From assembly GCA_018699955.1 (NCBI GenBank), contig JABISG010000123.1, forward strand, positions 1 through 64,000: 64,000 nt of DNA, in the 5' to 3' direction. The position numbers were made by a program, and so were the translations under genes. Shown here in pieces: positions 1 through 64,000 of the stretch. Source of the stretch: Planctomycetaceae bacterium (GTDB lineage: Bacteria > Planctomycetota > Planctomycetia > Planctomycetales > Planctomycetaceae). Numbering within the stretch: the stretch's first letter is position 1; every line of letters begins with the position of its first letter. The notes beneath the pieces are model-generated. The model made no database searches and had not been told where the DNA came from. It saw only the letters and a list, made by a program, of their open reading frames with translations.

Positions 1-46
1 CGCCAGTGCCTACCGCGTTACACTGGCGACACGCAAGTGGCACCCC
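1..46. repeat. Dispersed palindrome family C, copy inside a coding sequence
   Basis: CGCCAGTG (1-8) and CACTGGCG (21-28) form an inverted repeat. The following bases 21-46 match one arm and loop of the perfect hairpin at 63006-63036 with one difference. Here it is translated in frame as the linker just upstream of the phosphohistidine domain. Confidence 0.6.
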
Positions 47-389
47 TAAACCGGGGGGTGACAAGATTCTCAAGGGCATCGCGGCGAGTCCCGGGAGCAT
101 TGCGGGAACGGCTCACGTTGCTCGAAATGTCGAACAGGCGGCCGAAATGCAGATGGGGCAGATTCTTGTTTGTCCCTTTACCGATCCCGGTTGGACACCG
201 GTGCTGGACCGGGCTGCCGGTGTCGTGACTGAAACCGGTGGGCTGCTTTCGCATGCCGCCATCATCTGCCGCGAGTACGGCATTCCCGCAGTTCTGGGTG
301 TCGAGAATGCCACCAACCGTATTCGTCATGGAAGCACGCTTGTCATTCAGGGCGGCGAAGGCCGCGTGGAACTCACATCGATCAAGTAA
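1..389 (+). CDS. PEP-utilising (phosphohistidine) domain enzyme, C-terminal part only
   Basis: The reading frame is open to the left edge, so only the last ~129 codons are visible. They form the swivelling phosphohistidine domain shared by PEP synthase, pyruvate phosphate dikinase and rifampicin phosphotransferase. Diagnostic segments are GIAASPGSIAGTA, TDPGWTPVLDRAAGVV and GGLLSHAAIICREYGIPAVLG; the His in LLSHAA (codon 252-254) is the expected phosphate carrier. The ATP-grasp part must lie upstream. The domain is clearly homologous to the C-terminus of the complete enzyme ending at 11343, so the operon carries two paralogues. The codons just before the domain are made of a dispersed palindromic repeat (1-46) and spell LHWRHASGTP. 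Family assignment is firm; substrate unknown. Confidence 0.85.
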   Translation, partial: PVPTALHWRHASGTPKPGGDKILKGIAASPGSIAGTAHVARNVEQAAEMQMGQILVCPFTDPGWTPVLDRAAGVVTETGGLLSHAAIICREYGIPAVLGVENATNRIRHGSTLVIQGGEGRVELTSIK

Positions 390-405
390 ACAGGGAGAAC
401 AGGAC

Positions 406-1035
406 ATGAAACAGTATCGCGCATACATCCTGCTGCTGTGTTGTTGCTTTGCACCGGTCACTGCGGTGGCTCAAGACGAACCAGAAACTGCTGGAGCGGA
501 ATCGGCCGACGAAGCCGATCACGCCGAGTTGATTGCACTCCGAGAAGCGCTGGCCGCGGCTGTTCTCAAAGGCGATACAGAGGCTCAACTGGTGCATGCG
601 GATGAGAATATCGTCGCTACATGGCAGAACAATCAGGTGGTTCGTGGCCACGACGGGATGCGAAAGTTTCTCAACGAAATGAACGCCGGCAATGAGAAAG
701 TCTTTCAGGGGTATACGGTTCCTCCCACGGCAGACGAACTGACAATTCTGCACGGCGGCGACACTGGGATCGTCTTCGGTACATCGACTCCCCACTACAA
801 GTACCTGGGAATGGATTTTGAGCTGGAGAACCGCTGGACGGCGACAGTCATCAAAGATGACGGGAAATGGAAAATCGCGGCGTACCACGTCTCCGGCGAC
901 ATTACCGACAACCCGCTTCTGGCTGCAGCCAAGAACGGCGTTTACTGGGTTGGTGGCATTTCGTTGCTGGTTGGGCTGTTCGTCGGTGGATTCGGCGGCA
1001 GGCTGCTGCGAAAGAAACCCAAATCGGACGCGTGA
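406..1035 (+). CDS. Secreted or membrane-anchored NTF2-like (SnoaL/DUF4440-type) protein
   Basis: This is a 209-residue protein. The N-terminus MKQYRAYILLLCCCFAPVTA followed by VAQ looks like a signal peptide, and a hydrophobic stretch near residues 178-198 (VYWVGGISLLVGLFVGGFGG) ends in RLLRKKPK, suggesting a C-terminal membrane anchor with the domain outside. The middle (about residues 45-165) has the alpha+beta pattern of NTF2/SnoaL proteins: ALAAAVLKGDTEAQLVHADE, WQNNQVVRGHDGMRKFL and a final strand RWTATVIKDDGKWKIAAYHVS. Such folds can be isomerases, cyclases or binding domains. The ATG at 406 lies after GGGAGAACAGG, 16 bp after the previous stop, and the next gene starts 2 bp after its stop, so it sits in the operon. 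Function unknown. Confidence 0.75.
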   Translation: MKQYRAYILLLCCCFAPVTAVAQDEPETAGAESADEADHAELIALREALAAAVLKGDTEAQLVHADENIVATWQNNQVVRGHDGMRKFLNEMNAGNEKVFQGYTVPPTADELTILHGGDTGIVFGTSTPHYKYLGMDFELENRWTATVIKDDGKWKIAAYHVSGDITDNPLLAAAKNGVYWVGGISLLVGLFVGGFGGRLLRKKPKSDA

Positions 1036-1037
1036 TT

Positions 1038-2156
1038 ATGGGCGTCAAACTCAAACACCGGTGGAGCATCGGCCACAACTACCTTGCCGGGATTACCGCC
1101 GGGGCGTGGTGGCGGTTGCTGCGCGAAAATCGGTTCGCCGTCGATCCGGCCTATTGGCATCGGGCGGCGTTTATCACCGCTGCCAGTTTGCTCAATTCCT
1201 ATTACTGCCGCGGTGAGGAACGCCGTTACGGTCAGGCAGTTGAAGACGTTGAGATCACGCGGCCGCCGCTGTTTATTCTCGGCCATTGGCGCAGCGGGAC
1301 GACACTGCTGCATTATCTGCTCGCCCAGGACACGTCGCAGTTTGCATTTGCCAATACGTACCAGGTGGTCAACCCCTGTACGTTTCTCAGCACCGAGGAT
1401 GTGAACACACGGCGGTTTGCCCGCATGGTTCCGTCGATGCGTCCAATGGACAACATGGAACTCAGTTTTCGAACTCCACAGGAAGACGAATTCGCACCGC
1501 TGTTGCTCACGTTTCGCTCGTTGTATCTGGGGGTCAGCTTTCCGCGACGTGCGGCGCATTATTCGCGGTACCTCACGTTTCGGGATGTTCCCCGTGCCGA
1601 AATTGAGGAATGGCAGGCGGAGTTCATTCGGTTTTGCAAGAAACTGACGCTCAAGTACGACCGAGCTTTGCTGCTCAAGTCACCACCTCACACGGCGCGC
1701 ATTCGCTTACTGCTGGAGATGTTTCCCGATGCCCGGTTTGTTCACGTCCACCGAAATCCGTACCGCGTGTTCCAGTCACAACGGCATTATTTCGACACCG
1801 CCATGTGGTACACCTATCTGCAAAAGCCCGATCCCACAAAAACCGACGACGGAATTCTGCGACGCTACACCGCATTGTATGACGCTTTTTTTGACGACCG
1901 ACCGTTAATTCCTGAGGGGCGCTTCTGCGAGGTCCGCTTCGACGATCTGCAGCGAGATCCCGTCGGCGAAGTCCGCTCGATTTACGAAAAGTTGTCTCTC
2001 AGAGGATTCAAGGAAAACGAGCCGCAGCTGCAGTCGTATGTTGACTCGCTGTCGGACTACCGCAAGAACGAGTACCCGCCGCTCGATGAAGAAAGTCGCC
2101 GCCGCGTGGCGGAAGCTTGGGCGAGAAGTTTTGAGAAATGGAATTACCCCGTTTGA
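1038..2156 (+). CDS. PAPS-dependent sulfotransferase family protein
   Basis: This 372-residue protein would transfer a sulfuryl group from PAPS to a hydroxyl or amino group. The PAPS 5'-phosphosulfate loop is GHWRSGTTLLHYLL (G82 to about L95), LLLKSPPHTARI resembles the conserved KxPxH region, and VHVHRNPYRVFQSQ (R239) matches the 3'-phosphate binding site. Length and layout fit the Sulfotransf_3-like bacterial group. The ATG at 1038 is chosen because it is 2 bp after the upstream stop; an in-frame extension back to 867 would overlap the NTF2-like gene. The 3' end overlaps the P450 start by 19 bp. Acceptor unknown; the context suggests the product of this operon. Confidence 0.88.
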   Translation: MGVKLKHRWSIGHNYLAGITAGAWWRLLRENRFAVDPAYWHRAAFITAASLLNSYYCRGEERRYGQAVEDVEITRPPLFILGHWRSGTTLLHYLLAQDTSQFAFANTYQVVNPCTFLSTEDVNTRRFARMVPSMRPMDNMELSFRTPQEDEFAPLLLTFRSLYLGVSFPRRAAHYSRYLTFRDVPRAEIEEWQAEFIRFCKKLTLKYDRALLLKSPPHTARIRLLLEMFPDARFVHVHRNPYRVFQSQRHYFDTAMWYTYLQKPDPTKTDDGILRRYTALYDAFFDDRPLIPEGRFCEVRFDDLQRDPVGEVRSIYEKLSLRGFKENEPQLQSYVDSLSDYRKNEYPPLDEESRRRVAEAWARSFEKWNYPV

Positions 2157-3520
2157 CTGCACCAGAAATGAACGCACAAGCGACAAGAGTCAAGGCACCC
2201 GGCCCGCGGGGAGATTTCCTGCTCGGTTGCCTGTCGCATTTTCAGCGCGATGCCATCGGGCTGTTGTCGCGATCTGCCCAGGAGTACGGCGATGTCGTTC
2301 GTTTCCGGATGGGCCCGGTGGTGGCGCATCTGGTCAATCATCCGCAGCACGTCGAACACGTTCTACTGCACGGGGCCGAGAACTACGACAAACAAACCCG
2401 CAGTGTCTCGAAGATTCGCGCCACCTGCGGCGACAGTCTGTTGACATCCGATGGAGAAATGTGGCGGCGGCATCGCCAATTGATTCAACCCGCCTTTCGG
2501 CAGGAAACTCTCGAACGATTCGTGCCGGTGATTACTGAAACGACCAATGCCATGTTGAAGAATTGGCAGAATGTCGCCCGCGGTCGCGCTGAGATCAACA
2601 TCGTCTCGGAAATGATGCAATTGACCCTGAAGATTGCAGCACAGATCTTGTTCGGAGCCGATATTCAAGACGAAGCCGAGGTGATCGAGCGTTCGTTGGC
2701 CATCATATTGCGGGATACGTGGAGGCGTTTGGAGACACTGTTCGACACGTCGGTGGTTTCGCCGGCGTTTCATCGACGCCGGTTCCGTCGCGCTCTGCAG
2801 GAAATCGATTCGGTTGTCTACCGCATCATCGAAAACCGGCGTCAGTCCGGATCGTCGTCAGATGATCTGTTGTCGATGCTGCTCGATGCTCACGAAGCAG
2901 ACAGCGCGACCCGCTTGAGTGACCGGGAACTTCGCGATGCCGTCATCACACTGCTGCTGGCCGGTCACGAAACCACCGCGAATGCACTCGCCTGGACGTT
3001 CTATCTGGTGTCACAGTCGCCGGATGTTGAGGAATTGCTTCGCCGAGACGCCCTCGGCTTCGAGTCGGACCAAACGAGTTCCGCTGATTTGCATTACACC
3101 GGCATGGTGTTTTCTGAAGCGATTCGACTTTATCCGTCGGTGTGGATTATCGAGCGGCGGGCAGTCGCCGACGATGAAATCGGCGGTTATCACATTCCGG
3201 CCGGTTCAACCGTGTTGGTTTCACCGTATCTATTGCATCGCCATCCGGAATTCTGGGGCAACCCGGATGAGTTCGATCCGGAGCGGTTTACACCCGATCA
3301 ATGTGTCATGCGACCTCGGAACGCCTACATTCCGTTTGGTGTGGGGCCACACCAGTGCATTGGGAAGAACATGGCATCGCTTGTCGCGAAGCACGTGCTG
3401 GGTATGGTCTATCGGCAATTCCGCCCTCGTCTCGTTCCCGGACAAACCATCAAGGCGGAACCGCAAATCACGTTGCGGCACGCTGGGGGCTTGCGCATGA
3501 CTCTCCATGTCAATCAGTAG
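2138..3520 (+). CDS. Cytochrome P450
   Basis: Haem-thiolate monooxygenase of 460 residues, the usual length for a soluble bacterial P450. The I-helix oxygen-activation motif is AGHETT (A275-T280), the K-helix ExxR is in SEAIRLYPS, the PERF segment is DPERFTPDQ, and the haem loop is FGVGPHQCIGKNMA with the ligand C407. The N-terminal APGPRGDFLLGCLSHFQRD resembles CYP110/CYP120-type enzymes acting on fatty acids or terpenoids, which is only a hint of substrate. It needs a ferredoxin or reductase encoded elsewhere. The start at 2138 overlaps the sulfotransferase by 19 bp; ATG 2168 (MNAQATRV) is the alternative. Confidence 0.95.
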   Translation: MELPRLTAPEMNAQATRVKAPGPRGDFLLGCLSHFQRDAIGLLSRSAQEYGDVVRFRMGPVVAHLVNHPQHVEHVLLHGAENYDKQTRSVSKIRATCGDSLLTSDGEMWRRHRQLIQPAFRQETLERFVPVITETTNAMLKNWQNVARGRAEINIVSEMMQLTLKIAAQILFGADIQDEAEVIERSLAIILRDTWRRLETLFDTSVVSPAFHRRRFRRALQEIDSVVYRIIENRRQSGSSSDDLLSMLLDAHEADSATRLSDRELRDAVITLLLAGHETTANALAWTFYLVSQSPDVEELLRRDALGFESDQTSSADLHYTGMVFSEAIRLYPSVWIIERRAVADDEIGGYHIPAGSTVLVSPYLLHRHPEFWGNPDEFDPERFTPDQCVMRPRNAYIPFGVGPHQCIGKNMASLVAKHVLGMVYRQFRPRLVPGQTIKAEPQITLRHAGGLRMTLHVNQ

Positions 3521-3530
3521 AGACAATCGG

Positions 3531-5087
3531 ATGGCAGTGCAGTGTCAATCAACTCAACTGAAGCGAAGCAACGCCGCCAGCGAGCGGTGGGTGCTGTTCG
3601 CGACAGTCCTCGCGTCGAGCATGGCTTTTATCGATGCAACCGCACTCAACGTTGCCCTCCCGGCAATTCAGACTCAGTTCACCGCAACGGGTGTCGAACT
3701 GCTGTGGATTGTGAATTCGTACGCGCTTGTCGTTGCCGCACTGCTACTACTCGGCGGGGCGTTGGGCGATCATTTCGGTCGCCGGCGAATCTTCATGGCG
3801 GGCATTACGATATTTGCGGTCGCATCGCTCGCTTGCGGTTTGGCAGCCGGAACAAGATCACTCATCGCAGCCCGTGCGATTCAAGGGCTCGGTGCCGCGT
3901 TGATGATTCCCGGTAGCCTGTCGCTGATTTCCGCAACGTTTGAACCATCGCGCCGTGGCCGTGCCATCGGCGTGTGGTCGGCCTGCAGCGTGGTAATGAC
4001 TGCGCTGGGGCCAATCCTGGGTGGGCTGTTAGCGCAAGCCGGATTGTGGCGTGGCGTCTTCTTTGTCAATTTGCCATTGGCTTTGTTATCTCTGGTGATC
4101 TTAAAGGTGAAGGTTCCGGAAGACATCGACGAGACGACAAGCAGACCGCTCGATTACGGTGGCGCGTTGTTGAGTGTCGTCGGACTGGCATCGTTCAATT
4201 ACGGGCTCATCGAAGCGGCCAGTCGGGGCTGGCACGATCCATTCGTCGTCACAGGAACGGTGACAGGCATCATTTGTCTGGCTGCGTTCGCGCGTGTCGA
4301 ACGCCGCGCCGCTGCCCCGCTGCTTCCGCTTGATCTGTTTCACGATCACACTCTGGTCGCCGCCTGTTTTCAGACGCTCTGTTTCTATTCCGGTCTGTTC
4401 GGGATGATGTTCTTTCTGTCCCTGAACCTGATTCAGGTGCAGCAATACGATCCGGCATTTGCAGGGTTGGCGCAGTTGCCGTTGATGCTGCTGGTGGTGC
4501 TGCTGTCGCCGATGGCGGGGCGTTTGGTTGATCGCTACGGACCACGACTTCCGTTGGTCATTGGGGGGACGCTGGCAAGTCTTGGCTTTCTGGTGTTGGC
4601 GCAAACCGGGCTGACTGCCGGTCCGCGTGAATACTGGAGCAGCTTCCTCCCGGCGCTGACTCTGTTAGGACTGGCGATGGGGATTAGTGCCGCTCCTCTC
4701 AGTACCACGGTGATGAATTCCGTGCAGCACGAGCAGACGGGGGTTGGATCGGGAATCAACTCCACGCTATCCCGACTCTCAGCCGTGCTGGGGGTTGCCG
4801 TTCTCGGTTTAGTGGCGCTGTTGTCGTTCGAACATTCGTTGATGTCGCAGGTGTCTGAATTGCATTTGAGTTCAGAGGAGACCGCGATTCTGGCGAACGA
4901 GTCGATCAAGTTGGCCGAAGCACAGCCTCCACCGGGAATGCCGGTAGAAGCCGCTGCCGCAGTCAAACTGGAGATTAAGCGTGCCTACATCACCGCTTTT
5001 CGGAATGTGTCGTACGTCTGCGCCGGAACCGTTGGATTCAGCACACTAATCACCGCCGCACTGATTCCGCGTCGGACGGTCAGCTAA
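3531..5087 (+). CDS. MFS drug/metabolite exporter, DHA2 (EmrB/QacA) type
   Basis: Inner-membrane proton antiporter of about 518 residues with the 14-helix DHA2 pattern. The first helix motif MAFIDATALNVALPAIQ, motif A (GDHFGRRRIFMAGI) and motif C-like GPILGGLLAQAGLWRGVFFVN are all present. The hydrophilic C-terminal loop near residues 440-490 lies before the last helix, as in EmrB homologues. ATG 3531 is 10 bp after the P450 stop; ATG 3507, overlapping the P450, is also possible. Within this operon it most likely exports the product or gives self-resistance. Confidence 0.9.
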   Translation: MAVQCQSTQLKRSNAASERWVLFATVLASSMAFIDATALNVALPAIQTQFTATGVELLWIVNSYALVVAALLLLGGALGDHFGRRRIFMAGITIFAVASLACGLAAGTRSLIAARAIQGLGAALMIPGSLSLISATFEPSRRGRAIGVWSACSVVMTALGPILGGLLAQAGLWRGVFFVNLPLALLSLVILKVKVPEDIDETTSRPLDYGGALLSVVGLASFNYGLIEAASRGWHDPFVVTGTVTGIICLAAFARVERRAAAPLLPLDLFHDHTLVAACFQTLCFYSGLFGMMFFLSLNLIQVQQYDPAFAGLAQLPLMLLVVLLSPMAGRLVDRYGPRLPLVIGGTLASLGFLVLAQTGLTAGPREYWSSFLPALTLLGLAMGISAAPLSTTVMNSVQHEQTGVGSGINSTLSRLSAVLGVAVLGLVALLSFEHSLMSQVSELHLSSEETAILANESIKLAEAQPPPGMPVEAAAAVKLEIKRAYITAFRNVSYVCAGTVGFSTLITAALIPRRTVS

Positions 5088-5094
5088 TGGAACG

Positions 5095-6102
5095 ATGATG
5101 AAAACTGCGACCGAACAATTCGTGCAGATTGGAAACGCCGAACAATACTGTGCGTTTCGGCCGATGGCGGATCTTCCTTCGTTCGACGCGCAACTGCTGC
5201 AGGATCATTCCGTCGATGCACATTGGGCCATTATTGATGCCGGCCGAGTGACGGCGCGCTGCTCGCTGTGGTGGAAAAATGCACCGGCTCATCCGGAACA
5301 TCGGATTGGCCTGGTTGGTCATTATGCCGCGGCGACTGATGAGTCGGCTGCGGCTTTGCTGGAATTCGTCTGTCAACAACTGGCCGAAACGGGTTGCACG
5401 CTGGCGGTTGGCCCAATGGATGGAAACACGTGGCGAGATTATCGGTTTGTGACCGAAACGGGGGGTGAGCCGCGTTTCTTTCTCGAACCACACAACCGGC
5501 CCGATGGGCCGGCGCAATTCGTCCGCCAGGGATTCGGAGACTTCGCGCATTATTTCTCGGCACTGGTAACCGATCTCAAATTGACGTCGCCACGTTTGGA
5601 ACGCGTACAGAAACGGATGGCAAAACGCGGCATTCGCATTCGGTCAATTCGTAATGACACGTTCCAATCCGATTTACAGAAAATCTACACTGTTGCGCAG
5701 ACTGCCTTTCGTGAGCATACTCTCTACGACGAAATGGGCGAGTCCGAATTCCTGCGGCAATACGAATCGTTGCGGGGTGTTGTGCCGTTCGATCTTGTTT
5801 TGCTTGCCGAGCAGAAGGGCAGGGCGGTGGGATTCGGTTTTGCGGTACCCGATCTGCTTCAGGCCAGACGCGGGGAAACCGTTGATACGGTGGTCATTAA
5901 GACACTTGGCGTTCTGCCCGACCGCGAATTTGCCGGGTTGGGGCAACAGTTGCTCGAACAGATTCAACACCGCGCCTTCGCGCTCGGATATCGCCGGGCC
6001 ATCCATGCACTGGTTCGCGAAACGGGCCATCTACAAAAAATCAGCCGACGATATGCCGTACCCTTCAGGCGTTATTCGCTGTTCGCAAAGGGGCTGTGTT
6101 GA
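5095..6102 (+). CDS. GNAT-fold acyltransferase-like protein
   Basis: A 335-residue protein with two GNAT-like halves. The C-terminal half carries the acyl-CoA binding region: VVIKTLGVLPDREFAGLGQQ then LLEQIQHRAFALGYRRAIHA, where the loop between strand and helix is a degenerate R/Q-x-x-G-x-G/A. The N-terminal half (GHYAAATDESAAALLEFVCQ, LAVGPMDGNTWRDYRF) resembles the first half of two-domain GNAT or FemX-type proteins. It would transfer an acyl or aminoacyl group, perhaps to the molecule handled by its neighbours. Its TGA shares one base with the ATG of the ligase at 6102, suggesting translational coupling. Specificity cannot be read from sequence. Confidence 0.75.
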   Translation: MMKTATEQFVQIGNAEQYCAFRPMADLPSFDAQLLQDHSVDAHWAIIDAGRVTARCSLWWKNAPAHPEHRIGLVGHYAAATDESAAALLEFVCQQLAETGCTLAVGPMDGNTWRDYRFVTETGGEPRFFLEPHNRPDGPAQFVRQGFGDFAHYFSALVTDLKLTSPRLERVQKRMAKRGIRIRSIRNDTFQSDLQKIYTVAQTAFREHTLYDEMGESEFLRQYESLRGVVPFDLVLLAEQKGRAVGFGFAVPDLLQARRGETVDTVVIKTLGVLPDREFAGLGQQLLEQIQHRAFALGYRRAIHALVRETGHLQKISRRYAVPFRRYSLFAKGLC

Positions 6103-7676
6103 TGAATATTGCCGAGATATTGCGAAGCCACGCGGAAGATTGTCCCGATGAAATCGCTCTAGTCGACGTGTACCGTGGGTGTCGTCGCACGACAACATAC
6201 GGGGAATTGGAGCAGTCCATCGGTCGCACGGTGGCACTCTTTCGGCAATCGGGTTTAAACACAGACGATACAGTGCTGCTGTTTCATCCCATGTCGGCCG
6301 AACTTTACATCGCGCTGGCAGCGATCCTGCGGATGGGACTGACGGCGATGTTTATCGATCCCTCGGCCGGGCGGCGTTACATTGATCGTTGTTGCCAGTT
6401 GTTGCCGCCGCAAGCTCTGGTTGCCAGCTCAAAGGCGCACTTGCTGCGGTTACTTTCCCCCGCTTTACGCCGCATTCCGCTGAAGTTCTCCATCGGCGGT
6501 CGCGTACCGTTCGCCCACCGATTTGAACGGGCCGCACGGCTCGACTATGACGACATGATCTGTTCGTGCGAATCGGATCAGCCGGCGTTGGCAAGTTTCA
6601 CAAGCGGGAGTACCGGGGAACCGAAGGCGGCCCTTCGCACGCACGGTTTTCTGCTGGCGCAGCATCGGGCGATTGAAGAAAGTCTGGGACTCACGCCGGG
6701 CGAAGTCGAACTCGTAACACTGCCTATTTTTGTGCTGGCAAATCTTGCTTCCCGTGTGACGAGCATCATTGCCGATGCCGATTTGCGTCACCCGGCGGCA
6801 ATCTCTCCAGAACCGGTCGTCGCGCAGATCTGTGAGAGCGCGGCCAACCGCGCCGCTGCGTCTCCAGCATTCTTTGAACGCGTTGTTGATTTCTGTGAAG
6901 AACGAAACATACTGTTACCGACTCTCCAGAAACTTTTCACCGGCGGTGGCCCTGTCTCGCCACAATTGCTCGACCGCCTCCAGCAAGTCGCGCCGAACGC
7001 CGACATCATGGTCGTTTATGGTTCAACCGAAGCCGAACCCATCAGCACAATCAAGATTGGGGATATGGAAGGTGAAGACCGTGCGGCGATGACTGGCGGA
7101 CGCGGATTACTGGCCGGTCAACCCGTGCCTTCACTCGATGTCCGAATTATGAACGACCGCTGGGGGCGTTCCGTCGGACCATACACCACCGAACAATTCG
7201 ACACCGTTTGCCAGCCGGTTGGCGAGACGGGGGAAATCGTCGTCAGCGGTGATCATGTTCTGTCCGGTTACCTACATGGGCAGGGAGAAGACGAAAACAA
7301 GTTTTGCGTCGCTGGAACACGTTGGCATCGCACCGGCGATGCGGGCTACTTCGACAGTCGCGGTCGCCTCTGGTTGCTGGGGCGCAGTGCAGCACGCGTC
7401 GATGACGACCGCGGCGCGCTGTATCCGCTTGGCGTGGAACAGGCGGCATTACGGCATCCGCATATCCGCCAGGCCGCGATGGTCGCGCATCGCGGGCAAC
7501 GTGTCTTGGCGGTCACATTGAGCGATCAAACCGAACAGCCGGATCTTGCCTCGCTACTCAAGTCGCTGTCATTTGCGAGTGTCGACTCGATTCGCATTCT
7601 GAAACGGTTGCCAGTGGATAGGCGACACAATTCAAAGATTGACTACCCCGCCTTATACAGATTGCTGGAGCCATGA
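6102..7676 (+). CDS. Acyl-AMP/acyl-CoA ligase (ANL superfamily), OleC-like
   Basis: ATP-dependent carboxylate-activating enzyme of 524 residues. The phosphate-binding loop is FTSGSTGEPKAALRTH (T167-K175), the A5 motif is YGSTEAEPI, the A7/A8 hinge is HRTGDAGYFDSRGRLWLLGR, and the A10 lysine is K512 in PVDRRHNSKIDY. The STEAEPI motif resembles OleC beta-lactone synthetases and related acyl-AMP ligases more than acetyl-CoA synthetase, a judgement from memory. ATG 6102 overlaps the previous stop by one base; the GTG and TTG codons at 6096 and 6099 are less likely. Its own TGA overlaps the next ATG (ATGA at 7673). No carrier protein gene is visible nearby. Confidence 0.9.
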   Translation: MNIAEILRSHAEDCPDEIALVDVYRGCRRTTTYGELEQSIGRTVALFRQSGLNTDDTVLLFHPMSAELYIALAAILRMGLTAMFIDPSAGRRYIDRCCQLLPPQALVASSKAHLLRLLSPALRRIPLKFSIGGRVPFAHRFERAARLDYDDMICSCESDQPALASFTSGSTGEPKAALRTHGFLLAQHRAIEESLGLTPGEVELVTLPIFVLANLASRVTSIIADADLRHPAAISPEPVVAQICESAANRAAASPAFFERVVDFCEERNILLPTLQKLFTGGGPVSPQLLDRLQQVAPNADIMVVYGSTEAEPISTIKIGDMEGEDRAAMTGGRGLLAGQPVPSLDVRIMNDRWGRSVGPYTTEQFDTVCQPVGETGEIVVSGDHVLSGYLHGQGEDENKFCVAGTRWHRTGDAGYFDSRGRLWLLGRSAARVDDDRGALYPLGVEQAALRHPHIRQAAMVAHRGQRVLAVTLSDQTEQPDLASLLKSLSFASVDSIRILKRLPVDRRHNSKIDYPALYRLLEP

Positions 7677-8668
7677 GCGTATCCACCGACGGCGGAGAGG
7701 ACGTCGCCAGTGCCACGCAGCCGGGCGCCAACTCCCGGTTGGTAACGCGACTCCGCGCCTACATGTCCGAGCGATTTCCGCTGCTGGGACATGGCGTGCT
7801 GATCTTCAGCTTCTATTCCTCGAATCAGTTTCTCGCCCATGCACTTGGCCGCCCGGGCGAGGCGATGCAGTACGATTTCAGCTCGCTGTGCGGTTACCTC
7901 ACCATTCTCTGTTTTTTCTTGCATCTACGGATCTTCGATGATCACAAGGATTACGCTGCCGATTGCCGCCACTTTCCTCAACGCGTGTTGCAGCGCGGCG
8001 TGGTGACGCTGGGCGAACTGAAAGTGCTGGGGGGAATCGCGATAGTGCTGGAGTTTGCGTTCGCCGCGATTTGCGGACCGGCTGCGCTGATCGCGGTGCT
8101 GGCGGCGTTTTGTTTCAGTCTGTTGATGCTGAAAGAGTTCTTCGTCGCCGACTGGCTGAAACGGCGGTTTCTCGTTTACGCATCCGTCCACATGTTGATC
8201 ATGCCGCTGTTGGCCATGATTGTGTACAGCTTTGCGACCGGGGAGTTCCTGTGGGACGCGCCGCAATGGTTCTGGCTGTATTCGTTCGTCGGATTCTTTG
8301 TCGCCTTCAACTGGGAAGTGTCGCGGAAGATTCGGGCACCGGAAGAAGAAATTGACGGCGTCGATTCCTATACCCGTTTGTTCGGCACCTACGGAGCGGC
8401 TTATCTGGTGCTCGTCATTCGCGTCATCGACACAGGGTTGGTCACGCTGGTCGGACTGCATCTCGGTTTGAGCGCGTGGTTCTACGTGCTGTTGGTTTTG
8501 TTGTTTATGGTTTGCATGGTCGGCTTCTTTCAATTTCGTTTTCAAACCTCACCGACCACCGCGCATCGGATGGAAATCTATGCGGGCATTTACATCTTTG
8601 CCTTCGATCTGGCACTGGCGATTGAACTGGGGCGAACGTACGGCATTCAATTCAGCGGGGCGTTGTGA
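7673..8668 (+). CDS. UbiA-family membrane prenyltransferase-like protein
   Basis: This is a 331-residue integral membrane protein with about eight or nine hydrophobic helices. The first Mg-prenyl-diphosphate motif of UbiA enzymes (N/D-D-x-x-D-x-x-x-D) is present as D89, D90, D93 and D97 in RIFDDHKDYAAD. A second acidic loop, KIRAPEEEIDGVDSYTRLFG, falls where the second Asp-rich motif is expected. UbiA proteins join an isoprenoid diphosphate to an aromatic, sugar or lipid acceptor in the membrane. It overlaps the ligase by 4 bp and the next gene by 1 bp, so the three are probably co-translated. Acceptor unknown. Confidence 0.82.
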   Translation: MSVSTDGGEDVASATQPGANSRLVTRLRAYMSERFPLLGHGVLIFSFYSSNQFLAHALGRPGEAMQYDFSSLCGYLTILCFFLHLRIFDDHKDYAADCRHFPQRVLQRGVVTLGELKVLGGIAIVLEFAFAAICGPAALIAVLAAFCFSLLMLKEFFVADWLKRRFLVYASVHMLIMPLLAMIVYSFATGEFLWDAPQWFWLYSFVGFFVAFNWEVSRKIRAPEEEIDGVDSYTRLFGTYGAAYLVLVIRVIDTGLVTLVGLHLGLSAWFYVLLVLLFMVCMVGFFQFRFQTSPTTAHRMEIYAGIYIFAFDLALAIELGRTYGIQFSGAL

Positions 8669-11343
8669 TGTCTACGCCATTAGTAATCGATGGCAGTAAA
8701 ATATCTGCTGAAAGTCCGCCTCATCTGGTGGGTGGGAAGGCGGCAAATCTGCGGCGGCTGCAGGAACTCGACCAGCCTGTCCCCCCGTTTTATGTCATCA
8801 CGATCGACAGCGCCACCATTACGAACGAATTGGAACAGGCCATTCGCGCAGCCCACTTGCGGTGTTTTGCAGGTGGAGGGACGGTGGCCGTGCGTTCGTC
8901 GGCGGTCGCCGAAGACGGCGCGAAGCACTCGTTCGCAGGCATGTATGACAGCGTACTCGGCGTGGGCGACATTGAAGATGTACTCTCCGCGATCAAACAG
9001 GTGTGGGCGTCGGCTTCCAGCCCGCGCGTCATCGCCTACCGTAAGCTTCATGGTTTGCCGCTCATCGACACCGGGATGGCCGTCATCGTGCAACGGATGA
9101 TCGACGCACGGCAATCGGGCGTCTGCTTCACGTGTGATCCAGCGACCGGATCACCGCACGAGATCGTCATCAACTCCCTTTTCGGAGTCGGCGAGGGTTT
9201 GGTTGGTCGGGGCTTTGCTGCAGATAGTTACACCGTTGCGAAGCAGACGATGAAAGTCACGCGCGAATTGGCCGAAAAGCAAACGCAGCTACTGCTTGTT
9301 GAAGAGCAGGGTGGACTGCAACAGCTGGAAGTGAACGAGGCCGATCGGCATTGTAGCTCACTCACCGATCAGCAGGTTCAGCAAGTGGCACGGGCAGCGC
9401 GGGAGATCGAGGACAGTTTCGGAAAACCGCAAGATATTGAATTCTGTTTTTCGCACGAGGGGGAACTGTTCATTCTGCAAACGCGTCCGGTGACGGGATT
9501 AGTCGATGAGAGAAACCCCACAGCGAGAAACCCGGTTTCTTCAAGAAACCGGGTTTCTGACACTCGCCCTTCGACAAGCAACCATGTTATCTGGGACAAC
9601 AGCAACATCATCGAGAGTTATTCCGGCGTCACCACGCCGATGACATTCAGCTTCATCCGGCGGGCCTACTCCATCGTTTATCACTGCTTCTCTGAAGTCA
9701 TGGGCATCTCGCCCCGCGCGGTGCACGAGCATCGCGATGCGTTCGACAACATGCTTGGCCTGTTTCGCGGGCGGGTGTACTACAACCTGAAAAACTGGTA
9801 TCGGCTGGTGCGCCTATTCCCCGGCTACAATTACAACAGCCGCTTCATGGAATCGATGATGGGGCTGAAGGAGCCGCTGTTTGTCGAGGAAGAGACGAAG
9901 CAGCCGAGCCGAATGCGCCGCTGGTTCGTCGATTTCCCCGCACTGCTGCGGCTATTGCTCCGCTCGGGTTGGAACTTCTTCCGCATTCGCACGATTGTCG
10001 AACGATTTCAGCAGCACTTCCACCTCCATTACGACGAGTGGTCGGAAATCGATTTCGATAGCATGCAACCGCACGAACTGATGTCGCTGCACGCGAAGAT
10101 GGAAGAGACGCTGCTTTGGAACTGGAAAGCCCCAATCATCAACGACTTCTACGTCATGGTGTTTTACGGCGTCCTCCGGAAAATGTGCGCGAGTTGGTGC
10201 GGTGATGAATCCGGCTCGCTACAGAACGGGCTGATTTGCGGCGAAGGCGGACTGCAAAGCGACGAGCCGGCGAAACTACTGATCCGCATGGCCGGCATCG
10301 CCCGGAACGATAATGCACTACGCACATTGATTCTCGACGAATCGGTGGAGTCGTTGCCCGTATTGATTGCCGGCGATTCGCGGTTCGGAGAGTTCAACGA
10401 GTTGATGGCTCGTTATCTCGACGACTATGGACTCCGCTGCGAAAACGAACTCAAGCTGGAAGCGTTTTCCTACCGGGAACAACCGCATCGGCTGTATCAG
10501 ATTGTCCGCAGCTACCTGTCGTGCGATGATGCGACAATGTGTGACGTTTCGGCGGTCGAGGCACGGGAACAAGAAGTCCGCGCCGATGCCGAGCAGCGTT
10601 GTCGCGAGGCCTTGTCGCAATCGCGAAGTTGGCTTCCGCGGCGGATGCTCTTCAAGCGGGTGCTACGCAACGCACGGCTGGGCGTCCGCAATCGCGAAAA
10701 CATGCGGTTTGCGCGGACTCGAATCTACGGCATTCTGCGGAGCATGTTGCGGTCCATCGGTCAGCAGCTGGCCGACGAAGGTGTGCTGGATGATCGCGAA
10801 GACGTCTTCTATCTCACCATTGACGAAGTGTGGGATTTCGTGCGCGGCACGGCCGTGTCCACCGATCTGCGCGGATTAGCCAACCTCCGCCGTTGTGAAT
10901 ACGACGCCTATCGCGAGGAAACCGTCCCGCCTCCCGACAGCCGATTTGAAACGTTCGGTATGGCCTACCATCGCAACCAATTCCGGAATGAGACGGCACC
11001 GACAGATGTGAGCAGCAATGGTTCGCTATCGGGAATCGGCTGTTGTCCCGGTGTCATCACCGGCAGCGTACAAGTCGTTCGCGAATTGTCGAATGGCGAC
11101 GGTTTTCGTGGCGACATTCTCGTCGCCGAGCGCACCGATCCTGGCTGGGTGCCGTTGTTCCCCGCGTTCAGCGGTATTCTCATCGAACGCGGCAGCGTGC
11201 TGTCGCATTCGGCCATCGTTGCGAGGGAGATGGGCATCCCGACCATCGTCGGTATCACCGGCCTCACCGATCAGCTGCGGACCGGGCAACAAATCAAGAT
11301 GGACGGTCGCGCCGGCACGATCGAAATCCTCACCAAAGATTGA
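8668..11343 (+). CDS. PEP synthase / rifampicin-phosphotransferase-like three-domain enzyme
   Basis: This 891-residue protein has three parts. Residues 1 to about 280 are a PPDK_N ATP-grasp domain (LVGGKAANLRRL, AVRSSAVAEDGAKHSFAGMY, SGVCFTCDPATGSPHEIVIN, ELFILQTRPV). Residues about 310-770 are a middle domain starting NSNIIESYSGVTTPMT, which parallels the substrate domain of rifampicin phosphotransferase. The last ~100 residues are the phosphohistidine domain with H847 in GSVLSHSAIVAREMG. True PEP synthase and PPDK carry a C-terminal PEP-binding barrel after the His domain; it is absent, which favours the RPH-like class (ATP gamma/beta chemistry on a small molecule). A palindromic repeat encodes residues ~287-297. 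ATG 8668 overlaps the UbiA stop by one base. Confidence 0.88.
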   Translation: MSTPLVIDGSKISAESPPHLVGGKAANLRRLQELDQPVPPFYVITIDSATITNELEQAIRAAHLRCFAGGGTVAVRSSAVAEDGAKHSFAGMYDSVLGVGDIEDVLSAIKQVWASASSPRVIAYRKLHGLPLIDTGMAVIVQRMIDARQSGVCFTCDPATGSPHEIVINSLFGVGEGLVGRGFAADSYTVAKQTMKVTRELAEKQTQLLLVEEQGGLQQLEVNEADRHCSSLTDQQVQQVARAAREIEDSFGKPQDIEFCFSHEGELFILQTRPVTGLVDERNPTARNPVSSRNRVSDTRPSTSNHVIWDNSNIIESYSGVTTPMTFSFIRRAYSIVYHCFSEVMGISPRAVHEHRDAFDNMLGLFRGRVYYNLKNWYRLVRLFPGYNYNSRFMESMMGLKEPLFVEEETKQPSRMRRWFVDFPALLRLLLRSGWNFFRIRTIVERFQQHFHLHYDEWSEIDFDSMQPHELMSLHAKMEETLLWNWKAPIINDFYVMVFYGVLRKMCASWCGDESGSLQNGLICGEGGLQSDEPAKLLIRMAGIARNDNALRTLILDESVESLPVLIAGDSRFGEFNELMARYLDDYGLRCENELKLEAFSYREQPHRLYQIVRSYLSCDDATMCDVSAVEAREQEVRADAEQRCREALSQSRSWLPRRMLFKRVLRNARLGVRNRENMRFARTRIYGILRSMLRSIGQQLADEGVLDDREDVFYLTIDEVWDFVRGTAVSTDLRGLANLRRCEYDAYREETVPPPDSRFETFGMAYHRNQFRNETAPTDVSSNGSLSGIGCCPGVITGSVQVVRELSNGDGFRGDILVAERTDPGWVPLFPAFSGILIERGSVLSHSAIVAREMGIPTIVGITGLTDQLRTGQQIKMDGRAGTIEILTKD
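9526..9558. repeat. Dispersed palindrome family B inside the phosphotransferase gene
   Basis: AGAAACCCGGTTTCT, the spacer TCA, and its exact reverse complement form a 15-bp perfect hairpin. The same sequence with two changes forms the hairpin at 40386-40420. Here it is translated in frame as NPVSSRNRVS in the linker after TRPV, the end of the ATP-grasp domain. Confidence 0.85.
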
Positions 11344-11367
11344 GCCGTCTTGAACGTCGCTTGCGGT

Positions 11368-12465
11368 TCAGCGAACTTCATCGACCTGGAAATGACAATA
11401 GAAAAATGCTTTGTCGCGCGAAAACAGTTCGGCCGACAGTTCCGGTAGCGGTTGAACTCGATCGACAAACTCTGCCGGACAAGAACGCGGCACGAGTGTA
11501 TTCCAATATGCGAGGCGTGCGCCCGGTTTGGCGACATTCAGCAGTTCGCCGTAGAGTCCACGCGATGCATCGTCGTTCACGTACTCGAAAATATCGGATA
11601 GGTTGAAGGCATCGAAGCCGTCAACGGCGTGCGCGACGGCCGCCTGTTCTATCGGCCCGTGAAATAATGTTAGCCGTTCGAGTCCGCTGCGGACTGCCTC
11701 GAAGTGCTCTCGCCGCAGGTAACGAGGCAGCGCCGTCCCAAAGTTGCCGGTGGCGATATACTGCAGATACGGATTGCAGTCGGTCGGCAACACGGTCAGC
11801 GCGTATCGGGCGCGCCGCATAATTCGATCAGAGACTGAGCCTTCCACATAGCGAAAGAATTCCGGATCACGTCCCAGACGGCCCATCAGAAACCGACTGA
11901 AGAAAACGCGAAACAACAGCCGCCATCGCCAGTTGTTCCAGGAGTCGTTCCAGAACGCCTCACGTGTCGCCGCGTCCTTCGGTTCCAACAGTTGTGCAAT
12001 TCGCTTACGCGAATGAATCAACGGCAGCACCCGCGTGCGGAACATCCGGAAATAGTCTTCGAACTTTCCTTTGTGGATGATCCCAACGGCAACATGCTGC
12101 GAATGGGCTGCCCAAAATCCACGTGACTCACGCGACAAGTCGCTTTCCAGTGACGCATAAGTCGCCAGACGATCATCGGCCGCTTGAACGCCGAGAAACG
12201 CCAACAATTCCTCGTATTCGAGTTGTCGAAACGCGGCACAGCGCAATTCCAGGCAGGCGAGTTGGGCAGTACTTAAATCAGCCGCAACAACTTCCGCCCC
12301 CTGAGCCAACAGCGCCAACGAATTGTCGCCAGCCGATGCAATTGAAAGCACCCGCGAACCGGGTCGAGGCCGAAGCGCCGCCACAAGAATGTCGGCATCT
12401 TCCCAGCAGTTCGCATAACGGACAAAGTCGAATGTCGTTCGGTGTTGAATCTGATCGTGTTCCAT
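11368..12465 (-). CDS. BtaA/DUF3419-family 3-amino-3-carboxypropyl transferase
   Basis: The 365-residue protein matches the DUF3419 family, whose characterised member BtaA moves the 3-amino-3-carboxypropyl group of SAM onto diacylglycerol to start betaine-lipid (DGTS) synthesis. Visible family features are FDFVRYANCWEDADILVAAL, the SAM-site segment VLSIASAGDNSLALLAQGAE, VVAADLSTAQLACLELRCAA, and DCNPYLQYIATGNFG followed by LPRYLRREHFEAVR. The ATG at 12465 shares one base with the stop of the methyltransferase upstream (TGATG), so the two are coupled. Family confidence is high; diacylglycerol as the acceptor is inferred, since not every DUF3419 member is BtaA. Confidence 0.82.
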   Translation of the reverse strand: MEHDQIQHRTTFDFVRYANCWEDADILVAALRPRPGSRVLSIASAGDNSLALLAQGAEVVAADLSTAQLACLELRCAAFRQLEYEELLAFLGVQAADDRLATYASLESDLSRESRGFWAAHSQHVAVGIIHKGKFEDYFRMFRTRVLPLIHSRKRIAQLLEPKDAATREAFWNDSWNNWRWRLLFRVFFSRFLMGRLGRDPEFFRYVEGSVSDRIMRRARYALTVLPTDCNPYLQYIATGNFGTALPRYLRREHFEAVRSGLERLTLFHGPIEQAAVAHAVDGFDAFNLSDIFEYVNDDASRGLYGELLNVAKPGARLAYWNTLVPRSCPAEFVDRVQPLPELSAELFSRDKAFFYCHFQVDEVR

Positions 12466-13079
12466 CAGATACGCCGGATGATGCAGAACCAAGCCAGCGG
12501 ACCGCCCTTCGTGAATTCGGATCCGGTCAAATCAGGGCGATCTTCAAAGCGGGCTTCGGTGATCGACTCCACCTCCCAGCCGGTTGCGAAAGTGGCACGA
12601 ATTTCATCTTGTGTCAGCCGCTTCGGTCCACCGGACCCCGGTTCTTTGTCGCTGAAGCAAAGCAGAAACAGGCGCCCACCCGATTTGGTTACGGCCGACA
12701 ACTCTCGGATATACGCGGGCCGGTGCTCAATCGCAAAGACGTGAAACAGGCCGCAGTCGATGACGCTGTCGAATTGCCCGTCGAGTTCAGAGAGTTGCAG
12801 GGCATCTTTGACGAGGAAGGAAACATCAAGGTTCCGTGAAGTCGCCTTGGCGCGGGCGCGTTCGATAGCCACTTCCACGAAGTCTACGCCTACAACCTCC
12901 TGCCCGCGCTCGGCGAAGAAGAGGGCGTTGTCGCCGGTGCCGCATCCCGCATCGAGCACACGACCACTGATCAAATCGGCGACATCAACAAACTGTTGGC
13001 GTGGTTTGTAGATTTCCCAGGGAGGTACGGTCTCATACGCCGCCGCAAAACGCTGCTTCGGCGGAAGTTTCTCGGCCAT
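12465..13079 (-). CDS. Class I SAM-dependent methyltransferase
   Basis: A 204-residue Rossmann methyltransferase. Motif I is VLDAGCGTGDNALFFAERG, the acidic end of strand 2 is VVGVDFVEVAIERARAKA, and motif IV is FDSVIDCGLFHVF. The N-terminal PKQRFAAAYETVPPWEIYKP resembles the thiopurine-methyltransferase-like group. It overlaps the BtaA-like gene by one base and is about the size of BtaB, the N-methyltransferase that turns the BtaA product into DGTS, so a BtaB-like role is a reasonable guess from context only. It lies 48 bp downstream of the sulfatase, on the same strand. The ATG at 13079 is the only good start. Confidence 0.85.
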   Translation of the reverse strand: MAEKLPPKQRFAAAYETVPPWEIYKPRQQFVDVADLISGRVLDAGCGTGDNALFFAERGQEVVGVDFVEVAIERARAKATSRNLDVSFLVKDALQLSELDGQFDSVIDCGLFHVFAIEHRPAYIRELSAVTKSGGRLFLLCFSDKEPGSGGPKRLTQDEIRATFATGWEVESITEARFEDRPDLTGSEFTKGGPLAWFCIIRRI

Positions 13080-13127
13080 CTTGTGATTCCATGTCGTCGG
13101 TGGTAGTTCCAGGTGTGGCCATCCGAG

Positions 13128-14624
13128 TTACTCGATCCCAACCGTTTTCTTAAAGGCGGCAAGCTGCGGATCGTTGGTCGTCTGCATGTGCTGCAATAGT
13201 TCGGCGGTTAACGAGTAGACATGATGCTTCATTTTCGGATCTGCGATCAAGTTGTGCAGAGCATCGGGGTCTTGCTGGTAATCGTAAAACTCCATTGGTA
13301 CGCGGTAGGCGAAGTGCTTCACGCGGGCAGCGATCTTGGGATCGGATTTTGCCGCCGCCACCATCGCCCGCCACGTCAGGCCAGCCTGAGACTCATTCTT
13401 GAACGTCGTCTTTCCGTCCGACCAGCCGTTCCAGATCAAGCCGTAACGTGCCGTCTGCACCGAACGCATTGGGTAGGATCGCTTGGATGCGATGGTGTTG
13501 AGATGCGTGTAGACGTATTCGCGATCCGCTTGTGCCTGTCCCTTGAGAACCGTCAGGAAACTGTTGCCGTCCATTCCCTTCATTGGTTCGATGTGTAGCG
13601 CATCAAAAATTGTGGGCGCAAAATCGACGCCGGCGATCAAATGCTTCGTGTCGTGCGACCCCGCTTTCACAACGCCGGGCCAACGCACAATCCACGGCGT
13701 TCGCGTCGAATTTCGCCACACGTTTGTCTTGGCGAAGGGGACGGCAATTCCGTGATCCGACTTGCACATCACGATCGTGTTGTCGGCAAAGCCGGCGGAG
13801 TTCAAACTGGCAAGAATCACACCAACAACATCGTCGGCGCGCCGAACCGAGCTGTAGTACTGCGCAATCTCCTCGCGAATCGGCGGTAGATCGGGCAGGA
13901 ACGCCGGCACGACGATTTCGTCGGGTTGGTAGATTCTGGAGGGCGCCGGGTAAGGGCCGCGCTGTCTCTGGCGTTTGTTATTGGCCTTCTTCTTGCCAGC
14001 CTGTGGCGATGCAACTTTCCGTTTGTCGGCCGGCTTTCGATTGTCAAATGGTCGGTGGGGATCGTGAGCGTTGACCATGAAGAAGAACGGCTGCTTGGAC
14101 TCTTTCGCCTTCTCGAAGAACTCGCCGGCAAACTTCTGATACAGAACGGCGCTGCGGCCGTTCTTCATTTCGTTCCGGCCACGTTTGTAGTCGAATGCCT
14201 GCTTGCGAGAGGGAACAACATGCTCGGTCTTGCCGAGGATGCCGGTGAGATAGCCGTTGGCCTTCAACGTTTCCGGCAGTGTGGGAACACTGCGGTTGAT
14301 GGTGTTGAATCCCAAGGCTCCGCTGTTGTGTGGGTAGCGGCCGGTCATCCAGGCGGCACGCGTCGGTTGGCAGATGGCAATGGTCACATGGGCATGTTCA
14401 AACCGCATGCCTTCGCTCGCCAGCCGATCGATGTTCGGCGTCGTGTCGGGAACCTTCGCTCCGAATGCTCCCACCGAATCCCAGTTCATATCATCGAGCG
14501 TAATGAACAGCACGTTGAGTTGCTCGGCGGCGGTACCCGATGTGGCAATGAACCACAGCCCGGCGGCGAGAATTCCAATCCACATTCGCATCATGGGAGA
14601 CTTGTCCTTACTTGTTGTTCTCAT
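13128..14624 (-). CDS. Secreted type I sulfatase
   Basis: This 498-residue hydrolase removes sulfate esters, probably from polysaccharides, outside the cytoplasm. A signal peptide (MMRMWIGILAAGLWFIATSG, cut near TAA-EQ) precedes the catalytic start NVLFITLDDMNWDSVGAFG with metal-binding D44-D45. C85 in CQPTRAAWMTGR is the residue that must be oxidised to formylglycine. Further features are HDPHRPFD and CKSDHGIAVPFAKTNVWRNS. A separate maturase is needed and is not in the window. Starts: ATG 14624 is used; ATG 14594, right at the signal peptide, is equally possible, and GTG 14642 less so. It heads a likely operon with the methyltransferase and BtaA-like gene. Confidence 0.93.
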   Translation of the reverse strand: MRTTSKDKSPMMRMWIGILAAGLWFIATSGTAAEQLNVLFITLDDMNWDSVGAFGAKVPDTTPNIDRLASEGMRFEHAHVTIAICQPTRAAWMTGRYPHNSGALGFNTINRSVPTLPETLKANGYLTGILGKTEHVVPSRKQAFDYKRGRNEMKNGRSAVLYQKFAGEFFEKAKESKQPFFFMVNAHDPHRPFDNRKPADKRKVASPQAGKKKANNKRQRQRGPYPAPSRIYQPDEIVVPAFLPDLPPIREEIAQYYSSVRRADDVVGVILASLNSAGFADNTIVMCKSDHGIAVPFAKTNVWRNSTRTPWIVRWPGVVKAGSHDTKHLIAGVDFAPTIFDALHIEPMKGMDGNSFLTVLKGQAQADREYVYTHLNTIASKRSYPMRSVQTARYGLIWNGWSDGKTTFKNESQAGLTWRAMVAAAKSDPKIAARVKHFAYRVPMEFYDYQQDPDALHNLIADPKMKHHVYSLTAELLQHMQTTNDPQLAAFKKTVGIE

Positions 14625-14699
14625 TGCGCTTGTTTCAATCACCGAGGTTACGTTTGTCTTCCAATATACTCGAATTGCAATCCGCCATCAGCCAAAAAA

Positions 14700-14728
14700 T
14701 TGCCAAACGTGTTTCCAATGATTAAACT
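14700..14728 (+). promoter_or_regulatory. Candidate sigma70-type promoter for the small gene at 14788
   Basis: TTGCCA (14700-14705) and TAAACT (14723-14728) are separated by 17 bp in the AT-rich gap between divergent genes. Five and four of six bases match the consensus. Prediction only. Confidence 0.3.
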
Positions 14729-14787
14729 GAATCGACAGAAAGTACCGGGCGAATAGGAACGCCCGCCTTTGCAACGAGGAGAGCGAA

Positions 14788-14979
14788 ATGGCAGATCGGA
14801 ACGAAGAACAGGCCGTTGAATTGGTTGGGACCGTTCTCGATGAATTGGGGCGTCACGCGATTGCCTCACAGTCGGCTGAGAAACTCCGCTTCGATAGCAG
14901 TTTGACTGATTCCGGCCAGCACCCCCGGCTTTCACCAGTTGAGCGGGAAAAAATGCTGCGTCAGCTTTCGGTGGAATGA
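14788..14979 (+). CDS. Small hypothetical protein, 63 residues
   Basis: A short gene with a strong ribosome binding site (GAGGAG 8-9 bases before the ATG), which is the main reason to accept it. The product is hydrophilic and probably helical (EEQAVELVGTVLDELGRHAI, LSPVEREKMLRQLSVE), has no signal or membrane segment, and matches no family I recognise. It is divergent from the sulfatase and convergent with the glycosyltransferase at 15010, so it is likely transcribed alone. Confidence 0.5.
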   Translation: MADRNEEQAVELVGTVLDELGRHAIASQSAEKLRFDSSLTDSGQHPRLSPVEREKMLRQLSVE

Positions 14980-15009
14980 ATGCTTCGGCAAACGGTATCG
15001 CCGTGGCTT

Positions 15010-17310
15010 CTACTGTTCCACCTCGTACACCTGACCGACGATGAATAATCGTCGGCCATTCACTTCAGGCAGCAACTTCGCACCCCATTCTGCAAGTTCC
15101 CTTCGTTCCTTTTCGGAAAAGTCAGGGCGGACGTTGTAAATCATCAACTGCTCGCCGCTGGGTAAAGCGATCTGCCGTGGCTGAAATCTCTGTTGCTGAG
15201 GGGTATCAGTCATCGACAATTCAACAGCCAACGTCGTCGGCGGATTGAGAATGCCACGATCGACGAGAGCGGAAAAACGCTCGGGGGTTACGAACTTCGT
15301 GTACCCGTAGGTCGTGCGATACCGGTGAATCTCCTGCCAGTTGACGAACAAGTGCGTGATGTTCCCGTCACGAAAACGTTGGCGAATGTCGCTGGCCGAC
15401 CATAGTTCAAAAATCGAATGGTCGAACACCGTGTTATACACCAACAGAAATTCGGCATCGAAGACTTGCGCTTCGCCCACCATCAACACTCGCGAATTGG
15501 TGGGCAACTCGTTGTTCAAGAAGGCGATGCCAGGGGGAGGCTGTTGAGCGTGTTTGATGTCGGCCAGGAAAGCGTTGTTGCCCGCCGCACCGGAAATTAT
15601 GAATGCGAGATTGAACAGCACCGCTGCCGCGATACCGCAACCTGAGACGATTCGCCACGACTTGCCGCGAATCGATGCCGCCCCCATGCCTGCCAGCACG
15701 GCGATGACCGGCGTCATTGGCACCCAAAAACGATCGATGCGATGCGTCAACACCCACCAGGTGGCGAATAGCCAGAGCAGGTAAAGCCAGAGATAGCGAT
15801 CCATCTGTCGGCGACGAAACAGCAACAGCGACAATGGAGCCAACCCGAACAACAGTGGCGTCAACCAGTCGTTTCCGGCAGTCACTTCGAGCATGCTCTG
15901 CGGCAGATCGGTGTAGTTGGACGGCGAATGACCGGCACGCCATTTGGTGTTGAGTGTTTCGTCCCAGTCGTGGCCGCCGAACAGCGTGTACATCAGCGGA
16001 TAGACGGGGTTTCGCGTTTCCACCAGATTCTTGACGAGCCACGGGCCGATGGTCACCGTCGTTCCTAGCAGGAACAAAGCCGTAATACGCACGGCAATTC
16101 GCCGTCGCTTTTCCGCCGGCAACTGCAGCGCGAAGGGGACGGCATAGGTCGCGGCAAACAACGGCACGACGACCGAGACCACGCCAGTGTACTTGCACGC
16201 CATCGCGCAACCTGAAAGCAATCCGCACAAGAAGAATTGTCGGCTGGCGAGCGATGGTTCGTCGCGTAGTTTTTCAACGGCGATCGCAAAGGCCAGTAGC
16301 GAGACAAACAGAAAAAACGTCAGTCCGCCTTCAGCGTAGGCAATGGTTGAGATGCGGAACGTCCACGGCATCGTGAGGTAAACCAGCGCGGCCAGCCATC
16401 CAGCTTTCGGGCTGAACCACCGTCGCCCTGCCGCATAAACGGCCAACCCAGTCAGCGGTCCGAAGCACATCAACACCGTCTTTCCCACCAACGCGCCGCG
16501 GAACCAGTCGCCGCGTAGCGTCATCGACAGCAGGCTGAGCATTTCGGTGAAAAAGGGGAAACTTGTATAAACGTTGTGAGGCAGGAAGGTGATCTGGCCA
16601 GCTTGGTAATACTCCTTCGGACCTTGCAGGTGGTATTCCCGCACATCGAAATCGGATGACGGAAGCATTGCCCCCAGCAACATCGCCAGCAAGAACGGCG
16701 CGATGGGAATGATGCTCAGGCCGAGCGTGACCATGCGGCCGACAAGCGGTTTGGAAATCGCCGATGGTGGGCCGTTCTCAATCCCGGCCGGTTGAGTGCG
16801 TCTCCATGTTTGCAGCCGCAGCCACGATTCCACAGCAACGGCAGCGAGAATGAAGGTCGCAAAGAACTCGGCGCTCAATCTTCCCGCCAATCCACAACAC
16901 AAAGTCAGCAGCGATAAAGTTGCCAGCCCCAACGCGAATGCAAAAACTGTGCGTTCGGCACACCGTGATTGAAAGGGGATTCGGAGTAGCCGCAAACAGA
17001 GATGCCCGATTCCCCAAGCGCCGGCGAGAATGATCGCCGCCGTCATCATCAAATCGAGCCGCTGTGGGAAGAACGACCAACCGGACGGCGGCGCAGCGGC
17101 ATCGGCCGGTGGATCGACCAGATCGAGCAGGCGAAACGGCACCTGCGGCCAGAACTCGAAGCGGCGATACGTCGGATTGTTCGGCGGTGTCTGGCAATAG
17201 AAGAAGGCCAGAAATCCGATCAACCAAACAATGGCAATCGTCGAATGCCATTTGGCGAAACGGTGATCGGCTTGCGGCGCATCCGCTGCTGTTTCTCCTT
17301 CAACGCTCAC
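15010..17310 (-). CDS. Membrane glycosyltransferase, PMT/ArnT (GT39/GT83)-like
   Basis: A 766-residue polytopic membrane protein with about a dozen hydrophobic helices from residue 25 to about 590, then a soluble C-terminal part. The first periplasmic loop (SSDFDVREYHLQGPKEYYQA) has the acidic residues expected for lipid-phosphate-sugar glycosyltransferases, and AGRRWFSPKAGWLAALVYLT with YAEGGLTFFLFVSLLA is typical of the PMT_2 group. It probably moves a sugar from a polyprenyl-phosphate donor to an envelope acceptor. GTG 17310 is the start: it overlaps the nadC stop by 11 bp and no later Met would keep the first helix. Confidence 0.75.
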   Translation of the reverse strand: MSVEGETAADAPQADHRFAKWHSTIAIVWLIGFLAFFYCQTPPNNPTYRRFEFWPQVPFRLLDLVDPPADAAAPPSGWSFFPQRLDLMMTAAIILAGAWGIGHLCLRLLRIPFQSRCAERTVFAFALGLATLSLLTLCCGLAGRLSAEFFATFILAAVAVESWLRLQTWRRTQPAGIENGPPSAISKPLVGRMVTLGLSIIPIAPFLLAMLLGAMLPSSDFDVREYHLQGPKEYYQAGQITFLPHNVYTSFPFFTEMLSLLSMTLRGDWFRGALVGKTVLMCFGPLTGLAVYAAGRRWFSPKAGWLAALVYLTMPWTFRISTIAYAEGGLTFFLFVSLLAFAIAVEKLRDEPSLASRQFFLCGLLSGCAMACKYTGVVSVVVPLFAATYAVPFALQLPAEKRRRIAVRITALFLLGTTVTIGPWLVKNLVETRNPVYPLMYTLFGGHDWDETLNTKWRAGHSPSNYTDLPQSMLEVTAGNDWLTPLLFGLAPLSLLLFRRRQMDRYLWLYLLWLFATWWVLTHRIDRFWVPMTPVIAVLAGMGAASIRGKSWRIVSGCGIAAAVLFNLAFIISGAAGNNAFLADIKHAQQPPPGIAFLNNELPTNSRVLMVGEAQVFDAEFLLVYNTVFDHSIFELWSASDIRQRFRDGNITHLFVNWQEIHRYRTTYGYTKFVTPERFSALVDRGILNPPTTLAVELSMTDTPQQQRFQPRQIALPSGEQLMIYNVRPDFSEKERRELAEWGAKLLPEVNGRRLFIVGQVYEVEQ

Positions 17311-18208
17311 TCGACGCTCCCTGTCGGTCGGGCCAATCGAAGGCGATGTCGAGCGCCGGGGCCGAATGTGTCAACCCGCCAATACTGATTCGATCGACGC
17401 CAGTGCGGGCAATGTCGGCAACCGTTTCCAGCGAGATACCGCCCGATGCTTCCAGCAGAACGGCGGGCGACACCGAATCGCGTAACGCCACCGCTTCCCG
17501 CAACGTGCTGCAATCCATATTGTCCAGCAACACAATGTCGGGCGACCCGTTGAGTGCATCGGCCAATTGTTCCAGCGTGTCAACTTCGACTTCAATCGAC
17601 AGCCCATTCGGTGCATCGTTTCGGGCGTGTGTCACCGCTTCGGCAATCGATCGACCGACGTCAGTTCCGCACCAGGATGCCAGATGGTTATCCTTGATCA
17701 AGACACCGTCATAAAGTCCCAGCCGATGGTTCGTCCCACCACCGGCGCGGACGGCATACTTCTGAAGTGCGCGGTAGCCGGGCAGAGTCTTGCGGGTGTC
17801 CAGAATCTTCGCTTTCGTGCCGGCAGCCGCATCGACGAAGCTTTGGGTCAGTGTGGCGATGCCGCTCAAGTGCGACAGGAAATTGAGTGCGGTCCGTTCA
17901 CCGGTCAACAACGATCGCAGCGATCCGGAAACGACAGCAATGACCGAGCCCGCTTCGAGCGGCGAACCGTCGGCAATTTGATTTTCCCACGTCACCGTCG
18001 GATCGAGCCGCTCAAACACCATCTGCGCGACCGGTTCGCCTGCCAATACCCCCGCGGTTCGCGCGACGACATACACACCGCCTGTCTCAGCATCGTCGAT
18101 AAGAGCACGGCAGGTTAAATCGCCGATGTCCTGCAGATCCTCATTGAGCGCCAAGCCGATTAACGGCGTGGCGGCAGAGCGTTCGGGTTCGTCGAAGGTA
18201 GGTCGCAA
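17300..18208 (-). CDS. nadC: Nicotinate-nucleotide diphosphorylase (quinolinate phosphoribosyltransferase)
   Basis: Converts quinolinate and PRPP to nicotinate mononucleotide in de novo NAD synthesis. The 302-residue protein has the whole family signature: RTALNFLSHLSGIAT, DTRKTLPGYRALQKYAVRAG, GGTNHRLGLYDGVLIKDNHL, EVEVDTLEQL, VLLDNM, EASGGISLETV and GVDRISIGGLTHS. The only start giving a full N-terminus is TTG at 18208, an uncommon start. The gene is divergent from alanine dehydrogenase and its 3' end overlaps the glycosyltransferase. nadA and nadB are not in the window. Confidence 0.95.
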   Translation of the reverse strand: MRPTFDEPERSAATPLIGLALNEDLQDIGDLTCRALIDDAETGGVYVVARTAGVLAGEPVAQMVFERLDPTVTWENQIADGSPLEAGSVIAVVSGSLRSLLTGERTALNFLSHLSGIATLTQSFVDAAAGTKAKILDTRKTLPGYRALQKYAVRAGGGTNHRLGLYDGVLIKDNHLASWCGTDVGRSIAEAVTHARNDAPNGLSIEVEVDTLEQLADALNGSPDIVLLDNMDCSTLREAVALRDSVSPAVLLEASGGISLETVADIARTGVDRISIGGLTHSAPALDIAFDWPDRQGASSER

Positions 18209-18229
18209 AGTCGAAACTCCGTAACAGAT

Positions 18230-18251
18230 CCCGCAGGATGCGACCTGCGGG
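18230..18251. repeat. Inverted repeat between nadC and ald
   Basis: CCCGCAGG and CCTGCGGG are separated by six bases in the 133-bp divergent gap. It could be an operator or another copy of the intergenic palindromes; nothing here decides which. Confidence 0.5.
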
Positions 18252-18341
18252 CTTGGGGGACGCTATTCATTGTTGCATGTTTCGACCCCCTCTGCTGAAA
18301 TGAGGCGGTCTGGACTGTCACTTCTGATGGAGAACGAATCG

Positions 18342-19448
18342 ATGATCGTCGGCGTGCCGCGGGAAATCAAGCAGGATGAATACCGAGTGGCGTTGATTCC
18401 GGTCGGTGCGGAAGAATTGACCAAAGCCGGCCACCGCGTGTTGGTCGAGAAAAACGCAGGGCAGGGGAGCGGCATTCCCGATGAAATGTACGTCGAAAAC
18501 GGCGCGGAAATCGTCGAAACGGCCGAGCAAATCTGGGCGGAAGCAGAACTGATTATCAAGGTGAAGGAGCCGCAGCGGGCCGAGTTTCCGTTGATGCGAT
18601 CGGGGCAGTTGGTCTTTACGTACTTTCATTTCGCCGCCGATGAGGAATTGACGCGGGGCGTATTGGAGACGGGCGCGACGGCCGTGGCGTATGAGACTTT
18701 GGAGGGGTCACAAGGCCGGCTTCCCTGCCTGACGCCGATGAGCGAAGTCGCCGGCCGCATGAGCATTCAGGAAGGGGCAAAGTTTCTGGAACGACCGCAG
18801 GACGGGCGTGGGATTTTGCTGGGAGGGGTGCCGGGTGTTGCGCCGGCCCACATTGTTATCCTGGGTGGCGGAGTGGTTGGCAAGAACGCCGCGCAGATTG
18901 CCGCCGGCTTTCAGGCGAATGTCTCCATTCTCGACATCAACGTCGATCGGCTGCGGTATCTGGAAGACATCATGCCGGCGAATGTGAACACGATTTACAG
19001 TGATCGGCACAATGTCCGCGAGCAGTTGCAACTGGCCGACCTTGTGATTGGTGCCGTTTTGATTCCCGGTGCCCGCGCTCCACGTCTGGTGAGTGCCGAC
19101 GATTTGAAGTATATGAAGCCGGGGTCGGTCATTATCGACGTTGCGATTGATCAAGGTGGCGCGACGGAGACCTCGCGTCCCACAACGCATTCTGAGCCGA
19201 CGTACATTGTTGACGACGTGGTGCATTATTGCGTGACGAACATGCCGGGAGCCGTCGGCCGCACGAGTACTTACGCGCTGTGTAATGTCACCTTTCCGTA
19301 TGCGCTCCGCATTGCACAGCAGGGTCTGGAAGCGGCCTGTGCCAAAGATGCCGGATTGGCGAAGGCCGTCAACATGGCGGCTGGTCGGGTGACGAACCAA
19401 GCGGTGGCGGAAACATTTGGCATGGAGTTTATGCCGTACGCGCCGTAA
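18342..19448 (+). CDS. ald: Alanine dehydrogenase
   Basis: NAD-dependent oxidative deamination of L-alanine to pyruvate, or the reverse. At 368 residues it matches the usual ~371. The N-terminal signature is MIVGVPREIKQDEYRVALIP; the substrate Lys75 (IIKVKEP) and catalytic His96 (YFHFAAD) fall at the canonical numbers if translation starts at ATG 18342. The NAD fold motif is ILGGGVVGKNAAQIAAGF. The start is also supported by GGAG nine bases upstream; an in-frame extension to 18270 is rejected. Divergent from nadC. Confidence 0.96.
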   Translation: MIVGVPREIKQDEYRVALIPVGAEELTKAGHRVLVEKNAGQGSGIPDEMYVENGAEIVETAEQIWAEAELIIKVKEPQRAEFPLMRSGQLVFTYFHFAADEELTRGVLETGATAVAYETLEGSQGRLPCLTPMSEVAGRMSIQEGAKFLERPQDGRGILLGGVPGVAPAHIVILGGGVVGKNAAQIAAGFQANVSILDINVDRLRYLEDIMPANVNTIYSDRHNVREQLQLADLVIGAVLIPGARAPRLVSADDLKYMKPGSVIIDVAIDQGGATETSRPTTHSEPTYIVDDVVHYCVTNMPGAVGRTSTYALCNVTFPYALRIAQQGLEAACAKDAGLAKAVNMAAGRVTNQAVAETFGMEFMPYAP

Positions 19449-19540
19449 CCGGCGACCTCCAGCAGGCGGGACAAAAAAACGAATGTCGCTCTGATTGCCC
19501 TTACGGTCAAGCGAACGCGCAGGAACATCAGCTTCCGGGT

Positions 19541-19569
19541 GTGACATTGGTGGCAAATCACTATACAAT
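19541..19569 (+). promoter_or_regulatory. Candidate sigma70-type promoter for the GspE-like gene
   Basis: GTGACA (19541-19546) and TACAAT (19564-19569) with a 17-bp spacer, each five of six to consensus, lie 69 bp upstream of the ATG at 19638. It is the best promoter match noticed in the window. Confidence 0.5.
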
Positions 19570-19637
19570 CCCGTGGTAGTATTCCTTCATCGGAATCGAT
19601 CCAACCTGTGAATTCCCACCTGACGAAGCCATCGACA

Positions 19638-21470
19638 ATGCGAATCCTTTTTCGCGACATTCTGCGAATTATTGCGTTTGTCTGCGTGGTCATAATCGCC
19701 GCTCAATCTGTCTCCGCTCAAGATGAGTCGGACGATGGGGAAGGTGAGGATGGTGAACGACCGGCGGCTACTCGGTCCACCGATGTCGATTCGGAGGAGG
19801 CTTTTCCCCGTGATCCCAGTGGATCGTTTTTTCGTGGCAACGACCGAAGCATTGTCGGGTTTTATCTGAACTTGCTGCGCTTCGTGCCGGTCGTGCTGTT
19901 GTTTGTGCTTTGGATGTGGAGTTCGCATTGGGTGGACGAAGACAGCCGCTCGTTGCAGGTCCGTAGCCAGTTCTGGAATACGGCCGTGCTTGCCTGCGGA
20001 ACGGTGGGATTTCTCGCCGTGTTTTGCTTGCCGATGTTCCTGATGGGCAGTGTTGTGTTGTTGGCGGCGTACGGAGCCCCATTGGGTTTCTACATTGTTG
20101 AACGGAATGCCCGAGTCCCCGATTCGTCCAAGGTGATGACGCCGGAGCATTTGCGAAAAGTGGGACTGCGAGTGCTGGCGAAATTGGGAATGGGTACCGT
20201 TTCGAAGGAAGTTCAGGCAGCGGGAATTGGCCCGAATATCAAGTTCATCGGCAAATCGGGGACCGGCCGTGGCAACGAGCCGGATCGGTCGGCGCAAGTG
20301 GAAAAGTCCCCAGGATTCCTCGCGGCCAAGGAACTGGTTTACGACGCCATTCAACGACGCGGCACCGACATTCACCTCGAGCCAAACGAGGATGAGTTGT
20401 CGATTCGTCTGCGAATCGACGGTGTGATGCACCCCACCGAACCGTTCGACCGGGCGGTTGGGAACGCGCTGGTTAACATCTTCAAAGTGCTGGCCGCGAT
20501 GGACATCACCGAACGTCGTCGTCCGCAGGACGGCAGCTTTCGGGCGCTCGCCGACGGGCGGCCAATCGACTTTCGCGCTGCGACCCAAGGCACGCGTCAC
20601 GGCGAAAAGATGAGCCTGCGTATTCTCGATCAATCGAATTCGGTTAGCAGTTTGGACCAACTCGGTCTTCGCAAGCAGTTGCTGGCATCTCTGCGCGACG
20701 TTGTCCATTTGCCGCACGGACTGTTTCTTAGCTGCGGCCCGACCGGTGCTGGTAAATCGACCACACTGTATGCGTCGCTGAGCGATTTGGATTCGATGCA
20801 GCAGAACATCATCACGATCGAAGACCCGGTCGAATACAAGATGGAGGGCGTGAACCAGATTGAAATCAATACCAAGGCCGGGCAGTCGTTTGCAAAATCG
20901 TTACGGAGTATTTTGCGGCAAGATCCGGACGTGGTGATGATCGGCGAAATTCGCGATGCCGAGACCGGAGAAATCGCCTGCCAAGCGGCAAATACCGGAC
21001 ACATGGTGTTTTCCACGATTCACGCCAACGACACAATTACGGCGCTTTATCGTCTGCTGGAGTTGGGGATCGAGCCGTTCATGATCTCGAATTCCATCTC
21101 GGCGATCATGGGCCAACGTCTGGTGCGCCGTCTGTGTCCCGATTGTCGCACGGCCTATCGCCCGTCGGAAGAACTCCTGAAAAAACTCCACCTCCCGCCG
21201 GGCAAAGTGGAAAAATTCTATCGTACGCCGAAGAAATCGGAGTCACAGTGTCCCACCTGCGAGGGTGTTGGTTTTCGGGGGCGAATGGGCGTGTACGAGC
21301 TGCTGGTCATCAACGATGAAATTCGTGAACTGATTCGCGACAAGGGATCGGCCACACAAATTAAGAAGCTGGCCCGCCGCAACGGCATGCTCAGTATGAA
21401 GGAAGAGGGCTTGCGACTCGTCATTCGCGGAATGACATCGATTGAAGAATTACAGCGCGTGGTCAAATAG
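19638..21470 (+). CDS. GspE/PilB-type secretion ATPase with N-terminal membrane segments
   Basis: A 610-residue ATPase of the type II secretion / type IV pilus class. The C-terminal ~400 residues have Walker A (GPTGAGKSTTLYASL), the Asp box (IITIEDPVEYKMEGVNQIEI), Walker B (VVMIGEIRDAETGEIACQAA), the His box (FSTIHANDT) and two CxxC pairs (CPDC, CPTC) for zinc. Unusually, the N-terminus is a signal-peptide-like helix (RIIAFVCVVIIAAQSVSA), an acidic segment, and about three more hydrophobic stretches (roughly residues 75-145) instead of the usual MshEN domain. ATG 19638 places the signal at the N-terminus; GTG 19608 would add ten residues. CvpA-like gene follows after 72 bp. Confidence 0.9.
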   Translation: MRILFRDILRIIAFVCVVIIAAQSVSAQDESDDGEGEDGERPAATRSTDVDSEEAFPRDPSGSFFRGNDRSIVGFYLNLLRFVPVVLLFVLWMWSSHWVDEDSRSLQVRSQFWNTAVLACGTVGFLAVFCLPMFLMGSVVLLAAYGAPLGFYIVERNARVPDSSKVMTPEHLRKVGLRVLAKLGMGTVSKEVQAAGIGPNIKFIGKSGTGRGNEPDRSAQVEKSPGFLAAKELVYDAIQRRGTDIHLEPNEDELSIRLRIDGVMHPTEPFDRAVGNALVNIFKVLAAMDITERRRPQDGSFRALADGRPIDFRAATQGTRHGEKMSLRILDQSNSVSSLDQLGLRKQLLASLRDVVHLPHGLFLSCGPTGAGKSTTLYASLSDLDSMQQNIITIEDPVEYKMEGVNQIEINTKAGQSFAKSLRSILRQDPDVVMIGEIRDAETGEIACQAANTGHMVFSTIHANDTITALYRLLELGIEPFMISNSISAIMGQRLVRRLCPDCRTAYRPSEELLKKLHLPPGKVEKFYRTPKKSESQCPTCEGVGFRGRMGVYELLVINDEIRELIRDKGSATQIKKLARRNGMLSMKEEGLRLVIRGMTSIEELQRVVK

Positions 21471-21542
21471 TGTTTTGTCGTGCAGTTGATGGCTTCCGGT
21501 TTTCAAATACTTCGTATCGCGTTGGCAGAGTGAGAGACGAGA

Positions 21543-22307
21543 ATGATTGACATTTTGCTGCTGGCAATCATCGTGGTTATCGCGTGGTGTCTTTCGGGAG
21601 AGGGAGCCTACGCTGCCTGCATGACGCTGATCAATGTGATCATTTCCGGTTTGTTGGCAATGAACTTTTTTGAACCGTTGGCGGGTTTTCTGGCGTCCAA
21701 TATTTCTCAAAGTTCAGACGGTCGTTGGGACATGATTGCGTTGATCGGTTTGTTTGTCGTGTTCGTCACGCTGTTTCGTGTGGCAACCGACCAGTTGATT
21801 GTGACCTACATCCAGGTGCATCCGCTGTTGCATCAAATTGGTAGTTGGGGCGGTGGCGTGCTGACCGGCTACGTGACAATGGCGTTTCTGTTGACTGCGC
21901 TGCACACGGCTCCACTCCCCAAGGATTATTGGGGCTTCTTTTACGCGGAGCGCGAACGCCGTAGCGGGCCGCTGAGCCAATTCGGACCGGATTATCAATG
22001 GCTCGGCTTCACACAACATGTGACCGAAAAGTCGTTCGCAAAAACGCTGCTGGTGAATTCCGGTCAGGACAACTTCGTGATGACCAGAATGTTTGACGGG
22101 CGAAACGGCTGGCTGTGGAATGTCCCGGCGAAGAAAGATACCGACCCGCCCTACGACGTCATGCCGTCGTTCCCAATTCGATACGCAACGCGCCGCGAGC
22201 AACTTGCGGGTGGGCCACCTACTGGGTCAGGAGCAAGCGGAGGAACGCCAACGCCGCCTAAGAGACAGCGGAGCGGTGGATCTCGTAGAGGCGGCGGCGG
22301 TTTCTGA
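21543..22307 (+). CDS. CvpA-like integral membrane protein
   Basis: A 254-residue protein with four hydrophobic segments in the first ~125 residues (MIDILLLAIIVVIAWCLSGE, LINVIISGLLAM, MIALIGLFVVFVTLF, GVLTGYVTMAFLLTALHTAP), the layout of the CvpA/colicin V production family. The soluble tail ends in a Gly/Arg-rich stretch (RQRSGGSRRGGGGF). CvpA proteins affect envelope homeostasis by an unsettled mechanism. The ATG follows GAGAGACGAGA. It lies 72 bp after the GspE-like gene and is convergent with the ExbB-like gene, 17 bp between the stops. Confidence 0.7.
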   Translation: MIDILLLAIIVVIAWCLSGEGAYAACMTLINVIISGLLAMNFFEPLAGFLASNISQSSDGRWDMIALIGLFVVFVTLFRVATDQLIVTYIQVHPLLHQIGSWGGGVLTGYVTMAFLLTALHTAPLPKDYWGFFYAERERRSGPLSQFGPDYQWLGFTQHVTEKSFAKTLLVNSGQDNFVMTRMFDGRNGWLWNVPAKKDTDPPYDVMPSFPIRYATRREQLAGGPPTGSGASGGTPTPPKRQRSGGSRRGGGGF

Positions 22308-22324
22308 CGAAGGTTTTCCAGCGG

Positions 22325-23269
22325 CTACTTCGAGGCCGTGGCCTGCGGTTTTTGGGACCGTCGGCTGCGTGATTGGGCGGATGCCCTCGGCTGATTCGCC
22401 AGCCCTTCGGCGGAAATGAGATTCACGACGTCTTGTGACAGACGGTCCATTTCCACCACCAGCGAGTCGATACGCCCGGCGAGGTAGGTGTAGGTGATGA
22501 GAGTGGGGATGGCGATCGTCAGGCCGATGGCGGTGGTGAATAACGCCATCGCAATTCCGTTGGCCAATTGCTGCGGGTTGCCCATTGCATTCGATTTGGC
22601 GATGTCGTTGAACGAAATGATCATGCCAATGACGGTACCCAGTAGGCCGATTAACGGTGAAACCGTGGCGACGCCGTTGAGAACTCGCAAGTGTTTTCGC
22701 AGTTGGCTGACCTGACGTTCTCCGCCATCAATAATGGCCTGTTCGACTTCGACGCTGGGTTTTCCCCATTTGCGAACGCCATGCGCAAAAACGACGGCAA
22801 TGGGGCTGCCGTTTTCCTCACAGAGTTTCAGCGCCTGCTTGCCTTCGAGTTTTCGCTGATCCAAATGCTGTATGAACCGCTCGACGAATGGGCGCGGAAT
22901 CACCCGTCCTTTGCGGAGAACGACAAGCCGTTCGATCGCGAACCAGACGGCGATGATTGACGCTGAGAGAAACGCCCCAACGAAGGCCCACATGATGTAG
23001 TCTCGCAGCGAAACGATGGCTTCCATCGATTGCTTCCAGGAACTGGCGCTTTCGGCCTCGGTGGCCGCTTTGTTTGCGCCGGGCCGGCCGCCTTGGACCG
23101 TCACCGGAACGGGGCCGGCTTCGTTTGTGTCAGGTGGCTGCTGCGCGGTGAGCATTTGCGAGTGAGCAAGAATGCAAAGTGCAAACGCAACCGCCATAAT
23201 GGGCCGCACTGTGCAGCGGGCAGAGGAACGAATTACGGCGCACCGTGTGAGCAACGAGAAGAACTTCAT
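22325..23269 (-). CDS. MotA/TolQ/ExbB proton channel family protein
   Basis: Inner-membrane subunit that couples proton flow to envelope work. At 314 residues it has a signal-like N-terminus (ending near MLTAQ), a periplasmic stretch, one helix at about 100-122 and the paired helices of the family: [20 protein letters not shown] and [21 protein letters not shown] basic tail follows ([11 protein letters not shown]). ATG 23269 is chosen because AAGGA lies nine bases upstream; longer in-frame starts exist. No ExbD/TolR partner is visible; the next gene upstream is the giant TPR protein, 120 bp away on the same strand. Confidence 0.92.
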
Positions 23270-23389
23270 ACCAATCATCCTTTTGAACACTGCGTCGGTC
23301 GCGATGGACCTCAGCGACATCCTTTGTCTTTCAGCCGACTGCCGTTGCGTTAGCAGTTGCCATCCCTGCGGCCCGCAGCAACCCGCACT

Positions 23390-26300
23390 TTAACTGCCGG
23401 CGTTTTTTCGGGCAAGCGGAAGCCGCTGTTTTGCCTGCCTGGCGTATTGGCTGCGTGGAAACTTCTGCAGCAATTCCTCGTATAGCTTGGCTGCATCGTT
23501 CCATTGTTTCAGCGCCTCGTCGCAGAGGGCAGCCTGATACAATGCAGCCGATTGCCAGATTGGGAATTTGTAGAGGTGGTACACCTTGAAGTATTCGGCC
23601 TGGGCATTCTTGTAGTCTTTTTGAAGCAAAAACGTCTCGGCAAGAATCAACTGCGCCTTGGCCGCTGTTTCGGTGCGTCGGCCATTGGGATCGGCAACAA
23701 CCCGGCGAAATGCGGTTCGTGCCTCATCGAACTTGGCGAGATTCTTGTAACTCCGGCCAAGAATCTCATCGGCCTGGTAAAGCACCGGACACTTTGGATC
23801 GCGGTCACGTAATTCCGAAACGACTGCCGTGACCTCTGCGTACTTCTTGCCCCGGAAGTGAGTCTCTGCCAGCATGATCCAGATTTGGGGTACCCACGGC
23901 TGGTCATCCGGCGAGGTTTTCTCGAAATCCGTTTTCAATTTCAGCAACGTCTCTTGCGCTGCCTTGTGTTGCTTCTGGTTTAGTAACGCGTTGGCCGATT
24001 GAAACCGCGCGTGTGGCGCCTGCTTGCTCTCAGCAAAACGACCGAGAAAGGCGGTGGTGCGCGAACTCACATCCTTCCACCTTTCCTCTTCGACCGCGAT
24101 TCCGATGAGGTGATGCAGCGACACTTCCTGCACCTGTTTGTCGGATCGAACGTCTTGCTGCAAACGATCGAACGACTTGCGGGCATCGGCGATTCGGCCC
24201 GCCAAGAGGTCGCTTTCGGCGAGACTGAGCCGCGCGTTGTCGGCCAAATCGCTATCGGGCGATTCCTTCACAAGGCGAGCAAAGATTTCGTCCGAGCGTT
24301 TGTAGTTGCCTGCGTCGTAATTGAGCAGGGCCCACTCGTCGAGCCGCTTGTCCAACGCCGCAGGGTTAGGGAAGCGCTCAAGTAATTGTTCGTAAGCGGC
24401 ATCGGCTTCTTTCACGTTTTTCAACGACCGTAAGACTCGGGCCTGATTCAATCCCGAGAGGAATGCGTATTGCAACGGTGGTTTTTGTTCGGCGCCGTTT
24501 GGTGGCGTTTCTTTGGGGGCGAACTTGCTGAATGATTCGCCATACGCCTTGGCTGCCTCTGGAAATCGGTCTGCGTTCTCCAGCGACTCAGCACGTTTGA
24601 AAGCCGCTTCCGGGGCCAGTACGGTTTCACCGGGATGTTGTTCGATCAATTGAGTAAAATGGTCGGCGGCATCGAGGAATTTCTTTTGCTCAAAACGGCA
24701 CCAGCCGAGTCCGGACAGAGCGTGCGCATGATTCGGCGACTTTGGTCCGCGGGCAACCAGCCGGCCATACAGATCGGCCGACCATTCCCAATCCTTCAGG
24801 TCGTAGGCGATTTCGGCGATTTTGTAGGTGGTTTGTTGGGCGAGCTTGCTCGCTGTTGTTGCTCGCGTTAGACGCGTCAGATCAGCTTGGGAATCGGTTT
24901 TGTCATCCAGGTAGGCCGCTGCGATTGCGCGTGTTGCCAGGGCTTGGTTCGCCTGCGATCCCTCGGGGCGGGACTTGAGGTAGCGTGAAGTTGACGTGAC
25001 GGCATCGCCGTACTTTTTCAGCGTGAGTTGGCTGCTGGATGCGATGATGAGCACGTCGATGAATTCCAGCGACGCGCCCTCTTTTGCGATGTCGTCAAGC
25101 AATGGAGCGGCGACTTCGAGTACGCCATCGTCGTCGTCCAATTGTTGCAACGTGCGGGCGAGATGAAACCGTGCCAAAGAACGCGTTCGCGGTATCTTGC
25201 TTGCTTCGACAACTCCGCGAAAATGGTCGGCAGCCACCTTCAAGTGTTTCTCACCACCCCGTGCCGACGCCAACCGCCCACCGAGGATGCGGTTGTACAT
25301 CCGCAGCGCACTGTTGGAATACTCTTTCCTAAACTGGGAAACCAAACGATCTCCGTCGTCGAGTTTTCCTTCATTCAATGCGGCCTCGGCCGCCAGATGC
25401 AGGCTGTCATCCGCCAGATCGCCCTTTGGCCAGCGCTTCACGACGTCGAGAAACCGAGTGCGAGCCGTGTTGTATTGTTCGCGGTGAAACTCCGTGTCGG
25501 CCCATTGGAATAGTGCATTCTGTGCCAACGGACCGTTTTCGTCGGCCTTGAATGCCGCTTCCAGGTCTCGGGACGCTTCGGCATACTGCCGCAGGGCTTT
25601 GCGGCTGACTCCCATCCAATAACCGGCGGTTGCCTGCTGCCCTTTGTCTTTTGCCGCCCGATCAAAATGTGACACGGCACGCTGAAAATCTCCTGCCTGG
25701 TAATGCGCATAGCCGGCGTTGATTTCAGCTTGTGGAAGCAGGTCACTTTCAGGATATCGCGCGATGAACTGTTCGTAACTTCCCGCTGCATCTCGGAAAC
25801 GGCCGGCATCGAACTGAACCGACGCAACCGCCATCTGTGCTTCGGCTGCGCGTGTGCCGTTTTTCATTGCAGCAACCTTGCCGAACATCGCGATGGCATC
25901 GTCGGGTTGCTTCAGCGATTCGTAGCAGCGTGCCAACCCGAAGGTTGACTCTTCGGTAAACCGACTATTGGGGTATTTCTTGAGCGCCTGCAGATAGATG
26001 TCTGCGGCTTCCTGCGGTTGTTTCGCGCGGCGGTAGGCATCGGCCAAATAGGGAGTGGCCCATTCAGCCAGTTCGTTTTTCGGATAGGTTTTCAGGAATG
26101 TCGAGAATTCTTGCGCGGCCGCCTTCAGATCGCCGAGAAAATAGCTGCACTCGCCGATGCGGTACATGGCGTCCGGCCGGTGCTTGCTCTGGGGGTAGTC
26201 TTTGACGAACCCGCGCAGCACCGTCCGCGAATCGCCGTATTTCTTCTGGTGTACCAGCGTGAGACCGAGGTACAGCCGTGCCAGCGGGATCTTGACATTG

Positions 26301-26536
26301 CCCGTATGGTTCTTGATGAAGGCGCGAAATCTCTCGGCCGCCTGATCCCATCGCTTCAATTTGTATTGGCCGGTGGCCAGATTGTATTCATCAAGCGCTT
26401 CATCGGCCCGCGCAGACTGCGGAACGACCAGGGCGAGAATGAGTACGAACAACAAGCCAATTGTCCATCGCCCAATTCGACATCGCGCCGAACGCCAGAT
26501 GGGCTGAGGCGGATGGTTGGCGGTGAGAGAATACAT
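23390..26536 (-). CDS. Large exported tetratricopeptide-repeat protein
   Basis: A 1048-residue protein with an N-terminal signal or anchor (IGLLFVLILALVVPQSARA) and then TPR-like repeats through nearly all its length. Repeats of about 34-37 residues with the W-x-x-A / Y-x-x-A-x-x-x-F pattern are clear, for example YNLATGQYKLKRWDQAAERF, MYRIGECSYFLGDLKAAAQEF and ALSGLGWCRFEQKKFLDAAD. It resembles CpoB/YbgF and outer-membrane-assembly TPR proteins and is likely a periplasmic scaffold. Its place just upstream of ExbB suggests a Tol- or Ton-like machine. ATG 26536 puts the signal at the N-terminus. Confidence 0.85.
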   Translation of the reverse strand: MYSLTANHPPQPIWRSARCRIGRWTIGLLFVLILALVVPQSARADEALDEYNLATGQYKLKRWDQAAERFRAFIKNHTGNVKIPLARLYLGLTLVHQKKYGDSRTVLRGFVKDYPQSKHRPDAMYRIGECSYFLGDLKAAAQEFSTFLKTYPKNELAEWATPYLADAYRRAKQPQEAADIYLQALKKYPNSRFTEESTFGLARCYESLKQPDDAIAMFGKVAAMKNGTRAAEAQMAVASVQFDAGRFRDAAGSYEQFIARYPESDLLPQAEINAGYAHYQAGDFQRAVSHFDRAAKDKGQQATAGYWMGVSRKALRQYAEASRDLEAAFKADENGPLAQNALFQWADTEFHREQYNTARTRFLDVVKRWPKGDLADDSLHLAAEAALNEGKLDDGDRLVSQFRKEYSNSALRMYNRILGGRLASARGGEKHLKVAADHFRGVVEASKIPRTRSLARFHLARTLQQLDDDDGVLEVAAPLLDDIAKEGASLEFIDVLIIASSSQLTLKKYGDAVTSTSRYLKSRPEGSQANQALATRAIAAAYLDDKTDSQADLTRLTRATTASKLAQQTTYKIAEIAYDLKDWEWSADLYGRLVARGPKSPNHAHALSGLGWCRFEQKKFLDAADHFTQLIEQHPGETVLAPEAAFKRAESLENADRFPEAAKAYGESFSKFAPKETPPNGAEQKPPLQYAFLSGLNQARVLRSLKNVKEADAAYEQLLERFPNPAALDKRLDEWALLNYDAGNYKRSDEIFARLVKESPDSDLADNARLSLAESDLLAGRIADARKSFDRLQQDVRSDKQVQEVSLHHLIGIAVEEERWKDVSSRTTAFLGRFAESKQAPHARFQSANALLNQKQHKAAQETLLKLKTDFEKTSPDDQPWVPQIWIMLAETHFRGKKYAEVTAVVSELRDRDPKCPVLYQADEILGRSYKNLAKFDEARTAFRRVVADPNGRRTETAAKAQLILAETFLLQKDYKNAQAEYFKVYHLYKFPIWQSAALYQAALCDEALKQWNDAAKLYEELLQKFPRSQYARQAKQRLPLARKNAGS

Positions 26537-26713
26537 CAGACCGACCCCATTCAGCGAATTCTCAGAGACGCGGCACAACACAAGGCCAACGAACCACCGC
26601 GATGCGGTGGCCTGCCCACATCGATAGCCGTCCAACAATACCGGCCCGCGAGTGCTGTATGGTACTCACCGGCAGGCAATTGCGGCAAGTCGGCTTGTCG
26701 TGCAAAGCCGAAA

Positions 26714-26783
26714 CAGCCCGCAGTGCAAGCCGAACGCCGTCGTCCACAACTGTGGCTTGGGGCTTTGCTTGCACTGCGGGCTG
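26714..26783. repeat. Dispersed palindrome family D
   Basis: A perfect 17-bp inverted repeat, CAGCCCGCAGTGCAAGC (26714-26730) with its complement at 26767-26783, and a 36-base loop. It shares the GCCCGCAG-GCAAGC core with the hairpin at 51020-51081 and lies between the lipoprotein stop and the TPR gene. Confidence 0.8.
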
Positions 26784-26828
26784 ATTTGTATTTCGGATTG
26801 GGCGTGACGGCAATCGTCTGTCGGCAGC

Positions 26829-27431
26829 CTACTGCGGAGATGCAGGACCGGCACAGCGGATGAGATGGTCGTGATCGACGTAGACCACATCCTGCGTCTC
26901 GTCGCTGTGTTCAAACGGCACTGGCCATTCTGACCGAATCGTCTTGGTGTAGTAGACCGTACACTTGTAGTGACAGTGATGCAGTCGTGCCGGACCAGCC
27001 AACGGATAGAATTTGCACTCGTCAACTCGGTCCACAATCAGTTCGATGACCATGCGGACGTTATTGCGTTGCGTCTCGGCGATGAACGACATTCCGCCGG
27101 CTGCACTGTCGGGCAGTGCGCGAATGACTTCATCCGGTGTCGGCGGATCGAGGCAGAACAACGGAGCGTGCTCGCCTTCCACTGGATCAAGAATCGGCAC
27201 CTTCTCGTACCGTTCCTCTTCGTGATACGTATCTTCAATCAATTCGCTGTAATAGGGGCTGACCGGGATCAGTGGGGTTGTCGACCAGAACTGTGAATAG
27301 TTCAGGGCAACCGTGGTGAACCCGTCCAGCAGATGCAGGTTCCAGAACCAGCAGCCGCTGTTCGTCATCGTCACCAATGAGATACCGAGCAGCAATACCA
27401 TCCGTTTGGTAAATGTCTTCAGCCTGGCCAT
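26829..27431 (-). CDS. Putative lipoprotein of unknown function
   Basis: A 200-residue protein. The N-terminus MARLKTFTKRMVLLLGISLV then TMTNSGCWFWN looks like a signal peptide ending in a loose lipobox (TNSGC). The rest is hydrophilic and rich in Cys, His and Tyr, with clusters such as LHHCHYKCTVYYTK and YVDHDHLIRC that could bind metal. I recognise no family. ATG 27431 is preceded by AAGGG at ten bases; ATG 27461 (MNEIIRKG) is an alternative. It lies upstream of the TPR and ExbB genes on the same strand, so it may belong to the same envelope machine. Confidence 0.6.
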   Translation of the reverse strand: MARLKTFTKRMVLLLGISLVTMTNSGCWFWNLHLLDGFTTVALNYSQFWSTTPLIPVSPYYSELIEDTYHEEERYEKVPILDPVEGEHAPLFCLDPPTPDEVIRALPDSAAGGMSFIAETQRNNVRMVIELIVDRVDECKFYPLAGPARLHHCHYKCTVYYTKTIRSEWPVPFEHSDETQDVVYVDHDHLIRCAGPASPQ

Positions 27432-27597
27432 CCCGTGTCCCTTTCGGATGATCTCGTTCATTGAGAATGCAGCGAGTCCTTGTGCAGAGTTGCCGTAGGA
27501 CTGCCCATGTTCTGTATATCGAACGGAAAGCCGCGTGGACTTGTGAGAATATTCCGATTATGCCGGATTTACGGATAATTCGGTCTGTAAATGACGT

Positions 27598-27631
27598 TGT
27601 CCCCGGGGCGAACAGATTCACCCCGGGGACA
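27598..27631 (-). terminator. Perfect hairpin downstream of the BON-protein gene
   Basis: TGTCCCCGGGG and CCCCGGGGACA form an 11-bp perfect stem with a 12-base loop, 55 bp past the stop of the gene at 27686. There is no clear T-run, so termination or mRNA-end protection is inferred from position. Confidence 0.45.
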
Positions 27632-27685
27632 GGTCGATGTCGTATTTGAAGCACACTCAAATAGTGAGCGGCAGCAAGATCTGGT

Positions 27686-28828
27686 TTACCAGTTTTTCGG
27701 ATTCAGGAACCACCACCATTTGTCGGTCCGCGGGCGGAAGTTTAAGTTCCACGATCCGTCATCCCATTCCAGTTGAACCTGTCGCCATCCCAGCGGGACT
27801 TGCGGATAGGGGTAGAACGGTCCGATGTACGGCCAGGCACTGGCACTGTAATCTTTCGGATAGGCCACCTGGGAGTAGTTCGGATACGAGGCGTATGACG
27901 GCCACGCGTGTTCCGGAAGGTTGGGCGAGTTGAACACAGCTTGCTGGGCACCGGCACCGGGGTGTCCGTAACTCAGTGGCATGGGAACACCGCCGCCACC
28001 ACCGTATCCCTGCTGCATCGGAGCACCACCGGGCATCGGCGGTTGTCCAGGAGCCGATTGGTAACGGGCAGGAGTAAACTGACCACCACCGGGGTAACCA
28101 CGCTGCGGACTGACTTGCTGGCCGGGGACCATCAGACGGTTGGCAACATTGTTGACACCAGCGACAGACGAAGCAGCCTGCTCGGCCTTGGCCCGCTGTG
28201 CCGCATCGCGAACCGTTCCCGCCAATAATGCGGTTCCGTTCATGAAGCGGACTTCAACATCGTAGCCGTTCAGTCCGGCTTGCGCCATGGCATCAGCAAT
28301 CTTCTGTGCAACCGCTTGGTTGTCCTGCGTCGCAGGTTGTTGACCGAACGGATTCTCTGGAGTTTCCGTCGGCTGAGAGATGGTTTCGGCTGGCAGTCTT
28401 CCCGGTGCGGGAGCTTGGAAATTCACTCTCCGGATTGGTTGGGCCGACGCTTCACGATCAGAAGGTCGTTCCGGACGTCCAGCCGAGGAGCCAATGATCT
28501 GCAATTGATTATCGACGCGTTTGACGCCCCGAACCTGGCCGACGATCTCGGTCGCCTTTGCTTTCAAGCGGCTATCGGCCACCTTGCCCGAAAGCGTGGC
28601 GATGCCGTTACGTTGCTCGATGGCAAAGTCGTAACCGGCAATTTTTGCCGCTCGTAACGCCCCGGCGATATCATCAGCAATTTGCTGATTACTCTCACCC
28701 GGCGTCGGACGAGCCGACTTGGCCTGCTTCCCCGAATTGAAAAATGGCAATTTCGGGGCTGCCATCGTAATGCCGGGCGTCACAGCCATTAATCCCAGCG
28801 TCAAAACCCATTTGCGACACATGCTCAT
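27686..28828 (-). CDS. Exported protein with two BON domains and an aromatic C-terminal tail
   Basis: A 380-residue envelope protein. After a signal peptide (WVLTLGLMAVTPGITMA) come two BON domains, about residues 48-115 (IADDIAGALRAAKIAGYDFA, VADSRLKAKATEIVGQVRGV) and 165-235 (IADAMAQAGLNGYDVEVRF, VRDAAQRAKAEQAASSVAGV). BON domains bind membranes or phospholipids in OsmY-type proteins. A Gly/Pro/Gln-rich linker then leads to a tail very rich in Trp, Tyr and Pro (AWPYIGPFYPYPQVPLGW, WWWFLNPKNW). ATG 28828 follows GGAGAG at nine bases. It appears monocistronic. Confidence 0.85.
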   Translation of the reverse strand: MSMCRKWVLTLGLMAVTPGITMAAPKLPFFNSGKQAKSARPTPGESNQQIADDIAGALRAAKIAGYDFAIEQRNGIATLSGKVADSRLKAKATEIVGQVRGVKRVDNQLQIIGSSAGRPERPSDREASAQPIRRVNFQAPAPGRLPAETISQPTETPENPFGQQPATQDNQAVAQKIADAMAQAGLNGYDVEVRFMNGTALLAGTVRDAAQRAKAEQAASSVAGVNNVANRLMVPGQQVSPQRGYPGGGQFTPARYQSAPGQPPMPGGAPMQQGYGGGGGVPMPLSYGHPGAGAQQAVFNSPNLPEHAWPSYASYPNYSQVAYPKDYSASAWPYIGPFYPYPQVPLGWRQVQLEWDDGSWNLNFRPRTDKWWWFLNPKNW

Positions 28829-28831
28829 CAA

Positions 28832-29143
28832 GAGCTCTCCTTAATGATTTCACGCCAGGCAATCAATGAACCCGGAAACTCAACGGCGATTTGGCTTGTG
28901 CGGAAGGAACTTTCCACTCGTTGGTTATATTGATCGGTCGGAAAAGACCGTTTAGATAAAGTTTTCTGATTATTTCGCGCAAAATCGTTGTTCGCGTTGG
29001 GCGACAGAATCAGTAAGGAATGCGTAACTCACCTGACACAAGTGACTTATCGGAAAAACACCGTCAATGCAGTGAGGATGCGATGGCCGCTGAACGTCGG
29101 CGCACGACGTATTGTCAGTGGCGAGGGGGCTGAGTCCGGCCGC
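28832..29143. other. Gap with no gene seen
   Basis: About 360 bp separate the BON gene start from the serine hydrolase stop. I see no credible ORF or RNA. The half near 28900-28980 is AT-rich and probably holds the BON-gene promoter; a family A palindrome occupies the other end (29148-29169). Confidence 0.5.
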
Positions 29144-29147
29144 AAAG

Positions 29148-29169
29148 CCCACGGGCTGCGGCCCGTGGG
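29148..29169. repeat. Dispersed palindrome family A, copy 1
   Basis: CCCACGGG and CCCGTGGG around a CTGCGG centre, preceded by GCAAAG and followed by ACCG. It lies 23 bp beyond the stop codon of the serine hydrolase gene. Confidence 0.9.
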
Positions 29170-29192
29170 ACCGAACAAGTGCAGCAACGCGA

Positions 29193-30335
29193 TCAAACAA
29201 ACGCTGCGGCAACCGCATTCGAGAGATGAACCAGCCGCCAGGGAGCGCGCGATCGAATACCGGATGTAAACAACTGGCAGAAACCCTGCTGTTCGGGATC
29301 GATCCAGCACATCGTTCCGGTGGCCCCGGTGTGGCCGAAGGCATTTCGTCCGAGCGCATCACCCCAACTGCCCGATGTCCCCGCATGGTTCAGCCGCCAA
29401 CCAAGTCCCCAGGGGCGCGCTCTGCGGATGGCTTCCGGCAAATCGGGTTGGTCGTCGAATCGACTGGTCGTCATGGCGTCGATCGATGCGGGCGATAACA
29501 AACGCACGCCGTCGAGTTCCCCCTTATTCAACAGCAACTGGCAAACGCGGGCGAAATCTTCCGGAGCGCTGAAGACGCCGCCCCAGGGGGCGCCGAATTC
29601 CTGCCAGTACTTGCTGTTCCAGCCGAAGTCGCTACCAATTTGATAATCCGGAACCTGGACTCGCACCAGCCGTTCCCGCTCCAACCCACGCGAACCGAGC
29701 GCCGTCGATTTCATTCCGAGCGGTTGGAAGATTTCCTGGTCGAGATAGTCGCGAATGGACATCTTGGTAATTCGCTGGATGATTTCAGCGACAACCAGCG
29801 TTCCCATGCTCTGGTAGCTGAAATCAGTTCCTGGCGGAAACAGAGGCTGCGCTGCAATCGCCCCGTTGATGAATGTTTTCAGCGGGGCGTGCTTGCGGCG
29901 GAGTTCGGCGTTGTTTGGCACCATGTCGGGCATGCCCGATGTATGGGTGAAGAGGTGCAGAACCAGCGTTTCTTCCTTGTGATTCGCCGCGAAATCGGGA
30001 ATGTAACGCGTGACCGGATCGGACAGGTTCAGCAGCCCGCGCTCAACCAGCATCATTGCACCGAAATAGGTCAACGGCTTGCTGATCGATGCCAACAGAA
30101 ACATGCCGTCGTCGCGAATCGGTTCGGCCTTCGATTCGGGGCCTTGCTTTCCGAAGAATCGCGGGGGGACAATCTTGCCGTTGCGTCCGACGAGAATTGA
30201 GCCGCCGGGAATTGGAGCCTCGGCACCTCTCGTCCACTTCTCCAGCAATTTGTAAGCATCATCGAGACGGGCCGGATCGAGGCCAATCTCTTCGGGACGG
30301 GCGTGCTTGAGAGCGGGCATGGCAGTTGGCTCCAT
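29193..30335 (-). CDS. Serine hydrolase, class C beta-lactamase / DD-peptidase family
   Basis: This 380-residue enzyme has the three active-site elements of the beta-lactamase (PF00144) fold: SxxK in LLASISKPLTYFGAMML, the Tyr motif in FSYQSMGTLVVAEIIQ (Y-x-S instead of Y-x-N), and HTGA near the C-terminus in place of KTG. EFGAPWGGVFSAPEDFARV is typical of the esterase-like members. No signal peptide is evident, so it is probably cytoplasmic, favouring an esterase or peptidase role over antibiotic resistance. ATG 30335 or ATG 30320 could be the start. It lies 37 bp downstream of the AAA ATPase on the same strand. Confidence 0.88.
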   Translation of the reverse strand: MEPTAMPALKHARPEEIGLDPARLDDAYKLLEKWTRGAEAPIPGGSILVGRNGKIVPPRFFGKQGPESKAEPIRDDGMFLLASISKPLTYFGAMMLVERGLLNLSDPVTRYIPDFAANHKEETLVLHLFTHTSGMPDMVPNNAELRRKHAPLKTFINGAIAAQPLFPPGTDFSYQSMGTLVVAEIIQRITKMSIRDYLDQEIFQPLGMKSTALGSRGLERERLVRVQVPDYQIGSDFGWNSKYWQEFGAPWGGVFSAPEDFARVCQLLLNKGELDGVRLLSPASIDAMTTSRFDDQPDLPEAIRRARPWGLGWRLNHAGTSGSWGDALGRNAFGHTGATGTMCWIDPEQQGFCQLFTSGIRSRAPWRLVHLSNAVAAAFV

Positions 30336-30372
30336 GTGGAAACTTTGATTCGGCAGGACGTGCGGCTGCCGG

Positions 30373-31332
30373 CTATTCTACGTCGTCGTCATCCTCGTCG
30401 TCTTCGTAATCCGGATGCAATGGGTCTTCGGGTGCGAAGAAAAAGTCCCCCAGTCCCATCGGGACGGCATTGCCGCCCAACGTCTGACTCTTACGGTCGG
30501 CTAGCGCCCTAAGATCGAGCGCATCGTCGCCCAAACATTTCTTCAGCGATTCCCGCCACGCCGCATCTTTGCCCAAGGGGTGATCGGAATCCTGGGCGAT
30601 ACGTTTCAGTGCGTATCTAAGGACATTGATGCCGTCACGCGTCGAGAAGTCGAGCTTCAGGGCATGCGACTCCTGTAGGAATTCCACCGTGAGGTTCAAC
30701 ATTTCCACATCAGCGAATGGGAGATGGTACTGCAGAATCGCCAATTCATCGTCGCGCGTCGGGTGACTCAAAGTGAGCGTCGGTTGTAGGCGGCTAAGGA
30801 TGTAATCGGGAATCTCAAACGTCGACTCGTCGTCGTTCATGGTGACCGCACAGCGAAAATCGGGGTGGGCCGGTATCGTGATCCCCGCGACAATCGACTC
30901 GACGTACCGGCGATGATCGAGCAGTGGCGCCAAACTGGCCCACGATTTCTCGTTCATGCGGTTACCTTCATCCAACAGGCAAATCCCGCCACGAATCATC
31001 GCCGACACCAGCGGTGAGGTGTGATATTTGATCTTCCCGCTTTCGGCCAAGACCGGCGTGACCAGTAGATCTTCCGGCCGCGTGTCGGCCGTGCATTGGT
31101 AAATGTAAAGCGGCTGTTTTCGCGTTCGCGCGGCAGCGATGGCGAGTGAGGTCTTACCGATGCCCGGTGTGCCAACAAGCCTTGGCGATAACGGCATGTC
31201 TTTCGCATCGACGACAACCCAGCAGGCGAGCGTCTGCTTCAATACCTCGTGCTGGCCGATCCACTGTGCCTCAGAAGGGTCGGGCCGACCCATGTGAAGA
31301 GTGACGCCGTCAATTTCAATAGAATTTGTCAT
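30373..31332 (-). CDS. MoxR-like AAA+ ATPase with acidic C-terminus
   Basis: A 319-residue AAA+ protein. Walker A is [14 protein letters not shown], Walker B is [11 protein letters not shown], sensor 1 is [10 protein letters not shown], and the arginine-finger region is [15 protein letters not shown]. This layout matches the AAA_5/MoxR group, chaperone ATPases that usually work with VWA proteins. No VWA gene is adjacent, though two lie at 46-51 kb. The tail [12 protein letters not shown] is strongly acidic, perhaps a partner-binding or calcium-binding tail. ATG 31332. Divergent from the LOG-family gene. Confidence 0.85.
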
Positions 31333-31508
31333 GGAGGGATGGTCGAGAGTCGAGGGACAAGAGTCGAGAGCAAGAACAGCTTCAGTGAATGGCTGAACGA
31401 GGTTGCAGGCATTGTGAAACGGAATCGCGTCAAACTGGAAACCGCATTATACTCGGCCGAGCGCGTGACAAACACCCACCCGACCGCCACGTCAGTTGGA
31501 TTCACCAC

Positions 31509-32276
31509 ATGAATCAGGACCATCAACAGCCTTCCGGGGCAGAGCCGCCCACAAACGGTTGGCACCGCGAAGACCGTTACCTGCTTGAAGGCCCGCGGTC
31601 GCGGACGGCGGAGTTTTTCCGTGTCTTGCGAATCATGCGTGAGTTCATTCGTGGATTTCGCGCATTGCACTTTGTGGGACCATGCGTGACGGTGTTTGGT
31701 TCAGCTCGCTTCGACGAGAGTCACCGCTACTACCAACAGGCCCGGGAAATCGGCAGCCAATTGGCGCAGCAGGGATTCACCACCATCACGGGTGGTGGCC
31801 CGGGAATTATGGAAGCGGCCAATCGCGGTGCGCAGGAAACGGGCGGTCGATCGATCGGCTGCAACATCGTGCTGCCCGAAGAGCAAGTGCCGAATCCCTT
31901 TCTCGACAAGATCGTCGCCTTCCGATATTTCTTCGTGCGGAAAGTGATGCTGATCAAGTATTCGCAGGCGTTCATAATAATGCCGGGGGGCTTCGGCACA
32001 ATGGACGAAGCATTCGAGGCGGCCACGTTGATCCAAACCGGAAAAGTCTTCAACTTCCCCATTATTTTCGTCGGTCGCGACTACTGGGACGAACTGTTCG
32101 ACTTCATGCAACGGCGGATGCTCAGCGAGGAAACCATTTCCCCGGAGGACATGGAACGCTTTGTGTTAACCGACTCGGTCGAGGAAGTGATCGCATGCCT
32201 GGAACATTGCGCTTCACGCCCCCAAACCCATGCCGCCGACCGAGCCGAATCGCGAACCTGGGAATTAAAGAATTGA
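31509..32276 (+). CDS. LOG-family protein (cytokinin riboside 5'-monophosphate phosphoribohydrolase-like)
   Basis: A 255-residue TIGR00730/YvdD-type enzyme that would split nucleoside 5'-monophosphates into base and ribose phosphate. The nucleotide-binding motifs are VTVFGSARFDESHRYY, TGGGPGIMEAANRGAQ and the family hallmark PGGFGTMDEAFEAATL. Many annotated lysine decarboxylase entries are this family; that name would be wrong. An N-terminal extension of about 45 residues precedes the domain. ATG 31509 is preferred over an extension to 31389. A degenerate family A palindrome follows and purM begins 108 bp downstream. Confidence 0.9.
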   Translation: MNQDHQQPSGAEPPTNGWHREDRYLLEGPRSRTAEFFRVLRIMREFIRGFRALHFVGPCVTVFGSARFDESHRYYQQAREIGSQLAQQGFTTITGGGPGIMEAANRGAQETGGRSIGCNIVLPEEQVPNPFLDKIVAFRYFFVRKVMLIKYSQAFIIMPGGFGTMDEAFEAATLIQTGKVFNFPIIFVGRDYWDELFDFMQRRMLSEETISPEDMERFVLTDSVEEVIACLEHCASRPQTHAADRAESRTWELKN

Positions 32277-32293
32277 ATTGTTCTGCTCACAAA

Positions 32294-32315
32294 GCCCACC
32301 GGCTGCGTCCCGTGA
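32294..32315. repeat. Family A palindrome, degenerate copy 2
   Basis: GCCCACCGGCTGCGTCCCGTGA keeps the spacing and most bases of the family A repeat but no longer forms a perfect stem. It sits 18 bp after the LOG-family stop. Confidence 0.55.
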
Positions 32316-32384
32316 GATTCTTCTGATTAGATTTTCGTTGCCACACAATCGACGAACGACCGGTCCGCTGTCTATGATACGCCC

Positions 32385-33422
32385 ATGAACACTGCAACCT
32401 ATAAGTCCGCTGGCGTTGATCTCGAAAAGTATCAGCAGGCAATGCGGAAACTCCCGGGGTTTCTACAAAAGACGCACGAGACCCAACCGGGGCGTGTGAT
32501 GGAATTGTCCGGCGGATTCGCCGGGCTGTTTCGGCTGAATGGTGGCGGGAATTCGTATCACGATCCCGTACTTGTCTCCGGAACCGATGGCGTCGGCACC
32601 AAAATCAAAGTCGCCCAAATGGCCGGCGTGTACAACACCATCGGCATCGATCTGGTGGCGATGTGCGTCAACGACTGTCTTTGCCTGGGTGCCGAGCCAC
32701 TCTTCTTTCTCGATTACCTGGCGTTTGGGCGGGATAATCCCGATCTGATCGCCCAACTTGTCGAAGGGGTTGCCGAAGGCTGCACGCAGTCGAAGTCGGC
32801 CTTGTTGGGGGGCGAGACCGCCATCATGCCGGGACTGTACGCCGATGATGATTTCGACATGGCCGGTTTTTCGGTCGGCGTCGTCGAACGCGATCGCATT
32901 ATTGACGGCAGCGAAATTCAGCCCGGCGATGTGATTCTCGGGTTAGAATCGAGCGGATTGCATTCCAACGGTTTCAGCCTGATTCGGCAGGCCGTGTTCG
33001 ACATCGGCGGATTGTCGCTGGGCGACATCGTGCCAGAAATAGACAAGACGGTTGGTGACGTCTTGCTCGAGCCGACCCGCATCTACACCGAAGCAATAAC
33101 GGCTGTGATGCAGCATCCGCGCGGCGTGGTGGGCGTGAACGGCATCGCCCACATTACCGGCGGGGGACTGCAGGAGAATATCGATCGCATTCTCCCGGAA
33201 GGACGACGAGCGAAAATCGACCGCGACCGCTGGACCGTCCCGCCGTTGTTCACCTGGCTGCAGGAACTCGGCAACATCGAGACCGAAGAGATGTTCCGCG
33301 TCTTCAACATGGGCATTGGCATGGCGATGGTCGTCCGGCCGCTGCAACTGGACGCCATCGTCAAGCAGTTGGGCGAATGCGGCGTGGGGACACATGTCAT
33401 TGGTGAGATTGTTGAAGGTTGA
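32385..33422 (+). CDS. purM: Phosphoribosylformylglycinamidine cyclo-ligase
   Basis: Fifth step of purine synthesis, turning FGAM into AIR with ATP. The 345-residue protein matches the family throughout: YKSAGVDLEKYQQAM at the N-terminus, VSGTDGVGTKIKVAQ, GIDLVAMCVNDCLCLGAEPL, the ATP-site segment LLGGETAIMPGLY, LGLESSGLHSNGFSLIR, and GIAHITGGGLQENIDRILP. ATG 32385 is clear. No other pur gene is nearby. A family A palindrome begins six bases after its stop. Confidence 0.97.
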   Translation: MNTATYKSAGVDLEKYQQAMRKLPGFLQKTHETQPGRVMELSGGFAGLFRLNGGGNSYHDPVLVSGTDGVGTKIKVAQMAGVYNTIGIDLVAMCVNDCLCLGAEPLFFLDYLAFGRDNPDLIAQLVEGVAEGCTQSKSALLGGETAIMPGLYADDDFDMAGFSVGVVERDRIIDGSEIQPGDVILGLESSGLHSNGFSLIRQAVFDIGGLSLGDIVPEIDKTVGDVLLEPTRIYTEAITAVMQHPRGVVGVNGIAHITGGGLQENIDRILPEGRRAKIDRDRWTVPPLFTWLQELGNIETEEMFRVFNMGIGMAMVVRPLQLDAIVKQLGECGVGTHVIGEIVEG

Positions 33423-33427
33423 TTGAT

Positions 33428-33449
33428 CCCACGGGCCGCAGCCCGTGGG
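33428..33449. repeat. Family A palindrome, copy 3 (reverse orientation)
   Basis: A perfect copy, reading CCCACGGGCCGCAG then CCCGTGGG, in the 67-bp gap between purM and the ABC-2 permease. Flanking GGCTTTGCC is the reverse complement of the flank at the other copies, so the repeat unit is longer than the stem. Confidence 0.9.
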
Positions 33450-33489
33450 CTTTGCCGGTTACGTACACTGCTTCTTTCTGCGATCTCCA

Positions 33490-34349
<860 letters not shown>

Positions 34350-34353
<4 letters not shown>

Positions 34354-34823
34354 TCGTCTTCTTCGTCCTCGTCTTCCAGTTCGAGTCCGAAGTCGTCGTC
34401 GTCTTCCATGAACAGATCTTCGCTGTTGGCGTCGATGGTTTCACTGGCGTCGTCATCGAACTCGTCGCCAATTTCGTCGTCGTCCTCCATCGTCAGTTCG
34501 TCACCCTCGTCGGCCACCATATCTTCATCATCGCCGAACTCATCAAGGTCATCGCCATCATTGAGTAACTCGTCATCGTCACCGAAATCGTCGCCATCCT
34601 CTTTGGCCTTGTCCGGGGCATCGGTTTTTGGCCCGAACAGCAACACGCCAACCGGAAGCACGGCCACCAGCACGCTGGTCAACAAAGTTGGGACCGACAC
34701 CGCCCACATCATGCCCGAGAGGTTTTCGGAATTCTTGAGGAACGTCATCACCAACAGGGCGGTCAAAATGCCGCCTGGAATCGCGGCAATTAGCGATACC
34801 GATGCCAATCCAAGTTTGCTCAC
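34350..34823 (-). CDS. Small membrane protein with a highly acidic tail
   Basis: A 157-residue protein with two N-terminal hydrophobic helices ([40 protein letters not shown]) and then about 90 residues that are mostly Asp and Glu. No family recognised. The tail has no Cys or His, so it could bind Ca2+ or a basic partner non-specifically; that is a guess. The start is GTG 34823. The coding frame uses GAT/GAC and GAA/GAG freely, which argues for protein-level selection and not a simple DNA repeat. Its stop and that of the permease share CTAG at 34350-34353. Confidence 0.7.
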
Positions 34824-35183
34824 GTGATCTCTCGATTCTGTGCTGGGTGAGTCGGCGTTTGAAGCGTGCCGACAGACCGCAGTGTCGCGACCGGCGTTCC
34901 TTGCCTCGAATTCTCCTCACTCCATACTAAATCGCCGAGACAGGCGACGGCAAGACCGGGAAACCTTTAGGAGTGATGAATGTTAGAAAACGAATGACGA
35001 ATGAAGCGGTTAAACCGACCGCGTGCGATTACGATTTTGACTTCAATGTCGTATGTTAGCGGCAACGAAGTGACATTTTGGATGATTCGTCCGAAAACCT
35101 GGTTGCGGTTGTTCTTGACACTTCCAGGCAAGTGTCCGGGTGACCCGTCAGAGGGTTTTCGGACTACTTGGAGATAGAGTTGC
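34824..35183. other. Gap with no gene seen
   Basis: About 360 bp between divergent genes (the acidic protein and the uracil-DNA glycosylase). No convincing ORF was found; the 72-codon minus frame at 34967-35185 lacks a ribosome site. It presumably carries both promoters and the small inverted repeat at 35117-35136. Confidence 0.5.
35117..35136. promoter_or_regulatory. Inverted repeat upstream of the uracil-DNA glycosylase gene
   Basis: GACACTT and AAGTGTC are separated by six bases, ending 47 bp before the ATG at 35184. The first arm overlaps a TTGACA (35115-35120). It could be an operator; the regulator is unknown. Confidence 0.35.
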
Positions 35184-35864
35184 ATGCGAAAGTGGGATCG
35201 CCTGAATGCTGAAATTGTCGCGTGTGAACGCTGTCCGCGGCTGTTGGATCATTGCCGAACGGTCGCGAAAGAGAAGCGCCGCGCCTATCGCGATTGGGAG
35301 TATTGGGGGAAGCCGGTTCCCAACATGGGCGACCACAAGGCGCGAATGTTGATTGTGGGTCTTGCGCCGGCGGCACACGGAGCGAACCGCACCGGCCGCA
35401 TGTTTACAGGCGATCGCAGCGGCGACTGGTTGTTCGGCGCACTCTACCGGGCCGGCTTCGCCAATCAATCGACGGCAACCGACCGTGATGACGGTTTGGA
35501 ACTGATCGACTGCGCAATCACCGCTGCCGGACACTGTGCGCCTCCACAGAACAAGCCGACGCGCGAAGAGATTCAAAACTGCGAGGAGTGGTTCGAACGC
35601 ACCGTGGCGTTGCTGCCGGTGCGAGTCTTTCTGGCGTTGGGGCAAATCGGTTGGCGGGCGGTGATTGACAAAGCACGCGCCGCGGGCTGGTACAGCGGCC
35701 CGATTCCGAAATTCGGCCACGCCGCGAAAGTGCAGTTCAGCAGCGGGCAATGGCTAGTGGGCAGCTATCACCCCAGCCAACAGAATACATTCACCGGTCG
35801 ATTGACTGAGGAGATGCTGGATCACGTATTCGAGGTCGCGCGGGAGTTGATTCAGGATGACTGA
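35184..35864 (+). CDS. Uracil-DNA glycosylase, family 5 (UdgB-like)
   Basis: Removes uracil and related damaged bases from DNA. The 226-residue protein has the family 5 active-site motif [20 protein letters not shown], where Ala replaces the Asp or Asn of other families, and the second motif [16 protein letters not shown]. Four cysteines placed for a 4Fe-4S cluster are visible (C14 and C17 in ACERCPRL, and [10 protein letters not shown] plus NCEEWF later). GGAGATAGAGTTGC precedes the ATG. It stands alone, with a possible operator upstream. Confidence 0.92.
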
Positions 35865-35929
35865 AGTCGGCGTCGGAATATTCCCTGATTCGCGAAACCG
35901 CAAGCGAGATGGAACCGCCATGCTTCAAG

Positions 35930-37090
35930 TCATCGGATCAACGTGCGCAAAGCATCGGTGAGTCGATCGACATCGGCGCGGCAATTGTACAAATGGCAGG
36001 AGACGCGCACAAATCGTCGTCGCTGCCAATGCACAATCGGCACCTCAATGCGAAACTGTTCCCATAGCGAATCCTGCAACGGATCACGGTGTCCCTCGCG
36101 GGGCTGCTCCTCGTTGCCCGTCGGGATCGGCAACGCGATCATTGAAGAGTACCAGTCGATACTGTCCGGCGCTGGAATGTCGCCCATGCCGAACGCCTCA
36201 TCGATCTGTAATCTCGCATATTCTGCCAACTGGTGAGTCGATTCCCGAAACTGATCGATCCCGGTCCTTTCCAGGAATTTGATGGCCGCAGGAACCGCGA
36301 GAAAGCCGGCCGGATCGCGCGTGCCGACCCAATTGAATTCGTCTTTCCAATTGGGAGCATTCCCACTGATGCTGCCGCCCCAACTCAGAATGGGCGGTTT
36401 CACAGTCGCCTGGCGTCGGCCGGCAACGTACAGGAACCCGGTTCCGAACGGTGCCGACAACCACTTGTGGCAACTGGCGACGTAATAGTCGCAATTGAGT
36501 TGGCGGATATTGAGCGGCGTCATTGCAATTGCATGCGGGCCATCAACGCAGACCTGCACTCCGCGTTGTCGCGCACCGTGGCAGATTTGTTTCACCGGCA
36601 AAGTGAGGGCCGTCGGTGATGTGACGTGACTGACGACGATCAGTTTTGTTTTGTCGGTCACGCCCTCCAGGAAATCGGCGGCCGTTTCATTTGCCGAAAC
36701 GAACGGTTGAGGCAATTTGCGAACAACCAATTGAGCGCCGGTCTGTTTGCAAACGCGACGCCAAATTCGCATCACAGCTCCGTATTCGTGATCGGTCACG
36801 AGCACTTCGTCGCCCGCTTTCAATTCAACGCTTGCCGCAACAATGTTCATGCCATATGTCGCGTTATCGACGAAGATCAAATCGTCAGCGTCAGCCCCGA
36901 CAAACGTCGCGAGAGATTCACGTGCTTCGGTGAGGGCCTCTTCCATCTGCCGCAGGAAGAAGTTCATTGGCTGGCGTTCGAGTTGATCCGTCCACGCTTG
37001 TCTCGCCTGTTCAACGACACATGGCGACGGCCCAAATGAGCCGTGATTGAGATATGTGACATCGTCCGCAATGGACCACGCGTCTCGCAT
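35930..37090 (-). CDS. Class V aminotransferase-fold PLP enzyme (isopenicillin N epimerase/cysteine desulfurase-like)
   Basis: A 386-residue fold-type I PLP enzyme. YLNHGSFGPSP is the usual N-terminal signature, DNATYGMNIVAASV and DGPHAIAMTPLNI give the cofactor-binding Asp, and the Schiff-base Lys lies in SCHKWLSAPFGTGFLYV. GTRDPAGFLAVPAAI is typical of the isopenicillin N epimerase-like group, most of which act on unknown amino acids. ATG 37090 has GAAGG eight bases upstream; ATG 37129 and 37141 would add 13 or 17 residues. It is downstream of the MATE gene on the same strand, 105 bp away. Confidence 0.85.
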   Translation of the reverse strand: MRDAWSIADDVTYLNHGSFGPSPCVVEQARQAWTDQLERQPMNFFLRQMEEALTEARESLATFVGADADDLIFVDNATYGMNIVAASVELKAGDEVLVTDHEYGAVMRIWRRVCKQTGAQLVVRKLPQPFVSANETAADFLEGVTDKTKLIVVSHVTSPTALTLPVKQICHGARQRGVQVCVDGPHAIAMTPLNIRQLNCDYYVASCHKWLSAPFGTGFLYVAGRRQATVKPPILSWGGSISGNAPNWKDEFNWVGTRDPAGFLAVPAAIKFLERTGIDQFRESTHQLAEYARLQIDEAFGMGDIPAPDSIDWYSSMIALPIPTGNEEQPREGHRDPLQDSLWEQFRIEVPIVHWQRRRFVRVSCHLYNCRADVDRLTDALRTLIR

Positions 37091-37195
37091 ACTATTGCCT
37101 TCAGGGTTCAGCGTGTCTGTGTTGCTCATATGTGAAGTCATCGACAATGAGATTCGTTGTAAAATGAGTTGAGTGATGCCCCTTATGAGTGGCCG

Positions 37196-38674
37196 CTACA
37201 CTGTCTCGATCGCCAGATCGGATCGTTCGTGTGTCTCGTTGGTTTCTATCACTTCAGTTTGTGTTGCTGAGTTGAATTCAATCACACGCATCGTCTTCCA
37301 TTGGCCGGATCGAAATCTCAGCATCATGCCGATGCCAAGCACGCAAATGTAAACGGTGCAGGCGGTCCAACTTCCGAGCAGATTGCCATCAAACCACTTC
37401 CAGCAAATCCACGTGGGGACGACCATCAGTAGCCAACCCGTTAACAGCGTGAAAATCAGTGGGAACCGCGTGTCGCCCGCTCCCCGGACGGCCATGCCGA
37501 AGACGATTGCCATTCCATCGAAAACGGAGAACGCCGCTAGAAATCGCAATAACACAATTGCCTGAGTATGCACGGCGGCAAATTCCTCCGGCGGCATTTT
37601 CCAGGTGAAGGGATACAGAATGACGTTGGGAAGAAACAGGTAAATCAACGCAAACGTTCCCATATAGGCAGCGGCGACTCCGGCTGCCAACCATGTAGTG
37701 CGAACGGCAATTTCGGGCCGGCCTTCGCCAATTCGCTTGGCGACGAGCGTCATCACCGCAGTCCCGCAGCCTGCCATCGGAATAAACGCCAGTGTGTTGA
37801 CATTGAAGGCGAGGTTGGTGGCGGCAAGCTGATGCATCCCTTGGCGGCCAACCAGAAAGATGAACGAGGAGAACGACGAAATATCGACGAAGAACTGAAA
37901 ACCGGTTGGCAGGCCGTATCGCAGCAAGCGGCCGAACAACTCGCGGTCGAACTGCCATCGTTGCCAGAACCGATACTCGACACGCTCGCAACGGCGCGTC
38001 ATCAGCGCGAAGAAGACGACTGTGGAGAGAACGTTTGCGATGACTGTTGCCAGCCCGGCACCGCGAATGCCCATTTCCGGAAATGGGCCAGTGCCGAAGA
38101 TGAGACAATAATCGAGTATGCCGTTGACCAGCACGACGAACATGTTCACACACATCACGGTCACCGTCTTGCCCCGTCCGCTGTAAAACGACGAGAGGAC
38201 GGCAGTCATGGTGATCGGGATCGCGCCGAGACAGAGGATGGAAAAGTACGATACTTCCAGTTGCTGCACGCGCGGCTCATGTCCGATCCAGCCGAAGAGG
38301 GTCTCGGCGAACGGGAGTGCAAACACAAACCCCGCGCCGGCGGCAAAAGAGAGATAAAGTCCCTGCCAAACTGCGGCCGCTGCACGGTCTTTTCGTTGCG
38401 CTCCTTCATACTGGGCCACAAACGTATTGACGTAGAGTGCCGTGCCAATGAAGACGCTGATGACCGTCCAATGCAATAAGCCGGCTGGTGTCGCGGCGGC
38501 CAATGCGGCCCCCGAAGGGTCTGACCATGTCAGAAACATGCGGTCGATAAACAGCATCAACGACAGAGAGCCTGAACTGAGAATCAGCGGCAAGGCAACA
38601 CGCCAGAATTCCGCGAAACTTCCCGCCGGAGGCGTGGATCGCTGTGTGGAATCGATTGTCGGGCGGTCTGGCAT
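37196..38674 (-). CDS. MATE-family multidrug/metabolite exporter
   Basis: A 492-residue protein with the twelve helices of Na+/H+-driven MATE transporters, in two related halves. FWRVALPLILSSGSLSLMLF then IDRMFLTW at the N-terminus, ISVFIGTALYVNTFVAQYEG, and GIRGAGLATVIANVLSTVVF are characteristic. ATG 38674 (MPDRPTIDS) is chosen over ATG 38716 because the extra 14 residues (IPRGAARGLP) are just a translation of the family A palindrome. The substrate is unknown; the aminotransferase follows and may share the transcript. Confidence 0.88.
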   Translation of the reverse strand: MPDRPTIDSTQRSTPPAGSFAEFWRVALPLILSSGSLSLMLFIDRMFLTWSDPSGAALAAATPAGLLHWTVISVFIGTALYVNTFVAQYEGAQRKDRAAAAVWQGLYLSFAAGAGFVFALPFAETLFGWIGHEPRVQQLEVSYFSILCLGAIPITMTAVLSSFYSGRGKTVTVMCVNMFVVLVNGILDYCLIFGTGPFPEMGIRGAGLATVIANVLSTVVFFALMTRRCERVEYRFWQRWQFDRELFGRLLRYGLPTGFQFFVDISSFSSFIFLVGRQGMHQLAATNLAFNVNTLAFIPMAGCGTAVMTLVAKRIGEGRPEIAVRTTWLAAGVAAAYMGTFALIYLFLPNVILYPFTWKMPPEEFAAVHTQAIVLLRFLAAFSVFDGMAIVFGMAVRGAGDTRFPLIFTLLTGWLLMVVPTWICWKWFDGNLLGSWTACTVYICVLGIGMMLRFRSGQWKTMRVIEFNSATQTEVIETNETHERSDLAIETV

Positions 38675-38680
38675 CGGAAG

Positions 38681-38702
38681 CCCACGGGCTGCGCCCCGTG
38701 GG
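38681..38702. repeat. Family A palindrome, copy 4
   Basis: CCCACGGGCTGCGCCCCGTGGG, one change from the perfect unit, ends the leader of the MATE gene just before its start codon. Confidence 0.85.
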
Positions 38703-38925
38703 ATCGAACGGGGCATCTGGGATATTATTTATCTGAGTCTCAAGTAGATGCGAATATTGGTGTAGCAGACACGATCGACGGCGTCGAGGTTCGCCGTCGG
38801 GAAATCGCGTTCCCTCAGCGATGTGTGGCGGGCTGCTTGCAGCAACTCTTCAGGCAGGGTAGGTTGCTTAGGAGCGGTGGCAGTATTTCAGGTATACGTA
38901 ATTCACTCAATTAGGAAACAACGAA

Positions 38926-40365
38926 ATGAGACGAATTCAATTGTTGGCCGGAGCGTGTGCGCTCTGTTTGATGGCACTGTCTTCCATCACACGGGCCGAC
39001 GTGAAGTTGCCCGTCGTCTTTGGCGACAACATGGTGTTGCAGCGAAACGAGGCGGTCCCCGTGTGGGGCTGGGACGATGCTGGGGCCGAAGTGACCGTGA
39101 CGCTCGGCAAATCAAAAGTCTCGGCCAAGGCAGACAAAACAGGCAAGTGGATGGTCAAACTGCCCGCGATGAAGGCAGGCGGACCGCACAAAATGACTGT
39201 GGCCGGCAGCAGCACCGTCAATGTGAAGAACATTCTGTTCGGTGAAGTCTGGCTGTGCTCCGGGCAATCGAATATGGAATGGCGGGTGCGTCAATCGACC
39301 AATGCGAAAGAAGAAATTGCGGCGGCCAAACATCCGAACATTCGGCACATCAAAATTCCGCATCGACCGTCGGACAAGGAAGAAACCGATGTTCCCTCGG
39401 ACGGCTGGCAAGTTTGCAGCCCACAAACAGTGGGCGAGTTCACGGGCGTTGGCTACTTCTTCGGTCGTCATCTACAGCAGGAACTCGACGTTCCCATCGG
39501 CCTGATTGGATCGAACTGGGGTGGAACGCGGATTGAACCGTGGACTCCGCCGGAAGGCTTCAAGCAGGTTCCCGCCTTGAAGGAAATTGCCGACAATCTC
39601 GACGATTTTCCGACCAAGAATGCCAAGGGCGTCATCAACCATCAGAGTTCGTTGGCGCTTTACAACGGCATGATCAGCCCACTGGTTCCGTATGCGATTC
39701 GTGGCGCGATCTGGTATCAGGGCGAGTCGAATCGCAAAGATGGACTGTTGTACGAGCAGAAGATGTTGGCGCTGATTAAGGGCTGGCGAACGATTTGGAA
39801 CAAGCCGGAATTGCCGTTTTACTTCGTGCAGATTGCGCCGTACCAGTACGGTAACGACGCACCGGGCGAGTTGCCCGTGTTGTGGGAAGCACAAACTAAC
39901 GTGCTGTCGCTGCCGCACACCGGAATGGCTGTCGTCACCGATGTTGGCAATTTGAAGAACATTCATCCGGCGAACAAGCAGGACGCCGGCAAGCGTCTGG
40001 CGTTGTGGGCCTTGGCGAAGGACTACGGCCAGAAGGAACTCGTCTATTCCGGGCCGTTGTACAAGGGGATGAAAACCGAAGGCAAGAAGATTCGCGTCTA
40101 CTTCGATCACGTCGGCAGCGGGTTGGCCGCGCGTGACGGGAAAGCGCTAGATTCGTTCACAATTGCCGGCCAGGATGGGAAGTTCTTCGAAGCGACGGCG
40201 ACGATTGACGAAAACACGATTGTCGTTTCCAGCCCGGATGTTTCCGAGCCGAAGGCCGTTCGCTTCGGTTGGCACAAGCTGGCCAATCCGAATCTGATGA
40301 ACAAGAACGGGTTGCCGGCATCACCCTTCCGCAGCGACAAACCGTCGCCGGTGAGCAGCGAATGA
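38926..40365 (+). CDS. Secreted sialate O-acetylesterase-like SGNH hydrolase
   Basis: A 479-residue exported carbohydrate esterase. A signal peptide (MRRIQLLAGACALCLMALSS) precedes an N-terminal beta domain (VFGDNMVLQRNEAVPVWGWD). The SGNH blocks follow: GEVWLCSGQSNMEWRV with the nucleophile Ser, GSNWGGTRIEPW, RGAIWYQGESNRKD, and VTDVGNLKNIHPANK with the catalytic Asp/His pair. Such enzymes deacetylate sialic acids or, more often in planctomycetes, other acetylated polysaccharides. AGGAAACAACGAA precedes the ATG. A clear terminator follows at 40386. Confidence 0.92.
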   Translation: MRRIQLLAGACALCLMALSSITRADVKLPVVFGDNMVLQRNEAVPVWGWDDAGAEVTVTLGKSKVSAKADKTGKWMVKLPAMKAGGPHKMTVAGSSTVNVKNILFGEVWLCSGQSNMEWRVRQSTNAKEEIAAAKHPNIRHIKIPHRPSDKEETDVPSDGWQVCSPQTVGEFTGVGYFFGRHLQQELDVPIGLIGSNWGGTRIEPWTPPEGFKQVPALKEIADNLDDFPTKNAKGVINHQSSLALYNGMISPLVPYAIRGAIWYQGESNRKDGLLYEQKMLALIKGWRTIWNKPELPFYFVQIAPYQYGNDAPGELPVLWEAQTNVLSLPHTGMAVVTDVGNLKNIHPANKQDAGKRLALWALAKDYGQKELVYSGPLYKGMKTEGKKIRVYFDHVGSGLAARDGKALDSFTIAGQDGKFFEATATIDENTIVVSSPDVSEPKAVRFGWHKLANPNLMNKNGLPASPFRSDKPSPVSSE

Positions 40366-40385
40366 CACGAACACCGTGAGCAATC

Positions 40386-40420
40386 GAAAACCCGGTTTCT
40401 TCAGGAAACCGGGTTTTTTT
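40386..40420 (+). terminator. Rho-independent terminator made from palindrome family B
   Basis: AAACCCGGTTTCT, loop TCA, GGAAACCGGG, then seven T residues, 20 bp after the esterase stop and 7 bp before the LRR-gene stop. It shares its sequence with the element inside the phosphotransferase gene at 9526-9558. Confidence 0.85.
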
Positions 40421-40426
40421 GCGCGA

Positions 40427-41329
40427 TCACGTGATGATCTGGCAATCGGGCAGGGCTGCGTGCAAGCGGTCTATTCCTACTTGCGTCACTCCGGTGTCGC
40501 GGAGATACAGTTGGACGAGACTCTTGAGACTTTCAAGATGCCCAAGACCTTCGTCGGTTATCTCGCCGCCAATCAGCCCAAGCTGTTCGAGGTGTTCCAG
40601 CTGGCCGATTGTTTTCAGACCGCTGTCGCTGATTTTGGTAGCCGTCAAGTAGAGAACTTCCAGCGTGGTGAGTGCCGTGAGACACTGAGTGCCGACGTCG
40701 GTAATTGCGGCTCCGTAAAGGTAGACATCCTTCAAGCTGGGAAACTCGCCGAGATGTTTCAGTCCTTCATCGGTAATACCGGCTCCCGTCAGGTCGAGAA
40801 ATTCCAAAAAGGGCAGCGATTTTAAGCTGCTGAGGCTGCCGTCGGCGACTGATGTTCCCGTCAGGTCGAGCCACTCCAGTTTCTGCAGCGAAGAAAGTCG
40901 ATCGATTCCCTTGTCGGTAATGGGGGTGCCAGTCAGATCGAGTACCTGAAGTTGACTGAGCCTGCAGAGGGTGTCGATTCCATCATCGGTCACCGCCGCA
41001 TTGACGAGGCCCAACTGTTCCAGTTTTGAGAGGCCTCGCAAATGTGCGAGACCGACGTCGGTGATCGCCGTGTAAGCGAGGTAGAGAACCTCCAACTCGC
41101 GCAGCGATACCAGATGACGCATGCCTTCGTCGTCGATTCCCGTCCGTGAGAGATCCAGCCAGGTCAGCCCGGTCAACCGACTGATATGATCTAACTCGGC
41201 TTCGCCGATGTTGCCTTCGCGGAGGACCGCACCGACCGCATTGCCGTTCGGGCCAACTTCGACCGTGGCGCCGTGCCGCTGTAAGGCGGCAATGTCGCTG
41301 CTGACCGCTGGTGAAGGCGTCTGGCTCAT
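40427..41329 (-). CDS. Leucine-rich repeat protein
   Basis: A 300-residue protein with about nine LRRs of ~24 residues, such as LTWLDLSRTGIDDEGMRHLV, LEVLYLAYTAITDVGLAHLR and LQVLDLTGTPITDKGIDRLS. The I-T-D-x-G-L signature is the cysteine-containing/RI-like type abundant in planctomycetes. No signal peptide is evident from ATG 41329 (MSQTPSPAV), so it is likely cytosolic and involved in protein binding; partners unknown. Longer starts at 41368 and 41422 add a Cys-containing stretch without clear support. Confidence 0.85.
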   Translation of the reverse strand: MSQTPSPAVSSDIAALQRHGATVEVGPNGNAVGAVLREGNIGEAELDHISRLTGLTWLDLSRTGIDDEGMRHLVSLRELEVLYLAYTAITDVGLAHLRGLSKLEQLGLVNAAVTDDGIDTLCRLSQLQVLDLTGTPITDKGIDRLSSLQKLEWLDLTGTSVADGSLSSLKSLPFLEFLDLTGAGITDEGLKHLGEFPSLKDVYLYGAAITDVGTQCLTALTTLEVLYLTATKISDSGLKTIGQLEHLEQLGLIGGEITDEGLGHLESLKSLVQLYLRDTGVTQVGIDRLHAALPDCQIIT

Positions 41330-41497
41330 CGCGAACTCCGGGCGAGCCGACTCAACACGAACCGACATGGATCGCAGGCAAGGGGGACAGAACCCCTTGC
41401 CATTTGATCCAGCGGTGCGCAAGAATTCTTATAACGAGCGTGCGCGTCGTTCACCGGCCATTCGTCGTCGGGTAATGTCTTTCGTAGTGTCAAGCTG

Positions 41498-42364
41498 TCA
41501 GCTTCCTGCATCGGCCTTGGCTTTCTCTTCCTGTGCCTGCGAGACTTTCGGGTTCGGCTCGACGTTGGCGTTCTCCAAACCCATCACCCAACGTACCGCA
41601 CCTTCGGTCGATTTGAGGAATGTCTTGTTGGTCCAGGTCTCATTTCGGTGACCGAGATTGTTGTAGAAAATACGTCCTTCACCCCATTCGCGAGCCCAGG
41701 CGATCGGCACGTGATACGGTTTCTTAATCTTTGTTTTGGCCATGTTGATGCTCATCAGCACATGCACGTTTTGGGGAACCCAGTTAACGTATTGGTAGAT
41801 TTCGTCCTGGATTTCAAATTCTGCGCCGAACGGCTGCATGGCGGGGTGTTTGGTGTCGTGAACGGAGACGGTCACTTTCGATCCCGAACCCCACGGGTGA
41901 CCGTTGAACGTGCCACCGATGATTTCCTGAAACCACTTGTGCTTCGGGTCTTTCGTACGGTAGGTATCGGTTGCCGAGTGAAAGCCGATGACGCCATGAC
42001 CTTTTTGTTTCAACCATCCGTTAACGAAGTATTCGCGGGCTTCGTCGGAAATGGGGAGTACGCCCGTGGTGTAAAGCATCACAATGTCGTACTTCTTCAA
42101 GTTCTCGACGGTGAAGTCGGCGGCGGCGTCCTGCGTGCTGTGTACTTCGAACAGGCCGGTCTGCTGGCCGAGTTGCTTCATTGCAATTTCTGCCGGCGCG
42201 AGATCGCGTCCGTTACGGTTGACCGAACCGTGCCGGAATCCCTTACTCTGAGTGAGAAACAGTACGCGGGCCTTCTTGTCCGGTTTTCCGGCTTCGGCAC
42301 GAAGAGATGGCAGGCAGAGGCCAAGGGCGGCCAACGAAACGATTATCATACGGCGCGTGTACAC
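41498..42364 (-). CDS. Secreted ThuA-domain protein
   Basis: A 288-residue protein with a signal peptide (MIIVSLAALGLCLPSLRAEA) and a ThuA (class I amidotransferase-like) domain: RVLFLTQSKGFRHGSVNRNG, KYDIVMLYTTGVLPISDEA, GHGVIGFHSATDTY and GRIFYNNLGHRNETW. In PVC bacteria this domain is common, secreted and often linked to sugar catabolism; its chemistry is not established. GTG 42364 is the likely start, with AAAGGA nine bases upstream; ATG 42349 is inside the signal peptide. Confidence 0.85.
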   Translation of the reverse strand: MYTRRMIIVSLAALGLCLPSLRAEAGKPDKKARVLFLTQSKGFRHGSVNRNGRDLAPAEIAMKQLGQQTGLFEVHSTQDAAADFTVENLKKYDIVMLYTTGVLPISDEAREYFVNGWLKQKGHGVIGFHSATDTYRTKDPKHKWFQEIIGGTFNGHPWGSGSKVTVSVHDTKHPAMQPFGAEFEIQDEIYQYVNWVPQNVHVLMSINMAKTKIKKPYHVPIAWAREWGEGRIFYNNLGHRNETWTNKTFLKSTEGAVRWVMGLENANVEPNPKVSQAQEEKAKADAGS

Positions 42365-42435
42365 GGGGCGTTCCTTTGAGAATGGGCAATAGAGGTTGAA
42401 TTGCGATGGTATTTCGACGGTTCACTAACCCCACT

Positions 42436-42465
42436 ATCATAAGCGCCGATGCACCCCGATTCCAA
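42436..42465 (-). promoter_or_regulatory. Candidate promoter for the ThuA gene
   Basis: On the minus strand, TTGGAA (42465-42460) and TATGAT (42441-42436) are 18 bp apart, about 70 bp before the GTG at 42364. Four and five of six bases match. Prediction only. Confidence 0.35.
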
Positions 42466-42508
42466 GCGCGTCAATTGAATCGTCCCAACTCAAGAAAGTT
42501 CGGATAGC

Positions 42509-43033
42509 ATGACAGATGGAAGTGAAAAGCAGATTTTGTTCGATGGCCGTTACATACGGCTGATTTCGGACGATGGTTGGGAATACGTGGAGCGACATGG
42601 TGCGACTGGGGCTGTTGCCATTGTGCCGGTGTTTGAAGATCGTCTCGTTTTGACGGAACAGTATCGCAAGCCTGTTGATTCGCGGGTGATCGACCTGCCG
42701 GCGGGACTCGCCGGCGATTTGTCAGGCGACCCGAGCGAAGCATTTGCGACCGCCGCCCAACGCGAGTTGATAGAGGAAACCGGCTTTCAGGCAGAAGAGT
42801 TGACTCACCTGACTGCGGGGCCGTCATCGGCCGGCCTCTCGACCGAAATTGTGACGATGTTTCTTGCGACCGGACTGTTGCGCGTTGGCCAGGGCGGCGG
42901 TGACGACAGCGAAGACATTGTGGTACACGAAGTCCCGCTGGCAACCATCGACGACTGGTTGAAAGAGAAATCGCAATCCGGATTCCAAATCGATCCCAAG
43001 ATCTATGTCGGGCTGTATTTCGTCCAACGATAG
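42509..43033 (+). CDS. Nudix hydrolase, ADP-ribose pyrophosphatase-like
   Basis: A 174-residue Nudix protein. VAIVPVFEDRLVLTEQYRKP then VIDLPAGLAG is the layout of NudF/ADP-ribose pyrophosphatases. The Nudix box is SEAFATAAQRELIEETGF: E-x7-R-E-L-x-E-E-T-G is intact, but the Gly that should sit six residues before the first Glu is displaced by two (GDLSGDPSE). Metal-binding Glu residues are present, so it should be active. It is preceded by a weak AAGAAAG and is divergent from ThuA. The substrate is inferred. Confidence 0.88.
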   Translation: MTDGSEKQILFDGRYIRLISDDGWEYVERHGATGAVAIVPVFEDRLVLTEQYRKPVDSRVIDLPAGLAGDLSGDPSEAFATAAQRELIEETGFQAEELTHLTAGPSSAGLSTEIVTMFLATGLLRVGQGGGDDSEDIVVHEVPLATIDDWLKEKSQSGFQIDPKIYVGLYFVQR

Positions 43034-43056
43034 ATCGGAATTGCGGTTCGCTTGGC

Positions 43057-44166
43057 TCACGCGTCGGCCACGTTCACAAAGACCTTCAACGCATCCGGCT
43101 CTTCGACCAGCAACCGCATCATCTCGGCGTAATTGTCGAGTCCTTCGACGGGATTCGTCAGCAAGCGTTCGACGACGCCGGGATAGGTTGCTTCACCCAA
43201 CGCCATGTCGGCAATGCCCATTTCAAAATGCCGACGGTTGGCGTTGACCGAACCGATCAGCATTTTATTCCCCAGCACCCAATGCAGATTCAGGTGGTCT
43301 GAGGGAACCTCAACGAGTTCTTTTCCGCCGGTAATGCTGGTCCACACCAGCACGCCGTTATGGCCCAGCACGTTCATTGCTTCGAAAGCCACGCCGCTGT
43401 TGCCGGTCGCCTCGACGATGATGTCGGGCTTGCCGACTTGTTCGGCAAGTTGTTCGAGCGATGTTTCCCGGGTGCTCACATAAGTGGCTTGCAAACCCTC
43501 GGCGATTTCCGCCTTCAGGCAGGGTTTCGCTTTGCGTGCCAGCGTATAGACTTCCAATCCCCGCAGACGCAGCACGAGGGTCGCCAACAGTCCGATTTGG
43601 CCGGCACCGAGGACAAATGCGCGGCGCGGTTCCCACACCTGCAGCCGTTTTTGCGCTTCAAACGCCTGATCAATCGCCTTGGCCGCGCAGCTCATCGGTT
43701 CAACAAGCACGTGCAGATGTTTCAGCCCCACCGGCACACGGACGACGAATTCGGCATCATCGACAAAATATTCGGTCAGGTACCCGTGCCGCAGATTGAT
43801 GCCTCGTTCGTAGTAAACTTCTTCGCTGGTAATGTCGGACCGGCCGATGCGGTCGTAAATCGACTGGCCGGGCCGCCGAACTGTGCAGGTGACGTAATCG
43901 TCCTTCTGCACGTGAGACACACTGGCTCCCACCGCGACCACCTGCCCAAACACTTCGTGTCCCAGCACCAGGAAGTCGTCACCGGGCGGGGCTGCGCCGT
44001 ATAGGGCGTCGTTGATTTCGCGGTCGGTCGCATCGACGCCCACCTTCAGCACCTTGATCAGCACGCCACGCCCGTCGGCGACGTCATCGACCGACGGGCT
44101 TGCGATCTCTCTCAAATGGACACTGCCCGGCGAACCGGGCTTAACTGCTATCGCTTTCATCGTCAT
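43057..44166 (-). CDS. Zinc-type MDR dehydrogenase, glucose 1-dehydrogenase-like
   Basis: A 369-residue medium-chain dehydrogenase close to archaeal glucose dehydrogenases. The N-terminal catalytic domain has [10 protein letters not shown] and the zinc His-Glu in [28 protein letters not shown] supplies the third ligand region. The Rossmann fold is [20 protein letters not shown]. The first ligand position is Asp (VDATD), not the usual Cys, as I recall for haloarchaeal glucose dehydrogenase. The Cys cluster of the structural zinc site is missing. C-terminal [20 protein letters not shown] is typical. ATG 44166 or 44160. Confidence 0.88.
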
Positions 44167-44408
44167 TTACACTTCGTTGAACGGCAAAGCCGCATGTTTC
44201 GGATCGAATGTCAAGCTGGAACAGGCACCATTGTAACTGGCGGCCAAAGCTGACGCGACGATAGTCGGATGAGCAGTGAAGCACAGTGGCAGATTAAGCG
44301 AGTGAAGGTGACATCGACCCGCATCCCGCGTGAGCCGCTGTCGAATTCCTCCCCCAGTTGGTAAGCTCGCAAGCCTGATAAGCAGTCACCCGATAAACCA
44401 GCAGGAGA

Positions 44409-45989
44409 GTGGAATTGTCTTTCGATGTATTGATTCAGGGCGGCACGGTAATCGATGGCACTGGAGCGCCGCGCACGAAGGCCGAAGTGGGCATCAACGG
44501 TAATCGAGTGACTGCAATCGGGGAGTTGCCGTCTGGCGATGCCGCGACGGTGATCGATGCGAGCGGTCGTGTGGTCGCGCCCGGCTTTATCGATGTACAC
44601 AATCACATGGACGGCTGGTTGTTGAAGCAATCGCATGTGCCGTCAAAAACCTTGCAGGGTTTTACGACGGAAGTCATCGGACTGGACGGCATTTCCTATG
44701 CGCCGGTGAACGCACAGACGGCCAAGGAATGGATTTTCTATCTGAAGGCACTCGATGGATTGCAGTTGAGCGACTACGAAGGTTGGGAGAGCCTCGGCGA
44801 GTTCATGCAGTGCCTCGAAGGCCGCAACGTGCAGAACGCGGCGACGCATGTGCCGTATGCCAACGTGCGCAGTCTCGCCTGCGGTTTCGGCCGCGGATCG
44901 GTCGATGACTACCAAATGCGGCAGATCAAAGATGCTGTCCGCCAGGGAATGGAGCAGGGGGCAGTCGGACTTTCGACTGGTCTGGATTACATTGTGCAGT
45001 GCTTTGCCGACACCGATGAGTTGGTCGAAGTGTGCAAAGTGGTGGCGGAGTTCGGTGGCCTGTACGCCACGCACATGCGATACAAGAGCGGCACGATGAC
45101 GGCGCTGAAGGAAGCTGTCGAGATTGGGCGACGCTCGGGCGTGAAGGTGCACATCTCACATTTCAAGGGGGCCGATGCTGCTGCCGTCGACGAGATTCTG
45201 GAGTACATTGACGGCGTCGCGCGGCACGAAGTTGATTTTTCGTTCGATGCGTATCCGTACCAGCCCGGCTCGACGATGTTGACTTATCTGGTGCCGTATG
45301 ACACGTGGGCCGACGGTCCGTTGGCAGCGGGCGCCAAGTTGCTCGATCCGGTCATCGCGAGCCAATTCCGTGCGGGACTGAAACTTCATCGGATGCCGGT
45401 GGATCGCATTCACATTGCCTGGGTTGCTGGAAAAGAGAACGCCATTCACCAGGGGAAGCTGCTCAGCGAGTACATCGAACAAACCGGTTTGGATGATGCC
45501 GAAGCGCTGACAAACCTGTTACTCGAAGAGCGAATGGCCGTGCTGCTCGTGTTCCTTGAAGGAGACGACCGATTGGTGCATCCGTTCTTGAAGCACGACT
45601 TGTACATGATGGGAACCGACGGCATTTATCAACCCGATGGTCCGATTCACCCACGGCAATATGGATCGGCGGGCCGATTGTTGGGGCCGTACGTGCGGGA
45701 CGAGAAAATGTTCTCGCTGGAGCAGGCGGTTTACAAATTGAGCGGCAACGCCGCCACGCGATTTGGTTTGACCGATCGCGGTGTCTTGAAGGAAAACGCA
45801 GTCGCCGACGTAGTGGTGTTCGACCCGGACACGATTACCGACCGAGCAACAATGACCGAACCCCATCAACACTGCGTGGGAATGGAAACGGTAATTGTCG
45901 GCGGCACAGTCATCGTGCAGGACAGCACACCGGTCGATACACTGACCACGCCGTACCCCGGCCGTGCAATCCGCGCAAAAATGCAATAA
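44409..45989 (+). CDS. N-acyl-D-amino-acid deacylase (amidohydrolase superfamily)
   Basis: Hydrolyses N-acyl groups from D-amino acids. The 526-residue protein has the family start (FDVLIQGGTVIDGTGAPRTK), the metal motif APGFIDVHNHMDGWLL, QGFTTEVIGLDGISYAPVN where other members bind zinc, the His segments YATHMRY and VKVHISHFKG, and the late Asp in YMMGTDGIYQPDG. It starts with GTG about two bases after GGAGA. It is monocistronic and convergent with the VWA gene, with a degenerate family A palindrome between. Amidohydrolases of this type are often mis-assigned in substrate, so the reaction is probable, not certain. Confidence 0.88.
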   Translation: MELSFDVLIQGGTVIDGTGAPRTKAEVGINGNRVTAIGELPSGDAATVIDASGRVVAPGFIDVHNHMDGWLLKQSHVPSKTLQGFTTEVIGLDGISYAPVNAQTAKEWIFYLKALDGLQLSDYEGWESLGEFMQCLEGRNVQNAATHVPYANVRSLACGFGRGSVDDYQMRQIKDAVRQGMEQGAVGLSTGLDYIVQCFADTDELVEVCKVVAEFGGLYATHMRYKSGTMTALKEAVEIGRRSGVKVHISHFKGADAAAVDEILEYIDGVARHEVDFSFDAYPYQPGSTMLTYLVPYDTWADGPLAAGAKLLDPVIASQFRAGLKLHRMPVDRIHIAWVAGKENAIHQGKLLSEYIEQTGLDDAEALTNLLLEERMAVLLVFLEGDDRLVHPFLKHDLYMMGTDGIYQPDGPIHPRQYGSAGRLLGPYVRDEKMFSLEQAVYKLSGNAATRFGLTDRGVLKENAVADVVVFDPDTITDRATMTEPHQHCVGMETVIVGGTVIVQDSTPVDTLTTPYPGRAIRAKMQ

Positions 45990-46016
45990 CCGCGTTTCAA
46001 TATGCTGTAGCAAATT

Positions 46017-46038
46017 CCACGGGCCGCGCCCCTTGGGA
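46017..46038. repeat. Family A palindrome, degenerate copy 5
   Basis: CCACGGGCCGCGCCCCTTGGGA in reverse orientation, 27 bp after the deacylase stop and 12 bp before the stop of the convergent VWA gene. Confidence 0.7.
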
Positions 46039-46050
46039 CCGTGTCGCTCG

Positions 46051-48354
46051 TCAAACCAACCCACGCCGTTTTCGCACAAACCACTCCGCCGACATCAGCA
46101 CGACAAACGACAGCAAAAACGTCCAGTTATCCCACAGTGAAATCTGGCGCAGTTTGCTGACGGAGTCGTCAATCTTTTGATCGGCTTTGTCTTTAAGAAA
46201 GCTGCTGAACTCTTCGGGCTGAATGAAACTGCCGCCGGTTGATAAGGCAATGTCCTTGAGCAGTTCGAAGTCAGCAGCCGGGTTGTCCATTTCCAGGTCG
46301 CGGTCTTCGACGATGAAACGCGACCATCCTTCGGGCTTGAGGGTCTTCTCTTTGCCGTTTTCGACAACGCGGTATTCCGCCTGCACGTGGACCCAGTAGT
46401 CGCCCGGTTTGTCGGTGTCGCGGAATTCGGAGATGTTTTGGTTGCCGCTCTTGCGGGCGGGAACTTTATATTCCTTGCCCTCAGGGTCATACACGGTGAC
46501 TTCGAACTTGGCGTTTGGAATTGGCTTATTGTCTTCATCTTTTGCACCAAAGGTGAAAGCAACCGGCTGTTTGGGCGATAGGTTCCGCGGATCAATTCTC
46601 ACCCAGACATTGCTGTCGCCCTGCTCGTTTCCGGTCAGCCAGAGAATCATCTGCCGCCAGAATCGCTGGTGGGCCTCTTCCTTTCCGCCGAGATACCACA
46701 GGAAAGTCGTGTCGGCAGCGAATGCCATCACTCGCGGTCCCTCGAACCGGCCGATGAGCAACGGCTCGCCGGTTTCGGCTTTCGCCAGCACGTCGCTGAG
46801 ATCGTTCTCTTTGTGTTGTAGTTTGTTAGCGCCCTGCAGTGCCGGCAGCGACTCCCACAGTTTGCGGTTGGCGGCTTCAGGCGAATCGAGCAGCATGACG
46901 AAGTGCCGCAATCCTTCGGCGGTGGGCATCATCTTCATCTGCTTGTCGTATTGCTGCGTCAGGTCGAGTTCGTTGTCGCCGCGACGGTCGAATTTGCTAA
47001 GAACAACAGGAAGTAGATCGACGAAAGCTTCGTTTTCGGCATAGCCGCCGGGGCTGAAGGTGTGCAGACCGCCGGTCATCAGCAGGCCGGCACCTTCGTT
47101 GACACGGGCCGCCAACTCGTCGAGCAAATTCTTCTCCTGCTTCTCAAAAAAGCGGGCCGGCACGTCACCAATTATGTAGGCGTCATATCGTCCCGGCTGA
47201 AACAAATCCGCATCAATGTGCTCCAGTCGATTCTTCAGACGGATACGGATCGGCTGAAAATCGAGCTGAATGTTCTCGGAGTTATTGACGTCCCTGATCC
47301 ACTTCTGCTCCGCACGTAACGGTTGATCAAAATACGCAACTCGAATGCCGCCGGTGCGCACCTTGATGATGGTGACCTGCTCGTTGTTGGCCGTCAGCAA
47401 CTCGCGATCGACCGGCGTCACCTTGACGCCGATTTTGTATTCACCGGCAAACTGCGGCACGAAGGACAATTGGACCGGAATGAGTTGGCTATCTGATTTG
47501 ACGGTTGGGGATAGCCGTGGCGTGGTGTTGCTTTCCTTGTTGGGGGTCACCATCACACCCGGTTGGGTGTGAAGCTTACCCGTGCGGTCTTCGACGACTA
47601 ATTGAACCTGGAGCTGTCGGCCGTCGGCTCCGCGGGCGCGGATTGTTGCATCGACGTGAACCAACTTGTTTTCAAAGACGACCGGCGCGACCAGCAGGCT
47701 TTCGACGGCGATATCGACGCCGGTATCGGCAAGTCCCGAGCCGCCGAAGCCGACGGCGAAGACGGGGACGCGATTCTGTCCCAATCGGCGTGCGCGGTCA
47801 CGGGGGTCGGCATCGTTTGTCGAATGGGCACGCTGCGCCCCGTCGGACATGAACACCACGCCGACGACGCGTTCGCTTCTGGTTTCGGTGAGCAGTTCAT
47901 CCAGAACCGCTCCAATCGCCGTCTGATCGCCATCTGCAATGTCGGTCAACTTTTCGGTGCCGGTGAGTTTGTCGGCGAAGTTGAAGTAGCGAATTTCAAT
48001 CGTCTCTGACAGCGCCTTGATCTGTGAATCGACTTCGGCGAGTAGCTTCAGCACCTGCTGCCGTCGACTGATACTGCCGGGACCGTCTTTGGTACCCATG
48101 CTCCGACTGGCGTCGCCAACGATAAACAGCACCGGCTTGTCGGTATCCGGCTGCCGATGCTGCAGCGCGGGCCGCAGCATCGCCAATGTCAGGACAACCG
48201 CAGCCAACAACCGCAACCCCAACAACAGCCGCCGAAAAAACGGCGGCAGATGCCGGATGCGCGGCGGATAGGTCACCAGCACCATCGCCACCAACAGCAC
48301 GATGGCAATGATGACCGTAGGCCAGGACCAGATTGGTTGAAAAACAAGTCGCAT
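46051..48354 (-). CDS. Membrane-anchored VWA-domain protein
   Basis: A 767-residue protein with two N-terminal helices (WPTVIIAIVLLVAMVLVTYP; LLGLRLLAAVVLTLAMLRPA) and one C-terminal helix (WTFLLSFVVLMSAEWFV), so the body is in the periplasm. A VWA domain starts at VLFIVGDASRSMG with the metal-site D-x-S-x-S and includes VVGVVFMSDGAQRA. The middle has a glutamine-amidotransferase-like region (LLMTGGLHTFSPGG) without an obvious catalytic Cys. ATG 48354. It is the second gene of a pair with the BatA-like gene. Probably an envelope assembly or stress factor; unknown in detail. Confidence 0.82.
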   Translation of the reverse strand: MRLVFQPIWSWPTVIIAIVLLVAMVLVTYPPRIRHLPPFFRRLLLGLRLLAAVVLTLAMLRPALQHRQPDTDKPVLFIVGDASRSMGTKDGPGSISRRQQVLKLLAEVDSQIKALSETIEIRYFNFADKLTGTEKLTDIADGDQTAIGAVLDELLTETRSERVVGVVFMSDGAQRAHSTNDADPRDRARRLGQNRVPVFAVGFGGSGLADTGVDIAVESLLVAPVVFENKLVHVDATIRARGADGRQLQVQLVVEDRTGKLHTQPGVMVTPNKESNTTPRLSPTVKSDSQLIPVQLSFVPQFAGEYKIGVKVTPVDRELLTANNEQVTIIKVRTGGIRVAYFDQPLRAEQKWIRDVNNSENIQLDFQPIRIRLKNRLEHIDADLFQPGRYDAYIIGDVPARFFEKQEKNLLDELAARVNEGAGLLMTGGLHTFSPGGYAENEAFVDLLPVVLSKFDRRGDNELDLTQQYDKQMKMMPTAEGLRHFVMLLDSPEAANRKLWESLPALQGANKLQHKENDLSDVLAKAETGEPLLIGRFEGPRVMAFAADTTFLWYLGGKEEAHQRFWRQMILWLTGNEQGDSNVWVRIDPRNLSPKQPVAFTFGAKDEDNKPIPNAKFEVTVYDPEGKEYKVPARKSGNQNISEFRDTDKPGDYWVHVQAEYRVVENGKEKTLKPEGWSRFIVEDRDLEMDNPAADFELLKDIALSTGGSFIQPEEFSSFLKDKADQKIDDSVSKLRQISLWDNWTFLLSFVVLMSAEWFVRKRRGLV

Positions 48355-48383
48355 GTGATTTTGGATCAGATATCAGTGCAAAG

Positions 48384-48405
48384 CCCACGGGCTGCGGCCC
48401 GTGGG
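48384..48405. repeat. Family A palindrome, copy 6, between the two VWA genes
   Basis: A perfect copy, flanked by GCAAAG before and ACCGTGGGATC after, in the 68-bp gap within the presumed two-gene operon. Confidence 0.9.
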
Positions 48406-48422
48406 ACCGTGGGATCAACATC

Positions 48423-50876
48423 TCATTTCGATTGATGTTCCGGTTCCTGTTCGGCCTTGTAAAAGCGGTTCGACACCAAATGCTCGCCGCAAAAGACAAC
48501 CAGCACAAGGAACAGAACGAGCGGGAACACCTCCTGCCCAAGTCGTCCTCGACTGACGCGGCGGGTGAGTTCATCGATGTCACGCGCAACGTCGAATCGG
48601 CCTTCACCAAACAGCCTGTTCAGTTCACGTTCTTCGAGCCGCCTGAAGTCACTTTCGTTGGGATCGGGATTCACACTGAAGCCGGTTGCAAAGGTTGATT
48701 TCTTTTCGGCACCGACGAGCGTGTAATTGCCCAGTCGATCGGCGTCGTTGATCGAGATGCTTTCACTGCCTTCGGCTACTTCACCCGGAAGTTGCTGAAA
48801 CGTTCCCGGCTTCTGCATCAGGTAACGGTTGACCGGCCGCTCCGGGTCGAGCGGAACGGAAACCGATTCGCCGGCGGTGTAATTCAACGTGCCGATTCGT
48901 TGTCGGGCGAGGTAGTTTGTGATCTGATCAGCCAGAACAAAGTAGGGCCAGCCGCTGGTGACGGCTGGAAGGTCGGCCCATTTCTCACTACTCTCACGAC
49001 CAATGGTCTCACGACCAATGGCGGTGGTGAAAAGCAGCACGCGACCTTTGCCGTGGACGCGTTCCAGCAAAGCGGGATCGGTTCTCCAATCGGAGTAAGG
49101 GATGACCACTGAGGCGGCTTTGTGAGGTTTCACGCGCCAATACCGATGAACATCGACCGACGAGAGTTCGGCCGCACCGCCAACCGTGTCGAATTTCTTC
49201 AACACCGGGTGTTCGAGAACTCCCAGATCAAGGCGTTCGGCCGGTGTGAAGGAGAGTCGGGCCAACAGCTTGCCGGGGAGAATGTTCTGGGCCGAGTCGC
49301 GATTGTAGGCGACCGGATCAACACGGCGATTGCCGGCTGTGATGAACAGCCCGCCACCGTCCTCCACAAATTCACCCAAGGCATTCCAGATGACGACCGA
49401 CGGATTTGCCAGGTTGACCAGGCAGACGACGGACGGGCCAGCGATGTCGGCGGGTTGGAACTTGGAAACGTGTAGGGGCGTGACGCGGAATCGTGCCCGT
49501 GACTCATTCAAATCACCCGGTGCGAGGGCGTCGATCCAGAACAGGGCTTCGCTGTAATTCTCGTAGACGACGAGGACTTGTGGCGGTGGGCGAACGGCGA
49601 CGGTGAAGTAACGAACGTCGTCCCCTTCGAGCGGATCGCTGGAGACCAAGCGGACTTCGCCACGGCTAATTGGGGCGCGGAGTCCACGTATGGGGAAGTC
49701 GATCGAGTCGCCTCGCTGCGCCAACTGCTGCCCCTTCTTCACACGTTTTCCGTCCATGTCTTCCAGGTACAGTTCGAGCATGCGCGTTTCGCTGTCGGTT
49801 CCCTTGCCCACGCCATCGACATTGGCCGTCACGATCAGCTCGCCGCCAATTGGAACGACTCGTTTGGAAAGGCGAAGGCCGGCCACGGAAAAGTTGGTCG
49901 GCTCGAGGATTCCCACATCGATGATGTAGACGTTGGCCCATTCGTATTCTTTCAGCGTGTCCTGCAGTGTTCTGGCGGCGTTCATTTTCCAGCCGTGAGC
50001 CGACAAATCGGTGAAAAGATAAACTTCGCGCAGATGGCTGTCGCGGCGCAATTTCTCAGGAATCGACTCCTGCTCAACGAACTGAAACTCGCGGTCGGTG
50101 AGTTGAGCATCGAGTGCGTTGTCGACACGAACGTTGAGTGGGACGGCAACCGGGTGGATTTCGAGAGCGTCGATACGCGATTTGGCACCAACCAGATCGG
50201 CCTGAAAGAGGATCTGCTCATCATTGGATGTGTCGGCCACCGCGATTCGGCTACCGGGGGGAAGGTTGCTGAGATGATCGACTGCGACCTCGGCTGCGCG
50301 CTCCAGCCGCGTCTTGTTCTCCTGCTGATAGCCCATGCTGAGGCTGGTATCGAACAGGAAGACTGCGGCGACCGGCACGTTTTCCGCCGCGTTGGAAACC
50401 GGTGCGGTCAGTTCACCCAACACACGGTTCTTATACGGCCAGGCAACCAACAGGGCGGAAAGCAACAGCAGGCCAATTCCGGTCCCGCCGCGGAGTAACG
50501 TGCGGCGGTAAGCGAAGTCGTGATTGGTGAGGCGTTTTCGCCGCCAGAATCGGACAGTTCCGAAATAGACCGCAGCAGCGATCCCGAGAATGGCGAGTAA
50601 TGTCAGCATCTCGCCGCGATTCAATCCGTAATTTGCCGCCGGCAGTGAGGGCCGCGTGATGGCAAAAACCAGCAGCGCAATAACGAGGATTCGCAACAAC
50701 AACAGCCAAATGTGCCGCAACCGCATGCGGCGGACGTTGTTCTTGCGGCGAATGACGATGAGCTGTAGTGCCGGGAACAGCAACTTCTTGGGTTTGGATC
50801 GCAGCAGAAAATGCAGCAGCACCGGAATCGCGGCCAAACCGAGACCAAAGAGAATGGCGGGATTGATAAGGGACAT
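48423..50876 (-). CDS. BatA-domain plus VWA membrane protein
   Basis: An 817-residue protein. The N-terminal BatA region (SLINPAILFGLGLAAIPVLL, then HFLLRSKPKKLLFPALQLI and LLLLRILVIALLVFAITRPS) places it with aerotolerance-operon proteins. Two more helices precede a VWA domain with the metal motif FLFDTSLSMGY and VYLFTDLSAHGW. The C-terminus has a further helix (FPLVLFLVLVVFCGEHL). A 15-bp tandem duplication at 48992-49021 gives IGRET-IGRES. Upstream of the other VWA gene on the same strand. The matching MoxR ATPase is not adjacent; 30373-31332 is a possible partner. Confidence 0.83.
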   Translation of the reverse strand: MSLINPAILFGLGLAAIPVLLHFLLRSKPKKLLFPALQLIVIRRKNNVRRMRLRHIWLLLLRILVIALLVFAITRPSLPAANYGLNRGEMLTLLAILGIAAAVYFGTVRFWRRKRLTNHDFAYRRTLLRGGTGIGLLLLSALLVAWPYKNRVLGELTAPVSNAAENVPVAAVFLFDTSLSMGYQQENKTRLERAAEVAVDHLSNLPPGSRIAVADTSNDEQILFQADLVGAKSRIDALEIHPVAVPLNVRVDNALDAQLTDREFQFVEQESIPEKLRRDSHLREVYLFTDLSAHGWKMNAARTLQDTLKEYEWANVYIIDVGILEPTNFSVAGLRLSKRVVPIGGELIVTANVDGVGKGTDSETRMLELYLEDMDGKRVKKGQQLAQRGDSIDFPIRGLRAPISRGEVRLVSSDPLEGDDVRYFTVAVRPPPQVLVVYENYSEALFWIDALAPGDLNESRARFRVTPLHVSKFQPADIAGPSVVCLVNLANPSVVIWNALGEFVEDGGGLFITAGNRRVDPVAYNRDSAQNILPGKLLARLSFTPAERLDLGVLEHPVLKKFDTVGGAAELSSVDVHRYWRVKPHKAASVVIPYSDWRTDPALLERVHGKGRVLLFTTAIGRETIGRESSEKWADLPAVTSGWPYFVLADQITNYLARQRIGTLNYTAGESVSVPLDPERPVNRYLMQKPGTFQQLPGEVAEGSESISINDADRLGNYTLVGAEKKSTFATGFSVNPDPNESDFRRLEERELNRLFGEGRFDVARDIDELTRRVSRGRLGQEVFPLVLFLVLVVFCGEHLVSNRFYKAEQEPEHQSK
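48992..49021. repeat. 15-bp tandem duplication inside the BatA-like gene
   Basis: TCTCACGACCAATGG occurs twice in a row, in frame, adding five residues to the protein. Confidence 0.9.
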
Positions 50877-51019
50877 AAAGTACCCGGTTTTAACATCCGG
50901 TTGATTGTGATCGCCGCGTGCTCGTTCGCTTCAGGTGTATTTTATACAAGCTATGGCCGGTAAGCCCAGTGCGGCTGATTCGTGCAGTCGTCTCAATCGT
51001 CAAAATCAGACAGAAACCG

Positions 51020-51081
51020 GCCCGCAGCGCAAGCGAGGGGAATTTGCGAGCGCCGTTCAAACCCTCGCTTGCGCTGCGGGC
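51020..51081. repeat. Dispersed palindrome family D, hairpin upstream of ettA
   Basis: A perfect 20-bp inverted repeat: GCCCGCAGCGCAAGCGAGGG (51020-51039) with its complement at 51062-51081 and a 22-base loop. The core is shared with 26714-26783. Confidence 0.9.
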
Positions 51082-51123
51082 TGGTTTTGGGGAATCACAC
51101 AGACAAGGGGCATCGCCGCCCTC

Positions 51124-51151
51124 TTGTCTATCGGCGTGCGGTCTATAGAAT
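51124..51151 (+). promoter_or_regulatory. Candidate promoter for ettA
   Basis: TTGTCT (51124-51129) and TAGAAT (51146-51151) are 16 bp apart, 79 bp before the ATG. Four and five of six bases match. If real, the family D hairpin lies upstream of the transcript. Confidence 0.35.
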
Positions 51152-51229
51152 GTGGAGCTTCAACTCGCCGACAGCAGGTGTGAGCGAGCCGATAGTTTTA
51201 ATTCAACCGAAAGCGCACGGCGACCGACG

Positions 51230-52903
<1,674 letters not shown>

Positions 52904-52916
52904 ATGACACGGTCGC

Positions 52917-52940
52917 GGGTGAACACCGACATGTTCACCC
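52917..52940. terminator. Bidirectional hairpin terminator between convergent genes
   Basis: GGGTGAACA, loop CCGACA, TGTTCACCC: a perfect 9-bp stem 14 bp after the ettA stop and 1 bp from the stop of the convergent gene at 52942. T-rich sequence follows on the + strand. Confidence 0.7.
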
Positions 52941-52941
52941 A

Positions 52942-55900
52942 CTATTTGTTTTGTGGTTTGTCTGTCTCAGCCGGTGCTGTGGCTTCTTCGGGGGCGAACA
53001 TGTCGCCGGGATCGAGCGGAATGCGGTCGAGCGGCAGCGGCGCTTCGATCTGCTTTTCCGTCAGCAGGAAATAATAGAACTCGGCTAACCGCCGATTTCC
53101 TGAAGTGGGGTCCAGTTTGACGACATTCCGAAAGCATTTAGCCGCTTGCTTAAACTGCCCGGCTTCCAGATGGGTTAGCCCGATATCGAATTGAATTCGC
53201 GCCGCTGCGACACCGACACCGCCAATGGAATTGGCGACGACCTGAGATTGGAGAGCCGTCCAGGAAATACTCGGTCCGTTGGCTGCCAGCGGTACCAGCA
53301 ACGGTTGGATTTGTTGCCGGGCCATTTCATCCGCGCTTGACCATAGGGAAACGGCGCCTTCATAATTCCCGTTGGCCAAGCTGGCCCAAGCGGCGAGACT
53401 TTGCCAGCCTAGGGGCAATTCGACCTGACTGGCAATCCCCTCAATGCTTTGCAGAATGTCGGCGGCTTCCTGCACGCGACCGGCTTCGTGCAGCAACATG
53501 GCGTAAAAAAGTCGTACATCGGGGCGTTCGGAGATTGACGTGGGATCCTGCTCCAGTAATTCAATCGCCCGCAACACACATCCTTTGCCGTAGGCAAATT
53601 GGGCGATCCGGAACATATCGACGCCTTCCGCTCCGGCACTTGCCTTCGCTATTTCGTCGTCGATTTGCTTCAATTGTGTTTCCACCTCAGTCGTCAGTTG
53701 CAACTGAGTCTGCAGAATTCCCGTCTGCTGTGCTTGCGCGGCTTCCGATTTGTTCGATTCAAAATCGGTTGACTCCTCAAATCGCTGAAGTGCCCGCCGT
53801 GCGAGTTGAAGCTTCTTGCTGTCGTTGCCGTAGACCTTGTTGTTGCTGTAAACGAGGAAGAGGCCGATCTGCACCGCCGCTCTGTCCGGATCGATTTGAA
53901 TTGCCTGATTGTATGCGGCGATCGTCTGTCGATATCGTCTTGACGAATCGTAGTTCTCACCTCCGACAATTGACGCTTCTAATTTAGACAAGAACGCATA
54001 CGCATTCCCCAACACTCGAAACGCTTCCGGACTCTCCGGGTTCTCGGCCAAAGCCTGGTTGGCAAAACGGATCGCGAGGTGCGCGGTTGCAGCTGCCAGA
54101 TCCTGCGGAGCTTGGATTTGCCCGCTTGTCGGGTTCTGGAATTGTTGAATGTACCGATCAAAATGCAGCGATTCTTGAGCCGCCACCGGCCGCACGTGGC
54201 GGGGACTGGAGAGAAGCCGTTGGTAGGTCGTGCTTGTTTGAGGCCAACTTGTTCTCGGCTTCAATTCTTCGACCTTTCCCCGAAACGCATCCTCAATCAG
54301 GTTCAGCGTCCGCTTTTTCAGGTAGTCATCAAGTTCTTGATTCTTCTCGCGAATGTCGGCCCTGTAGACCGACGCCGTCATGCTGCCAAGTCGCGTAATT
54401 GTCCAATCGGGAGGCTGGAGGCTGAGAAAAGTGGCATAGTCGGGTGCATGCCCCGACAATCGCGGCAACACGTGTGTCACTTCAAAACGATCGAATGTCT
54501 GTTTCCATATCTCGCTACGGCCGCTAAACGGTTGGCCTGGCGCTCGACTTCGCAGCGACTGGCGCGTCTTGCGGTGAATCGACAACAGGTCGTCGGGACC
54601 GGTTCCAGTGTAAAGAGGCAGTCGGCTGTCTATGAACGGCTTTTGTCCCACCCAGATCAGCAAATCACCTTGGTCGGTTCTGAAGTTGAACGGGCGATCG
54701 TCAAACGAATCCTCGATGTCGCCTTGCAGGCCGGTAATCGTGGAAAGCAACTCGGGGTGAAAGCCCCAGCCAATTCTCCGACCTGCCGGGTCGTTGAATC
54801 GTCCGCTGGCAGAAAGAAATGCAATGGCGAACATTGCCACCACAGTCAGCGCCCGTCCGCCACTGGAGAACAGTCGCTCCTTGAATTCGATCGAATAAAC
54901 CTGCGAAAAGCGGTCGCGGTACCAATCTTGTCCATTGAGCGTTGCCACCACACACGCCACCACGGCCGCAGCGGCCAGCTCATGGTTGGCGATCACAGCA
55001 AATCCGGCAAATCCGAACAGGACAAACGCGTGGCCCAAATCGAATTGGCGGCGATTCAGCACCAGCGTCACCAACGCAGCCGCCATCAGCACAAGACCGG
55101 CAACAATGTGCGGTCGCTCGATCACCGGCCAGCGAAACAGTGGGAAGTACTGCAGATTCACCAAGTTCGTGGTATTTGCAAAGTTGATGCGGAACGCCGG
55201 ATACTCGATGCCGTACAATCGCGCCGGCTCGGTCAATGCCTGCCAGCCGAACGGGTTCAGGCACGCCGCAACCAAACAGGCGGCCAGAACGATCCACAGT
55301 TGGCGACGTCGTTCCGATTGAGCCAGCCCGGAAACACCGATGAGGGTACCAACCAGATCGCCGATGGCGTAAAGCGCCAACAGGCTCAACCCCAGAAACA
55401 TGCGGCCATCGAGGTTGGCCCACAATATGAAAGTGGGAACCAGCCACCAAATCACATTGCGGTTCGATTCGGCAGCCCGCCATCGATGCAGTATCCACAA
55501 CACGGCCGCCAATCCAAGCAGCGTGACAACTTCCGGTAGGGCAGTGAAGTATGGGTGGCAGGCGAGCAGAGCCAGCGCAGCGGCAATTGATCCCCACCAG
55601 GTGGAAACATCCGACCTCACACATCGGGTCACAAGAAAAAACGTCGCCGCGACAATGAGGACTTTGAGAACCGTTAACATCTTCGCACCGGCAATGGCGA
55701 ATGCGCCGGCAAGCGCCAGATCGAACAGCCAGCTCAAATTGACCCACGGTCGTCCCACAGCCGTCGAGGAGAATACGTCCACTTTCGGAGGCAGCCCTCC
55801 ATTGGCAGTCAGATACTGCCCTGCTTTCACATGCACCAGTGTAGACGTCTCGGCGATTTCGGTCCAAGCCACTAGTGCGGCGAGCACCAGTATGAAGGCC

Positions 55901-56091
55901 CTCAGCATGAAGTCGCCCCGCAACGCCTCATCTTCCACAATCTCCGGCGTCAGCGGTTCAACTTCCGGCAGTCCGTCGGTTGGCGTCGATTCGACCTGCG
56001 GCTGCTCTGTCGCGTCGATACCATTCGCGCCCGTCGTAGCATCGATTTCGTTTTCGGCGGGTGTCGGCGATTCTTCGGGAGAAATGCTCAC
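52942..56091 (-). CDS. Polytopic membrane protein with C-terminal TPR domain
   Basis: A 1049-residue protein. After an acidic N-terminus come about ten membrane helices (residues ~60-420, such as FMLRAFILVLAALVAWTEIA and MLTVLKVLIVAATFFLVTRC), an extracytoplasmic segment, and TPR-like repeats from ~690 onwards (AFRVLGNAYAFLSKLEASIV, YRQTIAAYNQAIQIDPDRAA, LTHLEAGQFKQAAKCFRNVV). The membrane part resembles the multi-helix domains of PMT-like or O-antigen-ligase-like proteins, but no catalytic motif is clear. The start is GTG 56091. Function unknown, probably envelope polysaccharide or protein assembly. Confidence 0.75.
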   Translation of the reverse strand: MSISPEESPTPAENEIDATTGANGIDATEQPQVESTPTDGLPEVEPLTPEIVEDEALRGDFMLRAFILVLAALVAWTEIAETSTLVHVKAGQYLTANGGLPPKVDVFSSTAVGRPWVNLSWLFDLALAGAFAIAGAKMLTVLKVLIVAATFFLVTRCVRSDVSTWWGSIAAALALLACHPYFTALPEVVTLLGLAAVLWILHRWRAAESNRNVIWWLVPTFILWANLDGRMFLGLSLLALYAIGDLVGTLIGVSGLAQSERRRQLWIVLAACLVAACLNPFGWQALTEPARLYGIEYPAFRINFANTTNLVNLQYFPLFRWPVIERPHIVAGLVLMAAALVTLVLNRRQFDLGHAFVLFGFAGFAVIANHELAAAAVVACVVATLNGQDWYRDRFSQVYSIEFKERLFSSGGRALTVVAMFAIAFLSASGRFNDPAGRRIGWGFHPELLSTITGLQGDIEDSFDDRPFNFRTDQGDLLIWVGQKPFIDSRLPLYTGTGPDDLLSIHRKTRQSLRSRAPGQPFSGRSEIWKQTFDRFEVTHVLPRLSGHAPDYATFLSLQPPDWTITRLGSMTASVYRADIREKNQELDDYLKKRTLNLIEDAFRGKVEELKPRTSWPQTSTTYQRLLSSPRHVRPVAAQESLHFDRYIQQFQNPTSGQIQAPQDLAAATAHLAIRFANQALAENPESPEAFRVLGNAYAFLSKLEASIVGGENYDSSRRYRQTIAAYNQAIQIDPDRAAVQIGLFLVYSNNKVYGNDSKKLQLARRALQRFEESTDFESNKSEAAQAQQTGILQTQLQLTTEVETQLKQIDDEIAKASAGAEGVDMFRIAQFAYGKGCVLRAIELLEQDPTSISERPDVRLFYAMLLHEAGRVQEAADILQSIEGIASQVELPLGWQSLAAWASLANGNYEGAVSLWSSADEMARQQIQPLLVPLAANGPSISWTALQSQVVANSIGGVGVAAARIQFDIGLTHLEAGQFKQAAKCFRNVVKLDPTSGNRRLAEFYYFLLTEKQIEAPLPLDRIPLDPGDMFAPEEATAPAETDKPQNK

Positions 56092-56304
56092 AGATGACCT
56101 GTTTTCCTGGCTGCGCGGTTATTGGGAGAACGGCACGATTCCATCGGCCGGGAGTTTGCGCTCAAGGCCGAGAGATCGGGTGCATGCTATTGCGGCAGGG
56201 CTGAATTGGTCAAGCAGAAACGGCGCAAACCGGTCGATGTCAGTACTTACGCGACTCGATGAAGAACCGTTGGGGGAATCTGTACCAGCGAGCCGGCGGC
56301 CCAG

Positions 56305-57582
56305 TTACCCTATTTGCTCTTGTCCCACCCAGGCACGCAACGCTTCCGGAACGACAACGCTGCCATCGGCCTGCTGATAGTTCTCCAGAATGGCGACAAT
56401 GGCCCGCGTGACGGCCACCGCCGTGCCGTTGAGCGTGTGGACGAATTGCGTTCCCTTTTTCTCGGGCGACTTGCAGCGGGTGTTCAATCTGCGGGCCTGA
56501 TAGTCGGTGCAGTTCGATGCCGACGTCACTTCGCCGTATTCGCCATTCTCGCCGCGTCCCGGCATCCATGCTTCGAGGTCGAACTTGCGGTACGCCGGTC
56601 CGCCGAGGTCTCCCGTGCAGGTGTCGATCACACGATAGGGAATTCCCAGCCCCTGAAAAATGTCTTCCTCAATGGCGACGACCTCTTCCTGAAACGCGTT
56701 CGAGGTTTCAACGTCGGGCGTGGTGAAGCCGAACATTTCGACTTTTGTGAATTGATGCACGCGATAAATGCCGCGTGTCGCGCGGCCGTGTGCGCCTGCT
56801 TCGGTGCGGAAGCAATGAGAGATGCCGGCCCGCTTGATCGGCAAGTCGGCGGCATCGATGGTCTGATCTTTCATCATGCCGCCGAGCGTAATTTCCGCCG
56901 TCGCCACGAGGCTCAAGTCGCTGTTTTCGACAGAATAAATCTGTGCTTCCGGTCCGCGTGGGCTGAAGCCGATGCCTTCCAGCACGTCATCGCGGGCCAG
57001 GTCGGGCGTGGTGCATAACTCGAACCCTGCCGCCCGCACTTTGGTAGCCGCATATTGAATCAACGCCAGCTCGAGCAGAACAGCCTCGTTCTTCAAGAAA
57101 TAAAATCCGTGGCCGGCGACGCGCGAACCGGCTTCGAGATCCAGCAGATTATTCTTCTCGGCCAACTCGACGTGATCGAGTGCCTTGAAGTCGAACTGCG
57201 GTTTATCGCCCCACGTTCGCAACGTAACACTATCTTCTTCCGAGGCACTGACCGGCGCATCGGGGTGCGACATGTTGGGAATTCGCGCCTGCTCGACGCG
57301 CAAGTCGGCTTCAAGCTGTTTTAGCTCGACTTCATTCTCACCGACCAAACCACGGAGTTCTTTGCCCCGCGCGATGAGCGACTGTTTTTCGTCGGCGGCC
57401 GCCTTCGGAATCTGCGACGACGTTGCCTTTTGATCGTGCCGCAGTCGATCGCCCTCTTGAATCAGCCCGCTGCGTCGCTCACGCAGTTCCACGAGCTTAT
57501 CGATATCGACTTCAACCCCACGATTCTGGCAGTTCTCAGCCACCGCATCCCGATTGTCACAAATAAACTGCAAATCAAGCAT
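56305..57582 (-). CDS. serS: Seryl-tRNA synthetase
   Basis: Charges tRNA-Ser. The 425-residue class II synthetase has the N-terminal tRNA-binding coiled coil (residues ~25-110, LVELRERRSGLIQEGDRLRH), the TAEITLGGMM serine-site strand (a variant of the usual TAE-x-P), motif 2 (FRTEAGAHGRATRGIYRVHQ, then FTKVEMF) and motif 3 (NGTAVAVTRAIVAILENYQ). EVTSASNCTDYQARRLNTRC is also canonical. ATG 57582. It lies 86 bp downstream of the M20 peptidase on the same strand. Confidence 0.97.
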   Translation of the reverse strand: MLDLQFICDNRDAVAENCQNRGVEVDIDKLVELRERRSGLIQEGDRLRHDQKATSSQIPKAAADEKQSLIARGKELRGLVGENEVELKQLEADLRVEQARIPNMSHPDAPVSASEEDSVTLRTWGDKPQFDFKALDHVELAEKNNLLDLEAGSRVAGHGFYFLKNEAVLLELALIQYAATKVRAAGFELCTTPDLARDDVLEGIGFSPRGPEAQIYSVENSDLSLVATAEITLGGMMKDQTIDAADLPIKRAGISHCFRTEAGAHGRATRGIYRVHQFTKVEMFGFTTPDVETSNAFQEEVVAIEEDIFQGLGIPYRVIDTCTGDLGGPAYRKFDLEAWMPGRGENGEYGEVTSASNCTDYQARRLNTRCKSPEKKGTQFVHTLNGTAVAVTRAIVAILENYQQADGSVVVPEALRAWVGQEQIG

Positions 57583-57668
57583 TTGAAAATTTCAATCAGA
57601 AACAGATTATGAATGTATTCCATCGCGCACCGACACCGCTTGCGGTTTCGCAGCGAACGAGTCGTCTC

Positions 57669-59030
57669 TCAACGCCCCAACTCGTCCCACAAATAAGCGC
57701 TGGCCCGAATTCCCTTTGCGAAGTCGTCAAGGCTGAATCGCTCGTTCGGGCTGTGCAAATTGTCGGTGTCCTGCCCCCAACCCAACAGGAGTGTATCGAC
57801 TCCCAGCAGGTCGCGGAAGGTTGTGACGACGGGAATCGAACCCCCTTCGCGAATCAACACCGGAGCCGTCCCAAATGACCGCTCAATGGCCACGGCCGCC
57901 GCGTTCATCCACGGGCTATCGGTCGCAAACACCAACGCATCGCCTCCATGATAGGCCGAAAATTCCATCGTCACGCCGGTCGGACAATTCGATTCGAGAT
58001 GTTTTCGTAGCGCTTCCGTTAGGGCATGCGGATCTTGGTTCGGCACCAGTCGGCAACTGATTTTCGCCGTCGCCGAGGCAGGCACAATTGTCTTCGGACC
58101 GGCCCCGGTGTAACCGCCGAAAATGCCGTTGATGTCGCAGGTCGGCCGCGCCCATCGCCGTTCCAATGTTGTGTAACCTTCCTCGCCGAAAGTTGCACTG
58201 ACGCCCAATCCTTTCAGGTAAGACGCTTCATCGAAGGGCAGGTTCGCTAGCCGTTTGCGTTCCTCCTCAGAAAGTGGAACCACACCGTCGTAGAAACCCG
58301 GAATCTGCACGCGGCCCTGTTCATCGTGCAGCGTTGCCATCAGTCGAGCGAGCGCATTGGCGGGATTCGCCACCGACCCGCCGAACATTCCACTGTGCAA
58401 ATCCTGCGACGGGCCGTTCAGCGTGACCTCGCACGCCAGAATTCCCCGCAAACCGTAGGTAATGGCCGGCATACTGGGCGCATATTGGCTGGTGTCGCTG
58501 ACGACCGCGATGTCGCAGGCCACCTTCTCCTTATTATTTGCCAGAAAGACATCCAGATTGCCACTGCCAACTTCCTCCTCTCCCTCGATCACGAATTTGA
58601 CATTCACCGGCAACTTGCCAACGGATTTCAACCACGCCTCGACCGATTTGACATGCGTAAACATCTGCCCTTTGTCATCGGTTGCCCCGCGTGCATAAAT
58701 CCGCCCGTCTCGAACCGTCGGTTCAAAGGGGGGTGAAATCCACTGGTCAATCGGATCGGCCGGCTGGACATCGTAATGTCCGTAAACCATCGCCGTCGGC
58801 GCGTCGGCAGCCTGCAACCACTCGCCGTAAACAATCGGATGCCCGTCCGTCTCAATCAACTCGGCAGTCAGCCCGGCGTCAACCAGCCGGTCCCGCGTAA
58901 ACTCCGCCGCCTTGCGCACATCGCCCGCATAAGCCGGGTCGGCACTCACACTGGGAATCCGCAGAAACTCCGTCAACTCATCAACAAACCGGTCGGCGTT
59001 GGCATCGAGAAAGTGTTCAACCTGTTGCAT
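57669..59030 (-). CDS. M20-family metallopeptidase (dipeptidase)
   Basis: A 453-residue zinc peptidase of the M20/ArgE/DapE/CNDP-type. Metal ligands and the catalytic Glu are visible: H in [18 protein letters not shown] in [17 protein letters not shown] in [21 protein letters not shown] in [12 protein letters not shown], and the C-terminal His in [13 protein letters not shown]. The dimerisation domain lies between about residues 190 and 350. It probably cleaves dipeptides in the cytoplasm. ATG 59030. An 8-bp inverted repeat (59063-59087) sits just upstream, between this start and the neighbouring stop. Confidence 0.93.
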
Positions 59031-59182
59031 ACAAATGAATCCATTCTTGGGGGGAATCGTTCAGCGGCCGAAGAGTCACCGGCCGCTGCTCTGATGGGAC
59101 AAACCAATCACCGCTGATTGTTTGTTGAATTTAGCAAAAAGCGCCGGCGAGATACATTTGGGGGGGAGCTGCGGAGCATTCG

Positions 59183-59878
59183 CTAACATTGCTCGACTTC
59201 TGGCGTGACTGTCTTTCGAGCAGATATCGCCCATCGCACTGTTGCCGACGCGCCGACCAGGAAAAGGCTCGATAACCAGACATAGTAGCCACTACTCAAT
59301 TTGAATTTCAGGGGTGCCGGGGCGAGTGACACGTAGTGCTCCACCCCAATCAACAAACCCCCGCCGACGCATCCAAGCGACACAGCAACCAATGCCAACG
59401 AAGCAGCAATGGCACAGCGTTGCCTCGATAGCAGGTAAAACGCAAACCAGCACAGCGGGTTTGCAACAAAAGCAGGATTTCCATCCGCGAGTAAAAAGAA
59501 ACTCCACAAGAACGCGGATACGCCGAGGCCATAGGACGGTGCCACAATTCTCAGGTAGTGCTCGATCGTACCGTCCCAAGCCGGCGAGACTCGGCCGAAC
59601 GACTCCTCGTTGCAGAACGACGGCAAGACGAAGGAACTCAAGTACAACAGCGCGATCACCGCCATCTCTGGCTGCCGGATGTTCATCCTCTTGGCAACGA
59701 GTCCAGCGGGAACGGCGATTACGCCAATCGTGAGAGCAGCCAGGCACACTTCAAAGACTTCGCGGTTTTCACGACATGTTGGTAAGAAACAAAAGACGAA
59801 CGCTATACCAGCACCGGATGCCAAACCGACGGTCGTGACCACCGACCACCCGGATGGTTGGATGTCAGCTGGTTGCAT
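59183..59878 (-). CDS. Hypothetical integral membrane protein
   Basis: A 231-residue protein with about six hydrophobic segments (for example VTTVGLASGAGIAFVFCFLP, VCLAALTIGVIAVPAGLVAK, VAVSLGCVGGGLLIGVEHYV). No motif or family recognised. Cys residues are unusually frequent (about six). The start is ATG 59878, without a strong ribosome site. It lies between the PVC haem protein and the M20 gene on the same strand, 98 bp after the former; no functional link can be inferred. Confidence 0.6.
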   Translation of the reverse strand: MQPADIQPSGWSVVTTVGLASGAGIAFVFCFLPTCRENREVFEVCLAALTIGVIAVPAGLVAKRMNIRQPEMAVIALLYLSSFVLPSFCNEESFGRVSPAWDGTIEHYLRIVAPSYGLGVSAFLWSFFLLADGNPAFVANPLCWFAFYLLSRQRCAIAASLALVAVSLGCVGGGLLIGVEHYVSLAPAPLKFKLSSGYYVWLSSLFLVGASATVRWAISARKTVTPEVEQC

Positions 59879-59976
59879 AACTCACCCATTGGTAGCGGAA
59901 CACAATGATTGAATCCAACTGAGTCGGCTGGGATATATTCGTGTGATCGCAACACCACGCATCGACTTATGCTACT

Positions 59977-62967
59977 CTATTCAACTCCACCCTCCAAGCG
60001 CGGGACCTGCCCGTCACTGGCTAAGTACAGCAACAAATCTCGCACCTGCTCGTCGCTGTAGGTTCGCAGCATGCCTTCGGGCATCATGGATGTTTTCGAC
60101 GTTCGCAGTTCCTCGACATCATTCAACGAGAGTTTGACGCGTGCTTCCTGTGTTCGCAGTTCGATGAATTTGTCGTCGTGCAGGATGACGAAGCCGCTGA
60201 AGAGGCGGCCGTCGGTTGTCAGAACTTTTGTCAGGCGGTACTTCGGATCGATCACAGCATTGGGATCGACCAGATTGCTCAGCACGTAATCGATTTTCTT
60301 ACGGCCCGAACCGGTCAGGTCGGGGCCGATTGTCGCGCCGTCTCCGAATAATGTATGACACTTTGCGCAAGTCTTCTCGAACACGAGACGGCCGGCGGCG
60401 GCGCTGCCGGTTTTCAGGTAGTCCGGCGTCATCTGTTGTTTGTAACGGGCGATCTCGTCCGACTTCTTGATCTGTTTTGCATCGTCGGCCCACAACTTAT
60501 CGATGCGTTTTCTCAGTCCGGCATCGCTGAACGACCGCAGTTGTTGCAGGGCGAAGGCCGAGACGTCGCGACGGTTGACGGCGTCTTTCTCGATGGCGGT
60601 GAGCAACGCGACGGCAAACGTCTGCCGCGTTCCCAATACGCCGATGGCATCCTGTCGCTCGGACGTGTTGAGCCTGGGGTACAGGCCCAACAAGACTTTG
60701 GCCGTTGTCGGTTCGTTGCGAATGACCAGTGCCTGAATCGCATCCCGCCGCAAAGGCGATGGTTCGGTGATCAACTCGTGCAGCAACGGCACCGGCAGGC
60801 CACTCTCCAATTTCAACAGCGCGCGGAACGAATCAAGACGATCGTCGGTCGCCGCCCGTTTGTTGAGTGCCGTTTGCCGCAACTTAGCGATTGCCTTCTT
60901 GTCGCCGAAGATCGTCGCCAACCGCACGCCACTGGAACGCAGCGCCGGATTGGAACTGGCAGCGACCTGACGATACAGGAACGCCCACGATGCGGGGGCG
61001 GGTTGGCCGCCGGTGTCATTGAGAGCATCGAACATGCCGGCGAGGAAATCGAGGCGAACCTTTCCATCCGTGCTGCGCAACGCCGCCTGGACGACCCGTC
61101 CTGTGGGGGGGGAATCGACATCCAAGGTCCGGCGAGCAATGTGTCGCCTTAACAGTGAAATCTTTGTGTAGGTTGCAAGTTTCAGCGCCGCCTCATTGTC
61201 GGCGTTGACCAGCGGCTCGATGCCGTACCAGATCATCAACGGCAGGTAATGGTCTTCCGCATCTTCCGCGTGGCTCATCAATGCCTTGGCAATGTTCCAT
61301 CGGTGTTTGGGTTTCAGTCGTTGGAGGGCGGAAGCCAACGCCAACCGCACTTTGGGTGAATCATCGTCGCGTGCCAACCGCGTCATTTCTGTTAACGCTG
61401 CGGCACCGGGATATCCTTGATCCACCAGAAAACGAACCGCCCAGCGGCGAACATGTTGGTTGTCGTGTTTGAGCAAAACCACAAGTTCCGATTGCTCAAA
61501 TTCATCCATGACGAACAACGTCCACATCGCACGCAATTTCTGCAACTCATCTTTGTCGTTCTTGAAGATGGCACGTAGTCGTTTTCGCGCTGCGGAGATA
61601 TCCTGTCCCGACATTGCGCGTTCGTGCAGAATCCGCCGTGCATGGCGTGTGAACCAATCATTCGCATGCTGATGAAGTTCAGCGAGTTCGAGTGCGCTCA
61701 GGCGTTGAAGATCAACGGCTTGACTCTTCGGCTTTCCGTAGACCACCTTGAAGATGCGGCCGCTGCTGCGGTGGCTGCCGTCGCTGTCGTGGCATTCACC
61801 GATGTCGTGCCAATCGGAAACGTACACGCCGCCGTCGGGTCCGTACTTGATCGACATGCCGCGAAACCAGAGGTCGTTGCCGAACAGAAAATCGTCGGCG
61901 TGCACGCCGACATAGCTGGAATGCTTCGGCACGAGTCGATCGTTGTTGACTCGATTACCGTGCAGGTTGTTGGTGAAGAATGTGCCGCGATATTTCTTCG
62001 GCCAATTGTCACCGAGGTAGACCATGCCGCCGCAGTGTGCGTGACCGCCGCCGGCGACCGAGTGATGATCGTGTGTTTCTCGCGAACTTTGCCAGACGCC
62101 CCCGCCCCAGTGAAGGTGGTTGGCAATCGATTGAATGCGACCGTAAGCATACGGGTTGTCGCGTTCGGCGGCACGGCGCTGGCAATACATGCCCGGCACG
62201 ATGTGCCACAGGTGAGCAGTGACTGTATTGGCCGTGAACAGGTCGCCGTACTCGTTGAAGTCGGCTCCCCACGGATTGACCATCCCCTCGGCGACCGACT
62301 CGAATTTGTGATGAATCGGATGGAATCGCCAGATTCCACGCGTAATGCGAGTCCGTTCGTCTTTCGGAGTTCCCGGCGCTCCGACGAACGAGGGGGTCGA
62401 TAGCCCGAGCGCTCCGTATAGCCAGCCGTCCGGTCCCCAATGAAAATTGTTTAGTACGTTGTTCTTCGAAATCTGAAAGCCATCGAGCATGGCAATCGGT
62501 TTGGAATCCGGGATGTCGTTTCTGTCGCGATCAGGAATGAATGCCAATTCGGGCGTGTTGGCAATCCAGACGCCGCCATGCCCGACGGCAATTCCCGTCA
62601 GATACCGTCCCTTGTCCCAGAAGACCGTGCGTTTGTCGAAGCGGCCGTCGTTGTCTGTGTCTTCCAGAATCAGAATGCGATCCGAACCGCCGTCGGCCTT
62701 CCACACGGGATGCGAGTAATTCTCAACAACCCACAATCGGCCCCGGTCGTCAAAGTCAAACGCAATCGGCCGCCGCAAATCCGGCTCGCCCGCAAACAGC
62801 GTGACGTGAAACCCCTTCGGCACGGTAATGCGATTCAGCGATTCCGCCGGCGTGAGCGGAATGTCTTTCGGGTCTTGCGAATTGACAACTCCGCGCGGCA
62901 AGTCGTCGCCCTGCGCAACAGGAATGCTGGCAGAAATGAGAAACAGGACTGCAAGAATTCGTAGCAC
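59977..62967 (-). CDS. PVC-type membrane/periplasmic dehydrogenase-like protein with c-type haem
   Basis: A 996-residue exported protein. A signal peptide (MLRILAVLFLISASIPVAQG) leads to a beta-propeller glucose/sorbosone dehydrogenase-like half (VPKGFHVTLFAGEPDLRRPI, GRLWVVENYSHPVW, FHWGPDGWLYGALGLS, HAHCGGMVYLGDNWP), then HEAT-like repeats (~540-800), then a cytochrome c domain with CAKCH near residue 866 and a later Met (MMPEGML) as likely axial ligand. Planctomycetes encode many of these; they are thought to oxidise sugars or polysaccharide products outside the membrane. GTG 62967 is the start because GGAGAG lies seven bases upstream; TTG 62991 is rejected. Confidence 0.9.
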   Translation of the reverse strand: MLRILAVLFLISASIPVAQGDDLPRGVVNSQDPKDIPLTPAESLNRITVPKGFHVTLFAGEPDLRRPIAFDFDDRGRLWVVENYSHPVWKADGGSDRILILEDTDNDGRFDKRTVFWDKGRYLTGIAVGHGGVWIANTPELAFIPDRDRNDIPDSKPIAMLDGFQISKNNVLNNFHWGPDGWLYGALGLSTPSFVGAPGTPKDERTRITRGIWRFHPIHHKFESVAEGMVNPWGADFNEYGDLFTANTVTAHLWHIVPGMYCQRRAAERDNPYAYGRIQSIANHLHWGGGVWQSSRETHDHHSVAGGGHAHCGGMVYLGDNWPKKYRGTFFTNNLHGNRVNNDRLVPKHSSYVGVHADDFLFGNDLWFRGMSIKYGPDGGVYVSDWHDIGECHDSDGSHRSSGRIFKVVYGKPKSQAVDLQRLSALELAELHQHANDWFTRHARRILHERAMSGQDISAARKRLRAIFKNDKDELQKLRAMWTLFVMDEFEQSELVVLLKHDNQHVRRWAVRFLVDQGYPGAAALTEMTRLARDDDSPKVRLALASALQRLKPKHRWNIAKALMSHAEDAEDHYLPLMIWYGIEPLVNADNEAALKLATYTKISLLRRHIARRTLDVDSPPTGRVVQAALRSTDGKVRLDFLAGMFDALNDTGGQPAPASWAFLYRQVAASSNPALRSSGVRLATIFGDKKAIAKLRQTALNKRAATDDRLDSFRALLKLESGLPVPLLHELITEPSPLRRDAIQALVIRNEPTTAKVLLGLYPRLNTSERQDAIGVLGTRQTFAVALLTAIEKDAVNRRDVSAFALQQLRSFSDAGLRKRIDKLWADDAKQIKKSDEIARYKQQMTPDYLKTGSAAAGRLVFEKTCAKCHTLFGDGATIGPDLTGSGRKKIDYVLSNLVDPNAVIDPKYRLTKVLTTDGRLFSGFVILHDDKFIELRTQEARVKLSLNDVEELRTSKTSMMPEGMLRTYSDEQVRDLLLYLASDGQVPRLEGGVE

Positions 62968-63005
62968 GGGGAAACTCTCCGGAATAATCAAAACGTAATC
63001 AATTG

Positions 63006-63036
63006 GGGTGCCACTGGCGTGTCGCCAGTGGCACCC
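63006..63036 (-). terminator. Perfect hairpin (palindrome family C) between sulfatase and haem protein
   Basis: A 14-bp perfect stem, GGGTGCCACTGGCG, loop TGT, and its complement, 32 bp past the sulfatase stop. The absence of a T-run leaves open termination or mRNA protection. Related to 1-46. Confidence 0.6.
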
Positions 63037-63067
63037 ATCTGGACTGAGAAATCACAAGCCTGAAAGG

Positions 63068-64000
63068 TCAATCGGCCAACTCATACGGATCGCCGAGACG
63101 TTGCATTTCTTTCCGTAGTAAGTCTTCGAGTTCTTTGCGTTTGGTGGCATGCTCCGGTTTGTCAGCAAGGTTGATTTGATTGGAAGCCGGCTTGTGCTTC
63201 AGCAGGGCGGCGACCTCGGCGGCGTGATGTTCGGCGAGAAACTCTTTTGGGTTGTCTCGTAGGTTGAAGAGTTGTGTCTCGCGGACTGTGCCCTCCAGTA
63301 CATCATATTTAATCAGCTTCCAGCCGTCGGTTTTGATGGATCGCATGCCCGGCTTGGTGCCGCCGCAATAGCAGCCATACAGCGTGTCGCGAATTCGCTC
63401 GGTCTTGCCTTCCAGCACGGGACGAAAGCTTTTGCCATCGACAACTTTCGGCACTTCGACGCCCGCCAGGTCACACATGGTGGGGAACACGTCGAGCAGA
63501 TAGTTGTAGCCCGATGTGTTGCTGCCCGGTTTGATTCCCGGCCCGCGGACAATGAACGGGACGCGCCACGTGTGTTCGTAGAGGTTTTGTTTTCCCGTTA
63601 GCCCGTGTCGTCCGACGGCGATTCCGTGGTCGGACGTGTAAAAGATGTACGTGTTGTCGAGTTCTCCCATCGCTTCGAGTTTCTTCAGAACGCGGCCGAC
63701 TTGTTGATCGATGTTTTCGATGCAGGCGTATTCGCGTCCGAGTTCGTTGCGAATTGTTGCTTCGTCCCGCTTTTCCATCACCCCCTGCACTTTGACCTCG
63801 TCTCGCAAGCCGGGGTGTCCGTGATGGAACGGGTGTTTGGGCAAGTAGTTGATTTGCAGCGGTGGCGCATTGGGATTGGGTTTGGTGGGAATGTTGGTGT
63901 TGAATGCGCCGTATTTCTTTGCCAATTCCGGTGTCGCGTTGCGGGGATCGTGCGGGTGAGAGAATCCGAAATAAATCAGGAACGGATCGCGATCGTTGTC
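63068..64000 (-). CDS. Type I sulfatase, C-terminal part (runs off the window)
   Basis: The frame is open to the right edge, so about 310 C-terminal residues are seen. The first visible part FLIYFGFSHPHDPR then NATPELAKKYG is the conserved sulfatase segment after the active-site region; metal and sulfate contacts are in IFYTSDHGIAVGRHGLTG then KQNLYEHTWRVPFIVRGPG. The catalytic Cys or Ser lies outside the window. It differs from the sulfatase at 13128 and, with the adjacent haem protein 100 bp downstream, may form part of a polysaccharide-degradation set. A start at TTG 63925 would cut the domain and is rejected. Confidence 0.92.
   Translation of the reverse strand, partial: DNDRDPFLIYFGFSHPHDPRNATPELAKKYGAFNTNIPTKPNPNAPPLQINYLPKHPFHHGHPGLRDEVKVQGVMEKRDEATIRNELGREYACIENIDQQVGRVLKKLEAMGELDNTYIFYTSDHGIAVGRHGLTGKQNLYEHTWRVPFIVRGPGIKPGSNTSGYNYLLDVFPTMCDLAGVEVPKVVDGKSFRPVLEGKTERIRDTLYGCYCGGTKPGMRSIKTDGWKLIKYDVLEGTVRETQLFNLRDNPKEFLAEHHAAEVAALLKHKPASNQINLADKPEHATKRKELEDLLRKEMQRLGDPYELAD

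Follow-up and report, generated by a model that had tools for sequence, protein, structure and literature searches.

A conserved planctomycete operon that may be an amine-type variant of a widespread lipid-assembly cassette

The window (the whole 64,000-nucleotide stretch of DNA analysed here) opens on nine co-directional genes, most of a biosynthetic operon that lacks PKS, NRPS and terpene-cyclase genes and is apparently undescribed, as a sequence-only reading had proposed; the operon is also conserved. With about even confidence, we read it as the amine-type form of a lipid-assembly cassette that is widespread but undescribed, to which a P450, a sulfotransferase and an exporter have been added. 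The observed basis is gene content, gene order, conservation, intact catalytic motifs and domain architecture; from these we infer the substrates, the order of steps and the product, and together they suggest a modified long-chain amine that would receive a prenyl chain, a hydroxyl and a sulfate group before export. A product of this kind might be missed by standard cluster finders.

All nine tightly packed frames of the sequence-only reading were found in place on the + strand (window 1..11343), and each of its family assignments was confirmed with Pfam. With gene starts read off the sequence, the junctions are gaps of at most 13 bp or overlaps of 4-19 bp (from g1 to g9: +13, +2, -19, -14, +7, -7, -4 and -4 bp). 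The nine genes and the convergent pair that follows them are:

1..389, + strand: g1, C-terminal 128 codons of PEPS2 (a second PEP-synthase-like protein), phospho-His mobile domain (PF00391, 91.8 bits)
406..1035, + strand: g2, NTF2/SnoaL-like DUF4440 protein (weak Pfam match, 25.7 bits against a cut-off of 25.2)
1038..2156, + strand: g3, PAPS-dependent sulfotransferase (Sulfotransfer_3, 131 bits; RSGTT motif)
2138..3520, + strand: g4, cytochrome P450 (p450, 294.7 bits; heme-Cys motif FGVGPHQCIG)
3507..5087, + strand: g5, DHA2/EmrB-type MFS exporter (Pfam MFS_1; TIGR00711, 277 bits, above cut-off)
5095..6102, + strand: g6, tandem GNAT acyltransferase (Pfam GNAT; model pLDDT 94.5)
6096..7676, + strand: g7, acid-activating AMP ligase, PRK09274/OleC-like (Pfam AMP-binding)
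7673..8668, + strand: g8, UbiA-superfamily prenyltransferase (PF01040, 39.6 bits against a cut-off of 34.2)
8665..11343, + strand: g9, PEPS1, RedH/PigC/Rph-like (Pfam PPDK_N and PEP-utilizers)
11368..12465, - strand: DUF3419, BtaA-like aminocarboxypropyl transferase (214 bits against a cut-off of 28.2)
12465..13079, - strand: SAM methyltransferase, translationally coupled to DUF3419

These nine genes are real, but the operon is larger than had been proposed, the sequence-only reading having missed two genes upstream as well as DUF3419. Because the window begins where contig C172 begins, base 1 being a contig end, g1 is a 3′ fragment of PEPS2, not a small stand-alone gene; the call of a phosphohistidine enzyme holds for its PEP-utilizers mobile domain. 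About 600 N-terminal residues of PEPS2 lie at the end of contig C5 (G000:C5, locus L160). Residues 22-610 of the intact PEPS2 of another planctomycete, L068 (722 aa), match C5:10680-12431 and residues 619-722 match C172:69-380; the intact version in a verrucomicrobium, L123, has 713 aa. From these matches we infer that the PEPS2 frame is divided between both contigs, whose ends gave no overlap, with about 10 PEPS2 residues uncertain at the join. At least two further operon genes are thereby placed upstream on C5, a TamH-like fusion followed by the start of PEPS2. Downstream, the DUF3419 gene is convergent on the opposite strand, 24 bp past the last operon stop, and L068 has its counterpart (61% identity) at the corresponding position, oriented alike; it belongs to the conserved operon gene set. 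Membership of the methyltransferase is uncertain, since it adjoins DUF3419 but has homologues in three relatives for which the UbiA search turned up no cassette. The whole operon thus spans ~14.4 kb and comprises ten genes plus the convergent DUF3419 gene.

Catalytic motifs in the encoded enzymes are intact. The AMP ligase g7 (61% identity in L068, 68% in L061) retains its adenylation motifs and A10 lysine, and g8 carries DDxxDxxxD and a second motif, ExxRKxRxPxxE; the key residues of both motifs are invariant across an alignment of 21 UbiA sequences, including R-x-x-D-x-x-K-D-x-x-x-D. The g6 model matched tandem GNATs in Foldseek, e.g. MAB_4324, glucosamine N-acetyltransferase and MshD. The g2 protein, which appears to have a signal peptide and, at its C terminus, a membrane segment, is conserved in L068 and L123, and the g3 sulfotransferase is 67% identical in both. 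Many planctomycetes also have homologues of this sulfotransferase elsewhere than in the cassette.

The active histidine of g9 (H848) is invariant in alignment. In g9 and in the PEPS2 of L068, Pfam finds PPDK_N and the mobile domain only, with no C-terminal pyruvate/PEP-binding TIM-barrel domain. The NCBIfam scores of g9 were 334 bits for PigC (cut-off 1300), 386 for RedH (cut-off 1350) and 332 for RIF_Ptrans_rph (cut-off 999). Because these PigC/RedH and Rph matches fall far below the curated cut-offs, PEPS1 may be either a ligase or a simple kinase. A phosphorylated product, for which the sequence-only reading allowed, is only one possible outcome for the two Rph-like proteins, which match the ATP-dependent prodiginine ligases RedH/PigC too. 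It is highly improbable that the locus is a resistance or detoxification island, with Rph-like, GNAT, P450, sulfotransferase and exporter proteins inactivating a xenobiotic. The 332-bit Rph-type match, the DHA2 exporter and the GNAT would fit such a role, but that score is far under its cut-off, four of the encoded proteins (UbiA, AMP ligase, TamH-like and DUF3419) serve biosynthesis, and most genomes have the core without a window-type exporter or sulfotransferase. No PADLOC match indicating a defence role was obtained with the five proteins tried.

The case for an amine comes from the fusion gene on C5, which lies ahead of PEPS2 and joins a class-III aminotransferase (NCBIfam PigE, 319 bits) to an acyl-ACP-reductase-like domain. 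The reductase half matches PigE (4ppm, 1.3e-14) and acyl-ACP reductase (6jzq, 3e-9; TIGR04058), and a Cys is visible in its AAR-type GCMAE motif. This architecture identifies a TamH/PigE-type fusion of aminotransferase and acyl-thioester reductase, with the domain order of TamH. In Pseudoalteromonas tunicata, TamH has this same order and works together with TamA, an adenylating enzyme, to produce fatty amines (PMC9594044). The fusion also keeps similar company elsewhere: in L051 the AMP ligase adjoins it, followed by PEPS1, GNAT and UbiA, and adenylating or PEPS genes flank it in L188, L190, L191, L192 and L194. Among 392 planctomycete-phylum genomes, its reductase and UbiA occur together in 12 against 1.1 expected (nominal P 3e-12, without correction for relatedness), and the fusion is found in none of the six HMGR-type cassette genomes. 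TamH-like fusion, PigC/RedH-like proteins and adenylating enzyme would also suit a prodiginine/tambjamine-like alkaloid, in which the PEPS proteins couple a long-chain amine to an aromatic aldehyde. We consider this improbable, given that the operon has no genes for the bipyrrole (MBC) aldehyde and that prodiginine/tambjamine pathways have no role for UbiA, DUF3419 or GNAT.

The gene order, whose conservation had been named as a check on the operon, recurs whole in L068 and is shuffled in L123; the window subtype is confined to few genomes (its own, L068 and L123). The set had been taken for one not recognised elsewhere, but its core of AMP ligase, tandem GNAT, UbiA and PigC/Rph-like phosphotransferase is common to many phyla. 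At fully flanked UbiA loci, we found the phosphotransferase in 41/41, the ligase in 39/41, the GNAT in 39/41, an HMG-CoA-reductase-like enzyme in 37/41 and DUF3419 in 19/41 (gene calls in relatives from a home-made codon-usage caller). The association goes far beyond chance, since L068 repeats the order and dozens of genomes, picked out solely for their UbiA similarity, contain the core. A chance join of two operons, the core g6-g9 with DUF3419 beside an unrelated PEPS2-NTF2-sulfotransferase-P450-MFS module, is quite improbable. Most relatives do have g6-g9 without g2-g5, and the sulfotransferase homologues away from the cassette would fit such a join, but both halves are present in L068 and, reordered, in L123, so their association has outlived rearrangement. 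Mirror-tree correlations were high for nearly all gene pairs, with no separation of sub-modules; the window UbiA/PEPS and GNAT/ligase pairs have partly different nearest relatives. A plasmid search returned one partial UbiA match and no match for the AMP ligase. In an annotated plasmid record, two cassette genes are labelled hypothetical.

Many relatives appear to be of an alcohol type. Their HMGR-like proteins have the catalytic Glu, Lys, Asp and His in 26/26 cases, and the HMG-carboxylate-binding Arg (human R590) is absent from 23 of the 26 aligned. In many of them a kinase, c9, lies near UbiA and is similar to a phytol-kinase-like protein of cyanobacteria (hhalign probability 99); searching the PDB with the c9 fold yielded no usable match, and assignment of its C-terminal half to DUF92 (VTE6-like) was rejected as too weak a similarity. 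A gamma-proteobacterial type carries an HMGR-APH kinase fusion, a CDP-alcohol transferase and CarS-like, LolA-like and MMPL proteins, and L042 has a male-sterility-type reductase in a cassette-type cluster. That three unrelated thioester reductases (HMGR-like, TamH-like and male-sterility-type) are used argues for acid-to-aldehyde/alcohol reduction as a core step. The best reading is one long-chain pathway in two flavours, alcohol (HMGR-like enzyme and lipid kinase) and amine (TamH-like).

A possible, though less probable, alternative is that a long-chain alcohol is the starting point for a structural or outer-membrane lipid built by the core, the window encoding a sulfated amine-based member and not a secondary metabolite. 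Here an HMGR-like reductase and lipid kinase would be followed by PEPS and UbiA, and the head group would come by a BtaA-like or CDP-alcohol route. The phytol-kinase-like resemblance of c9, the gamma-proteobacterial gene complement, the broad spread of the cassette among phyla and the inclusion of the betaine-lipid synthase BtaA in the DUF3419 family all favour it. However, neither HMGR nor c9 was found in the window genome, the EmrB-type drug-like exporter, P450 and sulfotransferase fit a secreted product, and the distribution is patchy, with no strong UbiA relative among 59 close relatives searched.

In the amine-type pathway that we favour, g7 would activate a long-chain acid, and the TamH-like protein would convert the thioester to an aldehyde and then a long-chain amine. 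A point against this route is that no carrier protein gene was recognised among the operon genes, although TamH required an ACP-bound substrate in vitro (PMC9594044). PEPS2 and/or PEPS1, modelled on PigC/TamQ-type ligases, may then spend ATP, through the phospho-His domain, on activating a carbonyl or hydroxyl group for coupling. UbiA would add a prenyl or other allylic chain, DUF3419 would transfer a 3-amino-3-carboxypropyl group from SAM, and an amine would be acylated by the tandem GNAT before hydroxylation by the P450, sulfation by the sulfotransferase and export by the MFS protein. The earlier tailoring logic of prenylation, oxidation, sulfation and export seems reasonable. More speculatively, and with considerable doubt, the cassette may define an undescribed cross-phylum class of natural lipids, built from interchangeable thioester reductases, a PigC/Rph-like enzyme and UbiA. 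An HMGR-like, TamH-like or male-sterility-type reductase would turn the activated acid into an alcohol or amine, the phospho-His enzyme would phosphorylate or couple it, and UbiA would attach a prenyl-type chain, its donor possibly a long-chain diphosphate from outside the isoprenoid pathway.

The core has been kept in lineages as far apart as Planctomycetota, Bacteroidota, Photorhabdus, Marinobacter and cyanobacteria, but no description of the gene set was found in the literature searched (open-licence papers). Its hosts in culture (Photorhabdus, Thalassolituus and Sphingobacterium) make it directly testable. It would show what PigC/Rph-like proteins do beyond prodiginines and DUF3419 beyond betaine lipids, and would give a role to a family of HMG-CoA-reductase-like enzymes whose HMG-binding arginine has been lost.

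No described pathway was found to match, although several share parts. In phytol salvage, the VTE5 kinase supplies UbiA-type transferases, much as c9 lies near UbiA in alcohol-type relatives, but the window genome has no c9, and acid activation, HMGR-like enzymes and PEPS are foreign to that route. The betaine-lipid BtaA/BtaB system shares the DUF3419 domain, which in the window has a methyltransferase beside it as a possible BtaB counterpart; here, however, DUF3419 is part of a UbiA/PEPS cassette, and the methyltransferase may not be specific to it. From the Ole beta-lactone/olefin pathway comes only a distant OleC likeness of g7 (NCBIfam 203 bits against 900 and 179 against 850), the operon having no oleA, oleB or oleD. 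Rifampin phosphotransferase Rph likewise has ATP-binding and phospho-His domains and no pyruvate domain, but g9 adjoins UbiA in a biosynthetic setting. Prodigiosin PigE/PigC and undecylprodigiosin RedH belong to the domain families of the fusion and PEPS proteins; the NCBIfam cut-offs are not reached, however, the operon has no prodiginine genes, and the PigE reductase is N-terminal (PMC8341465), unlike that of the window-genome fusion. Tambjamine TamA-TamH-TamQ likewise combines an adenylating enzyme, a fusion and a PigC-type PEPS protein (PMC9594044, PMC6667630); compared with that module, the window operon dispenses with the bipyrrole genes and adds UbiA, GNAT, DUF3419, a P450, a sulfotransferase and a second PEPS protein.

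Pfam and NCBIfam scans confirmed that bases 1-11343 of the window hold nine plus-strand genes of the families named from sequence alone. Their tiny gaps and overlaps also held (junctions of +13, +2, -19, -14, +7, -7, -4 and -4 bp; starts read from sequence), a spacing such as would be expected for a single transcription unit. The P450 heme-cysteine motif (FGVGPHQCIG), the PAPS-binding RSGTT of the sulfotransferase, the adenylation motifs (SGSTGEPK/YGSTE/TGD) and A10 lysine of the AMP ligase (gene 7) and the DDxxDxxxD motif of UbiA (gene 8) are unbroken, and gene 9, a PEP-synthase-like protein (PEPS1), retains its phospho-histidine. Gene 1 had been called a phosphohistidine enzyme; the family was right, but the gene is cut at the contig start, and the window holds just the last 128 codons of what is a larger protein (PEPS2).

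An uncut PEPS2 homologue in a planctomycete MAG (locus L068; 722 aa, PPDK_N plus mobile domain) matches the end of another contig of the window genome, C5, with residues 22-610 and the window start with residues 619-722; C5 terminates 57 bp past its PEPS2 match. We infer that C5 adjoins the window contig (C172); no overlap turned up between the two contig ends and about ten PEPS2 residues are uncertain, but the intact PEPS2 in L068 and in L123 strengthens this reading. Upstream of PEPS2 on C5, overlapping it by 17 bp, lies the gene for an 836 aa TamH-like protein. The N-terminal portion belongs to the class-III aminotransferases (top NCBIfam match prodigiosin PigE, 319 bits), and its C-terminal ~390 aa match both the PigE reductase domain (PDB 4ppm, 1.3e-14) and a cyanobacterial acyl-ACP reductase (6jzq, 3e-9; TIGR04058). 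The following gene could be the first of the operon:

C5 of the window genome (G000; locus L160), 6986-8014, plus strand: methionine-synthase-family gene, MetE C-terminal-like, 129 bp upstream of the TamH-like gene

The window variant recurs, in whole or in part, in other genomes.

Gene order at related loci
L068 (planctomycete MAG): PEPS2, NTF2, sulfotransferase, P450, MFS, GNAT, ligase, UbiA, PEPS1; order as in the window
L123 (Verrucomicrobiaceae): sulfotransferase, P450, MFS, UbiA, PEPS1, TamH-like, PEPS2, NTF2, DUF3419, GNAT
L061 (Rubripirellula MAG): GNAT, ligase, UbiA, PEPS1; 50-76% identity
L051 (distant planctomycete locus): ligase, TamH-like, PEPS1, GNAT, UbiA in one row; PEPS2 nearby

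L068 also carries a TamH-like gene fragment at its contig start and a convergent DUF3419 (BtaA-like) gene at the far end. In the window, two genes lie on the DUF3419 side of the operon:

12465-13079, minus strand: methyltransferase coupled to DUF3419
13128-14642, minus strand: sulfatase-like gene just past the methyltransferase (family judged by eye only), close to the sulfotransferase-containing operon

Homologues of the methyltransferase occur in three relatives where the UbiA search found no cassette.

A UbiA-alignment scan returned 494 relatives, the best 80 of which spread over many phyla. In the 41 loci whose UbiA gene is flanked by 6.5 kb or more on either side, a PEPS gene was present in 41/41, GNAT in 39/41, the ligase in 39/41, an HMGR-like gene in 37/41, DUF3419 in 19/41 and a membrane kinase (c9) in 16/41. 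These counts are independent of the query because UbiA alone served for retrieval; several related loci per genus (e.g. Photorhabdus) mean fewer independent events than the counts suggest. Photorhabdus species (L078-L096) cluster UbiA, HMGR-like, PEPS, GNAT and AMP ligase genes. A 137 kb Roseinatronobacter plasmid (L175; NZ_CP121116.1) bears the core cassette, labelled in its record as UbiA, PEP/pyruvate-binding, DUF3419, two hypotheticals and AMP-binding. At L069 (4183-4992), the AMP ligase and UbiA genes are separated by genes for an AbiEii-type nucleotidyltransferase and for a protein of 210 aa.

The thioester reductase of most cassette relatives is HMGR-like (PF00368), with the catalytic Glu, Lys, Asp and His in 26/26 proteins; the HMG-carboxylate-binding Arg, which we take to be human R590 of HMG-CoA reductase, is missing in 23/26. 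Often accompanying it is c9, similar over its N-terminal half to a cyanobacterial protein (hhalign probability 99), presumably phytol kinase; several loci (L100, L102, L116 and others, including Bacteroidota) have a c9 of roughly 220 aa lacking the C-terminal half. One gammaproteobacterial locus (L084, 10939-13710) fuses HMGR to an APH-type kinase, and at another (L098, 19262-20426) CDP-alcohol transferase and CarS-like proteins adjoin the cassette. A search of the window genome found neither HMGR nor c9; there, as in some other planctomycetes, the TamH-like protein replaces the HMGR-like reductase. Of 392 genomes, 12 carry both a TamH-type reductase and UbiA, against 1.1 expected (relatedness and assembly size ignored), and the reductase is found in 0/6 genomes with HMGR-type cassettes. 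A third type, a male-sterility-type acyl reductase, overlaps DUF3419 at L042 (17130-18380), where the cluster has no HMGR-like gene. We place acid reduction at the pathway core mainly because such clusters repeatedly carry a thioester reductase from one of three unrelated families.

Enzyme families and their order are observed; we infer every substrate in the scheme that follows. Gene 7 would activate an acid, which the TamH-like protein would reduce and transaminate. The PEPS proteins may perform ATP-driven activation or coupling and UbiA a prenyl-type transfer, the PEPS roles and the UbiA donor being the largest uncertainties. DUF3419 would transfer an aminocarboxypropyl group, the tandem GNAT (model pLDDT 94.5; closest folds tandem GNATs) would N-acylate, and hydroxylation, sulfation and export would end the pathway.

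The sequence-only reading had recognised no described pathway in this gene set, and we likewise found no description of the core or the window variant in the open-licence literature, which is not proof of novelty. The operon combines known enzyme families in a conserved but, in that literature, undescribed arrangement. Gene 9 as a PEP synthase was ruled out, as it has no pyruvate domain; it scores far under the curated cut-offs for Rph, PigC and RedH, and gene 7 scores under those for OleC and PRK09274. In tambjamine synthesis, TamH and the adenylating enzyme TamA convert fatty acids to amines (PMC9594044). TamQ, which corresponds to PigC, carries out the subsequent condensation of the amine (PMC6667630). 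TamH has the aminotransferase-then-reductase order of the 836 aa protein (PMC9594044), whereas in PigE the order is reversed (PMC8341465). Given these roles and the matching families, the operon holds counterparts of all three: gene 7 for TamA, the TamH-like protein for TamH and the two PEPS proteins for TamQ. We rejected a prodiginine or tambjamine cluster because the operon contains no bipyrrole genes; it may work in the manner of the tambjamine tail module while falling outside that class.
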